DNA of 64,000 nucleotides from the NCBI RefSeq assembly GCF_006716785.1, contig NZ_VFPQ01000001.1:4464001-4528000 (forward strand), written 5' to 3'. Under the pieces are notes generated by a model that was not told the origin of the DNA, ran no database searches, and saw only the letters and a list, made by a program, of their open reading frames with translations. Positions within the stretch are counted from its first letter, which is position 1, and each line of letters starts with the position of its first letter. This document shows, piece after piece, positions 1 to 64,000 of this stretch. A program made the position numbers and the translations under genes. Source of the DNA: Thermopolyspora flexuosa. GTDB taxonomy: Bacteria; Actinomycetota; Actinomycetes; Streptosporangiales; Streptosporangiaceae.

Positions 1-1
1 C

Positions 2-1084
2 GAGCCCGACTTTCCCACGCCGGACTACATCGTCGAGGCGGCCGTCGAGGCCTGCCGGAACCCGCGGTTCCACAAGTACACCCCGGCCGGCGGCCTGCCC
101 GAGCTGAAGGAGGCGATCGCCGAGAAGACCCGGCGCGACTCCGGGTACTCGGTCGAGCCGTCCCAGGTGCTCGTCACCAACGGCGGCAAGCAGGCGGTCT
201 ACGAGGCGTTCGCGACCCTGCTCGACCCGGGCGACGAGGTCCTCGTGGTCGCGCCGTACTGGACCACCTACCCTGAGGCGATCAAGCTCGCGGGCGGTGT
301 CCAGGTCGACGTGGTCACCGACGAGACCACCGGCTACCTCGCCTCGGTCGAGCAGCTCGAGCGCCACCTCACCGAGCGCACCAAGGTGCTGCTGTTCGTC
401 TCGCCGTCGAACCCCACCGGCGCGGTCTACTCGCCCGAGCAGGTGGCCGAGATCGGCCGCTGGGCGGCGGAGAAGGGCCTGTGGGTGGTCACCGACGAGA
501 TCTACGAGCACCTGGTGTACGGCGACGCGAGGTTCACCTCGATCGCCACGGCCGTGCCGGAGCTCGGCGACCGCGTGGTGATCCTCAACGGCGTGGCCAA
601 GACCTACGCGATGACCGGGTGGCGGGTCGGCTGGCTGATCGGCCCGAAGGACGTGGTGAAGGCCGCCACGAACCTGCAGTCGCACGCGACCTCGAACGTC
701 TCGAACGTGGCGCAGGCCGCGGCGCTCGCCGCGGTCTCCGGCGACCTGTCCGCGGTGGCCGAGATGCGCACCGCGTTCGACCGGCGCCGCCAGACCATGG
801 TGCGCATGCTCAACGAGATCCCCGGCGTGGTCTGCCCCGAGCCGCTGGGCGCGTTCTACGCCTACCCGTCGGTGAAGAACATCCTCGGCAAGGAGCTGCG
901 CGGCCGCCGCCCGCAGACCTCCGCCGAGCTCGCCGAGGTGATCCTGGAGGAGGCCGAGGTCGCGGTGGTGCCCGGCGAGGCGTTCGGCACCCCGGGCTAC
1001 TTCCGGCTCTCCTACGCGCTCGGCGACAACGACCTCGTCGAGGGCGTGAGCCGCATCGGCAAGCTGCTCGCCGAGGCGCACTGA
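2..1084 (+). CDS. Class I/II PLP-dependent aminotransferase (aspartate/aromatic type), 5'-truncated
   Basis: The reading frame is open from the first codon of the window (nt 2), so the true start lies upstream; about 360 residues are present. Fold-type I aminotransferases move an amino group between an amino acid and a 2-oxoacid using pyridoxal phosphate. Visible hallmarks are GEPDF-like 'EPDFPTP' at the very start, '[17 protein letters not shown]', '[11 protein letters not shown]', 'DEIYEHLVY' and the Schiff-base lysine in '[13 protein letters not shown]' (Lys codon 599-601). The C-terminal '[19 protein letters not shown]' carries the substrate-carboxylate arginine. The pattern matches the aspB/aspC-like aspartate aminotransferases common in actinobacteria. 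Substrate choice between aspartate and aromatic amino acids cannot be settled here. A strong terminator follows directly. Confidence 0.9.
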
Positions 1085-1120
1085 CGCCCGGCGGGCGGCC
1101 CCGCCGTACCGAGCCGATCC

Positions 1121-1156
1121 CCGGCGGCGACCCTGCGCGGTCGCCGCCGGTTTTTT
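1121..1156 (+). terminator. Rho-independent terminator after the aminotransferase
   Basis: A perfect 12-bp stem (CCGGCGGCGACC / GGTCGCCGCCGG) with a 6-nt loop is followed immediately by six T residues. It is the clearest intrinsic terminator of the window and ends transcription of the aminotransferase 37 nt after its stop codon. Confidence 0.9.
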
Positions 1157-1282
1157 CATCGCACCGGCCGGCCGTACCCCGGCGCTTCGCCCACCTGCGC
1201 GGCGTTGCGACCCGGACGTCCGAAATCCGGTGACAGGGATCGCCCGGAACGGCCACGCGCACCGCGCGGGGTGCGGCACGAT

Positions 1283-2341
1283 ATGGCAATGCCACGTCCG
1301 CTCCACACTCTGCCGAAGGCGCATCTGCACCTGCACTTCACCGGCTCGATGCGCCACTCGACGCTGATCGAGCTCGCCCGGGAACACGGCGTGCACCTTC
1401 CCGACGCGCTCGTGGAGGACTGGCCGCCCCGGCTCCGGGCGACCGACGAGCGTGGCTGGTTCCGGTTCCAGCGGCTCTACGACATCGCGCGCTCGGTGCT
1501 GCGCCGGCCGGAGGACGTCTACCGCCTGCTGCGGGAGGCGGCGGAGGACGAGGCGGCCGAGGGCTCGCGCTGGCTGGAGATCCAGGTCGACCCGTCCGGG
1601 TACGCCAACCGGTTCGGCGGCCTGACGAACACCCTGGAGCTCGTCCTCGACGCGGCCGAGCGGGCGGCCAAGGCCACCGGGGTCGGCATCGCGGTGATCG
1701 TGGCGGCGAACCGCACCAAGCACCCCCTCGACGCGCGCACGCTCGCCCGCCTCGCCGGGCAGTTCGCGGGCCGGGGCGTGGTCGGCTTCGGGCTCTCCAA
1801 CGACGAGCGGCGGGGCCGGGCGCGGGACTTCGACCGCGCGTTCCGCATCGCCAAACGGGCCGGGCTGCTCGCCGTGCCGCACGGCGGTGAGCTCGCCGGG
1901 CCGCAGAGCGTCGCCGAGTGCATCGACGACCTGGGCGCGGACCGGGTGGGGCACGGGGTGCGGGCCGCCGAGTCCGAGCGGCTCATGGCGCGGCTCGCCG
2001 ACCGCCAGATCTGCTGCGAGGTCTGCCCGACCTCGAACGTCGGCCTCGGCGTCGCCGACACCGTGGCGGACGTGCCGCTGCGCCGGCTGTTCGACGCGGG
2101 GGTGCCGATCGCGCTCGGCGCCGACGACCCGCTGCTGTTCGGGGCGCGGCTGCTGCCGCAGTACGAGCTCGCCCGCGACGTGTACGGCTTCCGCGACGCG
2201 GAGATCGCCGAGCTGGCCCGCCAGTCGATCCGCTCCTCGGCCGCCCCGGACTCGCTCAAGCTCGAGCTGCTGCGCGAGATCGACCGCTGGCTGACCGCCC
2301 CGGTCGAGGAGGTGGAGGCCCCGGCGGCGGTCTGCCGCTGA
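1283..2341 (+). CDS. add: Adenosine deaminase family protein
   Basis: Zinc amidohydrolase of about 352 residues that hydrolyses adenosine (or a close analogue) to inosine and ammonia in purine salvage. The metal-binding 'HLHLHFTGSM' lies within the first 20 residues, the catalytic 'HGGE' around residue 200, 'DRVGHGVRA' follows, then 'CPTSN', and the late metal/catalytic aspartate pair reads 'GADDPLLF' where classical enzymes have SDDP. I placed the start at ATG 1283, because the upstream in-frame stretch from 1205 is low-quality leader; ATG 1289 is an alternative. The ribosome binding site is weak. It is transcribed convergently with the ATPase gene downstream, only 19 bp apart. Adenine or aminodeoxyfutalosine deaminase activity cannot be excluded. 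Confidence 0.85.
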   Translation: MAMPRPLHTLPKAHLHLHFTGSMRHSTLIELAREHGVHLPDALVEDWPPRLRATDERGWFRFQRLYDIARSVLRRPEDVYRLLREAAEDEAAEGSRWLEIQVDPSGYANRFGGLTNTLELVLDAAERAAKATGVGIAVIVAANRTKHPLDARTLARLAGQFAGRGVVGFGLSNDERRGRARDFDRAFRIAKRAGLLAVPHGGELAGPQSVAECIDDLGADRVGHGVRAAESERLMARLADRQICCEVCPTSNVGLGVADTVADVPLRRLFDAGVPIALGADDPLLFGARLLPQYELARDVYGFRDAEIAELARQSIRSSAAPDSLKLELLREIDRWLTAPVEEVEAPAAVCR

Positions 2342-2360
2342 CCGCCGGCTCGCCGGCGCG

Positions 2361-4397
2361 TCAGTCGATGACGCCGCCGCCGGGTTCCAGGCTCGTGCCC
2401 CGGGCGTAGGCGGCCTCGTACCGCTCGTCGCCGATCATGCTGCGCACCCGGTGCTCGGTGGTGTGGCGGCCGGAGGCGAACGCCCGGGCCCCGGCCTGCG
2501 GGCCGCCGAACGCCGACCAGATGCGCTGCCCGGCGCCGAGCAGCCGGGCGGAGCGCTCGCCGTCCCCGCGGGCGGCGGCGACCGCGGCGAGCTGGTCGAC
2601 GGCGAGCGCGCTGCCGAGCATGTCGCCGAGCCGCCACTTGGCGGCGAGCGCGGCGTGCACGTGCGCCTCGGCGGCGTCCAGGTCGCCGCGGCCGAGTTCG
2701 AGCACGGACCGCACGTAGTCGCCGTACGACCGGGACCAGACCTCGCCCTGCCGCTCGCACCACGCCCGGTGCCCCTGCAGCACCTGGTCGGCGCGCTCGT
2801 GGTCGCCGCGCCGCCCGAGGATGAGCGCGAGCGTGGGGCGGGCCATGGCGAGCCCGATGCCGGGGTCCGGCACCCGGGCGAACAGGTCGATCGCCTCGCA
2901 CACGAGCTTCAGCGCGCGGTCGAGGTCGTCGCGGAGCATGGCGAGCACCGCGGCGACGTGCACGGCCGAGGCCGCCCCGGCCTCGTCCCCCTGGTCGGTG
3001 GCCTCCTCCAGCGCCTCCAGCGACCGGTCCGCCGCCACCGCGAGGTCGCCCTGGGCGAGCGCGACCCACGCCGAGGCCCACAGCGCCTTGGTCCGGGCGG
3101 GCGTGGGCCGCCGGTTGTGCGCGAGCGCCCGGTCCAGGTGGCGGCGGCCCTCGGTGATCCGGCCGGCGCAGAACCACAGGAACCACAGCGCGGCGACGAG
3201 CTCGAGGCCGTCCGGCCCGGTGACGGTGTGCTCGATCGCGGCCCGCAGGTTGGGGTACTCGCGGTGCGCCCAGTCGGTCCAGTCGAGCTGGACCCGGCCC
3301 GCCCACTCGGCCTCGGCCCGCACCGCGGCCTCCCGGTAGTGGCGGTGGTGGCGCCGCCGCAGCTCCTCCTCCTCGCCCAGCTCGCGCAGCCAGAACGCGC
3401 CGTACTCGCGCATCGGCGCATACAGGCGGCACCGCCCGGCGGTGCTGCGGGTGACCACGGACGCCTCGATCAGCCGGGCGAGCGGGCGGGCCGCGTCGGG
3501 GAGCCGGTCGTCGGTGCACACGGTGATCGCCGAGCCGATGTCGAAGCCGCCGGGGAACACCGACAGCCGCGCCCACAGCAGCCGCTCCTCCGGGCCGCAC
3601 AGCTCGTGGCTCCACCCGACCGCGGTGCGCAGCGAGTGGTGCCGTCCCTCGGCGATCCGGTCCGGGTCGTCGCCGAGCAGGCTGAACACGTCGCCGGGGC
3701 GCTCGGCGAGCTCGCCCGGGGAGATCGTGCGCAGCCGCCGGGCGGCGAGCTCGAGCGCGAACGGGATGCCGTCGAGCCTGCGGCACAGCTCGCCGAGCGC
3801 CCGCCGGTCCGCGGCCGCGCCCCCCTCCGGCCGCGCGCCGAGCGCCTCGGCGCGCCGGGCGAGCAACCGGACCGCGTCGTACCGCTCGGGCCGGTCGTCC
3901 CCGGTCGGCGGTACGGCGAGCGGTTCTAGCCGCAGCACCCGCTCCTGCGGCAGGCCGAGCGGGCGGCGGCTGGTGGCGAGGATGCGCACCCCGGGCGCGG
4001 CGGCGAGGATCGCCTCGGCGAGCTCGCGGCAGGAGGCGATCATGTGCTCGCAGGTGTCGAGGACGAGCAGCATGCGCTTCCCGGCGAGCCGCTCGGCGAG
4101 CACCTCCCGCTGCGGCCGCGCGGCCTGGTCGCCGACGCCGAGCGCGGCCGAGACGCCGTGCGCGAGCAATCCGGCGTCGCGTTCCGCGGCGAGGTCGGCG
4201 AACCACGCCCCGTCGGGGAGGCGGCACGCCCGGGCGGCCTCCACGGCGAGCCGGGTCTTGCCGACCCCGGCGGGCCCGGTCACGGTCACCAGCGTGTGCT
4301 CCCCGATCAGCCGGGCGAGCTCGGCGAGCTCGGCCGATCGTCCGATGAGGCCGCCGATCTCCGCGGGCAGGTTGCCGGTCTGCCATGACGTCTTCAT
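2361..4397 (-). CDS. AfsR/LuxR-type STAND ATPase with TPR region, no DNA-binding domain
   Basis: About 678 residues. An N-terminal NB-ARC-like ATPase begins 'NLPAEIGGLIGR' and has Walker A 'GPAGVGKT' (residues 41-48) and Walker B 'MLLVLDTCEHM'. A winged-helix/arm segment containing 'LWARLSVFPGGFDI' follows, and the C-terminal half is an alpha-helical TPR-like array ending in the usual 'GAGQRIWSAFGG' module. Proteins with this layout are often signal-transducing regulators with a BTAD or LuxR output domain; none is present here at either end. ATG 4397 lies 10 nt after GGAGGG, and GTG 4400 is an alternative. The next gene upstream on the same strand is a shorter paralogue, suggesting tandem duplication. 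The ligand and the output are unknown. Confidence 0.8.
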   Translation of the reverse strand: MKTSWQTGNLPAEIGGLIGRSAELAELARLIGEHTLVTVTGPAGVGKTRLAVEAARACRLPDGAWFADLAAERDAGLLAHGVSAALGVGDQAARPQREVLAERLAGKRMLLVLDTCEHMIASCRELAEAILAAAPGVRILATSRRPLGLPQERVLRLEPLAVPPTGDDRPERYDAVRLLARRAEALGARPEGGAAADRRALGELCRRLDGIPFALELAARRLRTISPGELAERPGDVFSLLGDDPDRIAEGRHHSLRTAVGWSHELCGPEERLLWARLSVFPGGFDIGSAITVCTDDRLPDAARPLARLIEASVVTRSTAGRCRLYAPMREYGAFWLRELGEEEELRRRHHRHYREAAVRAEAEWAGRVQLDWTDWAHREYPNLRAAIEHTVTGPDGLELVAALWFLWFCAGRITEGRRHLDRALAHNRRPTPARTKALWASAWVALAQGDLAVAADRSLEALEEATDQGDEAGAASAVHVAAVLAMLRDDLDRALKLVCEAIDLFARVPDPGIGLAMARPTLALILGRRGDHERADQVLQGHRAWCERQGEVWSRSYGDYVRSVLELGRGDLDAAEAHVHAALAAKWRLGDMLGSALAVDQLAAVAAARGDGERSARLLGAGQRIWSAFGGPQAGARAFASGRHTTEHRVRSMIGDERYEAAYARGTSLEPGGGVID

Positions 4398-4545
4398 CAC
4401 TGGTCCGCCCTCCTGACCGTCAGGCAACCATGCCGTGGGTAACGGTGTGGGTGCCCTCAGTGGTCGCGGGTGGGGCGGAGCCCCTCGAAGGCGAAGGATC
4501 CTCCTACCGGGGTGGAGGTTTCCACCGCTCTACGCGCCCGATCCG

Positions 4546-5562
4546 TCACCGTCGGTAATCGTCGTGGCGGCGCCGTACCGCCTCGCGTTCGCCGAGCCGG
4601 TCGAGCCACTCGGCGCCGAACGCGCGCACCCCGCGCAGCAGCCGGTAGCGGGCCGCGCCGGGGCGGTCGGCGCGGAGCACCACGGACTTGTCGACGAGCC
4701 CGCCGATCGTGTCGAGCACGGCGGAGGCGGGCAGCGGGCCGCCCGCGCACACGTGCTCCGCGGCGGGCAGGTCGAACTCGCCGGGGAACACCGACAGCCG
4801 GGCCCACAGCAGCCGTTCGCGCGGGGTGCACAGGGCGTGGCTCCAGCCGAGCGCGGCGCGCACGCTGCGGTGCCGTTCCGGCAGGTCCGCGGCGGCCACC
4901 GGAGCGGCGCCGGCGGGCTCCCAGCCGTCGCCGAGGGCGGCGATGTACTCCCGGATCGGCCGTCCGGACAGGGATCGGGCGGCGAGCTCGATGGCGAGCG
5001 GCACGCCGTCGAGCAGCCCGCACAGCTCGCGGGCGGCCTCGGCCTCGAAGCCGGGCGGGTCGCCGAGCCGGTCGCGGAGCAGCGCGACCGCGTCGCAGGC
5101 GGGCAGCGGGCGCACCAGGTGCACGTGCTCGCCGGGCACGCCGAGCGACCGGCGGCCGGTGGCGAGCACCCGCAGCCCGGGTACGGCCCGCAACAGCGCG
5201 GTGGCGAGGCGGGCCACGGCGTCGACGAGGCGGTCGCAGGTGTCGAGCACGAGCAGCACGCGGCGGTGGCCGAACCATTCGGCGATCGCGGCCGTCCACT
5301 CGGCGGCGGTGCGGTCGGGGTCGGGGGCGATGCCGAGGCAGCGGGCGACCGCGCCGGGCAGCGCGGCCGGGTCGTCGAGCGGCTCGAGGTCGACCATGAC
5401 GGTGAGGTCGACCGGGATGCGCCCGGCGTCCTCGAGCACCCGGCGGGCGAGGCGGGTCTTGCCCACGCCCGCGACCCCGCAGAGCGTGACCAGCCGGGCC
5501 CGCCCGAGCAGGCGGATCACCTGGGCCGGTTCGGCACGCCGTCCGACGAAGGTCGTCGCCAT
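4546..5562 (-). CDS. Short STAND/NB-ARC ATPase paralogue lacking the TPR half
   Basis: 338 residues that match the first half of the neighbouring ATPase. It starts 'MATTFVGRRAE', has Walker A 'GVAGVGKT' near residues 29-36, Walker B 'RVLLVLDTCDRLV', the arm motif 'WSHALCTPRERLLWARLSV', and stops at 'RRRHDDYRR', exactly where the sibling protein enters its TPR array ('RRRHHRHYREAA'). It therefore looks like a truncated or minimal paralogue. AAAGGGG precedes ATG 5562 at a good distance, so it can be translated. The 148 bp between it and the full-length gene hold no continuation of a TPR region in any frame that I can recognise. It may act as a regulatory subunit for the downstream ATPase or be a decaying copy. 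Confidence 0.7.
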   Translation of the reverse strand: MATTFVGRRAEPAQVIRLLGRARLVTLCGVAGVGKTRLARRVLEDAGRIPVDLTVMVDLEPLDDPAALPGAVARCLGIAPDPDRTAAEWTAAIAEWFGHRRVLLVLDTCDRLVDAVARLATALLRAVPGLRVLATGRRSLGVPGEHVHLVRPLPACDAVALLRDRLGDPPGFEAEAARELCGLLDGVPLAIELAARSLSGRPIREYIAALGDGWEPAGAAPVAAADLPERHRSVRAALGWSHALCTPRERLLWARLSVFPGEFDLPAAEHVCAGGPLPASAVLDTIGGLVDKSVVLRADRPGAARYRLLRGVRAFGAEWLDRLGEREAVRRRHDDYRR

Positions 5563-5714
5563 GTAGCCCCTTTCGCGAGAGCCTCATCGTAGGCGCGGCG
5601 GGCCACGCGGACGGCCCGCTGCCACTAGACTCCCGACGAGACCGCGTCTCCCGCGGGCCGTGACTTCTCGCGCCATCCCGAGCGGAACACCACCATCGAT
5701 CGGAAACGGGACAC

Positions 5715-6449
5715 ATGTCTGGGTACGACCGTGTTGTGCAGCCGGCCGCCGGCGAGGGGGCCCTGGAGAACCACCTGGGCGGAGACGAGGCGAGGAACTA
5801 CCGGCGCTACGAGTACGACATGGTCGCCCCGCACGTGGGCCGCTCGATGCTGGAGATCGGCTCGGGCCTCGGCCACTTCGCCGAGCAGTTCCTGCCCCGC
5901 CTCGACCGGCTCGTGGTGAGCGACTTCGACCCGTACTGCGTGGAGCAGCTCACCAAGCGGTTCGCCGACCACGGGAACGTCGAGGTGCTCCAATTCGGCC
6001 TGCCGACCGAGATCCCGCTGCGGGAGAAGGTCGACACGGTCGTGATGATGAACGTGCTGGAGCACATCGAGCAGGACGTCGAGGCGCTGCGCTCGGTGGC
6101 GAGGGTGACGGTGCCGGGCGGCCGGATCGTGCTGTGGGTGCCGGGCTACATGCAGCTCTACGGCGACTTCGACCGGAAGGTCGGGCACGTCACCCGGTAC
6201 ACGCCGAAGACGCTGCGCGCCACGGTGGAGCGCGCCGGTCTCGACATCGAGGTGCTCAAGCCGATCAACCTGCTCGGCGGCATCGCCTGGTGGGTCGCGG
6301 TACGGCGCGGCGGCGTCGGCTACCCGGACCCGCGCCTGGTCAAGATCTACGACCGTACCGTGGTCCCGCTCACCCGGCTGATCGAGCGCTTCATCCGCCC
6401 GCCGTTCGGCCAGACCGTGTTCTGCGTCGCCCGGGTGCGCGGGTCCTGA
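5715..6449 (+). CDS. SAM-dependent class I methyltransferase
   Basis: 244 residues. Motif I of the Rossmann-fold methyltransferases is 'MLEIGSGLGHFAEQF' (about residues 39-53), followed by the acidic 'VVSDFDPYCVEQL', 'VVMMNVLEHIEQD' (motif IV-like) and 'VPGGRIVLWVPG' (motif V/VI). This matches the Methyltransf_11/23-type small-molecule or lipid methyltransferases; the tail ('VVPLTRLIERF...PPFGQTVFCVAR') is typical of proteins linked to glycan or lipid metabolism. The acceptor is not predictable. It is divergent from the truncated ATPase, with a 152-bp shared upstream region, and is followed by 11-bp direct repeats. Confidence 0.8.
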   Translation: MSGYDRVVQPAAGEGALENHLGGDEARNYRRYEYDMVAPHVGRSMLEIGSGLGHFAEQFLPRLDRLVVSDFDPYCVEQLTKRFADHGNVEVLQFGLPTEIPLREKVDTVVMMNVLEHIEQDVEALRSVARVTVPGGRIVLWVPGYMQLYGDFDRKVGHVTRYTPKTLRATVERAGLDIEVLKPINLLGGIAWWVAVRRGGVGYPDPRLVKIYDRTVVPLTRLIERFIRPPFGQTVFCVARVRGS

Positions 6450-6468
6450 TCGCGGGCTCCCGCGGCGC

Positions 6469-6512
6469 CCTGACCACGCCCTGACCAGGGTCTGAACCGG
6501 GCCTGACCAGGG
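6469..6512 (-). repeat. Four 11-bp direct repeats, PHO-box-like
   Basis: Starting at 6469, 6480, 6491 and 6502 the sequence repeats the 11-mer CCTGACCAGGG (variants CCTGACCACGC and TCTGAACCGGG). Read on the minus strand each unit carries GGTCAGG or GTTCAGA at exact 11-bp spacing. Streptomyces PHO boxes are 11-bp direct repeat units with the core G(G/T)TCA, so this resembles a PhoP/RegX3-type operator. It lies between the methyltransferase stop and the acyl-CoA dehydrogenase start, about 100 bp upstream of the latter. Confidence 0.5.
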
Positions 6513-6614
6513 CCGCAATCGTCGGCCTCCCATTGGGTACGTAGTTCGCACGACACGCAACGTCGACGGTACGTACACAAAACGTCGTCCCCGAGGCGTC
6601 TTTGGGAGGCCGAG

Positions 6615-8480
6615 ATGACGGACTACGCGAAGGCACGCGAGATCGCCGAACAGGCGCGCGAACGGGAGTGGACGCGGCCGAGCTTCGGCAAGCAGCTCTT
6701 CCTCGGCGACCTCCGGCTCGACCTCGTGCACCCGATGCCCCGGCCGGACGCGGAGCAGAACGCCCGGGGCGACGAGTTCCTGCACAGGCTGCGCCGGTTC
6801 CTGGAGGACAAGGTCGACCCGGCCGCGATCGAGCGCGAGGCGGTGGTCCCGCAGGACGTGATCACCGGGCTCGCCGACCTCGGCGCGTTCGGCATGAAGA
6901 TCGAGCCCGAGTACGGCGGGCTCGGCCTCAACCACCTGTACTACACGCGCGCCCTGGCGCTCGTCGGGTCGTACTCCCCCGCGATCGCCACGCTGCTCTC
7001 GGCCCACCAGTCGATCGGGGTGCCGCAGCCGCTGCGGCTGTTCGGCACCGAGGCGCAGAAGCGGGCGTTCCTGCCGCGCTGCGCGCGGGGCGAGATCTCC
7101 GCGTTCCTGCTCACCGAGCCGGACGTCGGCTCCGACCCGGCCCGGCTGTCCACCACGGCCACCTTCGTCGACGACCCGGACGGCGGCCACTACGTGATCG
7201 ACGGCACCAAGCTGTGGACCACGAACGGCACGATCGCCGACCTGCTCGTGGTGATGGCCCGTACCGGGTCGCGGATCAGCGCGTTCGTGGTGGAGGCGAA
7301 CACGCCCGGCATCACGGTGGAGCGGCGCAACGCGTTCATGGGGCTGCGCGGCATCGAGAACGGCCTCACCCGGTTCGAGGGCGTGCGGGTCCCGGCGGCG
7401 AACCTCATCGGCAAGGAGGGCCAGGGCCTGAAGATCGCGCTCACCACGCTCAACACCGGGCGCATCTCGGTGCCCGCGGTGTGCGCGGGCATCGCCAAGT
7501 GGGCCACGAAGATCGCCCGGGAGTGGGGCGACGCCCGGGTGCAGTGGGGCCGCCGGATCGGCGAGCACGAGGCGGTCGGCGGCAAGATCGCGTTCATCGC
7601 GTGCACCGCGTACGCGCTCGAGGCGCTCGTCGACCTGTGCAGCCGGCTCGCCGACGACGAGCGCAACGACATCCGCATCGAGGCGGCGCTCGCCAAGCTG
7701 TGGGCCTCGGAGATGGCCTGGCAGGTCGCGGACGAGCTGGTGCAGATCCGCGGCGGCCGCGGGTTCGAGACCGCCGACTCGCTCGCCGCCCGCGGCGAGC
7801 GCGGGGTGCCCGCCGAGCAGATGCTGCGCGACCTGCGGATCAACCGCATCTTCGAGGGCTCGACCGAGATCATGCACCTGCTCATCGCCCGGGAGGCGGT
7901 CGACGCCCACCTCTCCGTCGCGGGCGACCTCGTCGACCCGAAGGCGGACATGCGCGCCAAGGCCGCGGCGGCGCGCCGCGCGGGCGGGTTCTACGCGCGC
8001 TGGCTGCCCACGCTCGTCGCCGGTCCGGGCAACCGGCCGGGGTCGTACGCGGACTTCGGGCCGCTCGCCCACGAGCTGCGGTACGTCGAGCGGGCCTGCC
8101 GCAAGCTCGCCCGGTCGACGTTCTACGGCATGTCCCGGTGGCAGGGGCGGCTGGAGCACCGGCAGCGCTTCCTCGGCCGGATCGTGGACATCGGGGCCGA
8201 GCTGTTCGCGATGACCGCGGTGTGCCTGCGCGCCCGGGAGGACGCGGCCCGGCTCGGCCGTGGCCCGCAGGAGCTCGCCGAGGGCTTCTGCCGCCAGGCC
8301 CGGCAGCGGGTGGAGGCGCTCTTCCACGACCTGTGGCACAACACCGACGACACCGACACCCGGATCGCCCGCCGGGTCATGGCGGGCCGGTACACGTTCC
8401 TCGAGGAGGGCGTGCTCGACCCGTCGATCGACGGCCCGTGGGTCGCCGTGCCGCGCGCGAGGGTGGCGGCGAAGAGCTGA
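6615..8480 (+). CDS. Acyl-CoA dehydrogenase, long form (FadE-like, 621 aa)
   Basis: FAD-dependent enzyme introducing the alpha,beta double bond into acyl-CoA thioesters, the first step of beta-oxidation. GGGAGG lies just before ATG 6615. Seen: an extended N-terminus (first 90 residues), 'GMKIEPEYGGLGL', the FAD-site 'SAFLLTEPDVGSDPARL', the middle beta domain with 'WTTNGTIADLLVVMART', the dimer/FAD motif 'QIRGGRGFETADS' and 'IFEGSTEIMHLLIAREAV' near residue 415. A C-terminal extension of about 200 residues follows. Usual acyl-CoA dehydrogenases have about 380-400 residues, so this belongs to the enlarged class seen with very-long-chain or atypical substrates. Chain-length specificity is unknown. 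Confidence 0.88.
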   Translation: MTDYAKAREIAEQAREREWTRPSFGKQLFLGDLRLDLVHPMPRPDAEQNARGDEFLHRLRRFLEDKVDPAAIEREAVVPQDVITGLADLGAFGMKIEPEYGGLGLNHLYYTRALALVGSYSPAIATLLSAHQSIGVPQPLRLFGTEAQKRAFLPRCARGEISAFLLTEPDVGSDPARLSTTATFVDDPDGGHYVIDGTKLWTTNGTIADLLVVMARTGSRISAFVVEANTPGITVERRNAFMGLRGIENGLTRFEGVRVPAANLIGKEGQGLKIALTTLNTGRISVPAVCAGIAKWATKIAREWGDARVQWGRRIGEHEAVGGKIAFIACTAYALEALVDLCSRLADDERNDIRIEAALAKLWASEMAWQVADELVQIRGGRGFETADSLAARGERGVPAEQMLRDLRINRIFEGSTEIMHLLIAREAVDAHLSVAGDLVDPKADMRAKAAAARRAGGFYARWLPTLVAGPGNRPGSYADFGPLAHELRYVERACRKLARSTFYGMSRWQGRLEHRQRFLGRIVDIGAELFAMTAVCLRAREDAARLGRGPQELAEGFCRQARQRVEALFHDLWHNTDDTDTRIARRVMAGRYTFLEEGVLDPSIDGPWVAVPRARVAAKS

Positions 8481-8504
8481 TCATCCGGCCGGTACGGCCG
8501 GGCG

Positions 8505-8540
8505 GCGCGGGCATGCCGAAGGCACCGGGCGTGCCCGCGC
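8505..8540. terminator. Hairpin between convergent genes, probable bidirectional terminator
   Basis: A 13-bp stem, GCGCGGGCATGCC against GGCGTGCCCGCGC (one G-T pair), with a 10-nt loop sits between the stop codons of the acyl-CoA dehydrogenase and the convergent regulator. There is no T tract, as is common in high-GC actinobacteria. Confidence 0.55.
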
Positions 8541-8572
8541 GGCACGCCCGGGACGACCGGCGGCCGGGTGGC

Positions 8573-9475
8573 CTAGAACTCGTCGAGCAGGTCCTTGAGG
8601 AACTGCTTGGACGCGGCGACGGTGTTCGCCTGCACGCTCACCCGGTCCATGACCTCCATGTACGCGTCGGTGTCCTCGCGCTTGTCGAGGTAGAGCGCGC
8701 TGGTGAGCTGCTCGATGTAGACGACGTCGGGCAGCGCCGGCTCGCTGAACCGCAGGAAGGTGAACGGCCCGCCGGCCGCGGCGTGGCCGCCGCGGGAGAA
8801 CGGCAGCACCTGGAGGCGGATGTTGGGCCGCTCGGTCATCTCCAGCAGGTGCTCGATCTGGCCGCGCATCACCTTCGGCCCGCCGAACGGGCGGCGCACC
8901 GCGGCCTCGTCCACCACGGCCCACAGCGTCGGCGCGTCCGGCCCGAGCAGCCGCTGCTGGCGGCGCTCCCGCAGCTCGATGCGGCGGTCGATCTCCTCCT
9001 TGCTCGCCCGCGGGTGGCCGATGCTGATCACCGCCCGGGCGTAGTCCCGGCTCTGCAGCAGGCCGGGGATGAACTGGATCTCGTAGGTACGGATGATCGA
9101 GGCCGCCTCCTCGAGGCCGACGTACACCTCGAACCAGTGCGGCAGCAGGTCGCTGTACTTGTGCCACCACCCGGGGCGGTTCGCCTGCCGGGCGAGCTCG
9201 AGCAGCGGGGCGCGGTCGGCGGGGTCGGTCACGCCGTACAGGGTGAGCAGGTCGGCGACGTCGCGCTCCTTGAAGCTCACCTTGCCGAGCTCCAGGCGGC
9301 TGATCTTGGCGTGGGAGGCGCGGATCGCGTAGCCGGCCTCCTCGCGGCTGATGCCCCGCTCCTGGCGGAGCCGCCGCAGCTGACTGCCGAGCAGGATGCG
9401 CAGCACCGTGGGTCCGCCCTTGGCGAGTGCCACGGGAGATCGGGGCTCGATTTCCTCCGCACGCCGAATCGCCAT
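8573..9475 (-). CDS. XRE-family regulator with DUF5753 (Scr1-type) sensor domain
   Basis: 300 residues. An N-terminal helix-turn-helix ('LGSQLRRLRQERGISREEAG', then 'ASHAKISRLELGK', residues about 30-80) is followed by the DUF5753 domain: 'YEIQFIPGLLQSRDYARAVI', 'RRQQRLLGPDAPTLWAVVDEAAVRR', 'IRLQVLPFSRGGHAAAGGPFTFLRF'. The start is ATG 9475, chosen because GGAGGG stands 6 nt upstream and the more upstream in-frame codons look non-coding. In Streptomyces such regulators usually sit beside a small DUF397 protein and affect development or antibiotic production; no DUF397 gene is adjacent here. Its upstream region contains the palindromes GCACGTGC (9558 region) and GTTTGTAAAC (9566-9575), possible autoregulatory sites. 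Confidence 0.85.
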   Translation of the reverse strand: MAIRRAEEIEPRSPVALAKGGPTVLRILLGSQLRRLRQERGISREEAGYAIRASHAKISRLELGKVSFKERDVADLLTLYGVTDPADRAPLLELARQANRPGWWHKYSDLLPHWFEVYVGLEEAASIIRTYEIQFIPGLLQSRDYARAVISIGHPRASKEEIDRRIELRERRQQRLLGPDAPTLWAVVDEAAVRRPFGGPKVMRGQIEHLLEMTERPNIRLQVLPFSRGGHAAAGGPFTFLRFSEPALPDVVYIEQLTSALYLDKREDTDAYMEVMDRVSVQANTVAASKQFLKDLLDEF

Positions 9476-9697
9476 CTCAGCCCTCCCTAGGGCGAAACCT
9501 GGAATCTCGGTAAGTGTTGCATCCGTCCGCGTTGTCCGTACAGCTTCAATCACAGATGCACGTGCGTTTGTAAACACCCCTGACGCGCACCGGTGAAGAG
9601 CCGTTATCCTCGCCGTGCGGAACGGCCGGCAGGCCGGGGCGGGCCCGCGCGGCACCCCGCGTAGGCCATGCCGATGATAGTAGTCCCGATCATGAAA

Positions 9698-9726
9698 GAC
9701 GCCCGTCCCCCTCGGGGACGGGCGTC
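9698..9726 (-). terminator. Intrinsic terminator of the thiolase gene
   Basis: A 12-bp stem (GACGCCCGTCCC / GGGACGGGCGTC) with a short loop reads on the minus strand into a TTT run. It lies 35 nt beyond the thiolase stop codon and upstream of the regulator gene, separating the two transcripts. Confidence 0.8.
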
Positions 9727-9760
9727 ACAAATGATCAACGATTCGGGTACGGCCCGGCGG

Positions 9761-10894
9761 TCAGAGCCGCTCGATGATCGTCACGTTCGCCATGCCGCCG
9801 CCCTCGCACATGGTCTGCAGGCCGTACCGGCCGCCGGTGCGCTCGAGCTCGTGCAGCAGCTTGGTCATGAGGATCGCGCCGGTGCCGCCGAGCGGGTGGC
9901 CGAGCGCGATCGCGCCGCCGTTCGGGTTGGTGCGGGCCGGGTCGGCGCCGATCTCCTTGAGCCATGCGAGCGGCACCGGGGCGAACGCCTCGTTGATCTC
10001 GATCACGTCGATGTCGTCGATCGACAGGCCGGTCCGCTCCAGCGCCTTCCGGGTGGCCGGGATCGGCGCGGTGAGCATGTAGACCGGGTCGTCGCCGAGC
10101 ACGGTGAGGTTGACGATGCGGGCGCGCGGGGTGAGGTTGTGCTCGCGTACCGCGCGCTCGGAGGCGATGAGCACCGCGCCGGAGCCGTCGGAGATCTGCG
10201 ACGAGGTGGCGGCGGTGATGATGCCGTCCTCGCGCAGCGTCTTGAGCTCGGCCATCTTCTCCAGGCTGGTGTCCGGCCGCGGGCCCTCGTCGTTCTCCAC
10301 GCCGTTGACCGGCACGATCTGGTCCTTGAACCGGCCGTCGGCGATCGCCTTGGCCGCGCGCTGGTGGCTCTCCAGCGCGTACTCCTCGAGCTGGCGGCGG
10401 GTGAAGCCCCACTTCTTGCACATCAGCTCGGCCCCGTGGAACTGGGAGATCTCCTGGAGGCCGTAGCGGGCGACCCAGCTCTCGCCGTACGGGAACGGCA
10501 TGTTCGGCACCAGCGACGCGCCCATCGGCACGATGCTCATCGACTCCACGCCGGCCGCGACCACGAGGTCCTGGGTGCCGGAGAGCACCGCCTGGGCGGC
10601 GAAGTGCACCGCCTGCTGGGACGAGCCGCACTGCCGGTCGATCGTGACGCCGGGCACGCTCTCCGGGAAGCCCGCCGACAGCCAGGCGTTCCGGCCGATG
10701 TTCAGGCTCTGCGGCCCGACCTGCATCACGCACCCCATGATCACGTCGTCCACCGCGGCGGGGTCCACGCCGGTGCGGTCGATGAGCGCCTTGAGGGTGT
10801 GCGCGGCCAGGTCCGTGGGGTGGACACCGGAGAGTCCGCCCTTCCTCTTGCCGATCGGGGTCCGGACCGCCCCGACGATGTACGCCTCTGCCAC
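9761..10894 (-). CDS. Acetyl-CoA acetyltransferase / 3-ketoacyl-CoA thiolase
   Basis: 377 residues. Thiolases cleave 3-ketoacyl-CoA with CoA at the end of each beta-oxidation turn or condense two acetyl-CoA. The start is GTG 10894 (AGGAGG 4 nt upstream), giving the family N-terminus 'AEAYIVGAVRTPIGKRKGG'. The nucleophilic cysteine is in 'IDRQCGSSQQAVHFAAQ', the catalytic histidine in 'NGGAIALGHPLGGTGA', and the second cysteine in 'MCEGGGMANVTII' near the C-terminus. It is monocistronic, with its own terminator. A direct repeat of GGTTAC 42 bp upstream of the start resembles an operator shared with the acyl-CoA dehydrogenase gene at 15.7 kb. Confidence 0.9.
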   Translation of the reverse strand: MAEAYIVGAVRTPIGKRKGGLSGVHPTDLAAHTLKALIDRTGVDPAAVDDVIMGCVMQVGPQSLNIGRNAWLSAGFPESVPGVTIDRQCGSSQQAVHFAAQAVLSGTQDLVVAAGVESMSIVPMGASLVPNMPFPYGESWVARYGLQEISQFHGAELMCKKWGFTRRQLEEYALESHQRAAKAIADGRFKDQIVPVNGVENDEGPRPDTSLEKMAELKTLREDGIITAATSSQISDGSGAVLIASERAVREHNLTPRARIVNLTVLGDDPVYMLTAPIPATRKALERTGLSIDDIDVIEINEAFAPVPLAWLKEIGADPARTNPNGGAIALGHPLGGTGAILMTKLLHELERTGGRYGLQTMCEGGGMANVTIIERL

Positions 10895-10935
10895 GGTGCC
10901 TCCTAGGTCCTCTCCCGTGAGACCGAGCATTATTC

Positions 10936-10952
10936 GGTTACTCGTAGGTTAC
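10936..10952. promoter_or_regulatory. GGTTAC direct repeat, possible fatty-acid-regulator operator
   Basis: GGTTAC occurs at 10936 and again at 10947, exactly 11 bp apart, in the AT-richer stretch upstream of the thiolase. The 14-mer TACTCGTAGGTTAC (10939-10952) is nearly the same as TACTGATAGGTAAC upstream of the acyl-CoA dehydrogenase at 15673-15686, sharing TACT--TAGGT-AC. A common regulator of beta-oxidation genes is inferred. Confidence 0.4.
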
Positions 10953-11123
10953 ATCAGGACGCCCGGCCCGAAAGCCCCTCTCCCGGCATTCCCGGCGCGG
11001 CGGGCACGGGCGCACGCCGGAAGGACGTCCTGGGGAGAGCCTGCCCGTTTCGGCCGGTCACACTCCGCGCACCCCGCAGGGCGCGGTCCGGCCGGGGATC
11101 CGGTACGGCACGGCCGCGGCGGG

Positions 11124-12017
11124 TCAGCCCGACGCCATGCGGGTGGCGGTCATCGTGGCGTAGACGATGATGTTGTCGGTGTAGTGGCCGGTGGTGCGGT
11201 CGTAGACGCCGCCGCAGGTGATCAGCCGCAGCTCGGCGGTGGCGGCGTCGCCGTACACCCGGTGGGTGGGGAACACGTCCTTGCCGGCCTGCTCCAGGCC
11301 GCCGACGGTGAACACGGCGACCGTGCCGTCCATGCGCACCACCTCGATCGTGTCGCCGTGGCGCAGCTCGTGCACCCGGCTGAACACGGCGCTGCCGGTC
11401 CGGGTGTCCTTGTGGCCGAGCAGCACGGCCGGGCCCGCCTGGCCCGCGGTGGGGCCGTACCGGTACCAGCCGACGAGGTTCGGGTTGTTCACCGGCGGCA
11501 CCTGGATCACGCCCCGGCGGTCGAGGCCCACCGAGCGGATCGGCGCGTTCACCCCGATCTTGGGGATGATCAGCCGTTTCGGCGTGGAGGGCTGGAGCGG
11601 CGGGGCCGGGGGCAGGTTCGGCACCGGGGCCGCCGCGTCCGGGGCGAGGGTGGTGAGCGCGCCGGCGTTCGCCGCGTCCGGGGTGGGCTGCACGCCCACG
11701 TTGAGCGAGGTACGGCCGTTGCCGGAGGCGAGGCCGTACTCCTCGGGGTTGCTCGCCATGAGCAGCAGCCCGGCGATCACGGTGACCACGCCCGCCAGTG
11801 CCGCGACGATGAGCACGACGCGCATGATCTGGTGCGCGCTCGGCCGGGGCGGTGGCGGGTCCGGCCGCGGCGGCACGGGCTGCGGCCAGGGCTGGATCGC
11901 CTGCGGCTGGGGGAAGGCCGGGTAGGCGGGCAGGCCGCCGTGCGGGTCACCGGGCACGCCGCCGGGTGGGGGCGCCTCGCCGGGGTATCCGCCGCCGTGG
12001 GTCGGTGGCATGCTCAC
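11124..12017 (-). CDS. Class F sortase (first cassette)
   Basis: 297 residues: a proline-rich cytoplasmic N-terminus (about 60 residues), one transmembrane helix ('VVLIVAALAGVVTVIAGLLL', residues about 68-87), an Ala/Pro-rich linker, then the sortase barrel. The catalytic histidine is in 'AVLLGHKDT', the cysteine in 'LRLITCGG', and the C-terminal arginine region is 'VYDRTTGHYTDNIIVYAT'. Sortases cleave a C-terminal sorting signal and attach the surface protein to peptidoglycan. GTG 12017 begins 12 nt after the stop of the surface-protein gene, so the two are co-transcribed and the neighbour is the likely substrate. A paralogous pair follows at 13.2-15.5 kb. Confidence 0.85.
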   Translation of the reverse strand: MSMPPTHGGGYPGEAPPPGGVPGDPHGGLPAYPAFPQPQAIQPWPQPVPPRPDPPPPRPSAHQIMRVVLIVAALAGVVTVIAGLLLMASNPEEYGLASGNGRTSLNVGVQPTPDAANAGALTTLAPDAAAPVPNLPPAPPLQPSTPKRLIIPKIGVNAPIRSVGLDRRGVIQVPPVNNPNLVGWYRYGPTAGQAGPAVLLGHKDTRTGSAVFSRVHELRHGDTIEVVRMDGTVAVFTVGGLEQAGKDVFPTHRVYGDAATAELRLITCGGVYDRTTGHYTDNIIVYATMTATRMASG

Positions 12018-12029
12018 CGGCGGCCCCGC

Positions 12030-12989
12030 TCACCCTCGGGCGAGACGTCGCCGCCGCAGCACGAGACCACCGGCCGCCGCGCCGAGCAGCGTGATCGATC
12101 CGGCGAGCACGAGCGTGCGCCCGTCGGGCCCGGCCTCGCCGCCTCCGCCGGTCGCGACGCCGCCCGCGGGCGTGCGCGCCACCTTCGAGCCGTTCGTCGG
12201 GTGCTCCGTCACGGTCACCTCCACGGTGTGGGTGGGTTGCCGGGACGGGCTCTGCGTGGTGGTCGGTGAGGTGGCGGCGCCGGGCGTGCCCACGGCCGCG
12301 GTGACCGCGGCGGGGACGGTGTTGCCGGTGACGGCGGGGGTGCACGTGTAGAGGTCGACTGCGGCGGCGCCGGGCTGGGCCACCCGGAGGGTGAACGCGC
12401 CCGCCTGCAGGACCAGTGACGTCGTGCCCGGCTCCGGGGTGACGGTCACCGTCGCGGTGGGGATGGGCGCGAGCGGTGACCCGGACGGCACCGGGGTGGT
12501 CACCGACGCCGTGGCCTCACCGGTGACCGACGACACCGCCGGCGGGGTCGGGGCGGCGCTCACCGACACCTGCGGCACGAGCTGGATCTGCGCGCCCGCG
12601 GGGATCTCCGCAGTGGCGCTGAACGACGGGTTCGCCCCCGCGATCACCACCGTGGCCGGGTACGCCGCCTGCGCGGTCGCCGACGTGCCGCCGGAGAGGT
12701 TGATCGTCACCTCGTGGGTGGTCTCACCGCCGGAGCCCGTACCGGTGCCCGGAGACGTGGTCGTTCCGGTGCTCGGGGATGTGGTGGTCCCGGTACCCGG
12801 ACTCGTCGTGGAGGTCTGGGTACCCGCCTCGGTGCCCGCGCCCGTACCGGTCCCGGCGGCGGTGCACGTGTAGGTGACGGTCCTGGTGTCCGCGCCGGCG
12901 GGCAGGCCGGTGAGGAGAGCGCCCATGCCGACGGTTCCGAGGGCAGCGGCGAGCAGGGCGAGGCGTCGCTGTGCCTGGGACATCCGCAC
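12030..12989 (-). CDS. Secreted surface protein with sortase-type C-terminal anchor
   Basis: 319 residues. The start is GTG 12989 (AGGAG 6 nt upstream). A Sec signal peptide ends near 'LPAGAD'; a Thr/Ser/Gly-rich segment ('TSTTSPGTGTTTSPSTGTTT') follows, then a domain with 'TCTAAG' and 'DLYTCTPAV' cysteines that may form one disulfide. The C-terminus has 'RTPAGGVATGGGG', a hydrophobic helix ('TLVLAGSITLLGAAAGGLVL') and 'RRRR', the layout of a cell-wall sorting signal, though without LPxTG. It shares the pattern TPxGxxATG with the second surface protein. It is the presumed substrate of the adjacent class F sortase; its own function is unknown. Confidence 0.75.
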   Translation of the reverse strand: MRMSQAQRRLALLAAALGTVGMGALLTGLPAGADTRTVTYTCTAAGTGTGAGTEAGTQTSTTSPGTGTTTSPSTGTTTSPGTGTGSGGETTHEVTINLSGGTSATAQAAYPATVVIAGANPSFSATAEIPAGAQIQLVPQVSVSAAPTPPAVSSVTGEATASVTTPVPSGSPLAPIPTATVTVTPEPGTTSLVLQAGAFTLRVAQPGAAAVDLYTCTPAVTGNTVPAAVTAAVGTPGAATSPTTTQSPSRQPTHTVEVTVTEHPTNGSKVARTPAGGVATGGGGEAGPDGRTLVLAGSITLLGAAAGGLVLRRRRLARG

Positions 12990-13215
12990 GTGTCTCTCCT
13001 AGCCTCTTTTCGCTTTTCCGACTCAACCTGTCAGATCACGTCAGGGCGCACCAGGATCGCAGTGCTTGGTCACGGTACGGTCGCGATCACATCGACATAC
13101 CGAACGGCTCGTGGCGAACCGTCACGTCACGGACGATCTACCTCATACCGCCCCCAGCCTAGAACGGCGGGCCCGGCGGGGCGGGGTGATCGCGCGAATC
13201 GGCCCGGATCGGCCC

Positions 13216-14034
13216 TCAGGCCGCCCGGGTGTTGGAGAGCGTGGCGTACACGATGATGTTGTCGCTGTAGCCGTGCCGCTTGCGGTCGTACACGCCGCCG
13301 CAGGTGATCAGGCGCAGCGCGGCCTCGGTGGTGTTGCCGTACACCCGCTCGGTGGGGAACGTCTTCTTGCTCACCTGCTCCACGCCGTCCACGGTGAACT
13401 CGGCCACGACCCCGTCGGAGCGGGTCACGTAGATCTTCTGGCCGCGCCTGATCTCGCGCAGCCGGGCGAACACGGCCGCGCCCTGCCGGTTGTTCACGTG
13501 GCCGAGGATGACGGCCGGGCCGAGCTCGCCGGGCACCGGGCCGTGGCGGTACCAGCCCGCGAGGTTGCGCCGGCTCAGCGGCGGCACCTGGATCTCGCCC
13601 GAGCGCTTCACGCCGAGCCGCATGAGCGGGGCCGACACGCCGAGGTCGGGGATGGCGATGCGGACCGGGCGCACCGTGCGGCCGGTGGTGACCGGCGGCA
13701 CCGGCGAGGCGGCGGGCGACGGCGGCGGCGCGGTCGGCGCGGCCTGGGTGAGCGGTACGCCCGGGCCGCCGGGGCCGACGGTCGGGGGCAGGTAGGAGCC
13801 GGTGCCGCCCACGTTCACCACGTTGAGCTCCTGCGGGGCCTCCGCCTCCAGGGTCGTCGTGGCGGGCGTGAGGAACGCGAGCAGACCGGCCATGATCGCG
13901 GCGATTCCGGCGAGGCAGGCGAGCAGCAGCACCGCGGGCAGGGCCGCCCGCGGCAGGACCCGGCCGGGCCGGTACGGCTGCGCGGGTGGGTGCGACGGCT
14001 GCGGCGGCCGGTATCCGTCCGGCTGGTTCGTCAT
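13216..14034 (-). CDS. Class F sortase (second cassette)
   Basis: 272 residues and clearly paralogous to the sortase at 11.1-12.0 kb. It has a short Pro-rich N-terminus, one transmembrane helix ('LPAVLLLACLAGIAAIMAGL'), a linker, and the sortase fold with the histidine in 'AVILGHVNN', the cysteine in 'LRLITCGG' and the arginine region 'YDRKRHGYSDNIIVYATL'. ATG 14034 stands behind GGGGGAGG, 15 nt after the stop of the surface-protein gene upstream, so the pair forms an operon. Sequence divergence in the substrate-facing loops between the two sortases suggests each serves its own partner, but this is inference. Confidence 0.85.
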   Translation of the reverse strand: MTNQPDGYRPPQPSHPPAQPYRPGRVLPRAALPAVLLLACLAGIAAIMAGLLAFLTPATTTLEAEAPQELNVVNVGGTGSYLPPTVGPGGPGVPLTQAAPTAPPPSPAASPVPPVTTGRTVRPVRIAIPDLGVSAPLMRLGVKRSGEIQVPPLSRRNLAGWYRHGPVPGELGPAVILGHVNNRQGAAVFARLREIRRGQKIYVTRSDGVVAEFTVDGVEQVSKKTFPTERVYGNTTEAALRLITCGGVYDRKRHGYSDNIIVYATLSNTRAA

Positions 14035-14049
14035 CGTCGCCTCCCCCGC

Positions 14050-15543
14050 TCAGCTCGTCGGACCGGGACGGTCGCCCGCGTGTGCGGCGCGGCGCCTGCG
14101 CAGCGCGAGCCCACCGGCGAAACCGCCGCCGAGCAGCAGAGTGCCGAGCGCCACGAGCGCGCCGGGGGACGGCCCGGCGGCGGGCGCCTCACCGGTCGCC
14201 GCCGCGCCGACCGGGGTGATCCGTACCTGCGGGCTCGCGGTCACGGTCGCGGTGACCGTCTGGGTGGGCCGCGGCGAGCCGGACACCGTGGTGGTCACCA
14301 GCACCTGGTTCGGCGTCGGGGTGCTTCCCGCGGTCGGGGTGGTACCGCCGGTCGGGGTGGTACCGCCGGTCGGGGTGGCGCTCCCGCTCGGCGTGGCGCT
14401 CGTGCTCGGGGTGCCGCCACCGCCGTTGTCGCCGTTCCCGTTGTCCCCGTTACCGTCGTCGCCGTTCCCGTTGCCGTTGCTCCCGGTCGGCGAAGGCTCC
14501 TCCGGTTCGGTGGGCTGCTCGCTCGGGTCACCCGGCGTGCCGTCGGTGACCGTGATCGGGATGAGCGGCACGTTCTCCGGCGGCTTGCACACGGTCCGGT
14601 ACGGCGAGGCCGCCGAGTTGTCGGCGGTGGCGGCGCGCACGCGGAAGGCGTCCACCCGGGCGTACTTGCCCTCGATGGTGTTCTTGACGGTCAGGGTGTA
14701 CTTGCCGTACGGCAGGCCGTCGATCGCGGTGAACGTCTCGCGCAGCCGCGGCTCGGCCGCGGCGTCCCAGTAGGCGTCGTGGACCTGGCGGTACTCCACC
14801 GGGGGATAGCCGTCGTCCACGGTGAGCTCGAACCGGCTCATGTCGACGTTCTTCATGCCGATCAGGTCGACGCCGGTGCCGACGAAGGTGAACCGGGCCG
14901 TGTCCCCCTGCCTGGAGGTCTGCTGCAGGCTCCCGTTGATCGGCGTCTCGCCCCCGGCCCAGGGTCCGCTGTCGGCGCTCCAGGCGCCGTCGTACTCGAC
15001 GGAGAAGTCGCCCGCGTCGTCGAACCTGTCGTCCCAGACCGACTCGGCGGGGGCGAGGTCAATGACGAGCGAACCGATGCGGAGCGCGCCGGTCCCCGGA
15101 TTGGAGGCGATCACCTGGCCGTTGGCGACGGCACCGAGTGGCAGGTTATCCGGCTGCCGCAGCCGCTCGGCGTCGTAGAACTCGGTGCCCGTGGCGTCGA
15201 TCGTGCCGCGCCCGGTCCACACTCCGGTCGCGTAGACGCGCCCGGTGACGGCGAGATGGCCGCCCTTGTCGAGCTTGCGGTCGTCGTACGGGTCGGTCAC
15301 CTTCAGCGGTGACTGCACGCCGAGCTGCCACTGCACCACGAGCGGCTGGCCGACCGCCGGCTCCCGGGACGACACCGAGATGTTGACCGCGACGGTGCCG
15401 CCGGGCGCGAGCGGTCCTCTGCAGGTGAAGTAGTACGGGCCCTCGGCGTGGGCCGGGGACGCGGGCAGCCCGGCGACGGCGCCCGCTCCGACTCCCAGCG
15501 CGAGGACCGTCGCGATCTTGCGCAGCCGCACACTCCAGCGCAT
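14050..15543 (-). CDS. Secreted surface protein with Pro/Thr/Gly stalk and sortase-type anchor
   Basis: 497 residues. A signal peptide ends near 'ASPAHA'. An N-terminal beta domain (about 30-140) is followed by a jelly-roll-like region (about 160-310, 'FTFVGTGVDLIGMKN', 'YGKYTLTVKNTIEGKYARV') that resembles carbohydrate-binding modules. A low-complexity stalk ('GNGNGDDGNGDNGNGDN', then repeated 'PTGGTTPTGGTT' coded by a tandem repeat near 14327-14376) leads to 'TPVGAAATGEA', a transmembrane helix and 'RRRR'. This is the architecture of a wall-anchored protein presenting a binding domain on a stalk. The ligand is unknown. It heads a two-gene operon with the sortase and is divergent from the acyl-CoA dehydrogenase gene. 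Confidence 0.75.
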   Translation of the reverse strand: MRWSVRLRKIATVLALGVGAGAVAGLPASPAHAEGPYYFTCRGPLAPGGTVAVNISVSSREPAVGQPLVVQWQLGVQSPLKVTDPYDDRKLDKGGHLAVTGRVYATGVWTGRGTIDATGTEFYDAERLRQPDNLPLGAVANGQVIASNPGTGALRIGSLVIDLAPAESVWDDRFDDAGDFSVEYDGAWSADSGPWAGGETPINGSLQQTSRQGDTARFTFVGTGVDLIGMKNVDMSRFELTVDDGYPPVEYRQVHDAYWDAAAEPRLRETFTAIDGLPYGKYTLTVKNTIEGKYARVDAFRVRAATADNSAASPYRTVCKPPENVPLIPITVTDGTPGDPSEQPTEPEEPSPTGSNGNGNGDDGNGDNGNGDNGGGGTPSTSATPSGSATPTGGTTPTGGTTPTAGSTPTPNQVLVTTTVSGSPRPTQTVTATVTASPQVRITPVGAAATGEAPAAGPSPGALVALGTLLLGGGFAGGLALRRRRAAHAGDRPGPTS

Positions 15544-15665
15544 CCCCGCACACCTCGCCCACGAAGCTCCACCCTGACCAGGGCGGTTGATCGCAATCGC
15601 GGTTGATCGTACTAACCGCGCGGAATCACCCGCTGACGCGCTCGGAGCAATGTGCCCTACTTGTG

Positions 15666-15686
15666 ACCTATGTACTGATAGGTAAC
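15666..15686 (+). promoter_or_regulatory. Inverted repeat ACCTAT-N6-ATAGGT, putative operator
   Basis: ACCTAT (15666-15671) and ATAGGT (15678-15683) form a perfect inverted repeat with a 6-nt spacer, 45 bp upstream of the acyl-CoA dehydrogenase start. The overlapping TACTGATAGGTAAC matches the element upstream of the thiolase at 11 of 14 positions. Position and symmetry suit a TetR-type repressor site. Confidence 0.45.
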
Positions 15687-15727
15687 CAGAATCGTATTCT
15701 GTGGAGTGACGTGAAGGAGGCAGTCAG

Positions 15728-16873
<1,146 letters not shown>

Positions 16874-16892
16874 CCCACTCCGCACACCGATC

Positions 16893-16928
16893 GCGCCCAC
16901 GGCGGGCCAGGACGACCGCCGTGGGCGC
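16893..16928 (+). terminator. Hairpin terminator after acyl-CoA dehydrogenase
   Basis: A perfect 13-bp stem, GCGCCCACGGCGG / CCGCCGTGGGCGC, with a 10-nt loop starts 20 nt after the stop codon. No T tract follows. Confidence 0.6.
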
Positions 16929-17091
16929 CGTCCGTCATACCCGCCGCGCGCCGCGTCCGCGCGCCCGCCGCGTCCCGGTCGCATACTGGTTGGCATCGGC
17001 ACCGGTACGGCGAGCCCTGCCGTACCGGCCGGGGCGGCCGCGGACGGACGGCGAGAACCCGCCCGGGAAGGCGAAGGGATGATGGTGGGCG

Positions 17092-17259
17092 ATGGGTGAC
17101 AACAGCGGGCTGATCCTGCTGGTCTTCCTGGCGTTCCTGTTCGCCTGGCTGCTCAACCGCGTGCGCCGGGCGTTCCGCCTCGGCCCCGTGGGCTACGCCG
17201 GCGTGATGGTCGTGTTCATCATCGTCGTGCTCGCCATGTGGGGCCAGACCATCGGCTGA
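17092..17259 (+). CDS. Small two-helix membrane protein (55 aa)
   Basis: Predicted product begins 'MGDNSGLILLVFLAFLFAWL'. It has two hydrophobic helices (residues about 7-22 and 37-51) separated by a short basic loop 'NRVRRAFRLGP', and ends 'WGQTIG'. Positive-inside logic would place the loop in the cytoplasm. No function can be assigned. A GAAGGG sequence lies about 13 nt upstream, a little far for a ribosome binding site. Base composition and the clean TM-loop-TM layout argue that it is real. Confidence 0.6.
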   Translation: MGDNSGLILLVFLAFLFAWLLNRVRRAFRLGPVGYAGVMVVFIIVVLAMWGQTIG

Positions 17260-17304
17260 GCCACGCCCGCGCGGGCCGTACCCGGGACCGGGCGGCCCGC
17301 CGCG

Positions 17305-19539
17305 TCAGCGGGAGCGGATCGGGATCTCGAACCAGACCGCCTTGCCCTCCGGCGTGGGCCGGGAGCCCCAGCGTTTGGTGAGCTGGTCCACCAGGTAGAG
17401 GCCGCGCCCGCCCTCGTCGTTCTCGCCCGCGCTGCGGATGCGCGGCAGCCGCAGGTCCTGGTCGAACACCTCGACCCAGATCGACTTCTCCCCCCGGCGC
17501 AGCCGCAGCCGGAACTCCTTCTCCGGCTCGGCCTCCTCCCCCAGGAGCGGGTCGTCCCAGTCGTCGTACGGCAGCGGCGGCCCGTCGAGCACGAGCGCCC
17601 GCCGCGGCACGTTCGAGTTCGCGGCGTGCAGCACCACGTTCGTCACGACCTCGGAGACGAGCAGGCAGGCGAGCTCGCCGCGTTCCTCTGGAATGTTCCA
17701 AGACGCGAACACTTCCGCGGCCATCCGGCGGGCCTCCCCCACCATGATCGGCTGGGCGGGGAAGGTGCGCTCGGCGGACTCGAGCGTGTCGTCCGCGGAG
17801 CGCAGCACGAGGATCGCCATGTCGTCGTCGATGTCGCCGGGCACGGCGTTGATCGCGGCCTCGGCGATGCGCTCCACCGGCTCGTGCGCGACCTTGGCGA
17901 TCTCCTCGCGGAGCAGCCGCAGCGCCTCGGCGTTGTCGAGCACCGCGCCGTCGCGGGTGGGGCGGCGGTCGACGAGCCCGTCGGTGTAGAGCACGAGCGT
18001 GGCCCCGGGCGGCAGGATCCGGGTCTCCTCCTTGTACACGAAGTCGGCGTGCATGCCGTTGGCCCGCAGGCCGAGCGGCTGGCCCACCTCGGCGATGTCG
18101 AGCTCGGTCACCTCGCCGTCGACGATGAGCAGCGGCGGGGCGTGCCCGGCGTTCGCGAACGACAGCTCGCGCGACCAGGCGTCGTAGACGAGGTACTGGC
18201 AGGTGACCAGCGGCGGGGTGAGCACGTCCGCGTCCTCGTCCTCGCCGGTGCCGGAGCAGCCGTAGTCGTCGGCGTCGGTGGGCGCGACGATCCGGGTCCA
18301 CTCGTCGAGCCGGGCGAGGATGTCCGCGGGCGACTTGTCGTCCTGGGCGAAGGCCCGCAGCGCGGCCCGGAGCTGGCCCATCACCGCGGCCGCCTTCGCG
18401 CCGCGGCCCTCCACGTCCCCGATGACGATGCCGACCCGCCCGGCCGACAGCGGGATCACGTCGTACCAGTCGCCGCCGACCTGGGTCTGGATGCCCTGCC
18501 CGTGGGTGGCGAGCGGCGCGGCCGGGTGGTAGCGGGCCGTGATCTCCAGGCCGTCGAGCTTGGGGACGTGGCGCGGGAGCAGGTGTTTCTGGAAGGACTC
18601 GGCGGTGTTCCGCTCCTCCTCGAACAGCATCGCGTTGTCGAGGGCGATCGCCACCCGGGTGGCGATCGCGCCGACGAGGTCGCGGTCGAACGCGTCGTAG
18701 TGCGGGGAGCGGCGGTCCGACAGGTTCGACAGGGCGAGGTACATCAGCCCGAGCACCTCGCCGCGCACGCACAGCGGCGCCACGATCGCCGAGGTGAGGC
18801 CGATCTCCCCGCACAGCCGGGCGGCCGCCTCGCCGGGCGACGGGAAGGAGGACCTGCTGAAGTCCTCGACGAGCACGGTCTCCTGGCGGCGCAGCGCGAT
18901 CTCCGCGTAGTGGTCCGCGGGATAGTTGATCTCCGCGCCGACCGGCTGCCAGGTGCCGGGCGGCGGCGTCCAGCCGGGCACGTGCACCGACACCCGGCGG
19001 ACCAGCCGGTCGCCGTCCATCAGCTCGATGAAGCAGTGGTCGGCGAACTGCGGCACGAGCATGTCGGCGACCCGGCGCAGGGTCTCCTCGACGTCGAGCG
19101 AGCCCGCGAGGCGCTCCCCGATGCGCTCGAGCAGGCCGAAGCGGTCCTTCTCCCGCTCGTTGCCGCGCATCGCCTCCCGGGCGGTGATGCACATGCCGGT
19201 GATCTCACCGGTCTCCTGGCGCATCGGCACCGCCTGCGCGCGCACGTACAGCAGGGTGCCGTCGGTGCGCCGGACCTCGAAGGTGCCCTCCCAGACGCCG
19301 CCGGCCAGCACGTGCTTGGCGACATCACCCGCGATCGGCTGGCCGGCGTGAAGGGCGTCGATGATCGGCGCGCCGCACTCCTCCGAAGAGCGCCCGAAGA
19401 GCCGTTCGGCGAAGGGGTTCCAGTAGACGATGTTGCTGAACCGGTCGGTGACCACGACGGCCATCTCGGCCTGGTCGAGCACCGCCCGCGGGCTCAGCGA
19501 CGCGGAGACGGCTCGGGTCGAATCCCCCCATCGCTTCAT
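17305..19539 (-). CDS. PAS-GAF-PP2C(SpoIIE)-HATPase phosphatase/anti-sigma-type regulator
   Basis: 744 residues in four modules: a PAS domain (about 20-140, 'AVVVTDRFSNIVYWNPFAERLFG'), a GAF domain (about 150-320), a PP2C/SpoIIE serine phosphatase (about 345-590, with 'GGDWYDVIPL', 'IGDVEGRGAKAA' and 'LVLYTDGLVDRR' carrying the metal-binding aspartates), and a C-terminal HATPase_c kinase-like domain (about 600-744, 'SEVVTNVVLHAANS', 'GGRGLYLVDQLTKRWG'). Such fusions couple a sensor to partner-switching control of sigma factors, dephosphorylating an anti-sigma antagonist (STAS) and/or phosphorylating it. A STAS protein is encoded at 28.4 kb, but a functional link is only inferred. Confidence 0.88.
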   Translation of the reverse strand: MKRWGDSTRAVSASLSPRAVLDQAEMAVVVTDRFSNIVYWNPFAERLFGRSSEECGAPIIDALHAGQPIAGDVAKHVLAGGVWEGTFEVRRTDGTLLYVRAQAVPMRQETGEITGMCITAREAMRGNEREKDRFGLLERIGERLAGSLDVEETLRRVADMLVPQFADHCFIELMDGDRLVRRVSVHVPGWTPPPGTWQPVGAEINYPADHYAEIALRRQETVLVEDFSRSSFPSPGEAAARLCGEIGLTSAIVAPLCVRGEVLGLMYLALSNLSDRRSPHYDAFDRDLVGAIATRVAIALDNAMLFEEERNTAESFQKHLLPRHVPKLDGLEITARYHPAAPLATHGQGIQTQVGGDWYDVIPLSAGRVGIVIGDVEGRGAKAAAVMGQLRAALRAFAQDDKSPADILARLDEWTRIVAPTDADDYGCSGTGEDEDADVLTPPLVTCQYLVYDAWSRELSFANAGHAPPLLIVDGEVTELDIAEVGQPLGLRANGMHADFVYKEETRILPPGATLVLYTDGLVDRRPTRDGAVLDNAEALRLLREEIAKVAHEPVERIAEAAINAVPGDIDDDMAILVLRSADDTLESAERTFPAQPIMVGEARRMAAEVFASWNIPEERGELACLLVSEVVTNVVLHAANSNVPRRALVLDGPPLPYDDWDDPLLGEEAEPEKEFRLRLRRGEKSIWVEVFDQDLRLPRIRSAGENDEGGRGLYLVDQLTKRWGSRPTPEGKAVWFEIPIRSR

Positions 19540-19614
19540 ACGACGGCCACTCCTCGAGGCTGGTTGCGCGCGCAGTGAACCACGGGCACTCCTGGTGAAG
19601 CGGAGGCTGGGCGT

Positions 19615-19639
19615 TCAGGGGAGCGAGGGGTTCCCCTGA
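19615..19639. terminator. Short hairpin between regulator genes
   Basis: TCAGGGGA and TCCCCTGA form a perfect 8-bp stem with a 9-nt loop in the 129-bp gap downstream of the DtxR-type gene and upstream of the phosphatase gene. It may end the DtxR transcript; no T tract is present. Confidence 0.4.
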
Positions 19640-19668
19640 GGGAATTCAACCAAGCGCGCCCCCTCTGG

Positions 19669-20385
19669 TCAGGGCCTTGCGACAAATACGTGTGCGGCAA
19701 CCTCACGTGGAAGATCCACGGGAGTGTCGTCCGCCTGTCCGTCACCGATCACCCGCACACCGTCGTCGGCCACCGCGAGCCTCACCTCGCGTCCGGGTTG
19801 TATCCCAACCTGCTTGAGTTTAAGCATCACCGCGGGGTCACTTTGCACCTGCTCGCTGATGCGGCGGATGACGACGGGCTCGTCGGTGGTGCCCGCCACC
19901 TCGGTCATCGTCATGACCTTCTCCTCGGCCAGGGCCTTGGCCTCGGCCGCGCTCTCGGCGACGCCGAGCTCCTCCAGGCCGGGGATCGGGTTGCCGTGCG
20001 GGCAGCGCGTGGGGTTGCCGAGCAGGGTCACCAGCCGCGCCTCGACGGCGTCGGACATCACGTGCTCCCACCGGCACGCCTCGATGTGCACCTCCTCCCA
20101 GGGCAGGCCGATCACCTGCGTGAGCAACAGCTCGGCGAGGCGGTGCTTGCGCATGACGCGGGTGGCGAGGGTGCGTCCCAGCTCCGTCATCGCCAGATGA
20201 CGGTCACCCTGAACCTTGACCAGACCGTCCCGCTCCATCCGGGCCACGGTCTGGCTGACGGTGGGGCCGCTCTGCTGCAGACGCTCGGCGATACGAGCCC
20301 GGAGGGGCACGATGCCCTCCTCCTCGAGCTCGTAGATGGTCCGGAGATACATCTCCGTGGTGTCGATGAGGCCGTGTGCGGTCAA
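19669..20385 (-). CDS. ideR: DtxR/IdeR-family metal-dependent repressor
   Basis: 238 residues from TTG 20385, which follows GGAGGAG at short spacing and gives the family N-terminus 'LIDTTEMYLRTIYELEEEG'. The winged helix is residues about 5-70 ('ERLQQSGPTVSQTVARMERDGLV'). Metal ligands of DtxR are conserved: the Met in 'DTTEMYL', His and Glu in 'RKHRLAELLL', 'HIEACRWEH' (Cys-x-x-Glu-His) and a C-terminal SH3-like domain ending 'AAHVFVARP'. Proteins of this set bind Fe(II) and repress iron-uptake and siderophore genes. An MFS exporter of the siderophore-exporter type is the next gene upstream on this strand. A manganese-responsive role is less likely given the Cys ligand. Confidence 0.85.
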   Translation of the reverse strand: MTAHGLIDTTEMYLRTIYELEEEGIVPLRARIAERLQQSGPTVSQTVARMERDGLVKVQGDRHLAMTELGRTLATRVMRKHRLAELLLTQVIGLPWEEVHIEACRWEHVMSDAVEARLVTLLGNPTRCPHGNPIPGLEELGVAESAAEAKALAEEKVMTMTEVAGTTDEPVVIRRISEQVQSDPAVMLKLKQVGIQPGREVRLAVADDGVRVIGDGQADDTPVDLPREVAAHVFVARP

Positions 20386-20717
20386 GACTCCTCCAGTCCC
20401 CGTCTCGATGGTATGTCCATTTCGACGGTTCCAGGTGTGGTGAGGCCGTTCCGTTGGGTGACTCATGACCGCCCGTGCGGGCACAGGTTTGGTCTTGGTC
20501 AGACCCTATGGGGAGGACGACCGTGCTGGCCTAATATTCGAACATCGGTGCCGCCGAATTCCTTCCCTTGAGGCCATTCACCCGTTTTGAGATCGACATG
20601 GCGCGGCCGCGGCGCTCGGATACGCGCCGGGCGGTGTGAAAGCGTCACCGGCGGTGTACGGCCCGCCTCGGAACCGGGCCGCGGCCGGAACGCTGTCAGG
20701 GCGCGGTAAAGGCCCGG
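20386..20717. other. Intergenic region upstream of the DtxR-type gene
   Basis: 332 bp without a convincing gene. It carries the promoter region of the DtxR-type gene and the 3' flank of the MFS gene. An AT-richer stretch around 20525-20570 (GCCTAATATTCGAACATC) may be a promoter; I see no clear iron box or terminator. Confidence 0.4.
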
Positions 20718-22010
20718 TCAGGAGGCGTCCGGGCGGTCGGGGGACGCCGAGGGCGACGACCGGCGCAGCGTCTCGGGCACGTACTCGCGGAACGAGCGCA
20801 CCGCGAGGCCGGTCACCACCACGAGCACCGCGCAGATCAGCCCGCCGCTCACCCACGCCGGGGTGAGCCCGACGAGCGACGCGCTCGCCCCCGCCCGCAG
20901 GTCGCCGAGCCGCGGGCCGCCCGCGACCACCACCATGAACACGCCCTGCAGCCGCCCGCGCATCTCGTCCGGGGCGTGGAGCTGGAGGATCGACTGCCGC
21001 CAGGTCGCCGAGATCAGGTCGGCGACGCCGCCGACCGCGAGCAGCGTGACCACCAGCCACAGCTCGGAGACGAGCCCGGCCGCGGCCACGGTGAGCCCCC
21101 ACACCGCGATGGTGAAGGTGAGCGCGAGGCCCTGCCGCCGCACCCGGCCGACCCAGCCGGTGAACAGCCCGCCCGCGACCGCGCCGATCGCGATCGCGGC
21201 CGACAGCCAGGCGTAGGCGTGCGGCGAGTCGCCGAACCGCACCTCGGTGAGCTCGGGGTAGAGCGCCCGGGGCATCGCGAACACCATCGCGATCAGGTCG
21301 ACGACGAACGACATGAGCACCACCGGGCTGGTGGCGATGTAGCGCAGGCCCTCGGCCACGAGGCCGAGCCCGGCCCGGCGGCTCGCCTCGCCGAGCGGCG
21401 GCAGGTGCGGCAGCCGTACCGCGGCGTAGAAGGAGGCGCTGAACAGCACCGCGTCGATGAGGTAGGCGAGGGTGTAGCCGCCGCGGGCGAGCACCACGCC
21501 GGCGAGCAGCGGGCCGAGCACCGAGCCGAGGCTGCTCACCAGGAAGTTGAGGGTGTTCGCGGCGGGCACCTTCTCGATCGGCACGATCCGGGGGATGATC
21601 GCGCCCCGGGTCGCGGAGGTGATCGCGAACCCCATCGACTGGACCGCGATCGCGGCGAGGATCACGTACACGTTGCCGAGCCGGACCCACGCCTGGAGGA
21701 GCACCACCAGCGTGGCGATCCAGGTGATGACCGCGCCGGTGACGAGCAGCCGCCGCCGGTCCATCACGTCCGCGACCGCGCCGCCCCACAGGCCGAAGAC
21801 GATGAGCGGCACCAGGTTGGCGAGGCCGAGCATGCCGACCCACAGCGACGACCCGGTGATGTCGAAGACCTGCAGGTTGACCGCGACGGTGGTGAGCTGG
21901 AACCCGATGAACGACAGGCCCTGCCCCGCCCAGAGCCGGCGGTAGTGCGGCCGGCGCAGCGGCGTGAGGTCGATCGCCACCCGGCGCAGCAACGTCTGGA
22001 GCCCCGGCAC
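20718..22010 (-). CDS. MFS transporter, EntS-like exporter family
   Basis: 430 residues with about 12 hydrophobic helices. It starts 'LTPLRRPHYRRLWAGQGLSF', the usual entry of the MFS_3/enterobactin-exporter-like family; loop motifs 'GAVADVMDRRRLLV' (A-motif, helix 2-3) and 'RGAIIPRIVPIEKVPAANTL' are visible. GTG 22010 is used as start, with GAGGTG upstream. Members export siderophores or drugs by proton antiport. The gene lies on the same strand as the IdeR-type regulator 330 bp downstream, which would suit iron physiology, but substrate identity is not shown by the sequence. Confidence 0.78.
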   Translation of the reverse strand: MPGLQTLLRRVAIDLTPLRRPHYRRLWAGQGLSFIGFQLTTVAVNLQVFDITGSSLWVGMLGLANLVPLIVFGLWGGAVADVMDRRRLLVTGAVITWIATLVVLLQAWVRLGNVYVILAAIAVQSMGFAITSATRGAIIPRIVPIEKVPAANTLNFLVSSLGSVLGPLLAGVVLARGGYTLAYLIDAVLFSASFYAAVRLPHLPPLGEASRRAGLGLVAEGLRYIATSPVVLMSFVVDLIAMVFAMPRALYPELTEVRFGDSPHAYAWLSAAIAIGAVAGGLFTGWVGRVRRQGLALTFTIAVWGLTVAAAGLVSELWLVVTLLAVGGVADLISATWRQSILQLHAPDEMRGRLQGVFMVVVAGGPRLGDLRAGASASLVGLTPAWVSGGLICAVLVVVTGLAVRSFREYVPETLRRSSPSASPDRPDAS

Positions 22011-22119
22011 CCCGTCACCTCGCAGCTCTCGACGAATCCATCGACCGGGGCACTTTATCTGTATTGACCACGTTTTTCGCAGCGGGGGGTGGGCCGCCCG
22101 GTCCGCGGGCCGGACCGGC

Positions 22120-22767
22120 TCAGGGCGCGAGGCGCTCCACGATCCACGCCTCCCCGTCGCGGCGGTAGCGCAGCCGGTCGTGCATGCGGTCGTCCTGCCC
22201 CTGCCAGAACTCGACCACCTGCGGGATCACCCGGAAGCCGCCCCAGAAGTCCGGCACCGGCACCTCGTCCGGCCAGCGCCGCGCCAGCTCGGCGAAGCGC
22301 TCGTCGAGCGCCTCGCGGGACGGCACCACCTCGGACTGGCGGCTCGCCCAGGCGCCGATGCGCGAGCCGTACGGCCGGGAGCGGAAGTAGGCGGCCGACT
22401 CCTCCCGCGGCAGCCGTACCACCTCGCCCTCCACCCGCACCTGGCGGCGGATCTCGTGCCAGGGGAACACGAGACAGGCGCGGGGGTTCTCGGCGAGGTC
22501 GCGGCCCTTGCGCGACTCGTAGTTGGTGAAGAACACGAACCCCTCGGCGTCGTAGTGCTTGAGCAGCACCAGCCGGGCGCTCGGCCGGCCGTCGGCCGAG
22601 CTGGTGGCGAGGACCATCGCGTTGGGCTCGGGCAGCCCGGCCTCGACCGCGTCGACGAACCAGACGGCGAACTGGGCGATCGGCTCGGGCGCCAGGTCCG
22701 ACTCGAGCAGCGGCTTGCCCTGGTAGCTCCGCCGGAGCCCGGCGGGATGCGGGTGCGGTAGTTCCAC
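22120..22767 (-). CDS. pdxH: Pyridoxamine 5'-phosphate oxidase
   Basis: 215 residues from GTG 22767 (further upstream codons look non-coding). FMN-dependent oxidation of pyridoxamine/pyridoxine 5'-phosphate to PLP, the last step of B6 salvage. Family motifs: 'LLESDLAPEPIAQFAVWF', 'NAMVLATSSADGRPSARLVLLK', 'GFVFFTNYESRKGRDL', 'RQVRVEGEVVRLP', 'YFRSRPYGSRIGAWASRQSE' and the C-terminal 'RLRYRRDGEAWIVERLAP', whose Arg and Pro close the FMN site. Length agrees with the family. It is divergent from citrate synthase. Confidence 0.93.
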   Translation of the reverse strand: MELPHPHPAGLRRSYQGKPLLESDLAPEPIAQFAVWFVDAVEAGLPEPNAMVLATSSADGRPSARLVLLKHYDAEGFVFFTNYESRKGRDLAENPRACLVFPWHEIRRQVRVEGEVVRLPREESAAYFRSRPYGSRIGAWASRQSEVVPSREALDERFAELARRWPDEVPVPDFWGGFRVIPQVVEFWQGQDDRMHDRLRYRRDGEAWIVERLAP

Positions 22768-23050
22768 GAGGTGCCATTCTTCCGTGCCCGCTCCGCCGTG
22801 TCCGCGCGGCCGGCTCGCGCCATTCCCGGGGTACGGCCCGCCGGGCGAGGCGGACGCGATCGGTGGGCGCGTCGAGGTGGCAGTCCGCCCCGTTCCCGGG
22901 AACACCAGCCTTTACCTGCGGCGACGCACTCAGAGGGATCCCGGGGGCACGCGTCGCGGGGACAGGGGGTTGAATGTAACTCGCCGGTATCTCGACATCA
23001 AGGGATCGCCCTTGTGTGACAACGCACCTGAGAAAGGGAGGCGGCCGGAA

Positions 23051-24154
23051 ATGTCCGACTTCAAACCCGGGCTGGAAGGCGTGGTGGCCTTCGAAACCGA
23101 GATCGCGGAACCGGACAAGGAAGGCGGCGCCCTGCGCTACCGGGGCGTCGACATCGAGGAGCTTGTCGGGCACGTCTCCTTCGGGCACGTGTGGGGGCTG
23201 CTCGTGGACAACGCGTTCGAGCCGGGGCTGCCGCCCGCCGAGCAGTTCCCGGTGCCCGTCCGCACCGGTGACGTCCGGGTGGACGTGCAGAGCGCACTCG
23301 CCATGCTCGCCCCCGCGTACGGCTTCCGCCCGCTGCTCGACATCGACGACGAGCAGGCCCGCGAGGACCTTGCCCGGTGCTCGGTGACCGCGCTGTCCTT
23401 CGTCGCCCAGTCCGCGCGCGGCCTCGGCAAGCCGATGGTGCCGCAGCGGCTGGTCGACCAGGGCCGGACGGTCGTCGAGCAGTTCCTCATCCGCTGGCGC
23501 GGGGAGGCCGACCCGCGGCACGTCAAGGCGATCGACGCCTACTGGACGTCGGCCGCCGAGCACGGCATGAACGCCTCCACGTTCACCGCCCGCGTGATCG
23601 CCTCGACCGGCGCCGACGTCGCCGCGGCGATGTCGGGCGCGGTCGGCGCGATGTCCGGGCCGCTGCACGGCGGGGCCCCCGCCCGCGTGCTGCACATGAT
23701 CGAGGAGGTCGAGCGGATCGGCGACGCCGAGACCTACGTCAGGCAGGCGCTCGACCGCGGCGAGCGGCTCATGGGCTTCGGCCACCGGGTCTACCGCGCC
23801 GAGGACCCGCGGGCCCGGGTGCTGCGCCGTACCGCCAAGGAGCTCGGCGCGCCGCGGTACGAGGTCGCCGTCGCGCTCGAGAAGGCCGCGCTCGCCGAGC
23901 TGCAGGCCCGCAAGCCCGACCGCGTGCTCGCCACGAACGTGGAGTTCTGGGCCGCGATCGTGCTCGACTTCGCCGAGGTGCCCGCGAACATGTTCACCGC
24001 GATGTTCACGTGCGCGCGCACCGCCGGCTGGGCCGCCCACATCCTGGAGCAGAAGCGCACGGGCAGGCTGGTCCGCCCAAGCGCCCGGTACGTGGGCCCG
24101 GCGAAGCGCTCGGTGCACGACGTGCCCGGCGCGGACAAGGTCCTGTCGCAGTGA
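23051..24154 (+). CDS. citA: Citrate synthase (type 2 / CitA-like)
   Basis: 367 residues. AAAGGGAGG stands about 8 nt upstream of ATG 23051. Condenses acetyl-CoA (or propionyl-CoA) with oxaloacetate at the entry of the TCA cycle. Catalytic residues are visible: His in 'MSGPLHGGAP', His in 'MGFGHRVYRAEDPRARV', and the Asp in 'NVEFWAAIVLDFAEVP'. The short N-terminus ('MSDFKPGLEGVVAFETEIAE', then 'ALRYRGVDIEELV') is that of actinobacterial citrate synthase 2. A 2-methylcitrate synthase function is possible, but no prpB/prpD genes are near. Confidence 0.9.
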   Translation: MSDFKPGLEGVVAFETEIAEPDKEGGALRYRGVDIEELVGHVSFGHVWGLLVDNAFEPGLPPAEQFPVPVRTGDVRVDVQSALAMLAPAYGFRPLLDIDDEQAREDLARCSVTALSFVAQSARGLGKPMVPQRLVDQGRTVVEQFLIRWRGEADPRHVKAIDAYWTSAAEHGMNASTFTARVIASTGADVAAAMSGAVGAMSGPLHGGAPARVLHMIEEVERIGDAETYVRQALDRGERLMGFGHRVYRAEDPRARVLRRTAKELGAPRYEVAVALEKAALAELQARKPDRVLATNVEFWAAIVLDFAEVPANMFTAMFTCARTAGWAAHILEQKRTGRLVRPSARYVGPAKRSVHDVPGADKVLSQ

Positions 24155-25628
<1,474 letters not shown>

Positions 25629-25671
25629 CCCGGCCGGTACGGCTCGCCGTACGCGTGACCGACGACGACGA

Positions 25672-25715
25672 GGCGCGGTCCCGTTCCCGCCGCCGGTGCG
25701 GCCCGGGACCGCGCC
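25672..25715. terminator. Bidirectional terminator between serC and the rhomboid gene
   Basis: GGCGCGGTCCCG (25672-25683) and CGGGACCGCGCC (25704-25715) are perfect 12-bp inverted repeats with a 20-nt loop, between convergent genes, followed on the plus strand by CGTTTCG. Confidence 0.65.
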
Positions 25716-25741
25716 CGTTTCGTCCCGGCGGCGCGGCCGCC

Positions 25742-26407
25742 TCAGTAGTCGCCGTGGGCGAAGGTGCGGCGGCGCAGCATCCAGGCGGCGAGCACGCCGC
25801 CGATGAGGCCGAACAGGTGGCCCTGCCAGGAGATGCCCGGCTGGCTCGGCAGCACGCCCCACAGCAGCGAGTAGTAGAGCACCGCGACCACGACGCCGAG
25901 CGCGATGTCGAGCGAGTGCCGGTCGAAGAACCCGCGGGCCACCACGTACCCGAAGTAGCCGAAGACGAGGCCGCTCGCGCCGACCGTGATGTAGTGCGGC
26001 GGGGTGGTGAGCCAGACGCCGACGCCGCTCACCAGCACGATGATCGCGCTCGCGGCGACGAACCGCCCCACGCCCCGGATCGCCGCCATGATGCCGAGCA
26101 CGAGCAGGGGCAGCGAGTTCGCCATGAGGTGGCCGAACCCGGCGTGCAGGAACGGGGCGAGCGGCACGCCGAGCAGCCCCTCCGGATCGCCCGCGACGAT
26201 GCCGTACCGGTCCAGCCCGAGGAGCAGCGCGAAGTCGAGGATCTCCAGGATCCACATCGCCGCGAGCAGGAGCAGGACCACGGCGACCCCGCCGAGGGCG
26301 CCCGCGAGCAGGCCACCCGACCGGCCGCGGCGGTATCCGCCCGGCGACCTCGGCGTGGGCCGGCCGTAGTATCCCGGACTGCCGTAATACCCCGGATGCT
26401 GGTACAC
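25742..26407 (-). CDS. Rhomboid-family intramembrane serine protease
   Basis: About 221 residues. After a short Tyr/Pro/Gly-rich N-terminus come six or more hydrophobic helices. Rhomboid signatures are present: 'HAGFGHLMANSLPLLVLG' (H-x-x-x-x-N), the catalytic serine in 'ITVGASGLVFGYFGY', and the catalytic histidine in 'SWQGHLFGLIGG'. Rhomboids cleave transmembrane segments of membrane proteins. I prefer GTG 26407, which has GGAGG 9 nt upstream and where GC-rich coding composition starts; ATG 26461 and 26509 are in frame but lie in AT-rich leader lacking ribosome binding sites. Confidence 0.88.
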   Translation of the reverse strand: MYQHPGYYGSPGYYGRPTPRSPGGYRRGRSGGLLAGALGGVAVVLLLLAAMWILEILDFALLLGLDRYGIVAGDPEGLLGVPLAPFLHAGFGHLMANSLPLLVLGIMAAIRGVGRFVAASAIIVLVSGVGVWLTTPPHYITVGASGLVFGYFGYVVARGFFDRHSLDIALGVVVAVLYYSLLWGVLPSQPGISWQGHLFGLIGGVLAAWMLRRRTFAHGDY

Positions 26408-26569
26408 CTCGGGCCCCCTCCACCCCACGGATCTCGGCGGGTAAAATGCGTCAATTCGCATAAACCCGCTTTGCCTGTTCTTTCTTCCCCAATAAACAGG
26501 CTTACCCATAAAGCGGAGAGAAAGGTCCGAAGGTGGAGGCGGGGCGGTACGGCACGGCGTTCCGGTTCG

Positions 26570-27334
26570 CTACTCGCCGCTCCACCGCGGCGCGCGCTTC
26601 TCGGCGAACGCGGCCGCGCCCTCCATCGCGTCCTTGGAGCCGAAGATCGGGTCGACGATCGAGCGCTGCCGCTCGAACATCTCCTCCCGGCTCCAGTCGG
26701 CGGACTCCACGATGATCCGCTTGCTGCCCTTGAGCGCGAGCGGCGCGTTCTCCGCGATCTTTGCGGCGAGCTCCTTCGCCGCGGCGAGCGCCTCGCCCGG
26801 CTCGGTGACCCGGTTGACCAGGCCGAGCTCGGCGAGCCGGGTCGCCGGGTAGAAGTCGCCGGTGAGCGCGATCTCCATGGCGATGTGGTACGGGATGCGC
26901 CGCGGCAGCCGCAGCAGACCGCCCGCCCCGGCGACGAGCCCGCGCTTCGGCTCGGGCAGGCCGAACTTCGCCTCCCGGGACGCCACCACGATGTCGCAGG
27001 AGAGCACGAGCTCGAAGCCGCCGGCGAGGGCGTACCCCTCCACCGCGGCGATGATCGGCTTGGCGGGCGGGTTCTCCACGATGCCGCCGAAGCCGCGGCC
27101 CTCCACCCACGGCAGCTCCCCGCCGAGGAACGCCTTCAGGTCCATGCCGCTGGAGAAGTAGCCGCCGGCGCCGGTGAGCACGAGCACCGAGACGTCCTTA
27201 CGCTCGTCGAGCTCGTCGAGCGCGGAGGCGATGCCGTTCGCCACGGCCGCGTTGATCGCGTTGCGCGCCTGCGGCCGGTTGATGGTGATGACGGCGACCG
27301 CGCCGTCGACCTCGACCTGAACCTCGTCAGCCAC
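26570..27334 (-). CDS. Enoyl-CoA hydratase/isomerase (crotonase) family protein
   Basis: 254 residues from GTG 27334, with GGGAGG upstream. Crotonase-fold motifs: 'AVAVITINRPQARNAINAAV', the oxyanion-hole segments 'GAGGYFSSGMDLKAFLGGEL' and 'IAAVEGYALAGGFELVLSCD', and 'FGLPEPKRGLVAGAGGLLRL', where the catalytic glutamates of hydratases are normally found. These enzymes hydrate 2-enoyl-CoA in beta-oxidation, though the family also includes isomerases and hydrolases. It lies 117 bp downstream of an SDR dehydrogenase gene on the same strand, suggesting a lipid-catabolic pair. Confidence 0.85.
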   Translation of the reverse strand: MADEVQVEVDGAVAVITINRPQARNAINAAVANGIASALDELDERKDVSVLVLTGAGGYFSSGMDLKAFLGGELPWVEGRGFGGIVENPPAKPIIAAVEGYALAGGFELVLSCDIVVASREAKFGLPEPKRGLVAGAGGLLRLPRRIPYHIAMEIALTGDFYPATRLAELGLVNRVTEPGEALAAAKELAAKIAENAPLALKGSKRIIVESADWSREEMFERQRSIVDPIFGSKDAMEGAAAFAEKRAPRWSGE

Positions 27335-27417
27335 CTGTCCTCCCTGGCCTGCACATGGTCACTGGGTACGGCGAAGCGGCGGGGCCGGTGCGCGGGCGGC
27401 CCCGCCGATGGCACGTG

Positions 27418-27441
27418 CCGGACGGGCCCGTGCCCGTCCGG
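27418..27441 (-). terminator. Hairpin between the SDR and crotonase genes
   Basis: CCGGACGGGC and GCCCGTCCGG form a perfect 10-bp stem with a 4-nt loop, about 11 nt beyond the SDR stop codon. It may terminate or attenuate transcription before the crotonase gene. Confidence 0.5.
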
Positions 27442-27451
27442 GGCTCCGGCG

Positions 27452-28225
27452 TCACTTGGGCTGGAACCGGATACCGCCGTCGAAGCGGATGATCTCGCCG
27501 TTCATGTAGTCGTTCTCGATCAGGGAGCGCACCAGGTGGGCGAACTCCTCCGGACGGCCGAGCCGCTTGGGGAACGCCACCGGCTGGGCGAGGCGCTGCT
27601 TCCACTCCTCGGCCTGCGGGCCGGTGCCGTAGATCGGGGTGTCGATGATGCCGGGGCAGATGGTGAGCACCCGCACGCCGATCACCGACAGGTCGCGGGC
27701 GGCGGGCAGCGTCATGCCCATGATGCCGCCCTTCGAGGCGGAGTAGGCGACCTGGCCGGTCTGGCCCTCGATGCCCGCCACCGACGCGGTGTTGATCACC
27801 ACGCCGCGGGAGCCGTCGGCGTCCACCGGCTCGGTCTTGGCGATCGCCGCCGCGCCGATGCGCATGAGGTTGAAGGTGCCGACGAGGTTGACGTTGATCA
27901 CCTTCAGGAAGGTTTCGAGGTTGTGCGGCTGGTTCTCGCGGTTGACGGTCCGCTCGGCCCAGCCGATGCCGGCGCTGTTGACGATCGCGCGCAGCGGCTT
28001 GCCGGTCGCGACCGCCGCGTCCACCGCCGATTGCACCTGCTGCTCGTCGGTGACGTCGCACTTGACGAAGACGCCGCCGATCTCCTCGGCGAGGGCCTTG
28101 CCGGCCTCCTCGTTCAGGTCAGCGAGCACCACGGTCGCGCCGATCCGGGCGAGTTCGCGCGCGGTGGCCGCACCCAGGCCACTCGCCGCGCCGGAGATGA
28201 CTGCTGCTGCTCCGTTGAGATCCAT
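27452..28225 (-). CDS. SDR-family oxidoreductase, 3-hydroxyacyl-CoA dehydrogenase type II-like
   Basis: 257 residues. The NAD(P)-binding 'VISGAASGLGAATARELA' (TGxxxGxG-type with Ser) is at residues 9-26, the structural 'NSAGIGWA' follows, the catalytic Ser lies in 'GVVINTASVAGIEGQTG', and the YxxxK motif in 'VAYSASKGGIMGMTL'. Combined with 'GVRVLTICPGIIDTPIYGTG', it resembles mitochondrial HSD10-like 3-hydroxyacyl-CoA dehydrogenases, which oxidise 3-hydroxyacyl-CoA in beta-oxidation. The crotonase gene downstream supports that reading. Cofactor preference is probably NAD because an Asp ('VVLADLNEE') ends beta-strand 2. Confidence 0.87.
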   Translation of the reverse strand: MDLNGAAAVISGAASGLGAATARELARIGATVVLADLNEEAGKALAEEIGGVFVKCDVTDEQQVQSAVDAAVATGKPLRAIVNSAGIGWAERTVNRENQPHNLETFLKVINVNLVGTFNLMRIGAAAIAKTEPVDADGSRGVVINTASVAGIEGQTGQVAYSASKGGIMGMTLPAARDLSVIGVRVLTICPGIIDTPIYGTGPQAEEWKQRLAQPVAFPKRLGRPEEFAHLVRSLIENDYMNGEIIRFDGGIRFQPK

Positions 28226-28431
28226 AGTCCGGACCTTAACCGCGAACCGAAGAAAGTTCTACTGGAAGTGGCCCAAATCTCCGCCACCCGCCGGGCACCG
28301 CTCGGCGGCGACCGCGGGACGCGGCGCCCCGGTCACCCTGCCTGGTTCGCGAATCCGCAGGTCACGGCCGTCATCGCGCACGGGGTACGTCCGGTATACC
28401 CGCCGTGCCGTACCCGACCCCTCCGGCGGGC

Positions 28432-28770
28432 TCAGCCGGCGGCGACCGCGCTCGCCACGTCCGGGTAGACCTTGATGCGGCGGTCGAGGCCGGTCGTGCG
28501 CAGGATGCGGGCGACCGGCGGCTGGGGGTTCGCCAGGCTGACGCAGCCGCCCTCGCTCGTGGCGAGCCGCCACGCCTCGATCAGCACCGAGAGCCCGCTG
28601 GAGTCCATGAACGACAGCTCCGACAGGTCGAGCACGAGCGTGGGGCCGTCCTTCTTGATGGCGTCCCGCACCTCCTCACGCAGGTGCGGGGCGGTGAATA
28701 GATCCAGCTCACCTTCGACGGCCACCACCGCGGCATCCCCGAGCGCCCGTCGAGCGAGCTTCAACTTCAT
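28432..28770 (-). CDS. STAS-domain anti-sigma factor antagonist
   Basis: 112 residues, a single STAS domain: 'VVAVEGELDLFTAPHLREEV', then the phosphorylatable 'LSFMDSSGLSVLIEAWRLA' (the Ser in D-S-S-G) and 'RILRTTGLDRRIKVYPDVASA'. GGAGGAGG precedes ATG 28770. Antagonists of this type bind and sequester an RsbW-like anti-sigma kinase when unphosphorylated. It begins 37 nt after the CbiO gene on the same strand and may be co-transcribed, but the physiological link to nickel/cobalt uptake is not evident. Possible partners encoded in the window are the PP2C-HATPase protein (17.3 kb) and the RsbW-like ATPase (47.6 kb). Confidence 0.87.
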   Translation of the reverse strand: MKLKLARRALGDAAVVAVEGELDLFTAPHLREEVRDAIKKDGPTLVLDLSELSFMDSSGLSVLIEAWRLATSEGGCVSLANPQPPVARILRTTGLDRRIKVYPDVASAVAAG

Positions 28771-28807
28771 CTGAACCTCCTCCGGCGAGGTTCACTTTAC
28801 TTCGACA

Positions 28808-29608
28808 TCACCGAGCGTGAAGGTCAGGAACCGTTGTCGGCCCCGGCACGGTGAAGCCGAAGGGCAGCTCCAGCCGGTGGGCGGCGAGCAGCTCGGCGTC
28901 GGCGAGGATCTCGCGGGTGGGGCCGTCCGCGACGATCACGCCGCCGGAGAGGATCAGCGAGCGCTCGCACAGCTCGAGGGCGTACGGCAGGTCGTGGGTG
29001 ACCATGAGCACGGTCACGTCGAGGCCGCGCAGGATCTCGGCGAGCTCCCGGCGGGAGGCCGGGTCGAGGTTCGAGGAGGGCTCGTCGAGCACGAGGATCT
29101 CCGGCTCCATGGCGAGCACGGTGGCGACCGCGACCCGGCGCCGCTGACCGAACGACAGGTGGTGCGGCGGCCGGTCGATCGCGTCCAGCATGCCGACCCG
29201 CTCGAGCGCGTGCCGTACCCGGCGCTCCAGCTCCTCGCCGCGCACCCCCATGTTCGCCGGGCCGAACGCCACGTCCTCGCGCACGGTCGGCATGAACAGC
29301 TGGTCGTCGGGGTCCTGGAAGACCAGGCCGACGCGGCGCCGTACCTCGCGGAGGGTGTCCTTGCGCACCGGCAGCCCGGCCACGACCACCTCGCCGTGCC
29401 CGGGGGTGAGGATGCCGTTGAGGTGCATGACGAGCGTGGTCTTGCCCGCGCCGTTGGGGCCGAGCAGCGCCACCCGCTCGCCGCGCTCGATGGTGAGGTT
29501 CACCCCGAACAGCGCCTGGGTGCCGTCGGGGTAGGCGTAGGCGAGGTCGCGTACCCGCAGCGACGGCTCGGCCGCGGTCGCGTCCCTGTCCGCTACGGCG
29601 TCCTCCAT
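28808..29608 (-). CDS. cbiO: Nickel/cobalt ECF transporter ATPase CbiO
   Basis: 266 residues from ATG 29608 (GGAGG 5 nt upstream). ABC ATPase: Walker A 'LLGPNGAGKTTL', Q-loop 'GLVFQDPDDQLFMPTVREDV', signature 'HLSFGQRRRVAVATVLAM' (LSFGQ in place of LSGGQ), Walker B 'EILVLDEPSSNLDP' and H-loop 'VLMVTHDLPYAL'. It energises the CbiM/CbiQ complex encoded immediately upstream. Only one ATPase gene is present, consistent with a dedicated (group I) ECF transporter. Confidence 0.9.
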   Translation of the reverse strand: MEDAVADRDATAAEPSLRVRDLAYAYPDGTQALFGVNLTIERGERVALLGPNGAGKTTLVMHLNGILTPGHGEVVVAGLPVRKDTLREVRRRVGLVFQDPDDQLFMPTVREDVAFGPANMGVRGEELERRVRHALERVGMLDAIDRPPHHLSFGQRRRVAVATVLAMEPEILVLDEPSSNLDPASRRELAEILRGLDVTVLMVTHDLPYALELCERSLILSGGVIVADGPTREILADAELLAAHRLELPFGFTVPGPTTVPDLHAR

Positions 29609-29655
29609 CACACCCTCCGGCACCGATCCGGCACGCCCGGCGGGACCCAGCCTAG

Positions 29656-30420
29656 TCATGCCAGCGTCCGGGCGAGCGCGGCGACCACGGCCGCGGCGGC
29701 GGGCAGGGACAGCGCCGCGGCCCAGGCGGCGGGCGGCACGGGCCGGTCGTCGAGCACCGGCAGGGTGCCGGTGAAGCCGCGGCTCAGCATGGCGAGGTGC
29801 ACGCGCTCGCCGCGCTCGTAGGAGCGGATGAACAACGCGCCGACCGAGCGGGCGAGCACCGGGGCGGCCCGCAGGTCGCGGGCGGTGAAGCCGCGCGACT
29901 CGCGGGCGACCCGCATGCGCCGCATCTCGTCGAGGATCACGTCCAGGTAGCGCAGCATGAACATGGCGATCTGCACGAGCAGCGGCGGGATGCGGAGCCG
30001 CCGCGCGCCGTGCAGGATGCGGTGCGGCTCGGTGGTGGCCGCGAGCAGGATGCTCGCCGTCACGCCGAGGGTGGCCTTGGCGAGGATGTTCCACGCCGCC
30101 CACAGGCCCTCGACGCTCAGGGCGAGGCCGCCCACCGCGACGCGCTCGCCCAGGCCGATGAACGGCAGGGCGAGCGCGAACGCCACGAACGGGAGCTCGA
30201 TCGCCATGCGCCGCAGCAGGAAGCCGGGCGGCACCCGGGCGATCGCCGCCACCGCGGCGAGCAGCGCGGCGTAGACGGCGAACGCCCACAGCGCGGACCG
30301 CGGGGTCGCCACGACCGTGATCGCGAAGGCCACGGCGGCGGCGAGCTTGCACTCCGGCGGCAGCCGGTGCACCGGCGTGTCGCCCGGCAGGTAGAGCCGG
30401 TGGTGGTGGCCCGCGGCCAT
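29656..30420 (-). CDS. cbiQ: Nickel/cobalt ECF transporter transmembrane coupling protein CbiQ
   Basis: 254 residues with five or six hydrophobic helices. The N-terminal 'LPGDTPVHRLPPECKLAAAV' and the coupling-helix motif 'MRVARESRGFTARDLRA' (A-R-x-x-R-G) are diagnostic of EcfT/CbiQ, which links substrate-capture protein CbiM to the ATPase. Its ATG overlaps the stop codon of the cbiM gene (TGATG), indicating translational coupling; cbiO follows 47 nt downstream. Confidence 0.9.
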   Translation of the reverse strand: MAAGHHHRLYLPGDTPVHRLPPECKLAAAVAFAITVVATPRSALWAFAVYAALLAAVAAIARVPPGFLLRRMAIELPFVAFALALPFIGLGERVAVGGLALSVEGLWAAWNILAKATLGVTASILLAATTEPHRILHGARRLRIPPLLVQIAMFMLRYLDVILDEMRRMRVARESRGFTARDLRAAPVLARSVGALFIRSYERGERVHLAMLSRGFTGTLPVLDDRPVPPAAWAAALSLPAAAAVVAALARTLA

Positions 30421-31478
30421 CAGGCGTGCGCCCGGTCCGGGGTGCCGGCGGTCTCGTCCCTGGTACGGCGCCGCGCCGCGTAGAACACCGCGCCTCCGAC
30501 GGCGACCGTGACGCCGACGCCGATGATCCCGGCGAGGCCGACCGAGAGCCGCTCGTTCTCCACACCGGCCACGCCGTAGTCGGCGAGCGGGCTGCCACCG
30601 AGGTTGTGCTCCTGCTCGGCCGCGTTGAGGCCGTGGTCCTCGGCGACCCGCTCCAGGCCGTCCGGGTCCCCGGAGGCGTAGAAGCTCACCACGCCCGCGA
30701 GCAGCAGCGACACCGCGAGGGCGGCGAGGCCGAACGGGGCCAGGCGCCGGGTGCGGGCCGGGGCGGCCTGCGGGCCGGACGGCTCGGCGGTCGTGGTCGC
30801 GCCGTCCGGGGTGCGCAGCACGAGCGGGGTGGCGAGGCTCCGCGCGCCGTACACCAGGTCCGGCCGTACCGCGAGCACGCTGCTCACGGTGAGCGCGGTG
30901 ATCAGGCCCTCGCCGATGCCGATCAGCACGTGCACGCCGCCCATCGCCGCGGCGACCGTGCCGACCTCGATCGGGGCGGTGCCGCCGATCCAGAACAGCA
31001 GCGTGAACACCAGGGCCGAGGCGGGCACCGAGACGAGCGCGCCCGCGAACGACCCGGCCACGATCGCGGGGCGGCCGCGCGGCAGCACCCGGACGACGAG
31101 CCGGAAGACCGCCCAGCCGACGACGGCGGTGACGATCGCCATCAGCACGATGTTCACGCCGAGCGCGGTGAGCCCGCCGTCGGCGAACAGTAACGCCTGT
31201 ATGAGGAGGACCACGGTCACCGCCAACACCGCGGTGTACGGTCCGACGAGCACCGCGGCGAGCGCGCCGCCGAGCAGGTGGCCGCTCGTGCCCGCGGCCA
31301 CCGGGAAGTTGAGCATCTGCGCGGCGAACACGAACGCCGCGACCAGACCGGCCATCGGGGCGGTGCGATCGTCGAGCTCGCGCCGCGCGCCGCGGAGGCA
31401 GACGGCCACGCCGCCGGCCGCGGCGACACCGGCGGCGATGGAGACGGAGGCGGTGAAGAACCCGTCCGGTACGTGCAT
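30420..31478 (-). CDS. cbiM: CbiM-CbiN fusion, nickel/cobalt ECF substrate-binding membrane protein
   Basis: 352 residues. The start is ATG 31478 (GGAGGG 6 nt upstream), giving the essential N-terminus 'MHVPDGFFTA': the amino group, His2 and a later His coordinate the metal. Six to seven transmembrane helices follow ('GTSGHLLGGALAAVLVGPY', 'VLIGIGEGLITALTVSSVL'). After a linker at about 235-255, a CbiN-like section has two helices flanking an extracytoplasmic loop 'DPDGLERVAEDHGLN...DYGV'. The fusion of M and N occurs in several actinobacteria. Nickel or cobalt cannot be told apart by sequence; a Nur-box-like operator upstream favours nickel. Confidence 0.88.
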   Translation of the reverse strand: MHVPDGFFTASVSIAAGVAAAGGVAVCLRGARRELDDRTAPMAGLVAAFVFAAQMLNFPVAAGTSGHLLGGALAAVLVGPYTAVLAVTVVLLIQALLFADGGLTALGVNIVLMAIVTAVVGWAVFRLVVRVLPRGRPAIVAGSFAGALVSVPASALVFTLLFWIGGTAPIEVGTVAAAMGGVHVLIGIGEGLITALTVSSVLAVRPDLVYGARSLATPLVLRTPDGATTTAEPSGPQAAPARTRRLAPFGLAALAVSLLLAGVVSFYASGDPDGLERVAEDHGLNAAEQEHNLGGSPLADYGVAGVENERLSVGLAGIIGVGVTVAVGGAVFYAARRRTRDETAGTPDRAHA

Positions 31479-31509
31479 GATCACCCTCCGATGTCCGGCT
31501 TTTGGCGCC

Positions 31510-31559
31510 ACTCTACGGCACGTCTTTGTAGTTGCAATATCCTCGCATTAACGATGCGA
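31510..31559 (-). promoter_or_regulatory. Promoter with Nur-box-like repeats upstream of cbiMQO
   Basis: On the minus strand TTGCAA (31532-31537) and TAGAGT (31510-31515) have a 16-nt spacer and suit a -35/-10 pair, 32 nt before the start codon. TTGCAA is also the first of three half-sites at 11-bp steps on the plus strand: TTGCAA (31532), TCGCAT (31543), ATGCGA (31554). The pair ATGCGA-GGATA-TTGCAA (minus strand) fits the nickel-responsive Nur consensus tTGCaa-N5-ttGCAA from Streptomyces. Repression by a Fur-family nickel sensor is inferred. Confidence 0.5.
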
Positions 31560-31728
31560 TTGCGTGACGTACGGCGCAGGCCGGGCACCGGCGGACCATG
31601 GCCGGTGGGCGGGGCGGGCCGGGTGGCGGCGCGCGGGCGCCCGCGGCCCGCGACACGCGTGCGGGCACCGGCGTGGCAGGGTCACGCGGGACGAGACGGG
31701 GACGAGCGGAGGCGGCCCGCACCCGGCC

Positions 31729-32700
31729 TCAGGCGTCCTCCCGCCGCACCTGCCCGGGCGTCTTGTCGTCGCGCAGGCCGCGCCAGCTCGGGTGGCGCAG
31801 CCGGTGGTCGCCGGTCCACTCGGCGTACCGCACCTCGCCCACGAGCCGCGGCTCCACCCAGTGCGCGCTGCGCGCGAACTCCCGGGGCACCTCGTCGTCG
31901 AACGGGCTCGCCGCCCGCTCCAGCGGCCGCAGCAGCCGGTCGAGCTCGCGCAGCGCCGCCTCGCTGAACCCGGTCCCCACGTGCCCGGCGTACCGCAGCC
32001 GCCCCTCCTCGTACACGCCGACGAGCAGCGACCCGATCGTGTCCGCCCGGCGCCCCTGCCCCGGCTGCCAGCCGCCGACCACGACCTCCTGGCTGCGGAA
32101 GTTCTTCACCTTGCGCCACTCCGGGCTGCGCCGCCCCGGCCGGTACGGCGAGGCGACCCGCTTGGCCACGATGCCCTCCAGGCCGAGCCGCCGCGACTCG
32201 TCGACCACCTGCGCCGCGGCCACCCCTTCCAGGTGGGGCGGCACGTCCCAGTGCGGGCCGGGCCGTACCAGGCCGGCGAGGAGCGCCCGGCGGTCCAGGT
32301 AGGGCAGGCCGATCACCGGGCGGTCGCCCACGTGCAGCACGTCGAACAGCAGGTAGCTGACCGGGACGAGGTCCATCAGCCGCCGGACCCGCGCCGGGTC
32401 GCGCTGGTGCATGCGCGGCTGCAGCGCCTCGAAGCGCGGCCGCCCCTGCGCGTCGAAGGCGACCACCTCGCCGTCGAGCACGCACCGCCGGTCCCCGACC
32501 GCGTCCGCCAGCCCGGCGAGCTCGGGGTAGGCGGCCGTGATCTCCTTGGCGTTGCGGGAGTAGAGCCGCACCCGCCCGTCCTCGACGTACGCGAGCGCGC
32601 GCACGCCGTCCCACTTCATCTCGTACGCCCATCCCTCGTCCCGGGCCGGCGCCGCCCCGAGCTGGGCCAGCATCGGCCGGTAGGCGGGCAGTCCCCCCAT
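31729..32700 (-). CDS. ATP-dependent DNA ligase, stand-alone LigD-type ligase domain
   Basis: 323 residues: adenylation domain then OB fold. The adenylated lysine lies in 'EMKWDGVRALAYV' (motif I), with 'LYSRNAKEIT' (motif Ia), 'VLDGEVVAFD' (III), 'LLFDVLHV' (IIIa), 'EGIVAKRVASPY' (IV), 'PEWRKVKNF' (V), and the OB motif 'WVEPRLVGEVRYAEWT'. The set matches the ligase module of LigD used in Ku-dependent end joining, but polymerase and nuclease modules are missing and no ku gene is in the window. Role in repair or as an accessory ligase is likely. Confidence 0.87.
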   Translation of the reverse strand: MGGLPAYRPMLAQLGAAPARDEGWAYEMKWDGVRALAYVEDGRVRLYSRNAKEITAAYPELAGLADAVGDRRCVLDGEVVAFDAQGRPRFEALQPRMHQRDPARVRRLMDLVPVSYLLFDVLHVGDRPVIGLPYLDRRALLAGLVRPGPHWDVPPHLEGVAAAQVVDESRRLGLEGIVAKRVASPYRPGRRSPEWRKVKNFRSQEVVVGGWQPGQGRRADTIGSLLVGVYEEGRLRYAGHVGTGFSEAALRELDRLLRPLERAASPFDDEVPREFARSAHWVEPRLVGEVRYAEWTGDHRLRHPSWRGLRDDKTPGQVRREDA

Positions 32701-32971
32701 GCCCCCGGTGCTACCCGCCGCCGTCTCCCGGCCGGGTCAAGCCACCGTCAACGACCTGCGGAAACACTCGGCCCCGCGATCACTGCGCGATCCGTGAGGA
32801 GCGCCGACCGGCCGCGCGCCGGCCGCGCCGCCCACCGCCACAAGAAAAGGGACGCGGCACACGTTTCAGGCACGTATCGGACCGGCTCGTACCGGGGTCA
32901 AATGCGCAACCGGTAACGTGCGGTCACGACATCACGCAAGCTTCTGGGACAACTCCATTGGTGGACGGCTC

Positions 32972-35900
32972 GTGAGATTTCGGGTGCTGGGCCCGCTGAC
33001 GGTGACCGCGGCGGACGGCCGGGAGGTGCCGATCGGCGGCAACAAGCTGCGGGTCGTGCTCGCCGGGCTGCTGCTGCGCGCGGGCGAGAGCGTGCCGGTG
33101 GGCCGGATCGCGAGCTGGCTGTGGGAGGAGACCGACGATCCGGACCGGGCCCGCGGGACCGTGCAGAGCTACATCAACCGGCTGCGCCGCCTGCCCGAGC
33201 TGCGGGACCTGCTGGTCACCGTCCCGGACGGCTACCGCGTGGCGTGCGACGCCGGCTCGCTCGACCTGCTGCGTTTCCGCGAGCTGACCGCGACCGCCCA
33301 GGCCGCCATCGCCGCGGGCGATCCGGCCGCGGCCACCGAGGCGCTGTCCGCGGCGGTCGGGCTGTGGCGGGGCCCGGCGCTGTCGAACGTGGACTCGCCC
33401 ACCCTCCACCGCGACGAGGTGGAGCCGCTCACCGAGGAGTGGCTGCGCGCCCAGGAGCAGTGGATCGACCTCGGCCTCGACGCGGGGCGGCACACCGAGC
33501 TCGTGCCGCAGCTGCGCGAGCTCACCCGCGCGCACCCGCTGCGCGAGCCGCTGTGGGAGCGGCTCATGCTCGCGCTGTACCGGTCCGGCCGTCAGGCCGA
33601 GGCGCTGCGCGCCTACCACGACCTCGCCGAGCTGCTCGCCGACGAGCTCGGCGTCGACCCCGGCCCGGCGCTGCGCAACCTGCACCAGGCGATCCTCACC
33701 GGCGATCCCGCGCTCGACCCGCCCGCCGGGCCGTACCCGGCGCGCCGTACGGCCTGGCCCATCGGGCCCGACCATCCGAATCCGGCCGAGACGGCGCAGG
33801 CGGCCGCCACACCGGTCTCGCCCACCGCGGCCATGCCCGCGACGCCCACACCGCCGGTGGCGCCCCTGACCACCGCACTGGCCGTCGCGCCGCCCGTGGC
33901 CTCGCCGATCACGGCGCCCGCCGCCGACGTCCCGCTCCCCCAGCCGGTGGGCGCGATCCCCGTGCCCCGCCAGCTCCGCCCGGACATCCCCAACTTCGCC
34001 GGGCGGCGGGCCGAGCTCGCCGTACTCGACCGGCTGCTCGAGGAGGCGCTCGGCGACTCCCCCGACGCCTCCCGCCCGCCCGTGATCGTCTCGGTGCAGG
34101 GAACGGCGGGCGTCGGCAAGACCGCGCTCGCGGTGCACTGGGCGCACCGGGTGCGCGACCGGTTCCCCGACGGCCAGCTCTACCTCGACCTGCGCGGCTA
34201 CGGCCAGGGACGGCCCGTGGAGCCCGCCGCCGCGCTGGAGACGCTGCTGCGCGCGCTCGGCACCCCGGCCGACCGGGTGCCGGTCGGCGTGGACGAGCGC
34301 TCGGCGCTGCTGCGCACCCTGCTCGCCGGGCGCCGCGTGCTGCTGCTGCTCGACAACGCGGGCGGCAGCGAGCAGGTGGCGCCGCTCATCCCCGGCTCGG
34401 GCGGCATGGTCCTGGTGACCAGCCGCAACCAGCTGCGCGCGCTCATCGTGCAGTACGGCGCGCGCCGGGTGGTGCTCGACCAGATGCCCGGCGACGAGGC
34501 CGTCGAGCTGCTCGCCGAGGTGCTCGGCCGGGACCGGATCGACTCCGACCCGGCGGCCGTCGCCGAGATCGTGGAACGCTGCGCCCGGCTGCCGCTCGCG
34601 CTGCGCATCTTCGCCGAGCGCGCCGCCCGGTTCCCGGACACGCCGCTGCGCCGCCTCGCCGCCGAGCTGCGCGACGAGCGTGGCCGGCTCACCGCGCTCG
34701 ACACCGGCGACGGCGACGACACCGACCTGCGCATGGTGTTCTCCTGGACCTACCGGGCGCTCGACGAGGCGGCCGCGCGCATGTTCCGGTTGCTCGGCCT
34801 GCACCCCGGCGAGGAGATCGGGGTCGGCGCCGCCGCCGCGCTGGTCGGCCCGGAGACCGCCCCGGACGAGGCCGCGGCCACCCGGCTGCTCGACCGGCTC
34901 GCCGCCGACCACCTGCTGCGCTCCCGCTCCCCCGGCCGCTACGACTTCCACGACCTGCTGCGCGCGTACGCGGCCGAGTGCGCCCGGGAGGCCGGGGAGG
35001 TCGACGAGCCGCTGCGCCGGGTGCTCGACTGGTACCTGCACACCGCGCACAACGCCGCCCGGCACCTGCCGCCCGGGGACCGCACGGTCCCGGCCGAGCC
35101 GCCGCCGCAGGAGGTGACCCCGCTCGAGTTCGACCGCCGGGAGGACGCGGTCGGCTGGTTCGAGACCGAGCTGGCGAACCTCATGGCCGCGGTGCGCACC
35201 GCCGCGGCGCACGGCCGGTACGGCCACGCGTGGCGGATCGCCGCGGTGCTCGTGCTGTTCCGCGACTTCCACGTGCCGGGCCCGGCGTGGGCGGACGTGC
35301 ACCGCATCGCGGCCGACGCGGCGCGCCGGGACGGCCGGCCACAGGAGGAGGGCCGCGCGATCAACCACCTCGCCGAGGTGCACGCCCGGCTCGGCGAGCT
35401 CGACGCGGCGGTGGCCCGCAACACCGAGGCGCTCGCGCTCGCCCGCGAGATCGGCGACCGCGACCTGGAGGGGTTCGTGCTCGCCGACCTGGGCGGGGTC
35501 TACTTCCGGCTCGGCGAGTTCGAGGAGTCGACGCGCTGCTACAACGAGGCGCTGGCGATCGCGCGGGAACGCGGCGACCGGCGGCTGGAGGCCGAGACGC
35601 TCGAGCACATCGCGCGCAACGACAACGGGCTCGGCCGGTACGAGGCCGCGCTCGAGCGCGCGCGGGCCGCGCTCGCCATCTACGACCGCATGCGCGACCC
35701 CTACCACCAGGGCGAGGCGCTGCGCACGATCGGCATCGCGCAGGCCGGGCTCGGCCGGCTCGACGAGGCGGCCTGCTCGTTCGAGCGCGCCCTGGAGCTG
35801 ATGCGCCGGTACGAGGACCGGCGCGGCGAGGCCGAGGTGCTCGACCACCTCGGGCGGGCGCTGCTCGCCGCCGGCGACCTGGCCGGCGCCCGCGACCGGT

Positions 35901-36031
35901 GGAATGCGGCCCTGCGGATCTTCACCGAGTACGGCGACGCCCGCGCCGCCGCGCTGCGCGAACGCCTCCGGGAGGCCGGCGACGCCCCCGTCGGCGATCC
36001 CGCCGGCCTCCCGAAGACGCGCCGCGCCTAG
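32972..36031 (+). CDS. SARP-family regulator with BTAD, NB-ARC ATPase and TPR array (AfsR-like)
   Basis: 1,019 residues from GTG 32972 (GGTGGA 6 nt upstream), giving the canonical start 'VRFRVLGPLTVTAADGREV'. Order: OmpR-type winged helix (1-95), BTAD (about 95-250, 'ALRAYHDLAELLADELGVDP'), Ala/Pro/Thr-rich linker (255-330), NB-ARC with Walker A 'GTAGVGKTALAV' (about 377) and 'RRVLLLLDNAGG', and a C-terminal TPR array (about 770-1000). AfsR-like SARPs activate secondary metabolism and bind 11-bp direct repeats. No biosynthetic cluster adjoins it; two perfect 11-bp repeats lie 172 bp downstream. Long-range or autonomous targets are possible. Confidence 0.9.
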   Translation: MRFRVLGPLTVTAADGREVPIGGNKLRVVLAGLLLRAGESVPVGRIASWLWEETDDPDRARGTVQSYINRLRRLPELRDLLVTVPDGYRVACDAGSLDLLRFRELTATAQAAIAAGDPAAATEALSAAVGLWRGPALSNVDSPTLHRDEVEPLTEEWLRAQEQWIDLGLDAGRHTELVPQLRELTRAHPLREPLWERLMLALYRSGRQAEALRAYHDLAELLADELGVDPGPALRNLHQAILTGDPALDPPAGPYPARRTAWPIGPDHPNPAETAQAAATPVSPTAAMPATPTPPVAPLTTALAVAPPVASPITAPAADVPLPQPVGAIPVPRQLRPDIPNFAGRRAELAVLDRLLEEALGDSPDASRPPVIVSVQGTAGVGKTALAVHWAHRVRDRFPDGQLYLDLRGYGQGRPVEPAAALETLLRALGTPADRVPVGVDERSALLRTLLAGRRVLLLLDNAGGSEQVAPLIPGSGGMVLVTSRNQLRALIVQYGARRVVLDQMPGDEAVELLAEVLGRDRIDSDPAAVAEIVERCARLPLALRIFAERAARFPDTPLRRLAAELRDERGRLTALDTGDGDDTDLRMVFSWTYRALDEAAARMFRLLGLHPGEEIGVGAAAALVGPETAPDEAAATRLLDRLAADHLLRSRSPGRYDFHDLLRAYAAECAREAGEVDEPLRRVLDWYLHTAHNAARHLPPGDRTVPAEPPPQEVTPLEFDRREDAVGWFETELANLMAAVRTAAAHGRYGHAWRIAAVLVLFRDFHVPGPAWADVHRIAADAARRDGRPQEEGRAINHLAEVHARLGELDAAVARNTEALALAREIGDRDLEGFVLADLGGVYFRLGEFEESTRCYNEALAIARERGDRRLEAETLEHIARNDNGLGRYEAALERARAALAIYDRMRDPYHQGEALRTIGIAQAGLGRLDEAACSFERALELMRRYEDRRGEAEVLDHLGRALLAAGDLAGARDRWNAALRIFTEYGDARAAALRERLREAGDAPVGDPAGLPKTRRA

Positions 36032-36584
36032 GAGAGCCTCATGCCCGGCGGGGGAGGAGCGCCGCAAGCCCCCCGCTGCGACCGCGACCGCTGTTTGGCG
36101 GGCGTGGCGCCCGCCGCACCCCCCTCGTGGCGCGGCCGCCGCGCGGCGCTCCTCTCCTGCCGGACCCACCAGCGGTATCGACGGTAGGGGCGCGCATTGG
36201 CAAACCGCTCACAGACCGCTCACAGGCGGATCGCCGTACTCCGGCATCCGCGACCATCCGCTCGCGCCGGATATGAGCCGTTTTTCAGCGAATGGTGGCT
36301 AACGCACCAGGTTGGCCGCCGCTCGGCGCCCCGGCCCGAGGCCGCGCGCGGGCGTGCCGTACCGGTCCCGCGGCGAAGAGGGTGTGGCCCGGCTTTCGCC
36401 GAGGCCGCCCATAGAAATAGCGAAAATAGGGAAGAAACAGGGCATTTAACCCGTAGAGCGGGATGAGTGATCCTCGCGACGAGGCCCTGGAGTGGGACCG
36501 GCGGTGCCCGTCCTCGCGGGGCACGGATCACCACCCCGGGCGTACCGGATGGTGACGTGCTGTTACCGTGGAGAGGGGGACACG
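36032..36584. other. 553-bp non-coding region after the SARP gene
   Basis: No credible gene in any frame. It contains the tandem 11-bp repeat at 36204-36225 and an AT-rich purine-rich stretch at 36411-36450 (AATAGCGAAAATAGGG) unlike its GC-rich surroundings. The promoter of the small secreted protein must lie here. I looked for a riboswitch between 36450 and 36560 and could not support one. Confidence 0.5.
36204..36225 (+). repeat. Perfect tandem repeat of an 11-mer (ACCGCTCACAG x2)
   Basis: ACCGCTCACAG occurs twice back to back. Direct repeats with an 11-bp period are the recognised binding mode of SARP/AfsR and PhoP-type winged-helix activators, one helical turn per monomer. The nearby SARP gene makes an operator function plausible. 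Confidence 0.5.
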
Positions 36585-36962
36585 ATGCGTAAGCGGAGAT
36601 TCACCGTGCTCGCATGCACGGCTCTGGTCCTGTTCGCCGTGACCGGCGGCCGGTCGGCGGCCGACGGCGATCCCAGGGTCCTGCCCAAGCAGCAGGTGAG
36701 CCGGCAGCAGTACGACACCCTGCTCGCCCAGTGCCGGTACGCGGGGAAGGGTGGCAAGGCGCGGCAGCGCTGCGAGGCGAGGGTGGCCGAGCGGTACCGC
36801 GTGGGGCGGGCGAACCCGGGCCTCGACTGCCGCCGGTACGCCGGGGTGACCGTGTGCGGCGAGCTCGAGCTCACCCGCGCCGAGCGCCGGTGCGTGACCG
36901 ACTCGGTCGCCAGGGGGATCAGCCGCCGCCGGGCCGAGGTCGAGTGCTTCGTCTACCGGTGA
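36585..36962 (+). CDS. Small secreted protein with six cysteines, unknown function
   Basis: 125 residues from ATG 36585, with GAGAGGGGGA just upstream. A Sec signal peptide spans about residues 1-25 ('MRKRRFTVLACTALVLFAVT', cleavage around 'RSAADG'). The mature part is short, basic and has six cysteines spaced as 'QCRYAGKGG', 'RCEARV', 'DCRRYAG', 'VCGELEL', 'RCVTDS' and 'ECFVYR', which would allow three disulfides. One more cysteine is in the signal peptide. I do not recognise the family. It stands alone between long non-coding regions. Confidence 0.7.
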   Translation: MRKRRFTVLACTALVLFAVTGGRSAADGDPRVLPKQQVSRQQYDTLLAQCRYAGKGGKARQRCEARVAERYRVGRANPGLDCRRYAGVTVCGELELTRAERRCVTDSVARGISRRRAEVECFVYR

Positions 36963-37193
36963 CCCGGGTACGGCACGGCCGGGAGCGTCGCCGAGCGCCG
37001 GAAGGGCGCACGAGAAGGCAGGTGGCGGCGCCCCGGGACGGCTTGTCCGCGCCGCCACCGTCACACCTGGAGTCCTCAGCCGAACCCGGGAGGTGCATCG
37101 CTCGGCGGGTCACGGCGGGCACCGGACCGGCGGGGGTCGCCGGTGGAGCGGAGACGTCGCCGTCCCGCCGGGTCCACCGCTGCGGACGGTCGG

Positions 37194-37286
37194 TCAGGCG
37201 GTGGCCGTGACCAGGTACGCGATCCCCAGCAGCAACACGACGGGGATCAGCCACACCACCAGCTCGGCGGCGAACTCCTTGTTCAT
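37194..37286 (-). CDS. 30-residue single-helix membrane peptide
   Basis: ATG 37286 with GAGGGAG 7 nt upstream opens a frame of 30 codons: an amphipathic start 'MNKEFAAELVV' then one hydrophobic helix 'WLIPVVLLLGIAYLVTATA' and TGA. It has the size of accessory membrane peptides such as CydX or KdpF, but no partner enzyme gene adjoins it. The ribosome binding site and the clean transmembrane segment are the support. Confidence 0.5.
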   Translation of the reverse strand: MNKEFAAELVVWLIPVVLLLGIAYLVTATA

Positions 37287-37547
37287 CGCGCAACTCCCTC
37301 ACTACGACCAGGACTCGGCCCGTTAGAGGCAGCATAGGGCCACCGGCGGCCAGGGGGTATTGCAGGGTGGGCCGCCCCTTTGCACGGAGATTGCCGTGCA
37401 CCGGCCACGGCGGCGCGTTCGCCCGTGGAGAAGCCGCCCTCCCCCGCCCGCCGGAGGCCCCACACTCACCCGGGCACGGCGGCCACCCCGACCGGGTACG
37501 GCACGGCCGCCGGGCGGCGGCGAACGGCACGACCACGGGAGGCCCGG

Positions 37548-37991
37548 TTGCACGCACCCCCGCTCCCCGGCGCGATCCGGCTGCCGGACGGCACGTGGAT
37601 CCGCGGCCGTGGCCTGCGCCACGGCACACCGCCCGGCCCGGCGCCCGACCACGGCCTCTACCTCGGCGGCGTCCGGCTGCGGCGGCGGCACGAACCGGAG
37701 CTGTCCTGGCCGCACGACTGGCTCGACTGGCCGGACTTCCTGCTCCCCCGCGACCGCGACGCGGCGATCGAACGGGTGCGCGACCTGTACGGCCGGGCCC
37801 GCGCGGGCCTGCGGGCCGAGGTGGCCTGCGGCGGCGGGATCGGCCGCACGGGCACGGTCATCGCCTGCCTCGCCGTACTCGCCGGGCTGGATCCGGAAGA
37901 CGCGGTCGCGTGGACGCGGGCGAACCATCACCCCCGGGCGGTCGAGACGCCGTGGCAGCGCCGCTGGGTCGTACGTTTCCCGCGCGCCTGA
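37548..37991 (+). CDS. Protein-tyrosine-phosphatase-like protein
   Basis: 147 residues from TTG 37548, which follows GGGAGG by 5 nt; codons upstream look non-coding. The P-loop reads 'VACGGGIGRTGTVIACLAVL', matching the Cys-x5-Arg-Thr signature of tyrosine and dual-specificity phosphatases (Cys nucleophile, Arg for phosphate), with Ala where the usual His precedes the Cys. 'WPHDWLDWPDFLLPRD' may hold the general-acid Asp, and 'AVAWTRANHHPRAVETPWQRRW' resembles the Q-loop helix. It would dephosphorylate phosphotyrosine or phosphoinositide-like substrates. A Ser/Thr kinase gene lies 335 bp downstream on the same strand. Confidence 0.72.
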   Translation: MHAPPLPGAIRLPDGTWIRGRGLRHGTPPGPAPDHGLYLGGVRLRRRHEPELSWPHDWLDWPDFLLPRDRDAAIERVRDLYGRARAGLRAEVACGGGIGRTGTVIACLAVLAGLDPEDAVAWTRANHHPRAVETPWQRRWVVRFPRA

Positions 37992-38326
37992 CCCGCCCGC
38001 GGCGACGCGGGCCACCCCGCCCAGCGGCCGGGCCATTCCCGGGCACGCCGCGAGGCCGCCAGAACATGATTTCGTTTGTCGTCCACGGAACGCCTTCGAC
38101 GTGGCATTTTCATTGGCCGCGGCGGTTAACACCGAACATTGGTCTGATGTGCGGTCGATCAGTGAGCTGTCCACTTCAACCTGATTACGACATGAATGGA
38201 GCACAGCGTCCGCAGACGTCATTTTCGGCAAACGTTTGAATGGCGGACCGTTTTTCGCATGATCACATAGTGCGACAAGGTAATCTGGCCGCGACATTCG
38301 TTGATCAACCGAGCCAGACGGGGTGA
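37992..38326 (+). other. AT-rich upstream region of the Ser/Thr kinase gene
   Basis: 335 bp with visibly lower GC than its neighbours from about 38065 on (for example CATTTTCATTGG and CGTTTTTCGCATGATC). No gene is supported. The composition suggests a complex promoter or recently acquired DNA. Confidence 0.45.
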
Positions 38327-40330
38327 ATGGTGACGAGTCCTCGAGGGCTCAGGTCCAACGAGCCGAGGCAGATCGGTGAGTATCGGATCCTGTCGCTGCT
38401 CGGCAAGGGCGGCCAGGGAACGGTCTACCTCGGGCTCGCGCCCGACGGCAGGCGGGTCGCGATCAAGGCGCTGCTCCCGCAGTGGGCGTCCGACCCGAAG
38501 ACCTGCCGCCGGTTCCTCCGCGAGGCCGAGGTGGCCGCGAAAGTCGCCGCCTTCTGCACCGCCAAGATCGTCGGCACCGGCATCTTCGCCGGCCGGCCGT
38601 ACATCGTCAGCGAGTACGTGCCGGGCCCCTCGCTCGACGAGAAGGTGAAGACCGAGGGGCCGATCTCCGGCAGCGGCCTGGAACGGCTCGCCGTGAGCAC
38701 GCTCACCGCGCTCGCCTCCATCCACGCCCACGGCGTCGTGCACCGGGACTTCAAGCCCGGCAACGTCATCCTCGGCCCCGAGGGACCGGTGGTGATCGAC
38801 TTCGGCATCGCGCGGGCGCTCGACTCCAGCATGAGCACCACCTGGCTGCTCGGCACCCCGGCGTACCTCGCGCCCGAGCAGCTCACCGAGGAGCCGGTCA
38901 CCGCCGCGTGCGACGTGTTCTCCTGGGGCAGCACGATGACGTTCGCCGCCACCGGGCGGCTGCCGTTCAACGGCGCCACGGTTCCGGCGATCATGCACGC
39001 GATCCTGCACGCCGATCCGGACCTGTCCGGCGTGCCCAACCCGCTCCGCGAGCTCGTCGCCGCGGCGCTCGCCAAGACCCCGGCGGCCCGCCCGAGCGCC
39101 GCCGAGCTGCTGCGCGTGCTCACCGAACGGCACGCGCTCCCCGCGTACCCGATCCCGGGTCCGCCGCCCGGCCCGCCGCCGCACCCGGCGAACGGCACCG
39201 CGACCCGGCCCGCCTTCGGCATGCTGACCGGTGCCGCGCCCGGCGCCGGCGCCCCCGGCGGGCCCTCCTCCTGGCCTCCGCCCCCGCCCGCCCCGCCACC
39301 CCACCTCGCGGCCGCGCACACGTCGCAGCGGGCGTCCGGGCCGCGGCAGGCCGACGCCGCGGGCGCCCCGGTCCAGGCCCTGCCCGCAGGGCTCGGCACG
39401 GCCGTGGCCCTGCCGACGCCGCGGGAGCATCCCGCCACCGACGCGGTACGGCCCGCGGCGGAGCCGGACGCCCCCGCCCCGGAGGCCGAGACGACGACCG
39501 CGCCGGGCGGGCGCGGCTCGCACCGAAAACCGTGGCGGCCGCGGCGGTGCGTGCTCATCACCTCGGCGACCGTGCTCACCCTGACCGCCGCGACGATCCT
39601 CGTCCCGACCTGGCTGCGCGGCGGCGACGGCGAGAGCGGCGCGACGACGGCCGCCGCGAACATACGCCAGGAGGCGGCACGCGCTCCCGCCGCGCCCCCG
39701 GGCGAGGTCTCCTCCAGGGGCGACCTCGATCTCGGCATGTTCCCGAAGCTCGACATCGAGGACCGCTTCACCGCCCCGGAGAACGTCCAGCAGTACGTCT
39801 CCCACCAGCCGGAGGAGCGGGAGATGGTGCCGAGCATCGCCACCGACAACGGGGTGTTCACCGCCTCCGGGCCCACGCCGTACTTCACCATGCTGTCCGG
39901 CCCCGGCGGGCTCTCCGGTGCCACCTCGCTCAGCATGGTCACCCTGGGCGAGTTCACCGGGAAGGGCGAAACACAGGACACCGTCTACGTGGGCTGGGTG
40001 AAGGACGGCAACAACTACATCTCGGCCTGGTACAACAACGCGCGGAAGGTCTCGGGCCTCAGCGTCCGGCTGGACGGCAGGCTGCTCAAGCTTCCCCGGA
40101 CCATCTACGTGGAGCTGAAGAAGGGCGACCGTCTCGCCCTCGTGCACAAGGACGGGATGATCACCTCGTACGCCGAGACCCACGGCATGTGGCACCGGCT
40201 CCAGGAGACCACGATCGACAGCCTGCTCGACAGCCCGGTGAACCGCCGGGACTACCGCTACGGGTTCGGCCTGCGCGCCGAGTCCGGCACGATCACGCTC
40301 ACCGGCGCCGTGGGCCGCAGCGCCCCGTAG
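38327..40330 (+). CDS. Transmembrane Ser/Thr protein kinase
   Basis: 667 residues. The kinase domain (about 15-275) has the Gly loop 'LLGKGGQGTVYLG', Lys in 'VAIKALLP', catalytic 'VVHRDFKPGNVIL', 'DFGIARAL' and 'GTPAYLAPEQ'. A Pro/Ala-rich juxtamembrane linker (about 280-400) leads to a transmembrane helix ('CVLITSATVLTLTAATIL', about 406-424). The extracellular part (about 430-667) looks like one beta-sandwich ('DTVYVGWVKDGNNYISAWYN', 'LTGAVGRSAP') rather than PASTA repeats. The start is ATG 38327; GTG 38330 is possible. It is a typical receptor-kinase layout; ligand and targets are unknown. Confidence 0.87.
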   Translation: MVTSPRGLRSNEPRQIGEYRILSLLGKGGQGTVYLGLAPDGRRVAIKALLPQWASDPKTCRRFLREAEVAAKVAAFCTAKIVGTGIFAGRPYIVSEYVPGPSLDEKVKTEGPISGSGLERLAVSTLTALASIHAHGVVHRDFKPGNVILGPEGPVVIDFGIARALDSSMSTTWLLGTPAYLAPEQLTEEPVTAACDVFSWGSTMTFAATGRLPFNGATVPAIMHAILHADPDLSGVPNPLRELVAAALAKTPAARPSAAELLRVLTERHALPAYPIPGPPPGPPPHPANGTATRPAFGMLTGAAPGAGAPGGPSSWPPPPPAPPPHLAAAHTSQRASGPRQADAAGAPVQALPAGLGTAVALPTPREHPATDAVRPAAEPDAPAPEAETTTAPGGRGSHRKPWRPRRCVLITSATVLTLTAATILVPTWLRGGDGESGATTAAANIRQEAARAPAAPPGEVSSRGDLDLGMFPKLDIEDRFTAPENVQQYVSHQPEEREMVPSIATDNGVFTASGPTPYFTMLSGPGGLSGATSLSMVTLGEFTGKGETQDTVYVGWVKDGNNYISAWYNNARKVSGLSVRLDGRLLKLPRTIYVELKKGDRLALVHKDGMITSYAETHGMWHRLQETTIDSLLDSPVNRRDYRYGFGLRAESGTITLTGAVGRSAP

Positions 40331-40510
40331 CCGCCCGCCGGACACCGCCTCGTCCGGCCCGCGGCATCCCTGCGGGAAAACCGCAGAAATGATTCCTCTT
40401 CACCTCTCGCCGACGCGGTAATTCGTTTTCGCAATCGGTTGCGGCCTCATTTGCCGTGGAACGCCCCGGGAGCGGCCGGGAAACACAATGCCATCAGGAG
40501 GGGGTTCGCC

Positions 40511-40828
40511 ATGCGTTCGCGCTGAACCGTACGTCGCCGCATCGGCGCGACCGCCGTCACCACGTCCCCGTCGCTCGTGCTTCCGGGCGGCCCGGCCGCC
40601 ATTCCCGAATTCACGATGCCGAAGCTGTACGAAACCACGTCCCAGCCCGGCCCGAAACACGGCCTCAGCAGGCTCAGCCCGCGGCGCGACGGCTCACGGT
40701 CGCGGCCTCGGCACCAAGCTCTGCTCCCGCAAGGTCCGGGACGCCTACCTCAGGCAGGGCCGTTTCCCGTCCATGATCGCCGTCTACCGTGGCCGGACCG
40801 TGAGCATCCAGGAGCTCCTCCGCCCTAG
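40511..40828 (+). pseudogene. Decayed small gene behind a strong ribosome binding site
   Basis: AGGAGGGGG (40496-40504) stands 6 nt before ATG 40511, but the frame reads M-R-S-R and stops (TGA 40523-40525). Read through, the same frame continues 'TVRRRIGATAVTT...LVLPGG' like a signal peptide, then 'KLYETTSQPGPKHGLSRLSP'. The plausible continuation 'LGTKLCSRKVRDAYLRQGRF' and 'PSMIAVYRGRTVSIQELL' lies in another frame. One nonsense change plus a frameshift would explain this. I do not recognise the parent family. Alternatively it is a four-codon translated leader. Confidence 0.4.
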
Positions 40829-41010
40829 GCGGGCCGCCGGGCGATCCGGCGTGCGCGCCGCCGGGCGCGTGACGCGCCGCCCTGGTCCCGCCGGGCTATG
40901 ATGCGATCTCTCCGGCCGGTCACGTCCCGTCCACGCACACCTCGAATCGCCGGCGACCGCCCGGCCGGTCCGCCATCGTGGACGCAGCCCTCACCGCCGA
41001 AAGGAACGAC

Positions 41011-41466
41011 ATGAAGGCGCTCATCGCGCGGATCTGGCGGATGTTCTCCGGCTCACTCCAGTGGCGGATCCTCTGGATCCGGAACGCCAAGTTCATCGTC
41101 GGCGTCACCGGCGTGGTACGCGACCCCGACGGCAAGGTGCTGCTGCTGCGCCACCGGTTCTGGCCGCGGCACAGCCAGTGGGGCCTGCCCTCGGGCCACG
41201 CCAACAAGGGCGAGCCGTTCGAGGAGACCGTCGCCCGCGAGGTGGCGGAGGAGACCGGCCTGACGGTCAAGGTCGGCCGCCTCGTGTCGCTCAACAGCGG
41301 CTACCGGTTCCGGGTCGAGGTGGCCTACGAGGCCGTGGTCACCGGCGACCGCGAACCCAAGGTCGACGGGTTCGAGGTCCTGGAGGCCCAGTGGTTCGAG
41401 CCGCATGAGCTCCCCCAGGGGCTGCTGCCGTCGCATCGCCGCCTGATCGAGCAGACCGGCGGGTGA
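41011..41466 (+). CDS. Nudix hydrolase, possibly Pif-like
   Basis: 151 residues from ATG 41011 (AAGGAA upstream). After an N-terminal segment 'FSGSLQWRILWIRNAKFIVG' comes the Nudix box 'GHANKGEPFEETVAREVAEE' followed by TGL, a complete G-x5-E-x7-R-E-x-x-E-E-x-G set binding the catalytic Mg. Nudix enzymes cleave nucleoside diphosphates linked to other groups. A ruined copy of the same gene, including about 80 bp of 5' flank, is found at 50.6 kb next to a GntR regulator. pSAM2 Pif, a conjugal immunity factor, is a Nudix-motif protein, so a mobile-element origin is possible. Substrate unknown. Confidence 0.88.
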   Translation: MKALIARIWRMFSGSLQWRILWIRNAKFIVGVTGVVRDPDGKVLLLRHRFWPRHSQWGLPSGHANKGEPFEETVAREVAEETGLTVKVGRLVSLNSGYRFRVEVAYEAVVTGDREPKVDGFEVLEAQWFEPHELPQGLLPSHRRLIEQTGG

Positions 41467-41567
41467 CCCCGGTACGGCAGGGCGTCGCGGCCGGGCCGTA
41501 CCGCGCCCGATTTCGGTGCCGGACTGTCGGTGCCGAATTGTCGGTACGGCCTGCCACCATGCGTGCC

Positions 41568-42224
41568 ATGACGGCGACGATCGATGAATTAGCCCCGTTC
41601 CGCTGGCTCGGCCTCCCCGAGAGCGATGGCGGCGGCCCGCCGCTCGGCGTGATCTTCAGCGTGGCGTACTTCCGGGGTCTCGGCGCGGCGGAGGTGGCGC
41701 GGCGCTTCAGCCGCGGCACGGATCCGGGGACGGTGATGGGCTTCGACGGGCTGATCGAGCGGGTGTGGGAGTTCGTCGAGGAGACCGAGGGCGGCTACGG
41801 CGGCGGCCACGTCGGCATCGTCGAGGCCGGCGAGTGGTGCGTGGCCGTCGAGCCGCACGGCTGGCTCACCATCCTCTCGGACGTGGTGGCCGAGCTGTCC
41901 CGGGGCTGCGAGATGCTCTCGATCAACCGGCACGACCACGCGTCCGTGAGCGACCTCGTGTACGCGATCGACGGCGAGATCGTCACGACGTTCCCGGTCG
42001 GGCGTCCCCACGACCGGCACGGCGCCGACCCCGACCTGCTCAACGACCTCCTGGCCGAGCTGGGCATGTACCCGGACCTGCTGGACGACCCGCCCGGTAC
42101 GGCCACGCCGGACCCCGCCGCCCTGTCGCAGGCGTTCGCCCTGGCGGCACGGATCACCGGCGTCCCGTTCACGCGGGACCTGCTCGACCACCCGATGCTC
42201 GTGGCCCGCATCGCGGACCTGTGA
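41568..42224 (+). CDS. DUF6461-like hypothetical protein
   Basis: 218 residues from ATG 41568 (ATG 41559 is an in-frame alternative; no clear ribosome binding site). 'FSVAYFRGLGAAEVARRFSR', 'HVGIVEAGEWCVAVEPHGWL' and 'LSRGCEMLSINRHDHASVSD' and a C-terminal 'ALSQAFALAARITGVPFTRD' resemble the actinobacterial DUF6461 family, whose function is unknown. It is soluble, acidic, with no signal peptide. Assignment is from memory of the family pattern, so moderately sure. Confidence 0.65.
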   Translation: MTATIDELAPFRWLGLPESDGGGPPLGVIFSVAYFRGLGAAEVARRFSRGTDPGTVMGFDGLIERVWEFVEETEGGYGGGHVGIVEAGEWCVAVEPHGWLTILSDVVAELSRGCEMLSINRHDHASVSDLVYAIDGEIVTTFPVGRPHDRHGADPDLLNDLLAELGMYPDLLDDPPGTATPDPAALSQAFALAARITGVPFTRDLLDHPMLVARIADL

Positions 42225-42382
42225 CCCGGCCGTGCCGTACCGGGCACCGGAACGCTCCAAACCCCGGCCCCACCCGCAGGACGAGGAAGGGCGACGGGTG
42301 CCCCGCCGCGGTCACCCGCCGCCCTGTCCGCGGGCGGACGTGCCCCTCGAAACGCCCGCCCGGTCCCCCGGTTCCGGCCCGG

Positions 42383-43624
42383 TCAGCCCTGCGGACGCTC
42401 GCCCAGCCGGTCGGTCCAGCCGAAGTCCTCGTAGGTCACGCGGAGGACGTTCCTGTCCTCGTCGTTCGAGTCCACGGCGTACTCGAGCAGCGCGGCCGAG
42501 TCCTTGTCGATGACCAGCGTGAACTCGGCGCCCTCGGCGTCCTTGACCGCCAGCCCGACCCCGGTACGGCCGACGCCGTCCTCGACCTCCCCCAGGGAGG
42601 TGATCCCGGGCTGGTCGGCGAGGACCTTCAGCAGGGCCGCCCGGGTACCCGGGGTGGTCGGCGCGGTCATCAGGTCGACGGTCGTCTGCCAGAGGTAGAC
42701 GGGGAACTCCTTGTCCGGGTCGGGCAGCCTCTCGAACCGCTTCCGGAGCCGGTCGGCCAGCTTCGTCTTCGACGTGGGCAGCTTGCCGACGTTCCCCATG
42801 GTGATGTCCGGGTTGCTGATCGACAGCGGCTGCGGAAGGGTGTCGTCGACGGCGCGCGGCCTGCGGTTCGGCAGCAGGTTCGGCGAGCCGAGCTCCTTCC
42901 ACTTCGCCTCGTCCTCGGGCGTGGGGAAGACGATCTCCGGATTGCTCGGCAGCACCCGGTTGGTGCCGCCCGCCCGCCTGGCCCGCCACGTCTCCTCGGT
43001 CTGGACGAGGTACGCGGTGTACGGGAACCCGTTGGGCCAGTACTTCTTCTTCAGCTGCGCCAGCTTGCGGTTGTACTTCTGGTTGATCGCGTCGAGCTTG
43101 CTCTCGTCCTCACCGGTCCGCTTGTACTCGGCCGCCTCCTGCTCGAGAAGCCGCCCGGCCTCCTCCTGGAACTCCTTGGGCATGTGGTGGGTGGTGGAGG
43201 CGGTGCGGGTGCGGACGTACCAGTACTCGCCGGTCGTGGCGGTCTCCCGCAGCGCGGTGTCGGCGGCGGCGAGCAGGAACGACCGGGCGTCGACCCGCGT
43301 GGCGGCCGGCGACGCCCCCGTGCCGCCGGTCGTACCGGTGCTCGACGAACCCGCCGCGACCCGGTGCTCCCCGGTGGGCGTGCCGGACAGCACGCCGGTG
43401 GAGACCACGATCGCGCCCGCGGCGATCGCGGCCACCGCACCGGAGGTCGCGAGCAGGAACAGGGGACGGCGAGACATGAATGTCCTCCAGATGGGCTGCT
43501 TGGGGTGCTGGGTGCTGCTGGTGAACGCCCTGGCGAGGTCGTCGGCGCGGCGCCGCCGGTAGCTCGCCTCGGCGAGTTCGTCCAGCTCATCCGGCCTGAG
43601 CCGGGCGAACATGCGGTCGATCAT
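42383..43624 (-). CDS. CU044_5270-family membrane protein, probable partner of the ECF sigma factor
   Basis: 413 residues. The N-terminal 'FARLRPDELDELAEASYRRR' is cytoplasmic; one transmembrane helix ('PLFLLATSGAVAAIAAGAIV', about 53-73) is followed by a large extracytoplasmic domain with 'EYWYVRTRTASTTHHM', a Lys/Glu-rich coiled segment (about 150-195) and 'GRTGVGLAVKDAEGAEFTLV'. This is the layout of the CU044_5270 family found next to ECF sigma factors in Streptosporangiales. It starts 28 nt after the sigma gene, so they form an operon. By analogy it may be a membrane anti-sigma or sensor, although no zinc-binding anti-sigma motif is visible. Confidence 0.75.
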   Translation of the reverse strand: MIDRMFARLRPDELDELAEASYRRRRADDLARAFTSSTQHPKQPIWRTFMSRRPLFLLATSGAVAAIAAGAIVVSTGVLSGTPTGEHRVAAGSSSTGTTGGTGASPAATRVDARSFLLAAADTALRETATTGEYWYVRTRTASTTHHMPKEFQEEAGRLLEQEAAEYKRTGEDESKLDAINQKYNRKLAQLKKKYWPNGFPYTAYLVQTEETWRARRAGGTNRVLPSNPEIVFPTPEDEAKWKELGSPNLLPNRRPRAVDDTLPQPLSISNPDITMGNVGKLPTSKTKLADRLRKRFERLPDPDKEFPVYLWQTTVDLMTAPTTPGTRAALLKVLADQPGITSLGEVEDGVGRTGVGLAVKDAEGAEFTLVIDKDSAALLEYAVDSNDEDRNVLRVTYEDFGWTDRLGERPQG

Positions 43625-43652
43625 GTTGTCCTCCGGGTCGGATTCGCGGACG

Positions 43653-44204
43653 TCAGCTCTCCTCGGCGAACCGCCTGTGGGCCCCTCGCACCGTGCGGCG
43701 CGCCGCCCCTGTCTCCTGGCGAAGCCTCGCCGTCAGGCGTTTGCGCGCCCGGTGCAGCCGGACGTTGAACGCGCGCACCGAGCACCCCATGACCGAGGCC
43801 GCCTGCTCCGGCGCCAAGCCGTACCAGGTGGCCAGGATCATCGCCTCCAGGTCCTTCTCCCGAAGGGCCCGGAGCGCGGAGATGGCCTGCTCCCGGTCCA
43901 CCACGTGCTCGGCGACGTCCCAGACGACCTGGTCCCGCTCGGTGGTCAGCGCCGCGATCCGATCGACCAGCGCCTTCCGCCGGTACCGGACCTCGCGCTG
44001 CTTGGCGAGCATGTTCCGCGCGACCCCGAGCAGCCACGGCAACACCTGCTCAGGCAACTCGTCCAGCCGCCGCCAGGCCACGAGGAACGTCTCACTGCAC
44101 ACGTCCTCCGCCACGCCCTGCTCGACCCGCAGCAGCACGTAGCCCATCACGCTCCGGTAGTACCGGTCGTACAGCGCGGTGAATCGCTCTTGGGGATCGT
44201 CCAC
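43653..44204 (-). CDS. ECF-type RNA polymerase sigma factor
   Basis: 183 residues from GTG 44204 (GGGAG 8 nt upstream). Region 2: 'FTALYDRYYRSVMGYVLLRV', 'AEDVCSETFLVAWRRLDEL', 'VLPWLLGVARNMLAKQRE'. Region 4: 'LREKDLEAMILATWYGLAPE' and 'ASVMGCSVRAFNVRLHRARK', a good helix-turn-helix. There is no region 3, as in ECF sigmas. It directs RNA polymerase to a dedicated promoter set and is coupled to the CU044_5270-like membrane protein downstream. The signal and regulon are unknown. Confidence 0.88.
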   Translation of the reverse strand: MDDPQERFTALYDRYYRSVMGYVLLRVEQGVAEDVCSETFLVAWRRLDELPEQVLPWLLGVARNMLAKQREVRYRRKALVDRIAALTTERDQVVWDVAEHVVDREQAISALRALREKDLEAMILATWYGLAPEQAASVMGCSVRAFNVRLHRARKRLTARLRQETGAARRTVRGAHRRFAEES

Positions 44205-44537
44205 ACCCAGTACTCCCGCCCGCCGCCCCTCGATTACCACCCAACCCAAACTTTTCTCGCAAACCTGGATACGCCGCGGGCGCGAGGAGCCCGGGTCGGC
44301 CGCGGCGGCCACCCCCGCTGGATCGCCGTGTGCGTACGAGACCGGCCGGGCGGGGAAACCGACCTCTCCATCCGGAATCACGGGACGTTGCCAATGGTCG
44401 CGAGCGGCGACCGGCGATTCATCACCACAACGGCCGGAACCGCGGACGAGCCGGCCGGGCGGGCACGCGGGCCGGCGTCGGACGCCATACGCCACAACGG
44501 CGCAGCTTTCGGTCGGCCCGGATCTTAAGGTGCTGGC
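44205..44537. other. Divergent promoter region, ECF sigma factor / GNAT gene
   Basis: 333 bp with no supported gene. It should contain the autoregulated promoter of the sigma operon (AT-richer AAACTTTTCTCGCAAAC near 44248-44264) and the promoter of the acetyltransferase gene. Confidence 0.4.
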
Positions 44538-45029
44538 ATGAAGGTACGACACCGCGAACCCACCGATCTCCCGGTGGTGAAGGCCTTCCTCGCCGACAAC
44601 CACAGCACCCGTGTGGCCCGGCTGGGGCGGATGGCGCATCCGCTCGACCATCCGGCGCTGCTCGCCGAGACCGACGACGGGACCTTCGCCGGCCTGCTCA
44701 CCTATGTGCCGGACCCGGATGACGGGTCGTGCGAGATCCTCACGCTGCACGCGGTGAATCAGTGGCAGGGCGCGGGGACCGCGCTGATCTCCGCCGTCGA
44801 AAGGGTCGCGGCCGAGCAGGGGATCCGCAGGCTGTGGCTGATCACGACGAACGACAACGTCGACGCCCTGCGCTTCTACCAGCGGCGCGGCTTCCGGATC
44901 GCGGACATACGCGTGGGCGGCGTCGACGAGTGCCGAGCCAGGCTCAAGCCGGAGATCCCCGAGATCGGCGACTACGGCATTCCGATTCGCGACGAGATAA
45001 TCCTCGAGAAGGAGGTTGCGGCGCACTGA
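44538..45029 (+). CDS. GNAT-family N-acetyltransferase
   Basis: 163 residues, a single GNAT domain. Acetyl-CoA binding motif A is 'TLHAVNQWQGAGTALISAVE' (Q-x-x-G-x-G/A), followed by 'RRLWLITTNDNVDALRFYQR' and 'RGFRIADIRVGGVDECRARL'. The tail 'KPEIPEIGDYGIPIRDEIIL' is typical of small-molecule or aminoglycoside-like acetyltransferases of unknown substrate. Start ATG 44538. Isolated gene; downstream sequence is decayed. Confidence 0.82.
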   Translation: MKVRHREPTDLPVVKAFLADNHSTRVARLGRMAHPLDHPALLAETDDGTFAGLLTYVPDPDDGSCEILTLHAVNQWQGAGTALISAVERVAAEQGIRRLWLITTNDNVDALRFYQRRGFRIADIRVGGVDECRARLKPEIPEIGDYGIPIRDEIILEKEVAAH

Positions 45030-45103
45030 AGCGATCAGAAGGGCGGCCGGATCACCACCGACCGCACCCCCAAGTCCCCGGCAGCACCGACTCCTTCGAG
45101 GCC

Positions 45104-45453
45104 GCGCGTTCGGTGCTCTTGTCATCGCTCTCGCCGAGAGCGGGCAGACGGATCGAGCCGAACAGGCGGCCCGCGCCATCCCCGACCCCTCCGAGCAGGC
45201 CCGGGGTGCTGAGCTCCCTGGCCGAAATCCTCGCCCGCCACGGCCAAGCCGACCAGGCCACCCGACTGGCCGACCAAGCCGAAACGGCCGACCGTACGAT
45301 CACCGATCCCGCCGATCGGGCCTGGGTACTGAGCGCCTTGGCCGGAACCCTCGCCCGCCGCGGCCAATCCGACCGCGCCACACGCCTGGCCCACGAAGCC
45401 GAGCGCGTAGCCCGTACCATCACCGACCCGACACCCATGCCTCGAACGACTTG
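45104..45453 (+). pseudogene. Fragment of a TPR-like repeat protein, frameshifted
   Basis: Three degenerate helical repeats of about 37-39 residues remain: 'LVIALAESGQTDRAEQAARA', then 'LSSLAEILARHGQADQATRL', then 'VLSALAGTLARRGQSDRATR', each ending in a TITDP/IPDP-like turn. The first repeat is in a different frame from the next two, so a single-base indel lies near 45200; there is no start codon with a ribosome binding site. Such repeats occur in the C-terminal arrays of large actinomycete STAND or CHAT-type proteins. It is a remnant of one. Confidence 0.55.
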
Positions 45454-45757
45454 ACCGTCGGCTCCTCGCCAAAGCCAGGCGAGGAGCCGAAGGCCAGCAG
45501 GTTTCCGACCACCACCCCGACGCCACCGCCACCCGGTCACCAGCTCGGCGCCCGATCACCCAGGAGGCGGAGACGCTGGCGCCCAAGCGGAACAGGTCAT
45601 TGGCCGTGGCCCAGCAGCCGTAACAGGCAGGTACGTCCGGCCAGACCCCCTCGATCAGCTGCCGCCTTCTCCATTTGGGCGGGCGTTCTCTGTCCGATCT
45701 AGCGGGCAGGCGCGGCTCGGGTAGCGCTTCGGCCTATGCCCGTCCGGATGATGGCAG

Positions 45758-47086
45758 CTATACGTCGATGTCCTTCGCCGCGGTGACGGGGAGAACCGCA
45801 CGGAAGTCGGCTACGACCGACTGGTTGCGCTGGTGGACGGGCACTGCGCGGAGTACGCGACGGGCGGTCTCAGTGATCATGAAGTTGCAGTAGGGCTTGG
45901 GTATTTCTGCGAGGACCGCCGTGGCCTGCCGTATGCCTTCATCGACGCCGCCGTTCACCACCGTGCACTGGGCGGCGTGGAGTCGAGTATTGATTCGGAC
46001 GTGATACCCATCCGGGTGGCCTTTGAGAATAAGGTCCTGGGCCTTGGCCGCGGCGGCCTCATCGCCGATGGCGGAGTAGACCTGGCTCTCGGTGAAGTGG
46101 ATGCGGTAGTCGGACGGTTCCCAGAACCCAGGCATGACGGGCAGGTTCGCCTCCGCGATGTCGGTGAGCCGCTGTACCGCTTTACGGGCCTCGGCGCGAC
46201 GGTTCATGAGCGCGAGTGCGTGCGCCTGCACGCGGGTAACCGATGCCAGACCGACCGACGGGCGTGGGCTTGAACCTGCGAGGCGCAGTGCGTCCTGCGT
46301 CAGCCGCAGCACCGCTTCCGGACTGCGGAGGCCGTAAAGACTATGGCCGGCCTCGTGGCCGCGGATGGTCAGGCGCAGGTCGCGATCGCCGGAGCTATCG
46401 GCGGCGGCACGCGCCGTCTCATACCAGCGCAACGCCGCGCCGCGTTCACCGAGTCGAGTCAGGACGCTGGCGTGGAAGGCGGCGAGCATCGCCGCGATGC
46501 GGTACAGCTCGGTCCGCTCACCCTCATCGACATGAAGCAGTTCACGGTGAATGCGGAGGAGATCGACGAGTAGATCGTCACGCACATCCGCGGCCGGCCG
46601 GGTGCGAATTGCGTGCAAATGGTCGTCGCGGACCAATTCCCAGTCCTCGACGCTGCGCGGTGCTGTGTTCAGCGCGATGTCGACCAGGCGGCGCACCGAT
46701 TCGTCCGGTGCGATGAACGCGCCGGCGCCCATACCGGTGGCCGCGAGCTGCAGAAGCCTTCGGCGTTCCGTTTCGTCCTCCTCGGCCTGTGGTGAACTCA
46801 CGGCGAGAGTACACCGGGATGCGTGATCGAATTTAGTGATCAGGCGGTAAAACTCCGCTATCTTCCCTTCAGCACGATAGGCCCGATCCAGTTGTGAGAC
46901 GAGATCTGCCGTTAGAGGCCGCCGGTTACGCTCCAGTTTGCTGAGATACGAGTGGCTCAAGGGAATGCGCATACCGGCCTGACGAAGGCTCATCCGAGCG
47001 ATGCTCTCGCGCCACCAGCGGAGCGCGTAGGCCATCATCTCGGCCGCGAAATCATCCGGGCTTGCCGGTACAGGAGGCCTGTTCAT
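45758..47086 (-). CDS. XRE-family regulator with long TPR-like C-terminal domain
   Basis: 442 residues from ATG 47086 (AAGGAG 5-6 nt upstream). The helix-turn-helix is near residues 22-60 ('ARMSLRQAGMRIPLSHSYLS', 'KLERNRRPLTADLVSQLDRA'). The rest is alpha-helical and repeats-like ('LRIHRELLHVDEGERTELYR', 'AALRWYETARAAADSSGDRD', 'YRIHFTESQVYSAIGDEAAA'), as in peptide- or ligand-sensing regulators with TPR domains. Codon use and GC are lower than in the housekeeping genes, hinting at transfer. It is divergent from an RsbW-like ATPase gene. Confidence 0.8.
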   Translation of the reverse strand: MNRPPVPASPDDFAAEMMAYALRWWRESIARMSLRQAGMRIPLSHSYLSKLERNRRPLTADLVSQLDRAYRAEGKIAEFYRLITKFDHASRCTLAVSSPQAEEDETERRRLLQLAATGMGAGAFIAPDESVRRLVDIALNTAPRSVEDWELVRDDHLHAIRTRPAADVRDDLLVDLLRIHRELLHVDEGERTELYRIAAMLAAFHASVLTRLGERGAALRWYETARAAADSSGDRDLRLTIRGHEAGHSLYGLRSPEAVLRLTQDALRLAGSSPRPSVGLASVTRVQAHALALMNRRAEARKAVQRLTDIAEANLPVMPGFWEPSDYRIHFTESQVYSAIGDEAAAAKAQDLILKGHPDGYHVRINTRLHAAQCTVVNGGVDEGIRQATAVLAEIPKPYCNFMITETARRVLRAVPVHQRNQSVVADFRAVLPVTAAKDIDV

Positions 47087-47599
47087 GTGTCTCCTTGCGG
47101 CGGTTCCTCGGCGGGTGCGACGGAGGCACCACAATGCGCCGACTGAGGCTTGCGGCACGTAAGCGCCGCTTCAAGTATGTCCATGGCGCCGATCAATGTG
47201 ATGGAAAACCGAAAACCCGTCAGGCTCGCGCGGCCAATCGGGTTATCTAGAAGCGGAGTTACCCGACCCTATGGACAGATGCCACTATTCAGGCGCACGC
47301 AGGAATGCGCAAGCCATACATTCCGTCCAATCACCCCTACACGCAAGCAACCAACTACAGATATCAGCATTTCTCACGCACGACAGAAAGTCCGCCTTCA
47401 CAACACATCGCGACAAGTACGGCGATCTGAACAACTCCGACCACAGGAAGGCCGCACTCTCCTCCGAGCTCAAGGGAACGTCCGGCACTGTCGGCGGGTT
47501 CTGGAACGATCCACACCACGGCGATCCACCGCGCCGGCGATGCTGCGGACATCACCGTGGCTGTATCGTCCCGGCATCGAGGAAGCGGGGTGCGTCCAG
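47087..47599. other. Low-GC intergenic region between XRE and ATPase genes
   Basis: 513 bp, of which 47160-47460 is clearly poorer in GC than the rest of the window. I find no frame with protein-like composition or a ribosome binding site. It probably holds divergent promoters and decayed sequence. Confidence 0.4.
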
Positions 47600-48025
47600 A
47601 TGAACGTGCCCGATGACGCCCGGCTGCTGACGCTCCCCGGAGACCGGCGTGCGGCGAGAGAGGCACGCGAGTTCGCGAGCAAGGTCCTCAGCGATTGGGC
47701 CGTACAAGGCGAGGCTGTCGGCGATCTCCTACTCATCGTCTCCGAGCTGGTCGCCAACGCCGTCGTCCACGGCGCTCCCCCGGTTCACCTACGGCTGTGG
47801 ATCGCGGACGGCATGGTGCACGGGGCGGTCGACGACCACGGACCCGGCAGACCGCAGTTCGCCAACAGCGGCGTCCCGCACACCCTGGACCTACGCGAAC
47901 ACGGACGCGGCCTGACACTCGTATCTGCGATCGCAAGCTCGGTCTGGTGGGACCTACTCATCGGTGGCGGCGTCCGCGTCGGCTTCTCGTACGTACTTGC
48001 CGCCGAAGAACACTCTGATCATTGA
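47600..48025 (+). CDS. RsbW-like ATP-binding protein (HATPase_c_2)
   Basis: 141 residues from ATG 47600; in-frame ATG 47540 could add 20 residues. GHKL ATPase motifs: N-box 'LLLIVSELVANAVVHGAPPV', 'DGMVHGAVDDHGPGRPQF' (G1) and 'REHGRGLTLVSAIASSVWWD' (G2). It is a stand-alone anti-sigma-kinase-like domain, common in Streptomyces and relatives next to XRE or DUF397 genes and thought to affect development. No sigma factor gene is adjacent. Confidence 0.8.
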   Translation: MNVPDDARLLTLPGDRRAAREAREFASKVLSDWAVQGEAVGDLLLIVSELVANAVVHGAPPVHLRLWIADGMVHGAVDDHGPGRPQFANSGVPHTLDLREHGRGLTLVSAIASSVWWDLLIGGGVRVGFSYVLAAEEHSDH

Positions 48026-48065
48026 CTCCGTACGACGGCTCCTCCGGAGCTATTGATCTCCGTCC

Positions 48066-48089
48066 CACCCCACAGCGCACCCCACAGCG
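48066..48089 (+). repeat. Tandem 12-bp repeat (CACCCCACAGCG x2)
   Basis: Two identical copies back to back, 40 nt after the ATPase stop codon and 110 nt from the tRNA-Thr terminator. Function unknown. Confidence 0.5.
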
Positions 48090-48200
48090 CTGAATGGCCA
48101 GCCACATTGGCACTTGCTCTAACGACCAGACCATGAATGTGTGACAGACCGAAACAAGCGGGTGCCGACGTCAAAATGAATTGGTGACCGCTTTTACCAA

Positions 48201-48230
48201 AAGGCCCCTCGCGAGATCACGAGGGGCCTT
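48201..48230 (-). terminator. Intrinsic terminator of tRNA-Thr
   Basis: AAGGCCCCTCG and CGAGGGGCCTT form a perfect 11-bp stem with an 8-nt loop, followed on the minus strand by TTGGT, only 7 nt after the 3' end of the tRNA. Confidence 0.8.
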
Positions 48231-48237
48231 GGGCGAG

Positions 48238-48310
<73 letters not shown>

Positions 48311-48323
48311 CTGTCACACCCAG

Positions 48324-48329
48324 ATTTTA
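48324..48329 (-). promoter_or_regulatory. Putative -10 box of tRNA-Thr
   Basis: TAAAAT on the minus strand, 14 nt before the mature 5' end of the tRNA, in otherwise GC-rich sequence. No convincing -35 element is seen. Confidence 0.35.
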
Positions 48330-48368
48330 GTCCGAGGAGAGGCACGTCGTCACCGGCGTCGGGGAAGG

Positions 48369-49313
48369 TCAGCGGCGGCGGGAGGTCTCGTAGAGGGCGA
48401 TGCCCGCGGCCACGCCGGCGTTGAGGGACTCGGTGGCGGTGGCCATGGGGATGCGGGCGGTCACGTCGCAGTGTTCGCGGACGAGGCGGGACAGGCCCTT
48501 GCCCTCGGAGCCGATGACCAGGACGAGCGGCTCGGTGAGGAGTTCGACGTCGGAGATGTCGAGGGCGGCCTCGCCGTCGAGGCCGACGACGAAGAGGCCC
48601 TGCTCGCGGTACTCGCGGAGGGTGTTGTTGAGGTTGGAGGCGCGGGCCACCGGAAGGTGGGCCAGGGTGCCCGCGGAGGTCTTCCAGGCCGAGGCGGTGA
48701 CGCCCACGGAGCGGCGGCTCGGCACGACGATGCCGTGGGCGCCGAACGCGGTGGCGGAGCGGGCGATGGCGCCGAGGTTGCGCGGGTCGGTGACGCCGTC
48801 GAGGGCGACGATCAGCGGGGTCTCCTCGGCCTCGCGGGCCCGCTCGACCAGGTCGTCCGGGTGGGCGTAGTCGTACGGCGGGACCTGGAGGGCGAGGCCC
48901 TGGTGGGCGGCGCCGTCGGTGAGCCGGTCGAGCTCGGGCTTGGTGACCTCGAGGATGGCGATGCCGCGGTCGGCGGCCATCTTGATGGCCTCGCGGACGC
49001 GGTCGTCGCTCTCGATGCGGTTGGCGACGTAGAGCGCGTTCGCAGGCACCTTGGCGCGGAGCGCCTCGACGACCGGGTTGCGGCCGGCGACCGTCTCGGG
49101 CGCGTCGTCACGCTTGACCCGGGTCGGCCGCGCCGGCTTGGCCGCGGCCGCGGCGGCCTCGGCGCGCCGCTGGCGTTCCTTGTACCAGTGGCGCATGTGC
49201 GCGGGCGGGGTCGCGCCCTTGCCCTGCAGCGCACGCTTCCCGTGCCCGCCGCTGCCCTTGGTCGGGCCCTTCTTCTTCGCGGCCTTGCTCGATCGCTTGC
49301 CTCCGCCTGCCAT
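48369..49313 (-). CDS. rlmB: 23S rRNA (guanosine-2'-O-)-methyltransferase RlmB
   Basis: 314 residues from ATG 49313. A basic, Lys/Gly/Ala-rich N-terminal tail is followed by the L30e-like substrate-binding domain ('VAGRNPVVEALRAKVPANAL') and the SpoU/TrmD knotted methyltransferase domain with 'ALDGVTDPRNLGAIARSATA' (motif 1), 'LVLVIGSEGKGLSRLVREHC' (motif 2) and 'RIPMATATESLNAGVAAGIA' (motif 3). It methylates G2251 (E. coli numbering) of 23S rRNA. The order cysS-rlmB is conserved in actinobacteria but is broken here by a 5.4-kb insertion. Confidence 0.92.
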   Translation of the reverse strand: MAGGGKRSSKAAKKKGPTKGSGGHGKRALQGKGATPPAHMRHWYKERQRRAEAAAAAAKPARPTRVKRDDAPETVAGRNPVVEALRAKVPANALYVANRIESDDRVREAIKMAADRGIAILEVTKPELDRLTDGAAHQGLALQVPPYDYAHPDDLVERAREAEETPLIVALDGVTDPRNLGAIARSATAFGAHGIVVPSRRSVGVTASAWKTSAGTLAHLPVARASNLNNTLREYREQGLFVVGLDGEAALDISDVELLTEPLVLVIGSEGKGLSRLVREHCDVTARIPMATATESLNAGVAAGIALYETSRRR

Positions 49314-49460
49314 GGAACGAAAGCCTACCGGCGTTTGAGAGGGCACCGTCGCGTGTTCGCCCCTCGGCAGCGCCGGGCTGTACGGCCGCACCCGCGCGGC
49401 CGTACGGCACAGCGGTGCCCATCCGCCCGCGCGGTAATGGCATGTTCGGCGACCACGCGG

Positions 49461-49568
49461 TCAGGGCGCGCCGCAACCGTCCGGGACCTGTCCGGGGACG
49501 CGTATGGCGCCCAGGATCTGACGCAGGCAGGTGCAGTCGCACGCGTTGTCCGCCGTGAGCGCGTTCAT
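49461..49568 (-). CDS. Candidate 35-residue cysteine-rich peptide (uncertain)
   Basis: Between gntR and rlmB, on the same strand as both, a frame encodes 'MNALTADNACDCTCLRQILG' and ends 'VPGQVPDGCGAP'. Four cysteines are present (C-x-C-x-C plus one near the end). In-frame ATG 49637, 30 nt after the gntR stop codon, would extend it to 58 residues. No good ribosome binding site precedes either start. The composition is protein-like and differs from shadow frames, but this is weak support. The rest of the 354-bp gap (49314-49667) shows no gene. Confidence 0.25.
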   Translation of the reverse strand: MNALTADNACDCTCLRQILGAIRVPGQVPDGCGAP

Positions 49569-49667
49569 GCGTGCCGTGGCAGTGCCTCGACAGCTGCCCC
49601 ACCCGACCCAGGCTGCGCGGCTCCCAGACAGGCCCATCCATCCGGTGATTCCGGCGGCAACCGGGGC

Positions 49668-50417
49668 TTATGCGCGGACGATGGGGTAGCCGACCGCGAA
49701 CCGGCTCGCGTCCCGACGGGTGACATTGACCTCGACCACCCTACCGGCGACCGTACCGGCCGTCGCCATGGTCGTCCGGGTCACGCACAGCACCGGGACA
49801 CCGGGCGCGAGCCCGAGAAGACGCACCTCATCCGGGGTGGCCGCGCGGGCGGAGATGAACCCCTCCCATTCCAGGGGGCCCCAGCCGAGATCTTGCTCCA
49901 TGCGGTCGTAGATCCCTCCGGGACCTGTGTTCGGCTCGGCTAGGACGGTACCGACGGCCAGATCGGCAGGGAGGTAGGACGTGGCAAGCTGCATGACCTG
50001 CCCGGTCGCGGGATCTCCCATAACGCGGTCCCGGATGACGACCTCGGCTCCGGTCTGCACACCGAGGATGTGCACGAGATCGGGCGGGCACGGACCGATG
50101 GTGACGGTCGAGGGCTGGAGCGCGCGGAGCGGCTGTACGGCCTGGCCGAAGTAGTAGCCGTCCTCGTCCCGGTAGACCGTCGTGTCCAGGGTGACCGTGT
50201 GGCGGGCACCCTGGTGTTGCACGATGGTGCCGCCCTTACGTACAGGGCGGACCAGGCCCTCGTTGGTGAGCGCGGCTATTGCGCGGCGGACAGTGGTCCG
50301 GCTCACCTTGTACCGCTGCTCCAGTTCTTCCTCTTTGGGAAGTTTCGAGCCGGGCGGGTGTTGGCCGGTGACGATGGCGCCCCGTAGCTGTGACGCGATC
50401 TCCTGCCAACGGGTCAT
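49668..50417 (-). CDS. GntR/HutC-family regulator with UTRA domain (KorSA-like)
   Basis: 249 residues from ATG 50417 (GGAGGTGGGG upstream). An N-terminal winged helix ('LPKEEELEQRYKVSRTTVRR', residues about 25-65) precedes a UTRA effector domain ('SYLPADLAVGTVLAEPNTGP', 'EGFISARAATPDEVRLLGLA', 'VLCVTRTTMATAGTVAGRVV'). It is divergent from a decayed Nudix gene, with two operator-like sites between. The arrangement recalls KorSA and Pif of the integrative element pSAM2 (KorSA is GntR-type, Pif has a Nudix motif). It may still be active and autoregulated. Confidence 0.85.
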   Translation of the reverse strand: MTRWQEIASQLRGAIVTGQHPPGSKLPKEEELEQRYKVSRTTVRRAIAALTNEGLVRPVRKGGTIVQHQGARHTVTLDTTVYRDEDGYYFGQAVQPLRALQPSTVTIGPCPPDLVHILGVQTGAEVVIRDRVMGDPATGQVMQLATSYLPADLAVGTVLAEPNTGPGGIYDRMEQDLGWGPLEWEGFISARAATPDEVRLLGLAPGVPVLCVTRTTMATAGTVAGRVVEVNVTRRDASRFAVGYPIVRA

Positions 50418-50443
50418 GTCCCCACCTCCATTTCGGGTCTGCC

Positions 50444-50508
50444 ATTAGATGACTACCTATTGACGGATTAGGCAACCCCGGCTCACACTCCGCATCAGGT
50501 AGTTACCT
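50444..50508. promoter_or_regulatory. Pair of operator-like sites for the GntR regulator
   Basis: AGGTAGTTACCT at 50497-50508 is a palindrome (AGGTA-GT-TACCT). A diverged copy, AGATGACTACCT, lies at 50447-50458; both are flanked by ATTAG/CTAAT so that ATTAG-N3-ACTACCT occurs twice in inverted orientation. The sites sit 27 and 80 bp upstream of the gntR start codon, in the divergent promoter region. Confidence 0.55.
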
Positions 50509-50614
50509 AATGTGGATGGAGGTGACGCTCCGCACACGCACAGAATCGCCGGCGACATCCCGTTCGATCCGCCATCGTGGACAGCCTCAGAACTCGTCAC
50601 CGAAACGAACGGGC

Positions 50615-51003
50615 ATGAAGGCACTCGTCGCGCGGGTCTGACGGATGCTCGCCGGTTCCCTCCAGTGGCGGCTTCTCTGGCTAAAGCACGCCAAGTTCAT
50701 GGTCGGCGTCACCGAAGCGTGGTCCGCGACACCGACGGGAACGTCCTGCTGCTGCGCCACCGGCTCTGACCGCAGGACCGCCAGTGGGGCCTCCCGACCG
50801 GATACGCCAACAAAGGCGAACCGTTCGAGGAGACCATCGCCCGTGAAGTGGCCGAGGAGACCGGCTTAACGGTCAAAGTCGGCCGGCTCGTGTCTCTCAC
50901 GAGCGGCTATCAGCTCCGGGTGCAGGTGGCCTACGAGGCCACGATCACCGGAGACCGCCAGCCCAAGGTCGATGGATTCGAGATCCTGGAGGCGAAGTAA
51001 TTC
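50615..51003 (+). pseudogene. Nudix hydrolase pseudogene, copy of the gene at 41.0 kb
   Basis: Alignment by eye to the intact gene at 41011 shows the same codons over nearly its whole length, with lesions: TGG to TGA at 50639-50641, a 2-nt insertion in the stretch after 'MVGVTE' (about 50719), TGG to TGA at 50767-50769, and TAA at 50998-51000. The Nudix box is intact in sequence ('GYANKGEPFEETIAREVAEE'). The similarity also covers about 80 bp before the start codon (GAATCGCCGGCGAC is shared). The 3' end is lost at the border of an IS fragment. Confidence 0.85.
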
Positions 51004-51385
51004 TCGCCACACCGGCTCCCGCCGCGGTCTTGCCGCCAAGATCCACTTGGCTTGTGACGGGGACGGGCCGCCCACTGGTCTTTGTGCTCACGGCGGGCGA
51101 CGCAGGACGCACACCCGCCTGCGTCGATCGTGGATGCCCCGCGCGCCTCGCACAGGCCCCGGACGGCGCGGCCACACCCTCCGCGCCACATGGTGGCCGA
51201 GGGAACACAACTCCCGTGTGATACGCCGCCGTCTCCGCCGCGGGGCGTCGGCAATGCCATCCCGAGCGTGCCGACCAGATCGCCGCCCGCGCACGGCACA
51301 GCTGCCGGGGCGGGCGGCTCCGGCCGTCGACCGTGAGATCTGCAAACGCCGCAATGTGACGGAGCGCTGTTTCACCTGCCGATGA
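51004..51385 (+). mobile_element. Fragment of an IS5-family (DDE) transposase gene
   Basis: Recognisable pieces of the conserved IS5-type core occur in order: 'GSRRGLAAKIHLACDGDG' (first catalytic Asp), then in a second frame 'GRPLVFVLTAGDAG', then 'HNSRVIRRRLRRG', and finally 'DREICKRRNVTERCF' with the catalytic-Glu region. Frameshifts and lost segments make it non-functional; N-terminus and terminal inverted repeats are not seen. It adjoins the Nudix pseudogene and probably truncated it. Confidence 0.65.
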
Positions 51386-51396
51386 CCAAGGCGGTC

Positions 51397-51873
51397 TCAA
51401 TCGCGTCGCGCTCCCTCCGGCCAGATGACCCGCACCGGCAGTCCCCGGGCTCGCGCCTCGGCCACCACGTCCGCGGTTCCGCCGTAGCCGCGCGCCGGCT
51501 TGCCGTCCCACACCGCGTACAGCTCGTCGGCCTTGTCCAGCATGAACCGGCCGGCCTCCATGTGGGACTCCGACGTGGACTCGACGAAGTCGAGCCGGTG
51601 CACCCGTACGGCCCGCCGCAGCAGCGCGTCGTACTCCGGATGCGACTCGGCGGGCAGGCCGTCGCGGTATCGCCGGGCGGGGACCACGACCTCCAGGGCG
51701 CCGCCGAGGTCCACGACGGCGCGGGCGAAGATCTGGTCCGCCCCGTCGGCGAGACACGAGATGCCGGTGAGCCTCCCGGCGTCGCACTCGGCGAGCGCGG
51801 CTCTGATCGCGTCGTCGACCAGCCGTACGGTGTCCGCGGGCAGGCCGCGGTGGCCCGAGATCGCTATCCGCAC
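51397..51873 (-). CDS. SLOG-superfamily nucleotide-binding protein
   Basis: 158 residues, Rossmann-like. 'MRIAISGHRGLPADTVRLVD', 'GISCLADGADQIFARAVVDL' and 'ELYAVWDGKPARGYGGTADV' match the YpsA/DprA-like SLOG fold that binds nucleotides or nucleotide-derived signals. It begins 13 nt after the XRE/TPR gene, forming an operon. SLOG proteins are often sensors or effectors in nucleotide-signalling conflict systems, but no effector domain (TIR, TM, nuclease) is fused here. It may process or sense a ligand for the neighbouring regulator. Confidence 0.72.
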   Translation of the reverse strand: MRIAISGHRGLPADTVRLVDDAIRAALAECDAGRLTGISCLADGADQIFARAVVDLGGALEVVVPARRYRDGLPAESHPEYDALLRRAVRVHRLDFVESTSESHMEAGRFMLDKADELYAVWDGKPARGYGGTADVVAEARARGLPVRVIWPEGARRD

Positions 51874-51886
51874 CTTGACCGCCTTC

Positions 51887-53146
51887 CTAGACGAGGGTCG
51901 CGCGCAGCCTGTCGTCGAACTTCCGGACCGTGGTGGTCATCGGTCCGGTGTAGCCGCGGCGGAACGCCCGGACATGATGGATGATCCGCTCGGATCCGTA
52001 CGACACGCCGAGCGACAGCGCCTCCTCCGCCAGGTCGAACGCCTCGTCGATCTCCCCGGCCTGGCATCTGACGGCGGCTATCTCGGTCAGCACGACACCG
52101 CGCTGCTTGGCCGACGGGCGGACCGCCGCCAGTGATTCGGCGAAGGCGGCCACGGCGTCGTCCACTCGGCCGAGCCGTACCATGACCGAGGCCCGGTATC
52201 CCGCCAGCTTGCCATGGTCGAACGGGAAGACCCACGGCCACGGCGGGGTCGCGTGGCGTTCGCTCGCGTCGACCGCCCGCTCGGCCTCGCGCAGCGCGGC
52301 GAGCGCGGACGTCCGGTCACCGCAGGAGGCTCGGCCGACGGCCTCGATGCCGGACAGCCAGGCGCGGGCGATCGGCGGCGGGCGGTCGCCGAGGGTGTGC
52401 CGAGCCTCGGCCACGAGGCTCACCCCCAGCGCGGCGTCCTGGTTCTCGATCTCGAATGCGGCGAGGCTTCCGATCATGTAGGCCGCGAGCAGCGGATGGC
52501 CGGCCCTGCGCGCGGTGGCGATGGACAGGCGGTAGTACCTGCGTGCCGTACCGATGTCGTGCATATCCGCGTGCAGCCAGGCCGTGAATCCCGCGGCCTC
52601 GCTCGCCGCCGCGCAGATGTCGCGGGCGAACTCGGAGTGGGCGGCACGGCCGAGGATCTTGTTGGCCATGTCGAGGTGCGCGACGGCCGCACGGGCGAGA
52701 TCGCGGGCGGGTGTGGTCGCCTCGATACGGCGCTGCGCGCCCGTGATCGCGGTCAGCATCGGTGCGGTGGTCTCGTCGGCCTCCGCGCGTTTCGGTGCGG
52801 GGCCGATGCTCAGGATGAGCGGCGCGAATGCCAGGGCCTTGCCGAATTCTCGTCGTTGCGTCGAATCCTCATCTCCCGGTCTGCCGACTCGAAGCAGGTG
52901 GAGCGGTACGCCAAGTCGGCGTGCTATGTCTCTGATTTGATCAATCGAGAGTTTCTGTCGCCGTCTTACCACTTTCGAGACCCAGCTCTGCGAATACCCG
53001 AGAATGCGGCCTAGATCCTTCTGCGTCCAGTTTCTGGTGCGCTGGATCTCCGTCAGGATGGTGACGATATCGCTCTCTGCCAGCGCCACCGCGATGCGTG
53101 GCGTCGACCAGAAGCCTGCTGGAAGCCCTTCGCCTTGCCGGTCCAT
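51887..53146 (-). CDS. XRE-family regulator with TPR-like domain
   Basis: 419 residues. The helix-turn-helix spans about residues 28-80 ('ILTEIQRTRNWTQKDLGRIL', 'GYSQSWVSKVVRRRQKLSID'), followed by a long helical-repeat region ('AAVAHLDMANKILGRAAHSE', 'IGTARRYYRLSIATARRAGH', 'GEIDEAFDLAEEALSLGVSY'). No ribosome binding site precedes ATG 53146. It heads a two-gene operon with the SLOG protein and faces a methyltransferase/DUF397-like operon across 213 bp containing an inverted repeat. Confidence 0.82.
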   Translation of the reverse strand: MDRQGEGLPAGFWSTPRIAVALAESDIVTILTEIQRTRNWTQKDLGRILGYSQSWVSKVVRRRQKLSIDQIRDIARRLGVPLHLLRVGRPGDEDSTQRREFGKALAFAPLILSIGPAPKRAEADETTAPMLTAITGAQRRIEATTPARDLARAAVAHLDMANKILGRAAHSEFARDICAAASEAAGFTAWLHADMHDIGTARRYYRLSIATARRAGHPLLAAYMIGSLAAFEIENQDAALGVSLVAEARHTLGDRPPPIARAWLSGIEAVGRASCGDRTSALAALREAERAVDASERHATPPWPWVFPFDHGKLAGYRASVMVRLGRVDDAVAAFAESLAAVRPSAKQRGVVLTEIAAVRCQAGEIDEAFDLAEEALSLGVSYGSERIIHHVRAFRRGYTGPMTTTVRKFDDRLRATLV

Positions 53147-53182
53147 AGGGCCAGGTTAGGGATGTTTCATATCCCGCATCGA

Positions 53183-53199
53183 TATTCGTCTGGCGAATA
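53183..53199. promoter_or_regulatory. Inverted repeat TATTCG-N5-CGAATA in divergent promoter region
   Basis: A perfect 6-bp inverted repeat with a 5-nt spacer, 37 bp upstream of the XRE start and about 160 bp upstream of the methyltransferase start. It is a good candidate for the XRE operator. Confidence 0.5.
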
Positions 53200-53359
53200 A
53201 TCCCATCACTTTCCGTACTTCCGGCTTCACCGCAAAACGCCGAGCGATCACCATCGGCACTGATCCCCGCTGACGCACATCGACCCACCCCTGCGATCCG
53301 GCGACACCGCCGGGCGTACCGGCCGCGTCGGCGTTCCCGGATAGACGGAGGTGCCACCT

Positions 53360-54259
53360 GTGCCAAACAGTAACGCCGAAACCGGCGGACTAATCAACCG
53401 TCTTCCCGTTGTCGAATCCGAACATCTGATGATTTACGGCGCGCCGCTCGATCTCAGCCGGCCCAGACCGGCCCGGGTGTACGACTATCCGCTGGGCGGC
53501 AAGGACAACTCCGCGGTCGACCGGGAGGCCGCCGAGCGGCTGCTGCGCGAGCTGCCGGACGCGCGGACGGCGGCGAGGGCCGCCCGCGCTTTTCTGCGGG
53601 AGGCCGTCACCTCTGTCGCGTCTGCGGGCGTCAGGCAGTTCATCGACATCGGCGCCGGCCTCCCCACGGCCGAGAACACCCATCAGATCGTGCAGCGGAT
53701 CGCAGCCGACGCACGCGTCGTGTACGTCGACAACGACCCGTTGGTGCTGAGCCACGCCCGCGCCCTCCTGGCGGACTCTCCTCAGGCCGACGCGCGGACC
53801 ATCGTGGTCGACGGCGACCTGTGCGACCCGTGGGGGATCATCCAGCACCCTCATGTCGAGGATCATCTTGACCTCACGCGGCCCGTCGCCGTCCTGCTGT
53901 CCGGGGTACTGCACTTTGTCACGCGACAGCCGGTCGCCGAGGAGATCGTCCGTATCCTGCGCGCCGCGATCCCTGCGGGCTCCTACATCGTCATCTCCCA
54001 TTTCTGGGACGACGGTGCGGCCAGAACCAGGGCGGCCGCGCGGGTGTACTCCGAAGTGGTCACGCCCGTCACCACACGCACCATCGACCAGATCCTCCCG
54101 TTTTTCACGGGCCTGGAACCGGTGGAGCCAGGCGTGACCCGAATCGGCAGATGGCTGCCCCCGGCGGTCGACGGCGACGACATCATGTCGATCGCCGAGC
54201 GCGCCGACATGTGCCGTCTGCCTTTGGTCTGCGGAATCGGGCGCAAGGGGGTCGAATGA
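53360..54259 (+). CDS. SAM-dependent methyltransferase of the actinomycete Methyltransf_19 family
   Basis: 299 residues from GTG 53360, which has GGAGG 8 nt upstream; GTG 53351 overlaps that ribosome binding site. Family signature: 'RPARVYDYPLGGKDNSAVDR', 'AGVRQFIDIGAGLPTAENTH' (SAM motif I), 'RVVYVDNDPLVLSHARALLA', 'PVAVLLSGVLHFV' and 'AGSYIVISHF'. These proteins are extremely numerous in Streptomyces and relatives, often beside XRE, DUF397 and ATPase genes; their substrates are largely unknown. It overlaps the next gene (ATGA). Confidence 0.88.
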   Translation: MPNSNAETGGLINRLPVVESEHLMIYGAPLDLSRPRPARVYDYPLGGKDNSAVDREAAERLLRELPDARTAARAARAFLREAVTSVASAGVRQFIDIGAGLPTAENTHQIVQRIAADARVVYVDNDPLVLSHARALLADSPQADARTIVVDGDLCDPWGIIQHPHVEDHLDLTRPVAVLLSGVLHFVTRQPVAEEIVRILRAAIPAGSYIVISHFWDDGAARTRAAARVYSEVVTPVTTRTIDQILPFFTGLEPVEPGVTRIGRWLPPAVDGDDIMSIAERADMCRLPLVCGIGRKGVE

Positions 54260-54666
54260 TGTCCCTCTATGTCCGATTCGTGGAGCACCTCGGACACGTC
54301 TACTTCGGTGACAGCACGACCCGGACGTCGGTGAAGGTCAGCCTTGCGGCCTGGGAGGAGTTCCGGAGGGACATCATCGACGGTGTGATGACCCCCCAGG
54401 TCCGCCGCGGGGTGCTCTCCATTCACATCGGAGATGTCCCGTCCGCACCGATATTGGGACGTGGCACAGAAGTGATCACATCGTGGGAGGCCTGGAAGAC
54501 GTTCACCAGGCAGGTCAAGAGCGGGGCGTTCGCGATCGATCCGTCGAACGGCCCGAGAACCGCTGTACGGCCGCCAAGCCCTGCGCGGCTGCCTATCCGT
54601 GAGACTTTCCATCTCCCGGATCCGGATCGCCGCAGGTCGCCGGTGTCTGAGCCGTACGGCCGATGA
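54256..54666 (+). CDS. Small protein with DUF397-like segments
   Basis: 136 residues from ATG 54256, overlapping the methyltransferase stop (ATGA; ATG 54259 is also possible), with AAGGGGG upstream. 'HVYFGDSTTRTSVKVSLAAW' followed by 'EEFRRDIIDG' resembles the end of DUF397 ('VRDSK...FSPAAWxxFVxxVK'), and a second similar segment is 'TEVITSWEAWKTFTRQVKSG'. The C-terminal 40 residues are Pro/Arg-rich and probably disordered. Tight coupling suggests it works with the methyltransferase. Confidence 0.65.
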   Translation: MMSLYVRFVEHLGHVYFGDSTTRTSVKVSLAAWEEFRRDIIDGVMTPQVRRGVLSIHIGDVPSAPILGRGTEVITSWEAWKTFTRQVKSGAFAIDPSNGPRTAVRPPSPARLPIRETFHLPDPDRRRSPVSEPYGR

Positions 54667-54727
54667 CGCACCACCTGTACAAAGCATGCGTTCCGAGCAA
54701 GGCTGACCGGGACGCCCAAGTAGGCCG

Positions 54728-54766
54728 AGGGGTCGAAGGGAGGACGTACGTCCGCCTTCGACCCCT
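54728..54766. terminator. Bidirectional terminator before cysS
   Basis: AGGGGTCGAAGG and CCTTCGACCCCT are perfect 12-bp inverted repeats with a 15-nt loop that itself contains GACGTACGTC. It lies between the convergent DUF397-like and cysS genes and is followed by TTGTC. Confidence 0.7.
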
Positions 54767-54813
54767 TGTCATCGCCGCTGTCGGCCAGCGGCTTCCGGCT
54801 TGTGGGGCAGGGC

Positions 54814-56214
54814 CTAGCGGGCCAGCTCCCAGCGCGGGCCCTGCGGGGTGTCCTCGACGACGATGCCCGCGGAGGCGAGCTGGGCGCGGATGGCGTCGGC
54901 GGTCGCGTAGTCCTTGCGGGCGCGGGCCGCCTGGCGCTGCTCGAGGACCACGGAGACGAGGGCGTCCACGGTGTTGCGCAGGCCGGTGTCGTCGCCGGCG
55001 GTGCGCCACTGCTCGGAGCGCGGGTTGAGGCCGAGGATGTCGAGCATCTTCTCGGTCTCGGCGAGGATGCGGGCGACCCGCTCCTTGTTGCCCTGGGCCA
55101 GGGCGGCGTTGCCCTCGCGCACCGACTCGTGGATGGCCGCGATCGCCTGCGGCGTCCCGATGTCGTTGTTCATCGCGTCGACGAACGCCTGCGGCAGCGG
55201 GACGTCGTCCTTGTCCACGTCGTGGCTGATCTCGGCGGCGCGGGTGACGAAGCCCTCGATGCGGCGGTACGCGGTCGCGGCCTCCTGCAGCGCCTCCTCC
55301 GAGTACTCGATGGGCGAGCGGTAGTGCGCCGACACCAGGTAGTAGCGCAACTCGACCGCGCGGACCACCTTGAGCATCTCGGAGACGAGCAGGGAGTTGC
55401 CGAGCGACTTGCTCATCTTCTCCCCGCCGAGGGTGAGCAGGCCGTTGTGGAGCCAGTACCGGGCGAACCCGTCGCCTGCCGCGCGGGACTGGGCCTGCTC
55501 GTTCTCGTGGTGCGGGAAGAGCAGGTCGACACCGCCGCCGTGGATGTCGAACGTGCTGCCGAGGTACTTGGTGGCCATCGCCGAGCACTCCAGGTGCCAG
55601 CCCGGACGCCCGGGGCCCCACGGGGTACGCCAGGTCGGCTCGCCCGGCTTCGCCGCCTTCCACAGGGCGAAGTCGCGCGGGTCCCGCTTGTGCGTGTCCG
55701 TGTCGGTGTCGGCGGCCGGCCGCATGTTCTCGAGCTTCTGGTTGGACAGCTCGCCGTACCGCTCGGCGTAGGAACGCACGTCGAAGTAGACGTCACCGCC
55801 CGCGGCGTACGCGTGGCCCTTGTCGATGAGGCGGGCCATGAGCTCGATCATCTCCGGGATGTGCCCGGTGGCGCGCGGCTCGACCGTGGGGGGCAGGCAG
55901 CCGAGCGCGTCGTATGCCCAGGTGAAGAGCCGGTAGTTGCGCTCGGCGACGACGAACCAGGGCACGCCTTCCTCGGCGGCCACGCGAATGATCTTGTCGT
56001 CGATGTCGGTGACGTTCCGGCAGAGCCACACGTCATACCCGAGGTGCATCAGCCAGCGCCGAAGCACGTCGAAATTAAGACCGGACCGGATATGTCCGAT
56101 GTGTGGCGGAGCCTGCACGGTGGCACCACACAGGTATATCGACACTCGGCCGGGTTCGACCGGTACGAATTCGCGGACCGTACGCGTGCTGGTGTCGTGT
56201 AGGTACAAGCTCAC
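54814..56214 (-). CDS. cysS: Cysteinyl-tRNA synthetase
   Basis: 466 residues, normal length. Charges tRNA-Cys. Seen: the zinc-site Cys in '[10 protein letters not shown]', HIGH in '[20 protein letters not shown]', '[18 protein letters not shown]', zinc ligands '[20 protein letters not shown]' and '[12 protein letters not shown]', KMSKS in '[18 protein letters not shown]', and a C-terminal DALR-type helical domain. The start is GTG 56214 with hardly any leader. This is the tRNA synthetase rather than the mycothiol ligase MshC, as shown by the full C-terminal domain. Confidence 0.95.
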
Positions 56215-56350
56215 AAACCAAGGCTAATGCCTTCGGTGACATCACAGGTCACGTTGGCGACCGTGAACCGTGACAGCGCGCCAGAGTTTCGTCCACAGCC
56301 CCCGCGTGTGCGATCGATCGTTTCGGCCTTGGTTCTGTAGTCTGCAAAGA

Positions 56351-58045
56351 GTGGTGAAAGCGCATCCCCCTGTGACGGCAGGTCCGTCCGCCAATGTCCG
56401 TTCGGACCGGCACCGGCCGTCAGGCTTCGCCTTGGTGCTGCGCCGGCTGGTGATCGGCGCGGCCGGCCTTCTGGTCGCCGCGGTCGCCGCCGCCGCGTGT
56501 GTGCTGTCCTTCGACGACCTGCGCGCGCTCGCCCGGCAGGCCGGGGCCCGCGAGAACCTCGCGCACCTCTACCCCGCCGCGTTCGACGCGCTGCTGCTGA
56601 TCGCGCTGATCGGCTTCCTCGCGCTCGGTACGGCCCGGCCGCTCGTGCGCGTGCAGGCCGGGTTCGTGCTGCTCGTGCTGCTCGCGGCGGCCTCGTGGGC
56701 GAACGTCGCGGTGGCGATGCGCTTCACGATCGACGCCCGGCTCGGCGCAGTGATCGTCGGCGTGGTGCCCTGGGTGATGCTGCTCATCGCCCTGTGGCTG
56801 CTCACCCTGCTCATCAAGCACGCCCAGGTACGGCGAGCCGTCGTGGACGAGGCCGACGACGCGGAGCCGCGCGACATCGTGCCGTTCACCCGGGCCGGCT
56901 CCGCCGAGGAGGAGCGTCGGCCGGACGCCGCCACGCCGGACGGTGAGCCCACCGCGCCCCGAGCGGCCGTTCCCGCGCCGCCCGCCCGCTCCGCGGCCGC
57001 GACCGCGCCGGAGGCCGCCGATCGGTCCGCCGCCGCTGCGGATGACGCCGGGCAGGCCGACCGCCCGGCCGCGAGCGCCGTGGTCTCCCCTGCGCCGACC
57101 GGGGTCAGTCACGAGCCTCCGATTCCCGAGTCGGCCACCCTGCCGAGTCCCATCCCGACCCTGGCCACGGCACCCGCCGCCACCTCGGTTGAGTCGCCGG
57201 GCGCATCCGGTGAGCCGACGTCCGCGGAGCGCGCCTCGGCCCACCCGCACGCCTCCGTCGCGGAGGAGCCGCAGGCCGCCCCGGAGGCAGCGGCCTCCGT
57301 TACCGAGCCCGCCACCGTCGCGGATGAGTCGGCCGACACGCGCCCGGTGAAGGAGAAGGGGCGTCGCCGCCCGTGGCGACGGCGCTCGGCCGACGCGGGC
57401 GCGGAGGCGGCGCCGACGGACGTCCGGCCGGCGGGGGTTGGGGAGGCCGCAGGGCCGGTGTCCGCAGGCGAGCCGCAGCCGGAGCCGCGCGACGACGCGA
57501 ACGCCGGGGATGTGGCCGAGACCGCGTCCGCTCCGGGAGGAGGCGCCGCCGCCAAGCGGCCGATCCGGTGGGGTGACCTGGTGCGGCGGCCGTCGGGAGG
57601 CGTTCGGGCCGGTGCCGCTGCCGACACGGCGCTCGCCGAGGGCGGCGTGACCGCTTCCGATGACGCGATGGCACATGGCGCGGCACGCGGTGCCGGGGCA
57701 ACGGACTGGGAGCCGGAGGAGACCGATCTGGGGCCGCGGGAACGGGACGCCTCGACCGACGAGGCCGAGGTCGTGCCCGCCGAGACGGGCACCCGGGTCT
57801 GGCCGCCCGCCACGTCGCCCGCCTCGGTCGAGCGGGGTGCCGTCGAGACGGACGAGGCCGGCTCACCCGTGGAGTCCGAGGCGGACCGGGACACCCGGCC
57901 GTACCCGCACATTCGTGGGCGCTCTCAGCCGCTCACGCGGGACGCGGCGGAGACCGAGTCCAGCGGCTCGCCCACCGTGCCCACCGTGCCGCTCGCGCCT
58001 CCGTCCGTGCGGATGCGCAGCACCCCGACGCCACCGCAGGACTGA
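56351..58045 (+). CDS. DUF2637 membrane protein with long disordered C-terminus
   Basis: About 564 residues from GTG 56351 (start uncertain; several GTG codons are in frame). Four transmembrane helices in the first 180 residues carry the DUF2637 pattern ('CVLSFDDLRALARQAGAREN', 'LYPAAFDALLLIALIGFLAL'), known from actinomycete plasmid-spread (SpdB-like) and chromosomal proteins. The remaining 380 residues are Ala/Pro/Glu/Asp-rich with a basic island 'VKEKGRRRPWRRR', and look unstructured and cytoplasmic. It is divergent from cysS. Function unknown. Confidence 0.72.
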   Translation: MVKAHPPVTAGPSANVRSDRHRPSGFALVLRRLVIGAAGLLVAAVAAAACVLSFDDLRALARQAGARENLAHLYPAAFDALLLIALIGFLALGTARPLVRVQAGFVLLVLLAAASWANVAVAMRFTIDARLGAVIVGVVPWVMLLIALWLLTLLIKHAQVRRAVVDEADDAEPRDIVPFTRAGSAEEERRPDAATPDGEPTAPRAAVPAPPARSAAATAPEAADRSAAAADDAGQADRPAASAVVSPAPTGVSHEPPIPESATLPSPIPTLATAPAATSVESPGASGEPTSAERASAHPHASVAEEPQAAPEAAASVTEPATVADESADTRPVKEKGRRRPWRRRSADAGAEAAPTDVRPAGVGEAAGPVSAGEPQPEPRDDANAGDVAETASAPGGGAAAKRPIRWGDLVRRPSGGVRAGAAADTALAEGGVTASDDAMAHGAARGAGATDWEPEETDLGPRERDASTDEAEVVPAETGTRVWPPATSPASVERGAVETDEAGSPVESEADRDTRPYPHIRGRSQPLTRDAAETESSGSPTVPTVPLAPPSVRMRSTPTPPQD

Positions 58046-58146
58046 CATCCCGGCGATGGCGGTCGGCCGCTCTTCCTCAGATGCGGAGGGCTGGAACGCC
58101 CGCCGAAGCCGTGATCGGCGTCAGCGGACGCGGTACGGCACAGGCG

Positions 58147-58425
58147 TCAGGGCCTGGTGGCGCCACGGCGCCCGCGGATGCCCGCCACGATGCCGACACC
58201 GACGATCGCGAGGACGACCTGCATGAGCAGCTCGATCCAGTCGATGCCCGGCGTCGTCGCGACCCCGAGTACCTGGGCGATCGCGGTACCTATCAGTGCC
58301 GCCACGATGCCGACGACGATCGTGAGGATCCAGCCGATGGCCTGGCGGCCCGGAAGCAGCAGCCGGGCGAGGGCACCGATGATCGCACCGACGATGATGG
58401 CGCCGATGATGGACGAGACGGTCAT
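58147..58425 (-). CDS. GlsB/YeaQ/YmgE-family (transglycosylase-associated) membrane protein
   Basis: 92 residues, three to four hydrophobic helices with the family pattern 'IIGAIIVGAIIGALARLLLP', 'GWILTIVVGIVAALIGTAIA' and 'VVLAIVGVGIVAGIRGRR'. GGGGAGG precedes ATG 58425. These small stress-associated inner-membrane proteins are widespread; no enzyme activity is established. Single gene, convergent with the DUF2637 gene. Confidence 0.88.
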   Translation of the reverse strand: MTVSSIIGAIIVGAIIGALARLLLPGRQAIGWILTIVVGIVAALIGTAIAQVLGVATTPGIDWIELLMQVVLAIVGVGIVAGIRGRRGATRP

Positions 58426-59148
58426 TGCGACCTCCCCTTGAGGGTGACGACTTCGCTCTGCTCCTGAGCGCTACCCTTCCCGGGCCGGTTCATCCGTGTG
58501 TTGAAAAACTCGCAGGTCAGAAGGTAAATCGTCGCCAAGCCCGCCCTCGTACCACGGCTCGGGACGCCCCTCCGCAGGTCGCGTCGACGGTCCTCCGAGG
58601 TATACGGCGATCGACCACTCGTGGGGAACACCGCCTGGCGTCGTGAGGCCGTGAGGGTGTTCGGCCGGTCTGTCGGATCATGCGCCGACATGGGTAAGAC
58701 ACGCCGTGTATCGGCGAAGGTGCGAAGACGGCTCCGGCTCCCATACCGAATCGGTGGGAAGCGCACCCGCGCCTGCCGCCAACATCGCGCAGGTCTTCGC
58801 GCGCAAGCGCCCGTCAGGCACGGTGCGTCGCCGCAGTGGTCACGAGCCCAGCGCAGACGTGGCACCGCCGGTCAGGCGCGAGGCGTCCGAACGGCCCGGT
58901 GAATTCGAGGAGCGGTACCCGCACCTGGTGAGCAGCACGCCCGGCTGCAGCACCGCAGGCGGTGGCCGGAGGGCACGCACAGCGCACGCACCCCCGCGGT
59001 GGAGATGACGGACAGCTCGTGCCGCCACAGGGACGGCACGACGATGCCAACGCTCCAAGCAGGTGAGCGCCGAGAACGGCCTGCCGCGACGCGGCTCCGG
59101 TGTTCCGCCGAGCCGGAGGGAGCCGGGCGCGCCGTACTTCGGGCGCGG
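58426..59148. other. 723-bp region without a supported gene
   Basis: Frames on both strands are open, as expected at this GC, but none shows a ribosome binding site plus protein-like composition. A Lys/Arg-rich frame starting at 58690 and a minus-strand frame ending in 'RRCHVCAG' near 58850 were considered and not accepted. It may be a decayed gene between ispF and the GlsB-type gene. Confidence 0.4.
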
Positions 59149-59625
59149 TCAGCCGCGGGTGGTGGGATCGGCGGGGATGACGAGGGCGGTGGCGATGGCG
59201 GCGATGCCCTCGCCGCGGCCGGTGAAGCCCAGGCCGTCGGTGGTGGTCGCGCTCACGCTCACCGGGGCGCCGATGGCCCCCGATAGGGTCTTCTCCGCCT
59301 CGGCGCGGCGGGGCGCGAGCTTGGGACGGTTGCCGATGACCTGGATCGCCACGTTGCCGATCCGGTAGCCGGCGGCGCGGACCCGCCTGGCGGTCTCCTC
59401 CAGCAGGGCGATGCCGGAGGCACCCGCCCAGCGCGGGTCGGACGTACCGAACACCTGGCCGAGATCGCCGAGGCCGGACGCGGACAGCAACGCGTCGCAC
59501 GCGGCGTGCGCGGCCGCGTCGCCGTCCGAGTGCCCGGCCAGCCCGGTCTCATCGGGCCAGTAGAGCCCCGCCAGGTAGAGCGGGCGGCCCGATGCGAAAG
59601 GGTGGACGTCTGTTCCGACGCCCAC
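59149..59625 (-). CDS. ispF: 2-C-methyl-D-erythritol 2,4-cyclodiphosphate synthase
   Basis: 158 residues from GTG 59625. Makes MEcPP from CDP-methylerythritol phosphate in the non-mevalonate isoprenoid pathway. Metal ligands are in '[18 protein letters not shown]' (Asp-x-His) and '[20 protein letters not shown]' (His); further signatures are '[20 protein letters not shown]', '[19 protein letters not shown]' and '[20 protein letters not shown]'. It follows carD by 47 nt. The usual upstream partner ispD is missing from this position. Confidence 0.93.
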
Positions 59626-59672
59626 CCTGGGCCAAACCTGTAAAGCCTCGGCGTCCCGCCCGGGAACGTCGT

Positions 59673-60161
59673 TCAACACGAGGTGGCGAGGACCTCGTCG
59701 AGCAGCGCCTCGGCCTTGTCCTCGTTCGTCTTCTCGGCGAGCGCGAGCTCGCTGACGAGGATCTGCCGAGCCTTGGCGAGCATGCGCTTCTCGCCGGCGG
59801 ACAGGCCGCGCTCCTTGTCCCTCCGCCACAGGTCCCGGACGACCTCGGCTACCTTGTTGACGTCACCGGACGCCAGCTTCTCGAGGTTCGCCTTGTAGCG
59901 GCGGGACCAGTTCGTCGGTTCTTCGGTGTGCGGCATGCGCAGCACGTCGAAGACACGCTCGAGCCCTTCCTGCCCGACAACGTCGCGCACACCGACGAGC
60001 TCGGCGTTGTCGGCGGGAACCTGTACGGTAAGGTCGCCCTTGTCGACCTTGAGGACCAGGTAGGTCCTCTCCTCGCCCTTGATGACGCGGGTCGTAATGG
60101 CTTCGATCCGAGCAGCCCCGTGGTGGGGGTAGACGACAGTGTCGCCGACCTGGAAAGTCAT
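59673..60161 (-). CDS. carD: CarD-family RNA polymerase-binding transcription factor
   Basis: 162 residues from ATG 60161 (AAGGGG upstream), the same length as mycobacterial CarD. An N-terminal RNA-polymerase interaction domain ('[20 protein letters not shown]', '[20 protein letters not shown]') and a helical DNA-binding domain ('[20 protein letters not shown]', '[20 protein letters not shown]') with the promoter-wedging Trp. CarD stabilises open complexes at rRNA and many other promoters and is essential in mycobacteria. The order lpqE / carD / ispF / cysS / rlmB is conserved. Confidence 0.94.
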
Positions 60162-60423
60162 GTGAGAAGTACCCCTTCCGCTATCTCCAGAGTACCACGC
60201 CTTTACAGCCTCCCGGAACAGTGAAATCAACATAACCGCAGGTCAAACGGTCATTTTAGGGCTTGACAAGGGCTCGATGATGTGCTTCGTGATCCTTTAT
60301 CCGGGACATGACCTGCGCTCCGAGCGGCTTTATCCACCACACCAGGGTGCCTCATCCACGGCCGGACGGCACGGATAAGGTTGTCTGCCGACAAACATCA
60401 GTTGTACCAAGGAGACCACAGCC

Positions 60424-61056
60424 GTGACCCGCACCAGCCGACCCAGGGTGCTCGCCGTCGCCGCGCTCCTCGCCGTCGCCCCGGCTCTGGGCGCGTGTGG
60501 CGCAGGTTTCGACGCCAACCTGGCTCAGCCGTACACCCCGACCGAGGCCGCTGAGGCGTCGCACAACGGCATCACCGTCGCGCAGGCGTTCATCCTCGGC
60601 CCGGAATCGGGTCAGACCCTTCCCGCGGGCTCGGCCGCGCCTCTCTACCTCACCATGGTGAACGACAACGCGTCGGCCGACCAGCTCACCGGCATCACGG
60701 TCGACAACCAGTTCGCGGACTCCGCCCGGACCGCGAGCGCGATCTCCCTTCCGCCGGGCACCCTGGTGAAGAGCGCGAACCCCGAGCCGCAGATCGTCGT
60801 GGAGAACCTCAAGAAGCCGCTGCGGGGCGGGGAGAACGTCAAGCTGACGCTCCAGTTCCAGAACGCCGGCGCCATCGACATGAACGTGCCGGTGATCACC
60901 CGCAGCCGTGAGTTCGCCACCTACCAGCCCGCGCCCAACGCCACGCCGGGCGCCGAGGCCACCCCGACCGCGACGCCGACCGACGACGCGTCTCCGGCCG
61001 CGTCGCCCGAGGCGACCGACTCGCCCGGCCCGGAGGCGACCGAGGCCGCCGAGTAA
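60424..61056 (+). CDS. lpqE: LpqE-like lipoprotein
   Basis: 210 residues from GTG 60424 (AAGGAG 9 nt upstream). A lipoprotein signal with lipobox 'ALGAC' (Cys near residue 25) is followed by a single beta-rich domain ('AQAFILGPESGQTLPAGSAA', 'LYLTMVNDNASADQLTGITV') resembling the copper-chaperone PCuAC/DUF461 fold, but the Met/His copper ligands are not obvious. A Thr/Pro/Ala/Glu-rich tail ends the protein. Its position, divergent from carD, matches lpqE in mycobacteria. A TTGACA hexamer is present in the 190-bp intergenic region (60263-60268). Confidence 0.8.
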   Translation: MTRTSRPRVLAVAALLAVAPALGACGAGFDANLAQPYTPTEAAEASHNGITVAQAFILGPESGQTLPAGSAAPLYLTMVNDNASADQLTGITVDNQFADSARTASAISLPPGTLVKSANPEPQIVVENLKKPLRGGENVKLTLQFQNAGAIDMNVPVITRSREFATYQPAPNATPGAEATPTATPTDDASPAASPEATDSPGPEATEAAE

Positions 61057-61090
61057 GGCACCGGCGCACGCCGCACCGGACGCCGGTGCC
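61057..61090 (+). terminator. Hairpin after lpqE
   Basis: GGCACCGGCG and CGCCGGTGCC form a perfect 10-bp stem with a 14-nt loop that starts right after the lpqE stop codon. No T tract. Confidence 0.55.
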
Positions 61091-61651
61091 CGGCCGTACC
61101 CGCCGCGTCCGCGCGGGACGGCCGGCACGCGTCTCCCGACGGGCCAGGCCACGCCGAGCGCTCCACCCGATCCGGCGCGCGAGCGGCCGCGCCGGACGCC
61201 GACGACGTGGGCCGAGCCGGGCCACTCCCCCTTCCCGCCACGCCACCACGCCGCACCGGTCAGGCGGCCGGCTCCCGTCTGACCGGTGAGCTTCGCCCGG
61301 CACGGCCCCGAAGGTCCGCTTCCGCACCGCGTACGTCAGGGCGCGCCACGGATCCGGCACGTCGACGATCGGGCGCGCCGGGGCCTCGGCCGGCCACGCC
61401 GTACGCGGACGACGTCACGCCGCGTGTCCGCGGGCGGCCGTACCGGACCGCGGTCCGAGCAGCGGCATGCGGTACGGCCGGGCCGCGACGGGCACGCGGC
61501 ATCGTCGCCCCGGATCCGGCGGCCCGGCAGCCGGGCGGGGACCATGCGGTCCGCTGCCCGGTGCCGAGCGGCATTCGTCAAAGCGGCATGCCGTGCCGGC
61601 GCCGCACGCGCGGCACCGGCGCGGTCTGCGGCCCGCGGGCCGGAGGGTGCG
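61091..61651. other. 561-bp intergenic region between lpqE and regX3
   Basis: Very GC-rich, no supported gene. Many GTAC-containing words (CCGTACC, GTACGG) occur, as elsewhere in the window. The two flanking genes converge here. Confidence 0.45.
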
Positions 61652-62344
61652 TCACTCCTCGTCGGCCGGGTCGAACTTGTAGCCGAGGCCGCGCACGGTG
61701 AGGATGCAGCGGGGGCGCGCCGGGTCGAGCTCGATCTTGGCGCGCAGCCGCTTGATGTGCACGTCCAGGGTCTTGGTGTCGCCGACGTAGTCGGCGCCCC
61801 AGACGCGGTCGATGAGCTGGCCCCGGGTGAGCACGCGGCCCGCGTTGCGCAGCAGTACCTCGAGCAGCTCGAACTCCTTGAGCGGCAGCTGTACGGCCTG
61901 CCCGCGCACGGTGACCACGTGCCGGTCCACGTCCATGCGCACCGGCCCCACGCTGAGCACGGACGGCTCGGGCTCGTCCGCGTCCCCGCGGCGGCGCAGC
62001 ACCGCGCGCATGCGGGCGACGAGCTCACGCGAGGAGAACGGCTTGGTGACGTAGTCGTCGGCGCCGAGCTCCAGCCCGACCACCTTGTCGATCTCGCTGT
62101 CCTTCGCGGTCAGCATGATCACCGGCACCTTGGACCGCTGCCGCAGCGAGCGGCACACCTCGGTCCCGGGCAGGCCGGGCAGCATGAGGTCGAGCAGCAC
62201 GAGATCGGCCCCGTTGCGGTCGAAGACCTCGAGCGCCTCGGGCCCGGTCGCGGCGACCGCGACCTCGAAGCCCTCCTTGCGGAGCATGTACGAAAGGGCG
62301 TCGGAGAACGACTCCTCGTCCTCGACCACGAGTACCCGGGTCAT
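61652..62344 (-). CDS. regX3: Two-component response regulator RegX3/PhoP type
   Basis: 230 residues from ATG 62344 (GGAGGAAGG upstream). Receiver domain with acidic pocket 'VLVVEDEESFSDALSYML', phospho-acceptor Asp in 'ADLVLLDLMLPGLPG', and 'MLTAKDSEIDKVVGLELGAD' plus 'YVTKPF'; then an OmpR-type winged helix ('LPLKEFELLEVLLRNAGRVL', 'DTKTLDVHIKRLRAKIELD', 'VRGLGYKFDP'). In actinobacteria it controls phosphate uptake genes at 11-bp direct repeats (PHO boxes). It lies 149 bp downstream of senX3, in the usual order. Confidence 0.92.
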   Translation of the reverse strand: MTRVLVVEDEESFSDALSYMLRKEGFEVAVAATGPEALEVFDRNGADLVLLDLMLPGLPGTEVCRSLRQRSKVPVIMLTAKDSEIDKVVGLELGADDYVTKPFSSRELVARMRAVLRRRGDADEPEPSVLSVGPVRMDVDRHVVTVRGQAVQLPLKEFELLEVLLRNAGRVLTRGQLIDRVWGADYVGDTKTLDVHIKRLRAKIELDPARPRCILTVRGLGYKFDPADEE

Positions 62345-62493
62345 CAGCCTTCCTCCATCACGGGTTGGACCGGGGGTGTCACGCCGGCGCGGCCACGCGC
62401 GGTCGGCGTGCGTCCTGTGCTGGGTTCCGCTCCCGGGGTACGGCCTGCGGTGGCCGATCCGGTGCGCGTGGGCGGTCGGTCGGGCCGGAGTGG

Positions 62494-63666
62494 TCACGTC
62501 GCGGCCTCCATGGGGGAGCTCGGGCGGGGTTCCGGCACGGCGGCGTGGGCGGGCAGGCGCAGGGTGAACGTGGAGCCGGAGCCCTCCTTGCTCCACACCG
62601 TGACCTCCCCGCCGTGCGCCACGGCGACGTGCTTGACGATGGCGAGGCCGAGGCCGGTGCCGCCGGTGGCGCGGGAGCGGGCCGCGTCCACCCGGAAGAA
62701 GCGCTCGAAGATGCGCTTCTGCGCGCTCTCCGGGATGCCGATGCCCTGGTCGCTCACGCTGATCTCGACCACGTCGCCGACCTGCCGGGCGCTGACGACC
62801 ACGCGGGTGTGCTCCGGGCTGTAGGCGATCGCGTTGTCGATGAGGTTGCGCAGCGCGGTGACGAGCAGGTCCTCGTCGCCGAAGATGCGCAGGCCCTCGA
62901 CGCCGCCGGCGACGAGGGTGATGTCCTTCGCCGCGGCGCGGGTGTTGCAGCGGTCGATGGCCTCGTGCACGGCCTCGTCCACGGAGACGGGGCCGGGGTT
63001 GGGGATCGGCTCCCCGCCCTGGATGCGGGAGAGCGTGATCAGGTCCTGGACGAGGTGGGTGAGCCGGGCCGCCTCGTGCTGCATGCGGCCGGCGAAGCGC
63101 TTGACCGCCTCGGGGTCGTCGGCGGCGTCCTGCACGGTCTCGGCGAGCAGGTGGAGCGCGCCGACCGGGGTCTTGAGCTCGTGGCTGACGTTGGCGACGA
63201 AGTCGCGCCGTACCGCCTCGACGCGGCGGCGCTCGGTCTGGTCCTCGGCGAGCACGAGCACCTGGCCGTGCGGGCCGAGCGGGGCGACGCGCACCGCGAA
63301 GCTCGTGCTCTCCTCGCCGAACTTCCGGCCGGGGACCTCGATCTCGCTCTCCCGGATCTCGCCGTCCATGCGCACCCGGCGGGCCATCGCGCGCAGCTCC
63401 GCGGGCACCAGCTCCTCACCGCGCACCAGGCCGAAGGCGCGCGCCGCCGAGCTGGCGCGCAGCACCCGGTCCTCGCGGTCGAGCACCACGGCCGAGGACG
63501 GCAGTACGGCGAGCACCGAGGCGACCCCGGCGGGCAGGGTGCGTTCGGCCTCATCGTCGGCTGGCCGCTCCCGCCGGTCGGGGCCGCCGCGCATCGCGGC
63601 CATCGCCAGCGCGCCCACCAGGAACCCCCCGAGTGCGGCCAGGCAGGCCAGCAGTTCGTCACTCAT
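62494..63666 (-). CDS. senX3: Sensor histidine kinase SenX3 (phosphate sensing)
   Basis: 390 residues from ATG 63666 (GAGGGGG upstream). One N-terminal transmembrane helix ('LLACLAALGGFLVGALAMAA'), a PAS domain (about 50-150), HisKA with the phospho-accepting His in 'FVANVSHELKTPVGALHLLA', and HATPase_c with N-box 'LRNLIDNAIAYSPEHTRVVV', G1 'VSDQGIGIPESAQKRIFERF' and G2 'GGTGLGLAIVKHVAVAHGGE'. The single-helix plus PAS layout matches SenX3/PhoR of actinobacteria, regulated through PhoU and the Pst transporter. phoU starts divergently 291 bp away. Confidence 0.92.
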   Translation of the reverse strand: MSDELLACLAALGGFLVGALAMAAMRGGPDRRERPADDEAERTLPAGVASVLAVLPSSAVVLDREDRVLRASSAARAFGLVRGEELVPAELRAMARRVRMDGEIRESEIEVPGRKFGEESTSFAVRVAPLGPHGQVLVLAEDQTERRRVEAVRRDFVANVSHELKTPVGALHLLAETVQDAADDPEAVKRFAGRMQHEAARLTHLVQDLITLSRIQGGEPIPNPGPVSVDEAVHEAIDRCNTRAAAKDITLVAGGVEGLRIFGDEDLLVTALRNLIDNAIAYSPEHTRVVVSARQVGDVVEISVSDQGIGIPESAQKRIFERFFRVDAARSRATGGTGLGLAIVKHVAVAHGGEVTVWSKEGSGSTFTLRLPAHAAVPEPRPSSPMEAAT

Positions 63667-63905
63667 GCGGCCGCCCCCTCGCCACGGTCGCTCGCACCGC
63701 TCGTCCTCACCCCGCCTCGCCGTATCGAATCGTGCGGCACGCGGGTGTCGCGGCGTCCGGTCCCCTACCCATCGTGGCCGGGATCCTCCGGCCGGCTCGC
63801 CCGGGGCCGGGAGGCGTGCCGGTGCACCCGTCGCGCCCGCTCACGCCTCGATGGTAGGCGTGCCGACCGGCCTGCAGACGGGCCCACCGGCCCTCTTACC
63901 GCAAT

Positions 63906-63938
63906 GTTCACCTTCTAGTCGAAGTTCGTTCATGGACT
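63906..63938 (+). promoter_or_regulatory. PHO-box-like direct repeats upstream of phoU
   Basis: GTTCACCTTCT (63906-63916) and GTTCATGGACT (63928-63938) share GTTCA and are 22 bp apart, with a weaker 11-bp unit AGTCGAAGTTC between. PHO boxes are 11-bp direct repeat units with core G(G/T)TCA. A TACCGT hexamer at 63945-63950 could serve as -10, leaving almost no leader before ATG 63958. Confidence 0.5.
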
Positions 63939-63957
63939 GACGCGTACCGTTTGCGGC

Positions 63958-64000
63958 ATGCGCGACGCTTATCACGAGGAACTCGACTCGCTCACCGCCC
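63958..64000 (+). CDS. phoU: PhoU, phosphate signalling regulator (3'-truncated by window end)
   Basis: Only the first 14 codons are inside the window: 'MRDAYHEELDSLTA', the typical start of actinobacterial PhoU. The divergent position relative to senX3-regX3 and the PHO-box-like promoter support the call. PhoU links the Pst phosphate transporter to the sensor kinase. Confidence 0.75.
   Translation, partial: MRDAYHEELDSLTA

Follow-up and report, generated by a model that had tools for sequence, protein, structure and literature searches.

Two adjacent cassettes, each made of a surface-protein gene followed by a class F sortase gene, lie on the (-) strand of the window, the 64,000-nucleotide stretch of Thermopolyspora flexuosa DNA that was analysed. 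Both surface proteins end in the pattern TPxGxxATG followed by a hydrophobic helix and four arginines. From the sequences, these are likely to be two paralogous and dedicated wall-display cassettes, in which each substrate would be exported, cleaved between T and G by its own sortase and linked to peptidoglycan. Visible at the sequence level are the architecture, the conservation of the motif and its association with class F sortases, the His-Cys-Asn active site, and the joint divergence of sortase and substrate between pair A and pair B.

Organization of the two cassettes

The placement of the cassettes was confirmed, and all coordinates below refer to the (-) strand. Substrate A (497 aa, 14050..15543) comprises a signal peptide (identified by eye), a two-Cys beta-sandwich, a carbohydrate-binding-type jelly roll, a Gly/Asn/Thr/Pro stalk and a sorting tail. 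The N-terminal beta-sandwich (aa 34–165, 15049..15444) is supported by hhalign homology to substrate B and by a predicted model, and the CE2_N/CBM35-like jelly roll (aa 166–304, 14632..15048) by VIA-align on the predicted model. The C-terminal sequence of substrate A (RITPVGAAATGE...ALVALGTLLLGGGFAGGLALRRRRAAH...) contains the putative sorting motif TPVGAAATG (14191..14217), supported by the motif statistics given below, and the hydrophobic helix with RRRR (14089..14160). The gene of sortase A (272 aa with an N-terminal membrane segment, 13216..14034) starts 15 nt downstream of substrate A.

Substrate B (319 aa, 12030..12989) also has a signal peptide recognized by eye, followed by a two-Cys beta-sandwich, Thr/Ser-rich segments and a sorting tail. 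In the predicted model, its beta-sandwich (aa 33–234, 12288..12893) includes a low-confidence Thr/Gly/Ser insert. Its C-terminal sequence (RTPAGGVATGGGGEAGPDGRTLVLAGSITLLGAAAGGLVLRRRRLARG) carries the motif TPAGGVATG (12147..12173) and the hydrophobic helix with RRRR (12045..12116). The gene of sortase B (297 aa, 11124..12017) starts 12 nt downstream of substrate B. A first, sequence-only reading of this DNA had described two class F cassettes with gaps of 12–15 nt and non-LPxTG tails in both substrates, and both descriptions are confirmed here.

The A cassette has a recurrent neighbour, one and the same acyl-CoA dehydrogenase gene, which adjoins it in 29 of the 30 loci searched. A 300-nt direct repeat (73%) between the two sortase genes is compatible with sortase paralogy; the remaining DNA repeats were taken for GC-rich or low-complexity matches. 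A search for sigma-70-type promoters and terminators found none.

A conserved signal upstream of class F sortases

Tails encoded next to class F sortases were compared in the same genome, in the order, in the phylum and in a held-out set. The order set (L021–L079) is not random, being composed of best matches and close relatives. The phylum set includes all listed places outside the T. flexuosa genome (77 places, 78 ORF hits) and retains one 32-bit fragment (L147). The held-out set consists of 56 places among the matches listed, picked before their neighbours were seen; 35 of them come from one family, taken as Streptomyces-like. Clearly spurious ORF neighbours (L028, L046, L071, L212) were kept in the counts and a weak match (L080) was excluded. 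Sequences within the sets are related, and the counts are therefore not independent events.

The literal pattern TPxGxxATG is present in 2/5 tails beside class F sortases of the same genome (shuffle mean 0.00, maximum 1) and in 10/63 tails of the order, but in 0/51 of the phylum and 0/38 held-out neighbour tails, which rules it out as a general motif beyond the order. What is mostly conserved is the P, then a G, a residue that is either small or aliphatic, T or A, and the final G. A relaxed motif, T1 (P.G.[AVIMP].[TA]G), defined after inspection of the order and phylum sets, occurs in 4/5 own-genome tails (shuffle mean 0.06), 53/63 distinct order tails (0.70) and 27/51 distinct phylum tails (0.61). 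The expectation that the motif would be kept among class F neighbours thus holds for the relaxed form and fails for the literal one. In the held-out set, for which the test was fixed beforehand, T1 was found in 26/38 tails (shuffle mean 0.45, maximum 3), or 21/33 when only tails distinct in their last 45 residues are counted, and an LPxTG-like motif in 0/38. Of the 24/51 phylum tails that lack T1, part is explained by divergent class F sortases adjoining a variant that is one residue shorter. No tail gene was detected upstream of 1/6 class F sortases in the same genome, 8/72 in the order, 27/78 in the phylum and 18/56 in the held-out set; some of these lie at contig edges or may have their substrates elsewhere.

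Among the 119 other helix-tail ORFs of the loci, 11 contain T1. Nine of these either belong to cassette loci, as A-type, B-type or extra substrates, or adjoin a class F sortase. A tenth is the second tail of a class F locus (L023), and the last is an orphan B-type tail (L015), encoded in the same genome without a sortase of its own. The pattern P.G[GA]..[TA]G matches 9/119 of these ORFs, and since these nine are cassette members or extra substrates of class F loci, they count for the association and not as background. From the TG of the motif onwards, A tails often read TG-E and also TG-[VG], whereas B tails read TGGGG-[ED]-x-G-P-D-[GA]-R. Reading the A and B tails as LPxTG or LAxTG signals was rejected, no such motif being present before the helix, and TIGR01167 gave no match to either substrate at E up to 10.

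Class F sortases and their proposed pairing with substrates

Sortases A and B both exceed the cut-off (166 bits) of the NCBIfam class F model NF033748, with 208.4 and 206 bits, respectively. By alignment, the active-site residues of sortase A are His179, Cys245 and Asn259. His, Cys and Asn are kept in 154, 156 and 148 of 156 sortases, and in 54, 56 and 56 of the 56 held-out sortases, the two absent His being gaps. Replacement of Arg by Asn has been reported for actinobacterial class F sortases, a finding that PMC6998099 attributes to Malik and Kim (2019). A PDB sequence search with sortase A gave no match, and a seven-sortase profile retrieved two distant sortases (E 0.0009 and 0.009). The genome has six sortase genes, every one of class F, and a search for class E sortases in it found none; the tails recovered from its LPXTG-anchor matches, some of which yielded no tail, contain no LPxTG. 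Class F sortases are abundant in actinobacteria, with up to nine per genome among the matches listed.

In a quick sortase tree with long branches, from which 1/78 sortases was excluded as too short, the sortases adjacent to B-type tails all fall into a single clade (22/22, SH-aLRT 99), and 26/27 of those labelled A, by a loose pattern, lie in a neighbouring group (support 85). This bears on a plausible though rather doubtful alternative, that the six class F enzymes are promiscuous and draw on a common substrate pool, the cassettes reflecting co-regulation and not private codes. The core motif is indeed common to the tails, the orphan tail L015 is of B type without its own sortase, best sortase and best tail agree in just 662/915 across all cassettes of the order, where about half is expected, and the authors of the Actinoplanes study allow for overlapping substrates (PMC13251363). 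The correspondence of tail types with sortase clades argues nevertheless for dedicated pairs.

The same correspondence makes it improbable that the substrates are plain tail-anchored membrane proteins, with a permanent helix and arginines, whose adjacent sortases act on other targets. Permanent C-tail anchors also consist of a helix and RRRR, cleavage of the tail is here an inferred step, and actinobacterial C-tail proteins, as described in PMC10924467, provide a precedent. Simple anchoring would however leave aside the motif that class F neighbours conserve directly ahead of the helix, and the fact that T1-bearing helix-tail ORFs outside the counted neighbours all belong, except L015, to cassette or class F loci.

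In class C pilin loci, a dedicated sortase is encoded beside its substrate. Polymerisation of the substrates into pilus-like fibres, instead of single-molecule anchoring, recalls this gene layout and the beta-sandwich domains but is very improbable, given a single substrate per sortase and class F scores far above class C (sortase A reaches 19 bits with class C, whose cut-off is 160).

Cargo domains

Profile comparison revealed a common two-Cys domain in substrates A and B (hhalign probability 97.6), and unrelated cargo was rejected. The substrates had been described as diverged: this is correct in that A has an additional jelly roll, but they are not unrelated. The jelly-roll-like domain proposed for A is supported by the predicted model, whose best VIA-align match has a Z of 13.8 (3nqh, rmsd 2.3, 114 aligned; modelled-fragment residues 133–270), the best rows ranging from about 11 to 14. 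Pfam CE2_N (PF17996) matches 6/19 members scanned (E up to 0.05, best 1.8e-5) and gave no match for the window's own substrate A. One of the 19 members matches DUF6801 (E 0.001), which is only a hint of a link. Pfam and NCBIfam scans detected no enzyme domain. A PDB sequence search with substrate A returned weak matches only, none with E below 0.25, and these were regarded as chance. Because its jelly roll is of a carbohydrate-binding type, substrate A may bind glycan, either of its own wall or of an external polysaccharide.

In the B beta-sandwich, Tyr13, Cys15 and Cys189 (aligned-fragment numbering) are invariant in 24 sequences. Fold matches of B are weak (best 3lso_A, Z 8.8, rmsd 4.4, 152 aligned) and Foldseek with the B model gave none at E below 0.001, so that no family is claimed for B.

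Proposed mechanism and implications

In the dedicated wall-display system that we favour, a signal peptide would export each substrate, and the C-terminal helix and arginines would hold it in the membrane. The class F sortase encoded downstream would recognise P-x-G-x-[A/V]-x-T-G as an extended signal spanning P7 to P1'. Its Cys, the putative nucleophile, would be activated by His and cut between T and G, with Asn at the position occupied by Arg in other sortases. The cut protein would be passed to a peptidoglycan precursor, probably to the free amino group of meso-diaminopimelate, anchoring it to the wall. The displayed cargo would be the two-Cys beta-sandwich, with the jelly roll in addition in A, and each sortase would be strictly paired with one substrate; the orphan tail L015 and the 662/915 agreement, however, show that pairing departs from a strict one-to-one relation.

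To a broader proposal we give slightly less than even weight: that actinobacterial class F sortases have their own code, in which a His-Cys-Asn site reads a signal extended to eight residues, P-x-G-x-[A/V]-x-[T/A]|G, with private sub-codes (often TG-E for A, TGGGG-E/D-x-G-P-D-G-R for B) that co-evolved with each paralogue. This code may be the sole one of an organism, as in this genome. Some substrates repeat the motif inside their ectodomain; if the own-code proposal is true, such repeats could provide more than one site for cleavage or linkage.

In many actinobacteria, a signal of this kind is encoded next to class F sortases and offers a route to their substrates. A motif that predicts the partner makes the role of these sortases directly testable, and an enzyme with Asn in place of Arg and Gly at P4 of its signal might serve as an orthogonal ligation enzyme.

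Comparison with known systems

The sorting signal had been supposed uncharacterised. We found no publication giving this motif for class F sortases in the open-licence literature, but the signal is already partly named in NCBIfam and partly anticipated by PMC13251363. The NCBIfam "GVDTG sorting domain" (NF058571, GVDTG_CTERM) has the same C-terminal plan, P-x-G-G-V-D-T-G, helix and basic tail. In 149 genomes, 26 of its 37 matches lie at most 1.5 kb from a class F sortase, as do 10 of the 11 at 29 bits or more. Against its cut-off of 29 bits, substrate B scored 25.6 as a protein and 30.2 in the genome search, and the model failed to match substrate A at any E up to 10. The signal described here is wider: it tolerates A/S/H/W/T in place of the second G, A in place of T, and A/I/M/P in place of V.

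The available text of PMC13251363 (2026) states that the physiological roles of class F sortases are unknown. Two of the four Actinoplanes missouriensis sortases SrtF1-4 adjoin genes for proteins with a signal peptide, a helix and a basic tail but no pentapeptide; these neighbours of srtF1 and srtF4 are proposed as possible substrates, with no motif reported for them in that text, and a quadruple srtF deletion left the phenotype unchanged. The substrate search listed there covers LPXTG-type pentapeptides only, and a search of this kind misses proteins such as A and B. According to PMC13257024, LPXTG is the motif recognised by the sole class F sortase assayed, that of C. acnes.

Class E sortases and their LAXTG substrates (SrtE1/SrtE2, chaplins, SspA) are likewise actinobacterial, with a signal that lacks the LPXTG proline and ends in TG. 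That signal retains Leu at P4, and the catalytic residue of SrtE1 is Arg, according to PMC5148588, whereas in the present tails G or A mostly occupies P4 and a Pro further upstream is conserved, and Asn replaces Arg in the sortases. Residues 166–304 of substrate A share the fold of CE2_N/CBM35-type jelly rolls but, unlike in CE2_N/CBM35 proteins, the jelly roll of A adjoins a two-Cys beta-sandwich on a putative wall-display stalk.

The two cassettes and their cargo

Both cassettes lie on the minus strand, with substrate A (14050-15543) 15 nt before sortase A (13216-14034) and substrate B (12030-12989) 12 nt before sortase B (11124-12017). The two sortases match Pfam Sortase and score 208.4 bits (A) and 206 bits (B) with the NCBIfam class F model (cut-off 166). 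Both substrates start with a Sec-like signal peptide, recognized by eye, and end in TPVGAAATG (A) or TPAGGVATG (B) followed by a hydrophobic helix and RRRR. Coordinates, gaps and HMM scores agree with the two class F sortase-substrate cassettes of the sequence-only reading, and the common non-LPxTG tail with a helix and four arginines is read in both substrates. The initial observation is sound, and its interpretation is partly right.

The jelly-roll-like domain attributed to substrate A is borne out by its AlphaFold model (mean pLDDT 77.0), in which the segment numbered 133-271 in the modelled fragment is predicted to fold like jelly rolls of CBM35 type and of the carbohydrate esterase 2 N-terminus, with Z about 11 to 14. 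The model of substrate B (76.7) gave weak structural matches and nothing stronger. The cargoes have diverged in this respect, but a profile comparison between A homologues and B homologues gives an alignment at the N-terminal ends (126 columns, probability 97.6, E 4e-12), in a common domain with Tyr/Phe-x-Cys near its start and a second Cys far off.

Generality of the sorting signal

Class F sortases were taken from a non-random sample of the order Streptosporangiales (72 sortases), from a phylum draw of 149 genomes, 29 of which contain any class F sortase (78 ORF hits, the six of T. flexuosa excluded), and from a held-out class set gathered later (56 sortases, among the matches listed). For 64/72, 51/78 and 38/56 sortases, respectively, a search made without use of the motif turned up an ORF upstream on the same strand whose product has a C-terminal helix with basic residues. 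Motifs were scored in the 45 residues ahead of the helix against shuffled controls, using 63 distinct order tails and 51 phylum tails.

Of the 63 order tails, 51 contain P.G[GA]..[TA]G, against a shuffle mean of 0.53; among the 51 phylum tails it is present in 23 (shuffle mean 0.50). A relaxed motif, P.G.[AVIMP].[TA]G, was devised once these tails were known, and the held-out prediction was set down before the test; 26 of the 38 held-out tails carried it, where shuffled controls averaged 0.45 and never exceeded 3, and P.G[GA]..[TA]G was seen in just 11. Counting each distinct tail once, the relaxed motif is present in 4/5 from T. flexuosa, 53/63 from the order, 27/51 from the phylum and 21/33 held-out. 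The expectation that TPxGxxATG is kept beside class F sortases thus holds in relaxed form and fails for the literal one (10/63 order, 0/51 phylum). LPxTG-like sequences, [LNSPIV]P.T[GAN], were found in 1/63 order and 1/51 phylum tails, under their shuffle means (4.93 and 2.57), and in none of the 38 held-out tails. A variant with one residue fewer, P..V.[TA]G, appears in 15/51 phylum tails (shuffle mean 0.74), 1/63 order and 0/38 held-out tails; it tends to accompany more divergent class F sortases with lower HMM scores, 11 of the 15 phylum tails adjoining sortases below 150 bits.

An NCBIfam model, NF058571 ("GVDTG sorting domain"), describes the same tail independently, so this kind of signal is already familiar to curators. 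It gave 37 matches (E <=0.001) in the 149 phylum-draw genomes, 26 of them no more than 1.5 kb from a class F sortase, as are 10 of the 11 scoring at least 29 bits. Substrate B is matched marginally and substrate A not at all by this model. The view that the signal is uncharacterised is therefore too strong, NF058571 describing part of it; the A-type tail and the broader consensus fall outside that model.

Sortases and tails of the T. flexuosa genome

Six class F sortases are encoded in this genome, which measures 5.77 Mb and is 99.99% complete; a Pfam Sortase search (E <=0.001) returned the identical six and none beyond them. Class F is the sole sortase class found. Our search found no class E sortase, a class that 107 of the order's 121 genomes possess; class F sortases occur in 11 of the 14 order genomes without class E. 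Tails were obtained for part of the weak LPXTG-anchor matches, and these carry no LPxTG.

Upstream of five of these sortases lies a gene whose product ends in a helix and a basic tail; the motifs are TPVGAAATG, TPAGGVATG, TPKGWARTG, TPRGGVETG and, as a divergent form, PHAGGGG. The sixth (locus L009, 5310-6404, plus strand) has no neighbour with a sorting tail; the ORF upstream of it is His/Lys-rich, 186 aa long and lacks a C-terminal helix. The substrate adjoining another of these sortases (L011, 5082-5732, plus strand; contig C1 about 1153081-1153731) carries PRGGVDTG three times amid poly-Asp stretches and PRGGVETG at its terminus, and NF058571 matches it in four stretches. Multiple copies of the relaxed motif occur in further substrates (four in L117; two each in L128, L210, L219 and L221). 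An orphan protein (L015, 1483-2274, minus strand; C1 about 930594) combines a Tyr-x-Cys domain with a B-type tail, RTPVGSVATGGGGEAGPDAR, and has no class F sortase closer than 132 kb; sortase B possibly serves it in trans.

Pairing and descent

In a quick, midpoint-rooted tree of 77 sortases, the 22 that neighbour a B tail, recognized by G[PA]D[GA]R behind the motif, all fall into a single clade (SH-aLRT 99), and 26 of 27 labelled A by a loose pattern fall in the group neighbouring it (support 85). Comparisons over the full set of order cassettes, 915 in all, found the closest tail beside the closest sortase 662 times, against about half by chance; judged from sequence, the pairing is therefore real though not absolute. 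Among 29 near relatives (L050-L078), the limited fetched stretches hold two sortases in 17 and one in 12; both cassettes have readable tails in 15 loci, the window counted. The same acyl-CoA dehydrogenase gene adjoins the A cassette in 29 of 30 named loci searched, the exception being the distant L079. The two-cassette relatives and this constant neighbour point to an old tandem duplication retained by descent. Four Acrocarpospora loci (L055, L061, L064, L077) have, between the A and B cassettes, an additional B-like substrate gene without its own sortase.

Active site and proposed mechanism

Of 156 aligned sortases, 154 have the His, all the Cys and 148 an Asn at the usual Arg position (Arg in 7, Ala in 1). 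Held-out sortases gave His 54/56 (the other two being gaps), Cys 56/56 and Asn 56/56. PMC6998099, citing Malik and Kim 2019, already reports this Arg-to-Asn change in actinobacterial class F.

The conserved upstream Pro (P7) and Gly (P5) suggest, at the level of sequence, a longer class F binding groove than that for LPXTG. As counter-evidence, the C. acnes class F enzyme is reported to read LPXTG (PMC13257024), and A. missouriensis lacking all four class F sortases is described as unchanged in phenotype (PMC13251363). The unchanged phenotype of the quadruple deletion also fits a non-essential display.

For cleavage, nucleophile and anchoring we infer a conventional course: the substrate would be exported, held in the membrane by its helix and arginines, cleaved between T and G by a Cys/His/Asn site, and passed to the lipid II amino group. 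The class F sorting code is open to clear tests. It is not a new kind of system, rather a sorting code poorly described to date: export, membrane retention, cleavage and transfer to lipid II make up the standard sortase route, and the steps proposed here would be the same, the signal alone differing.
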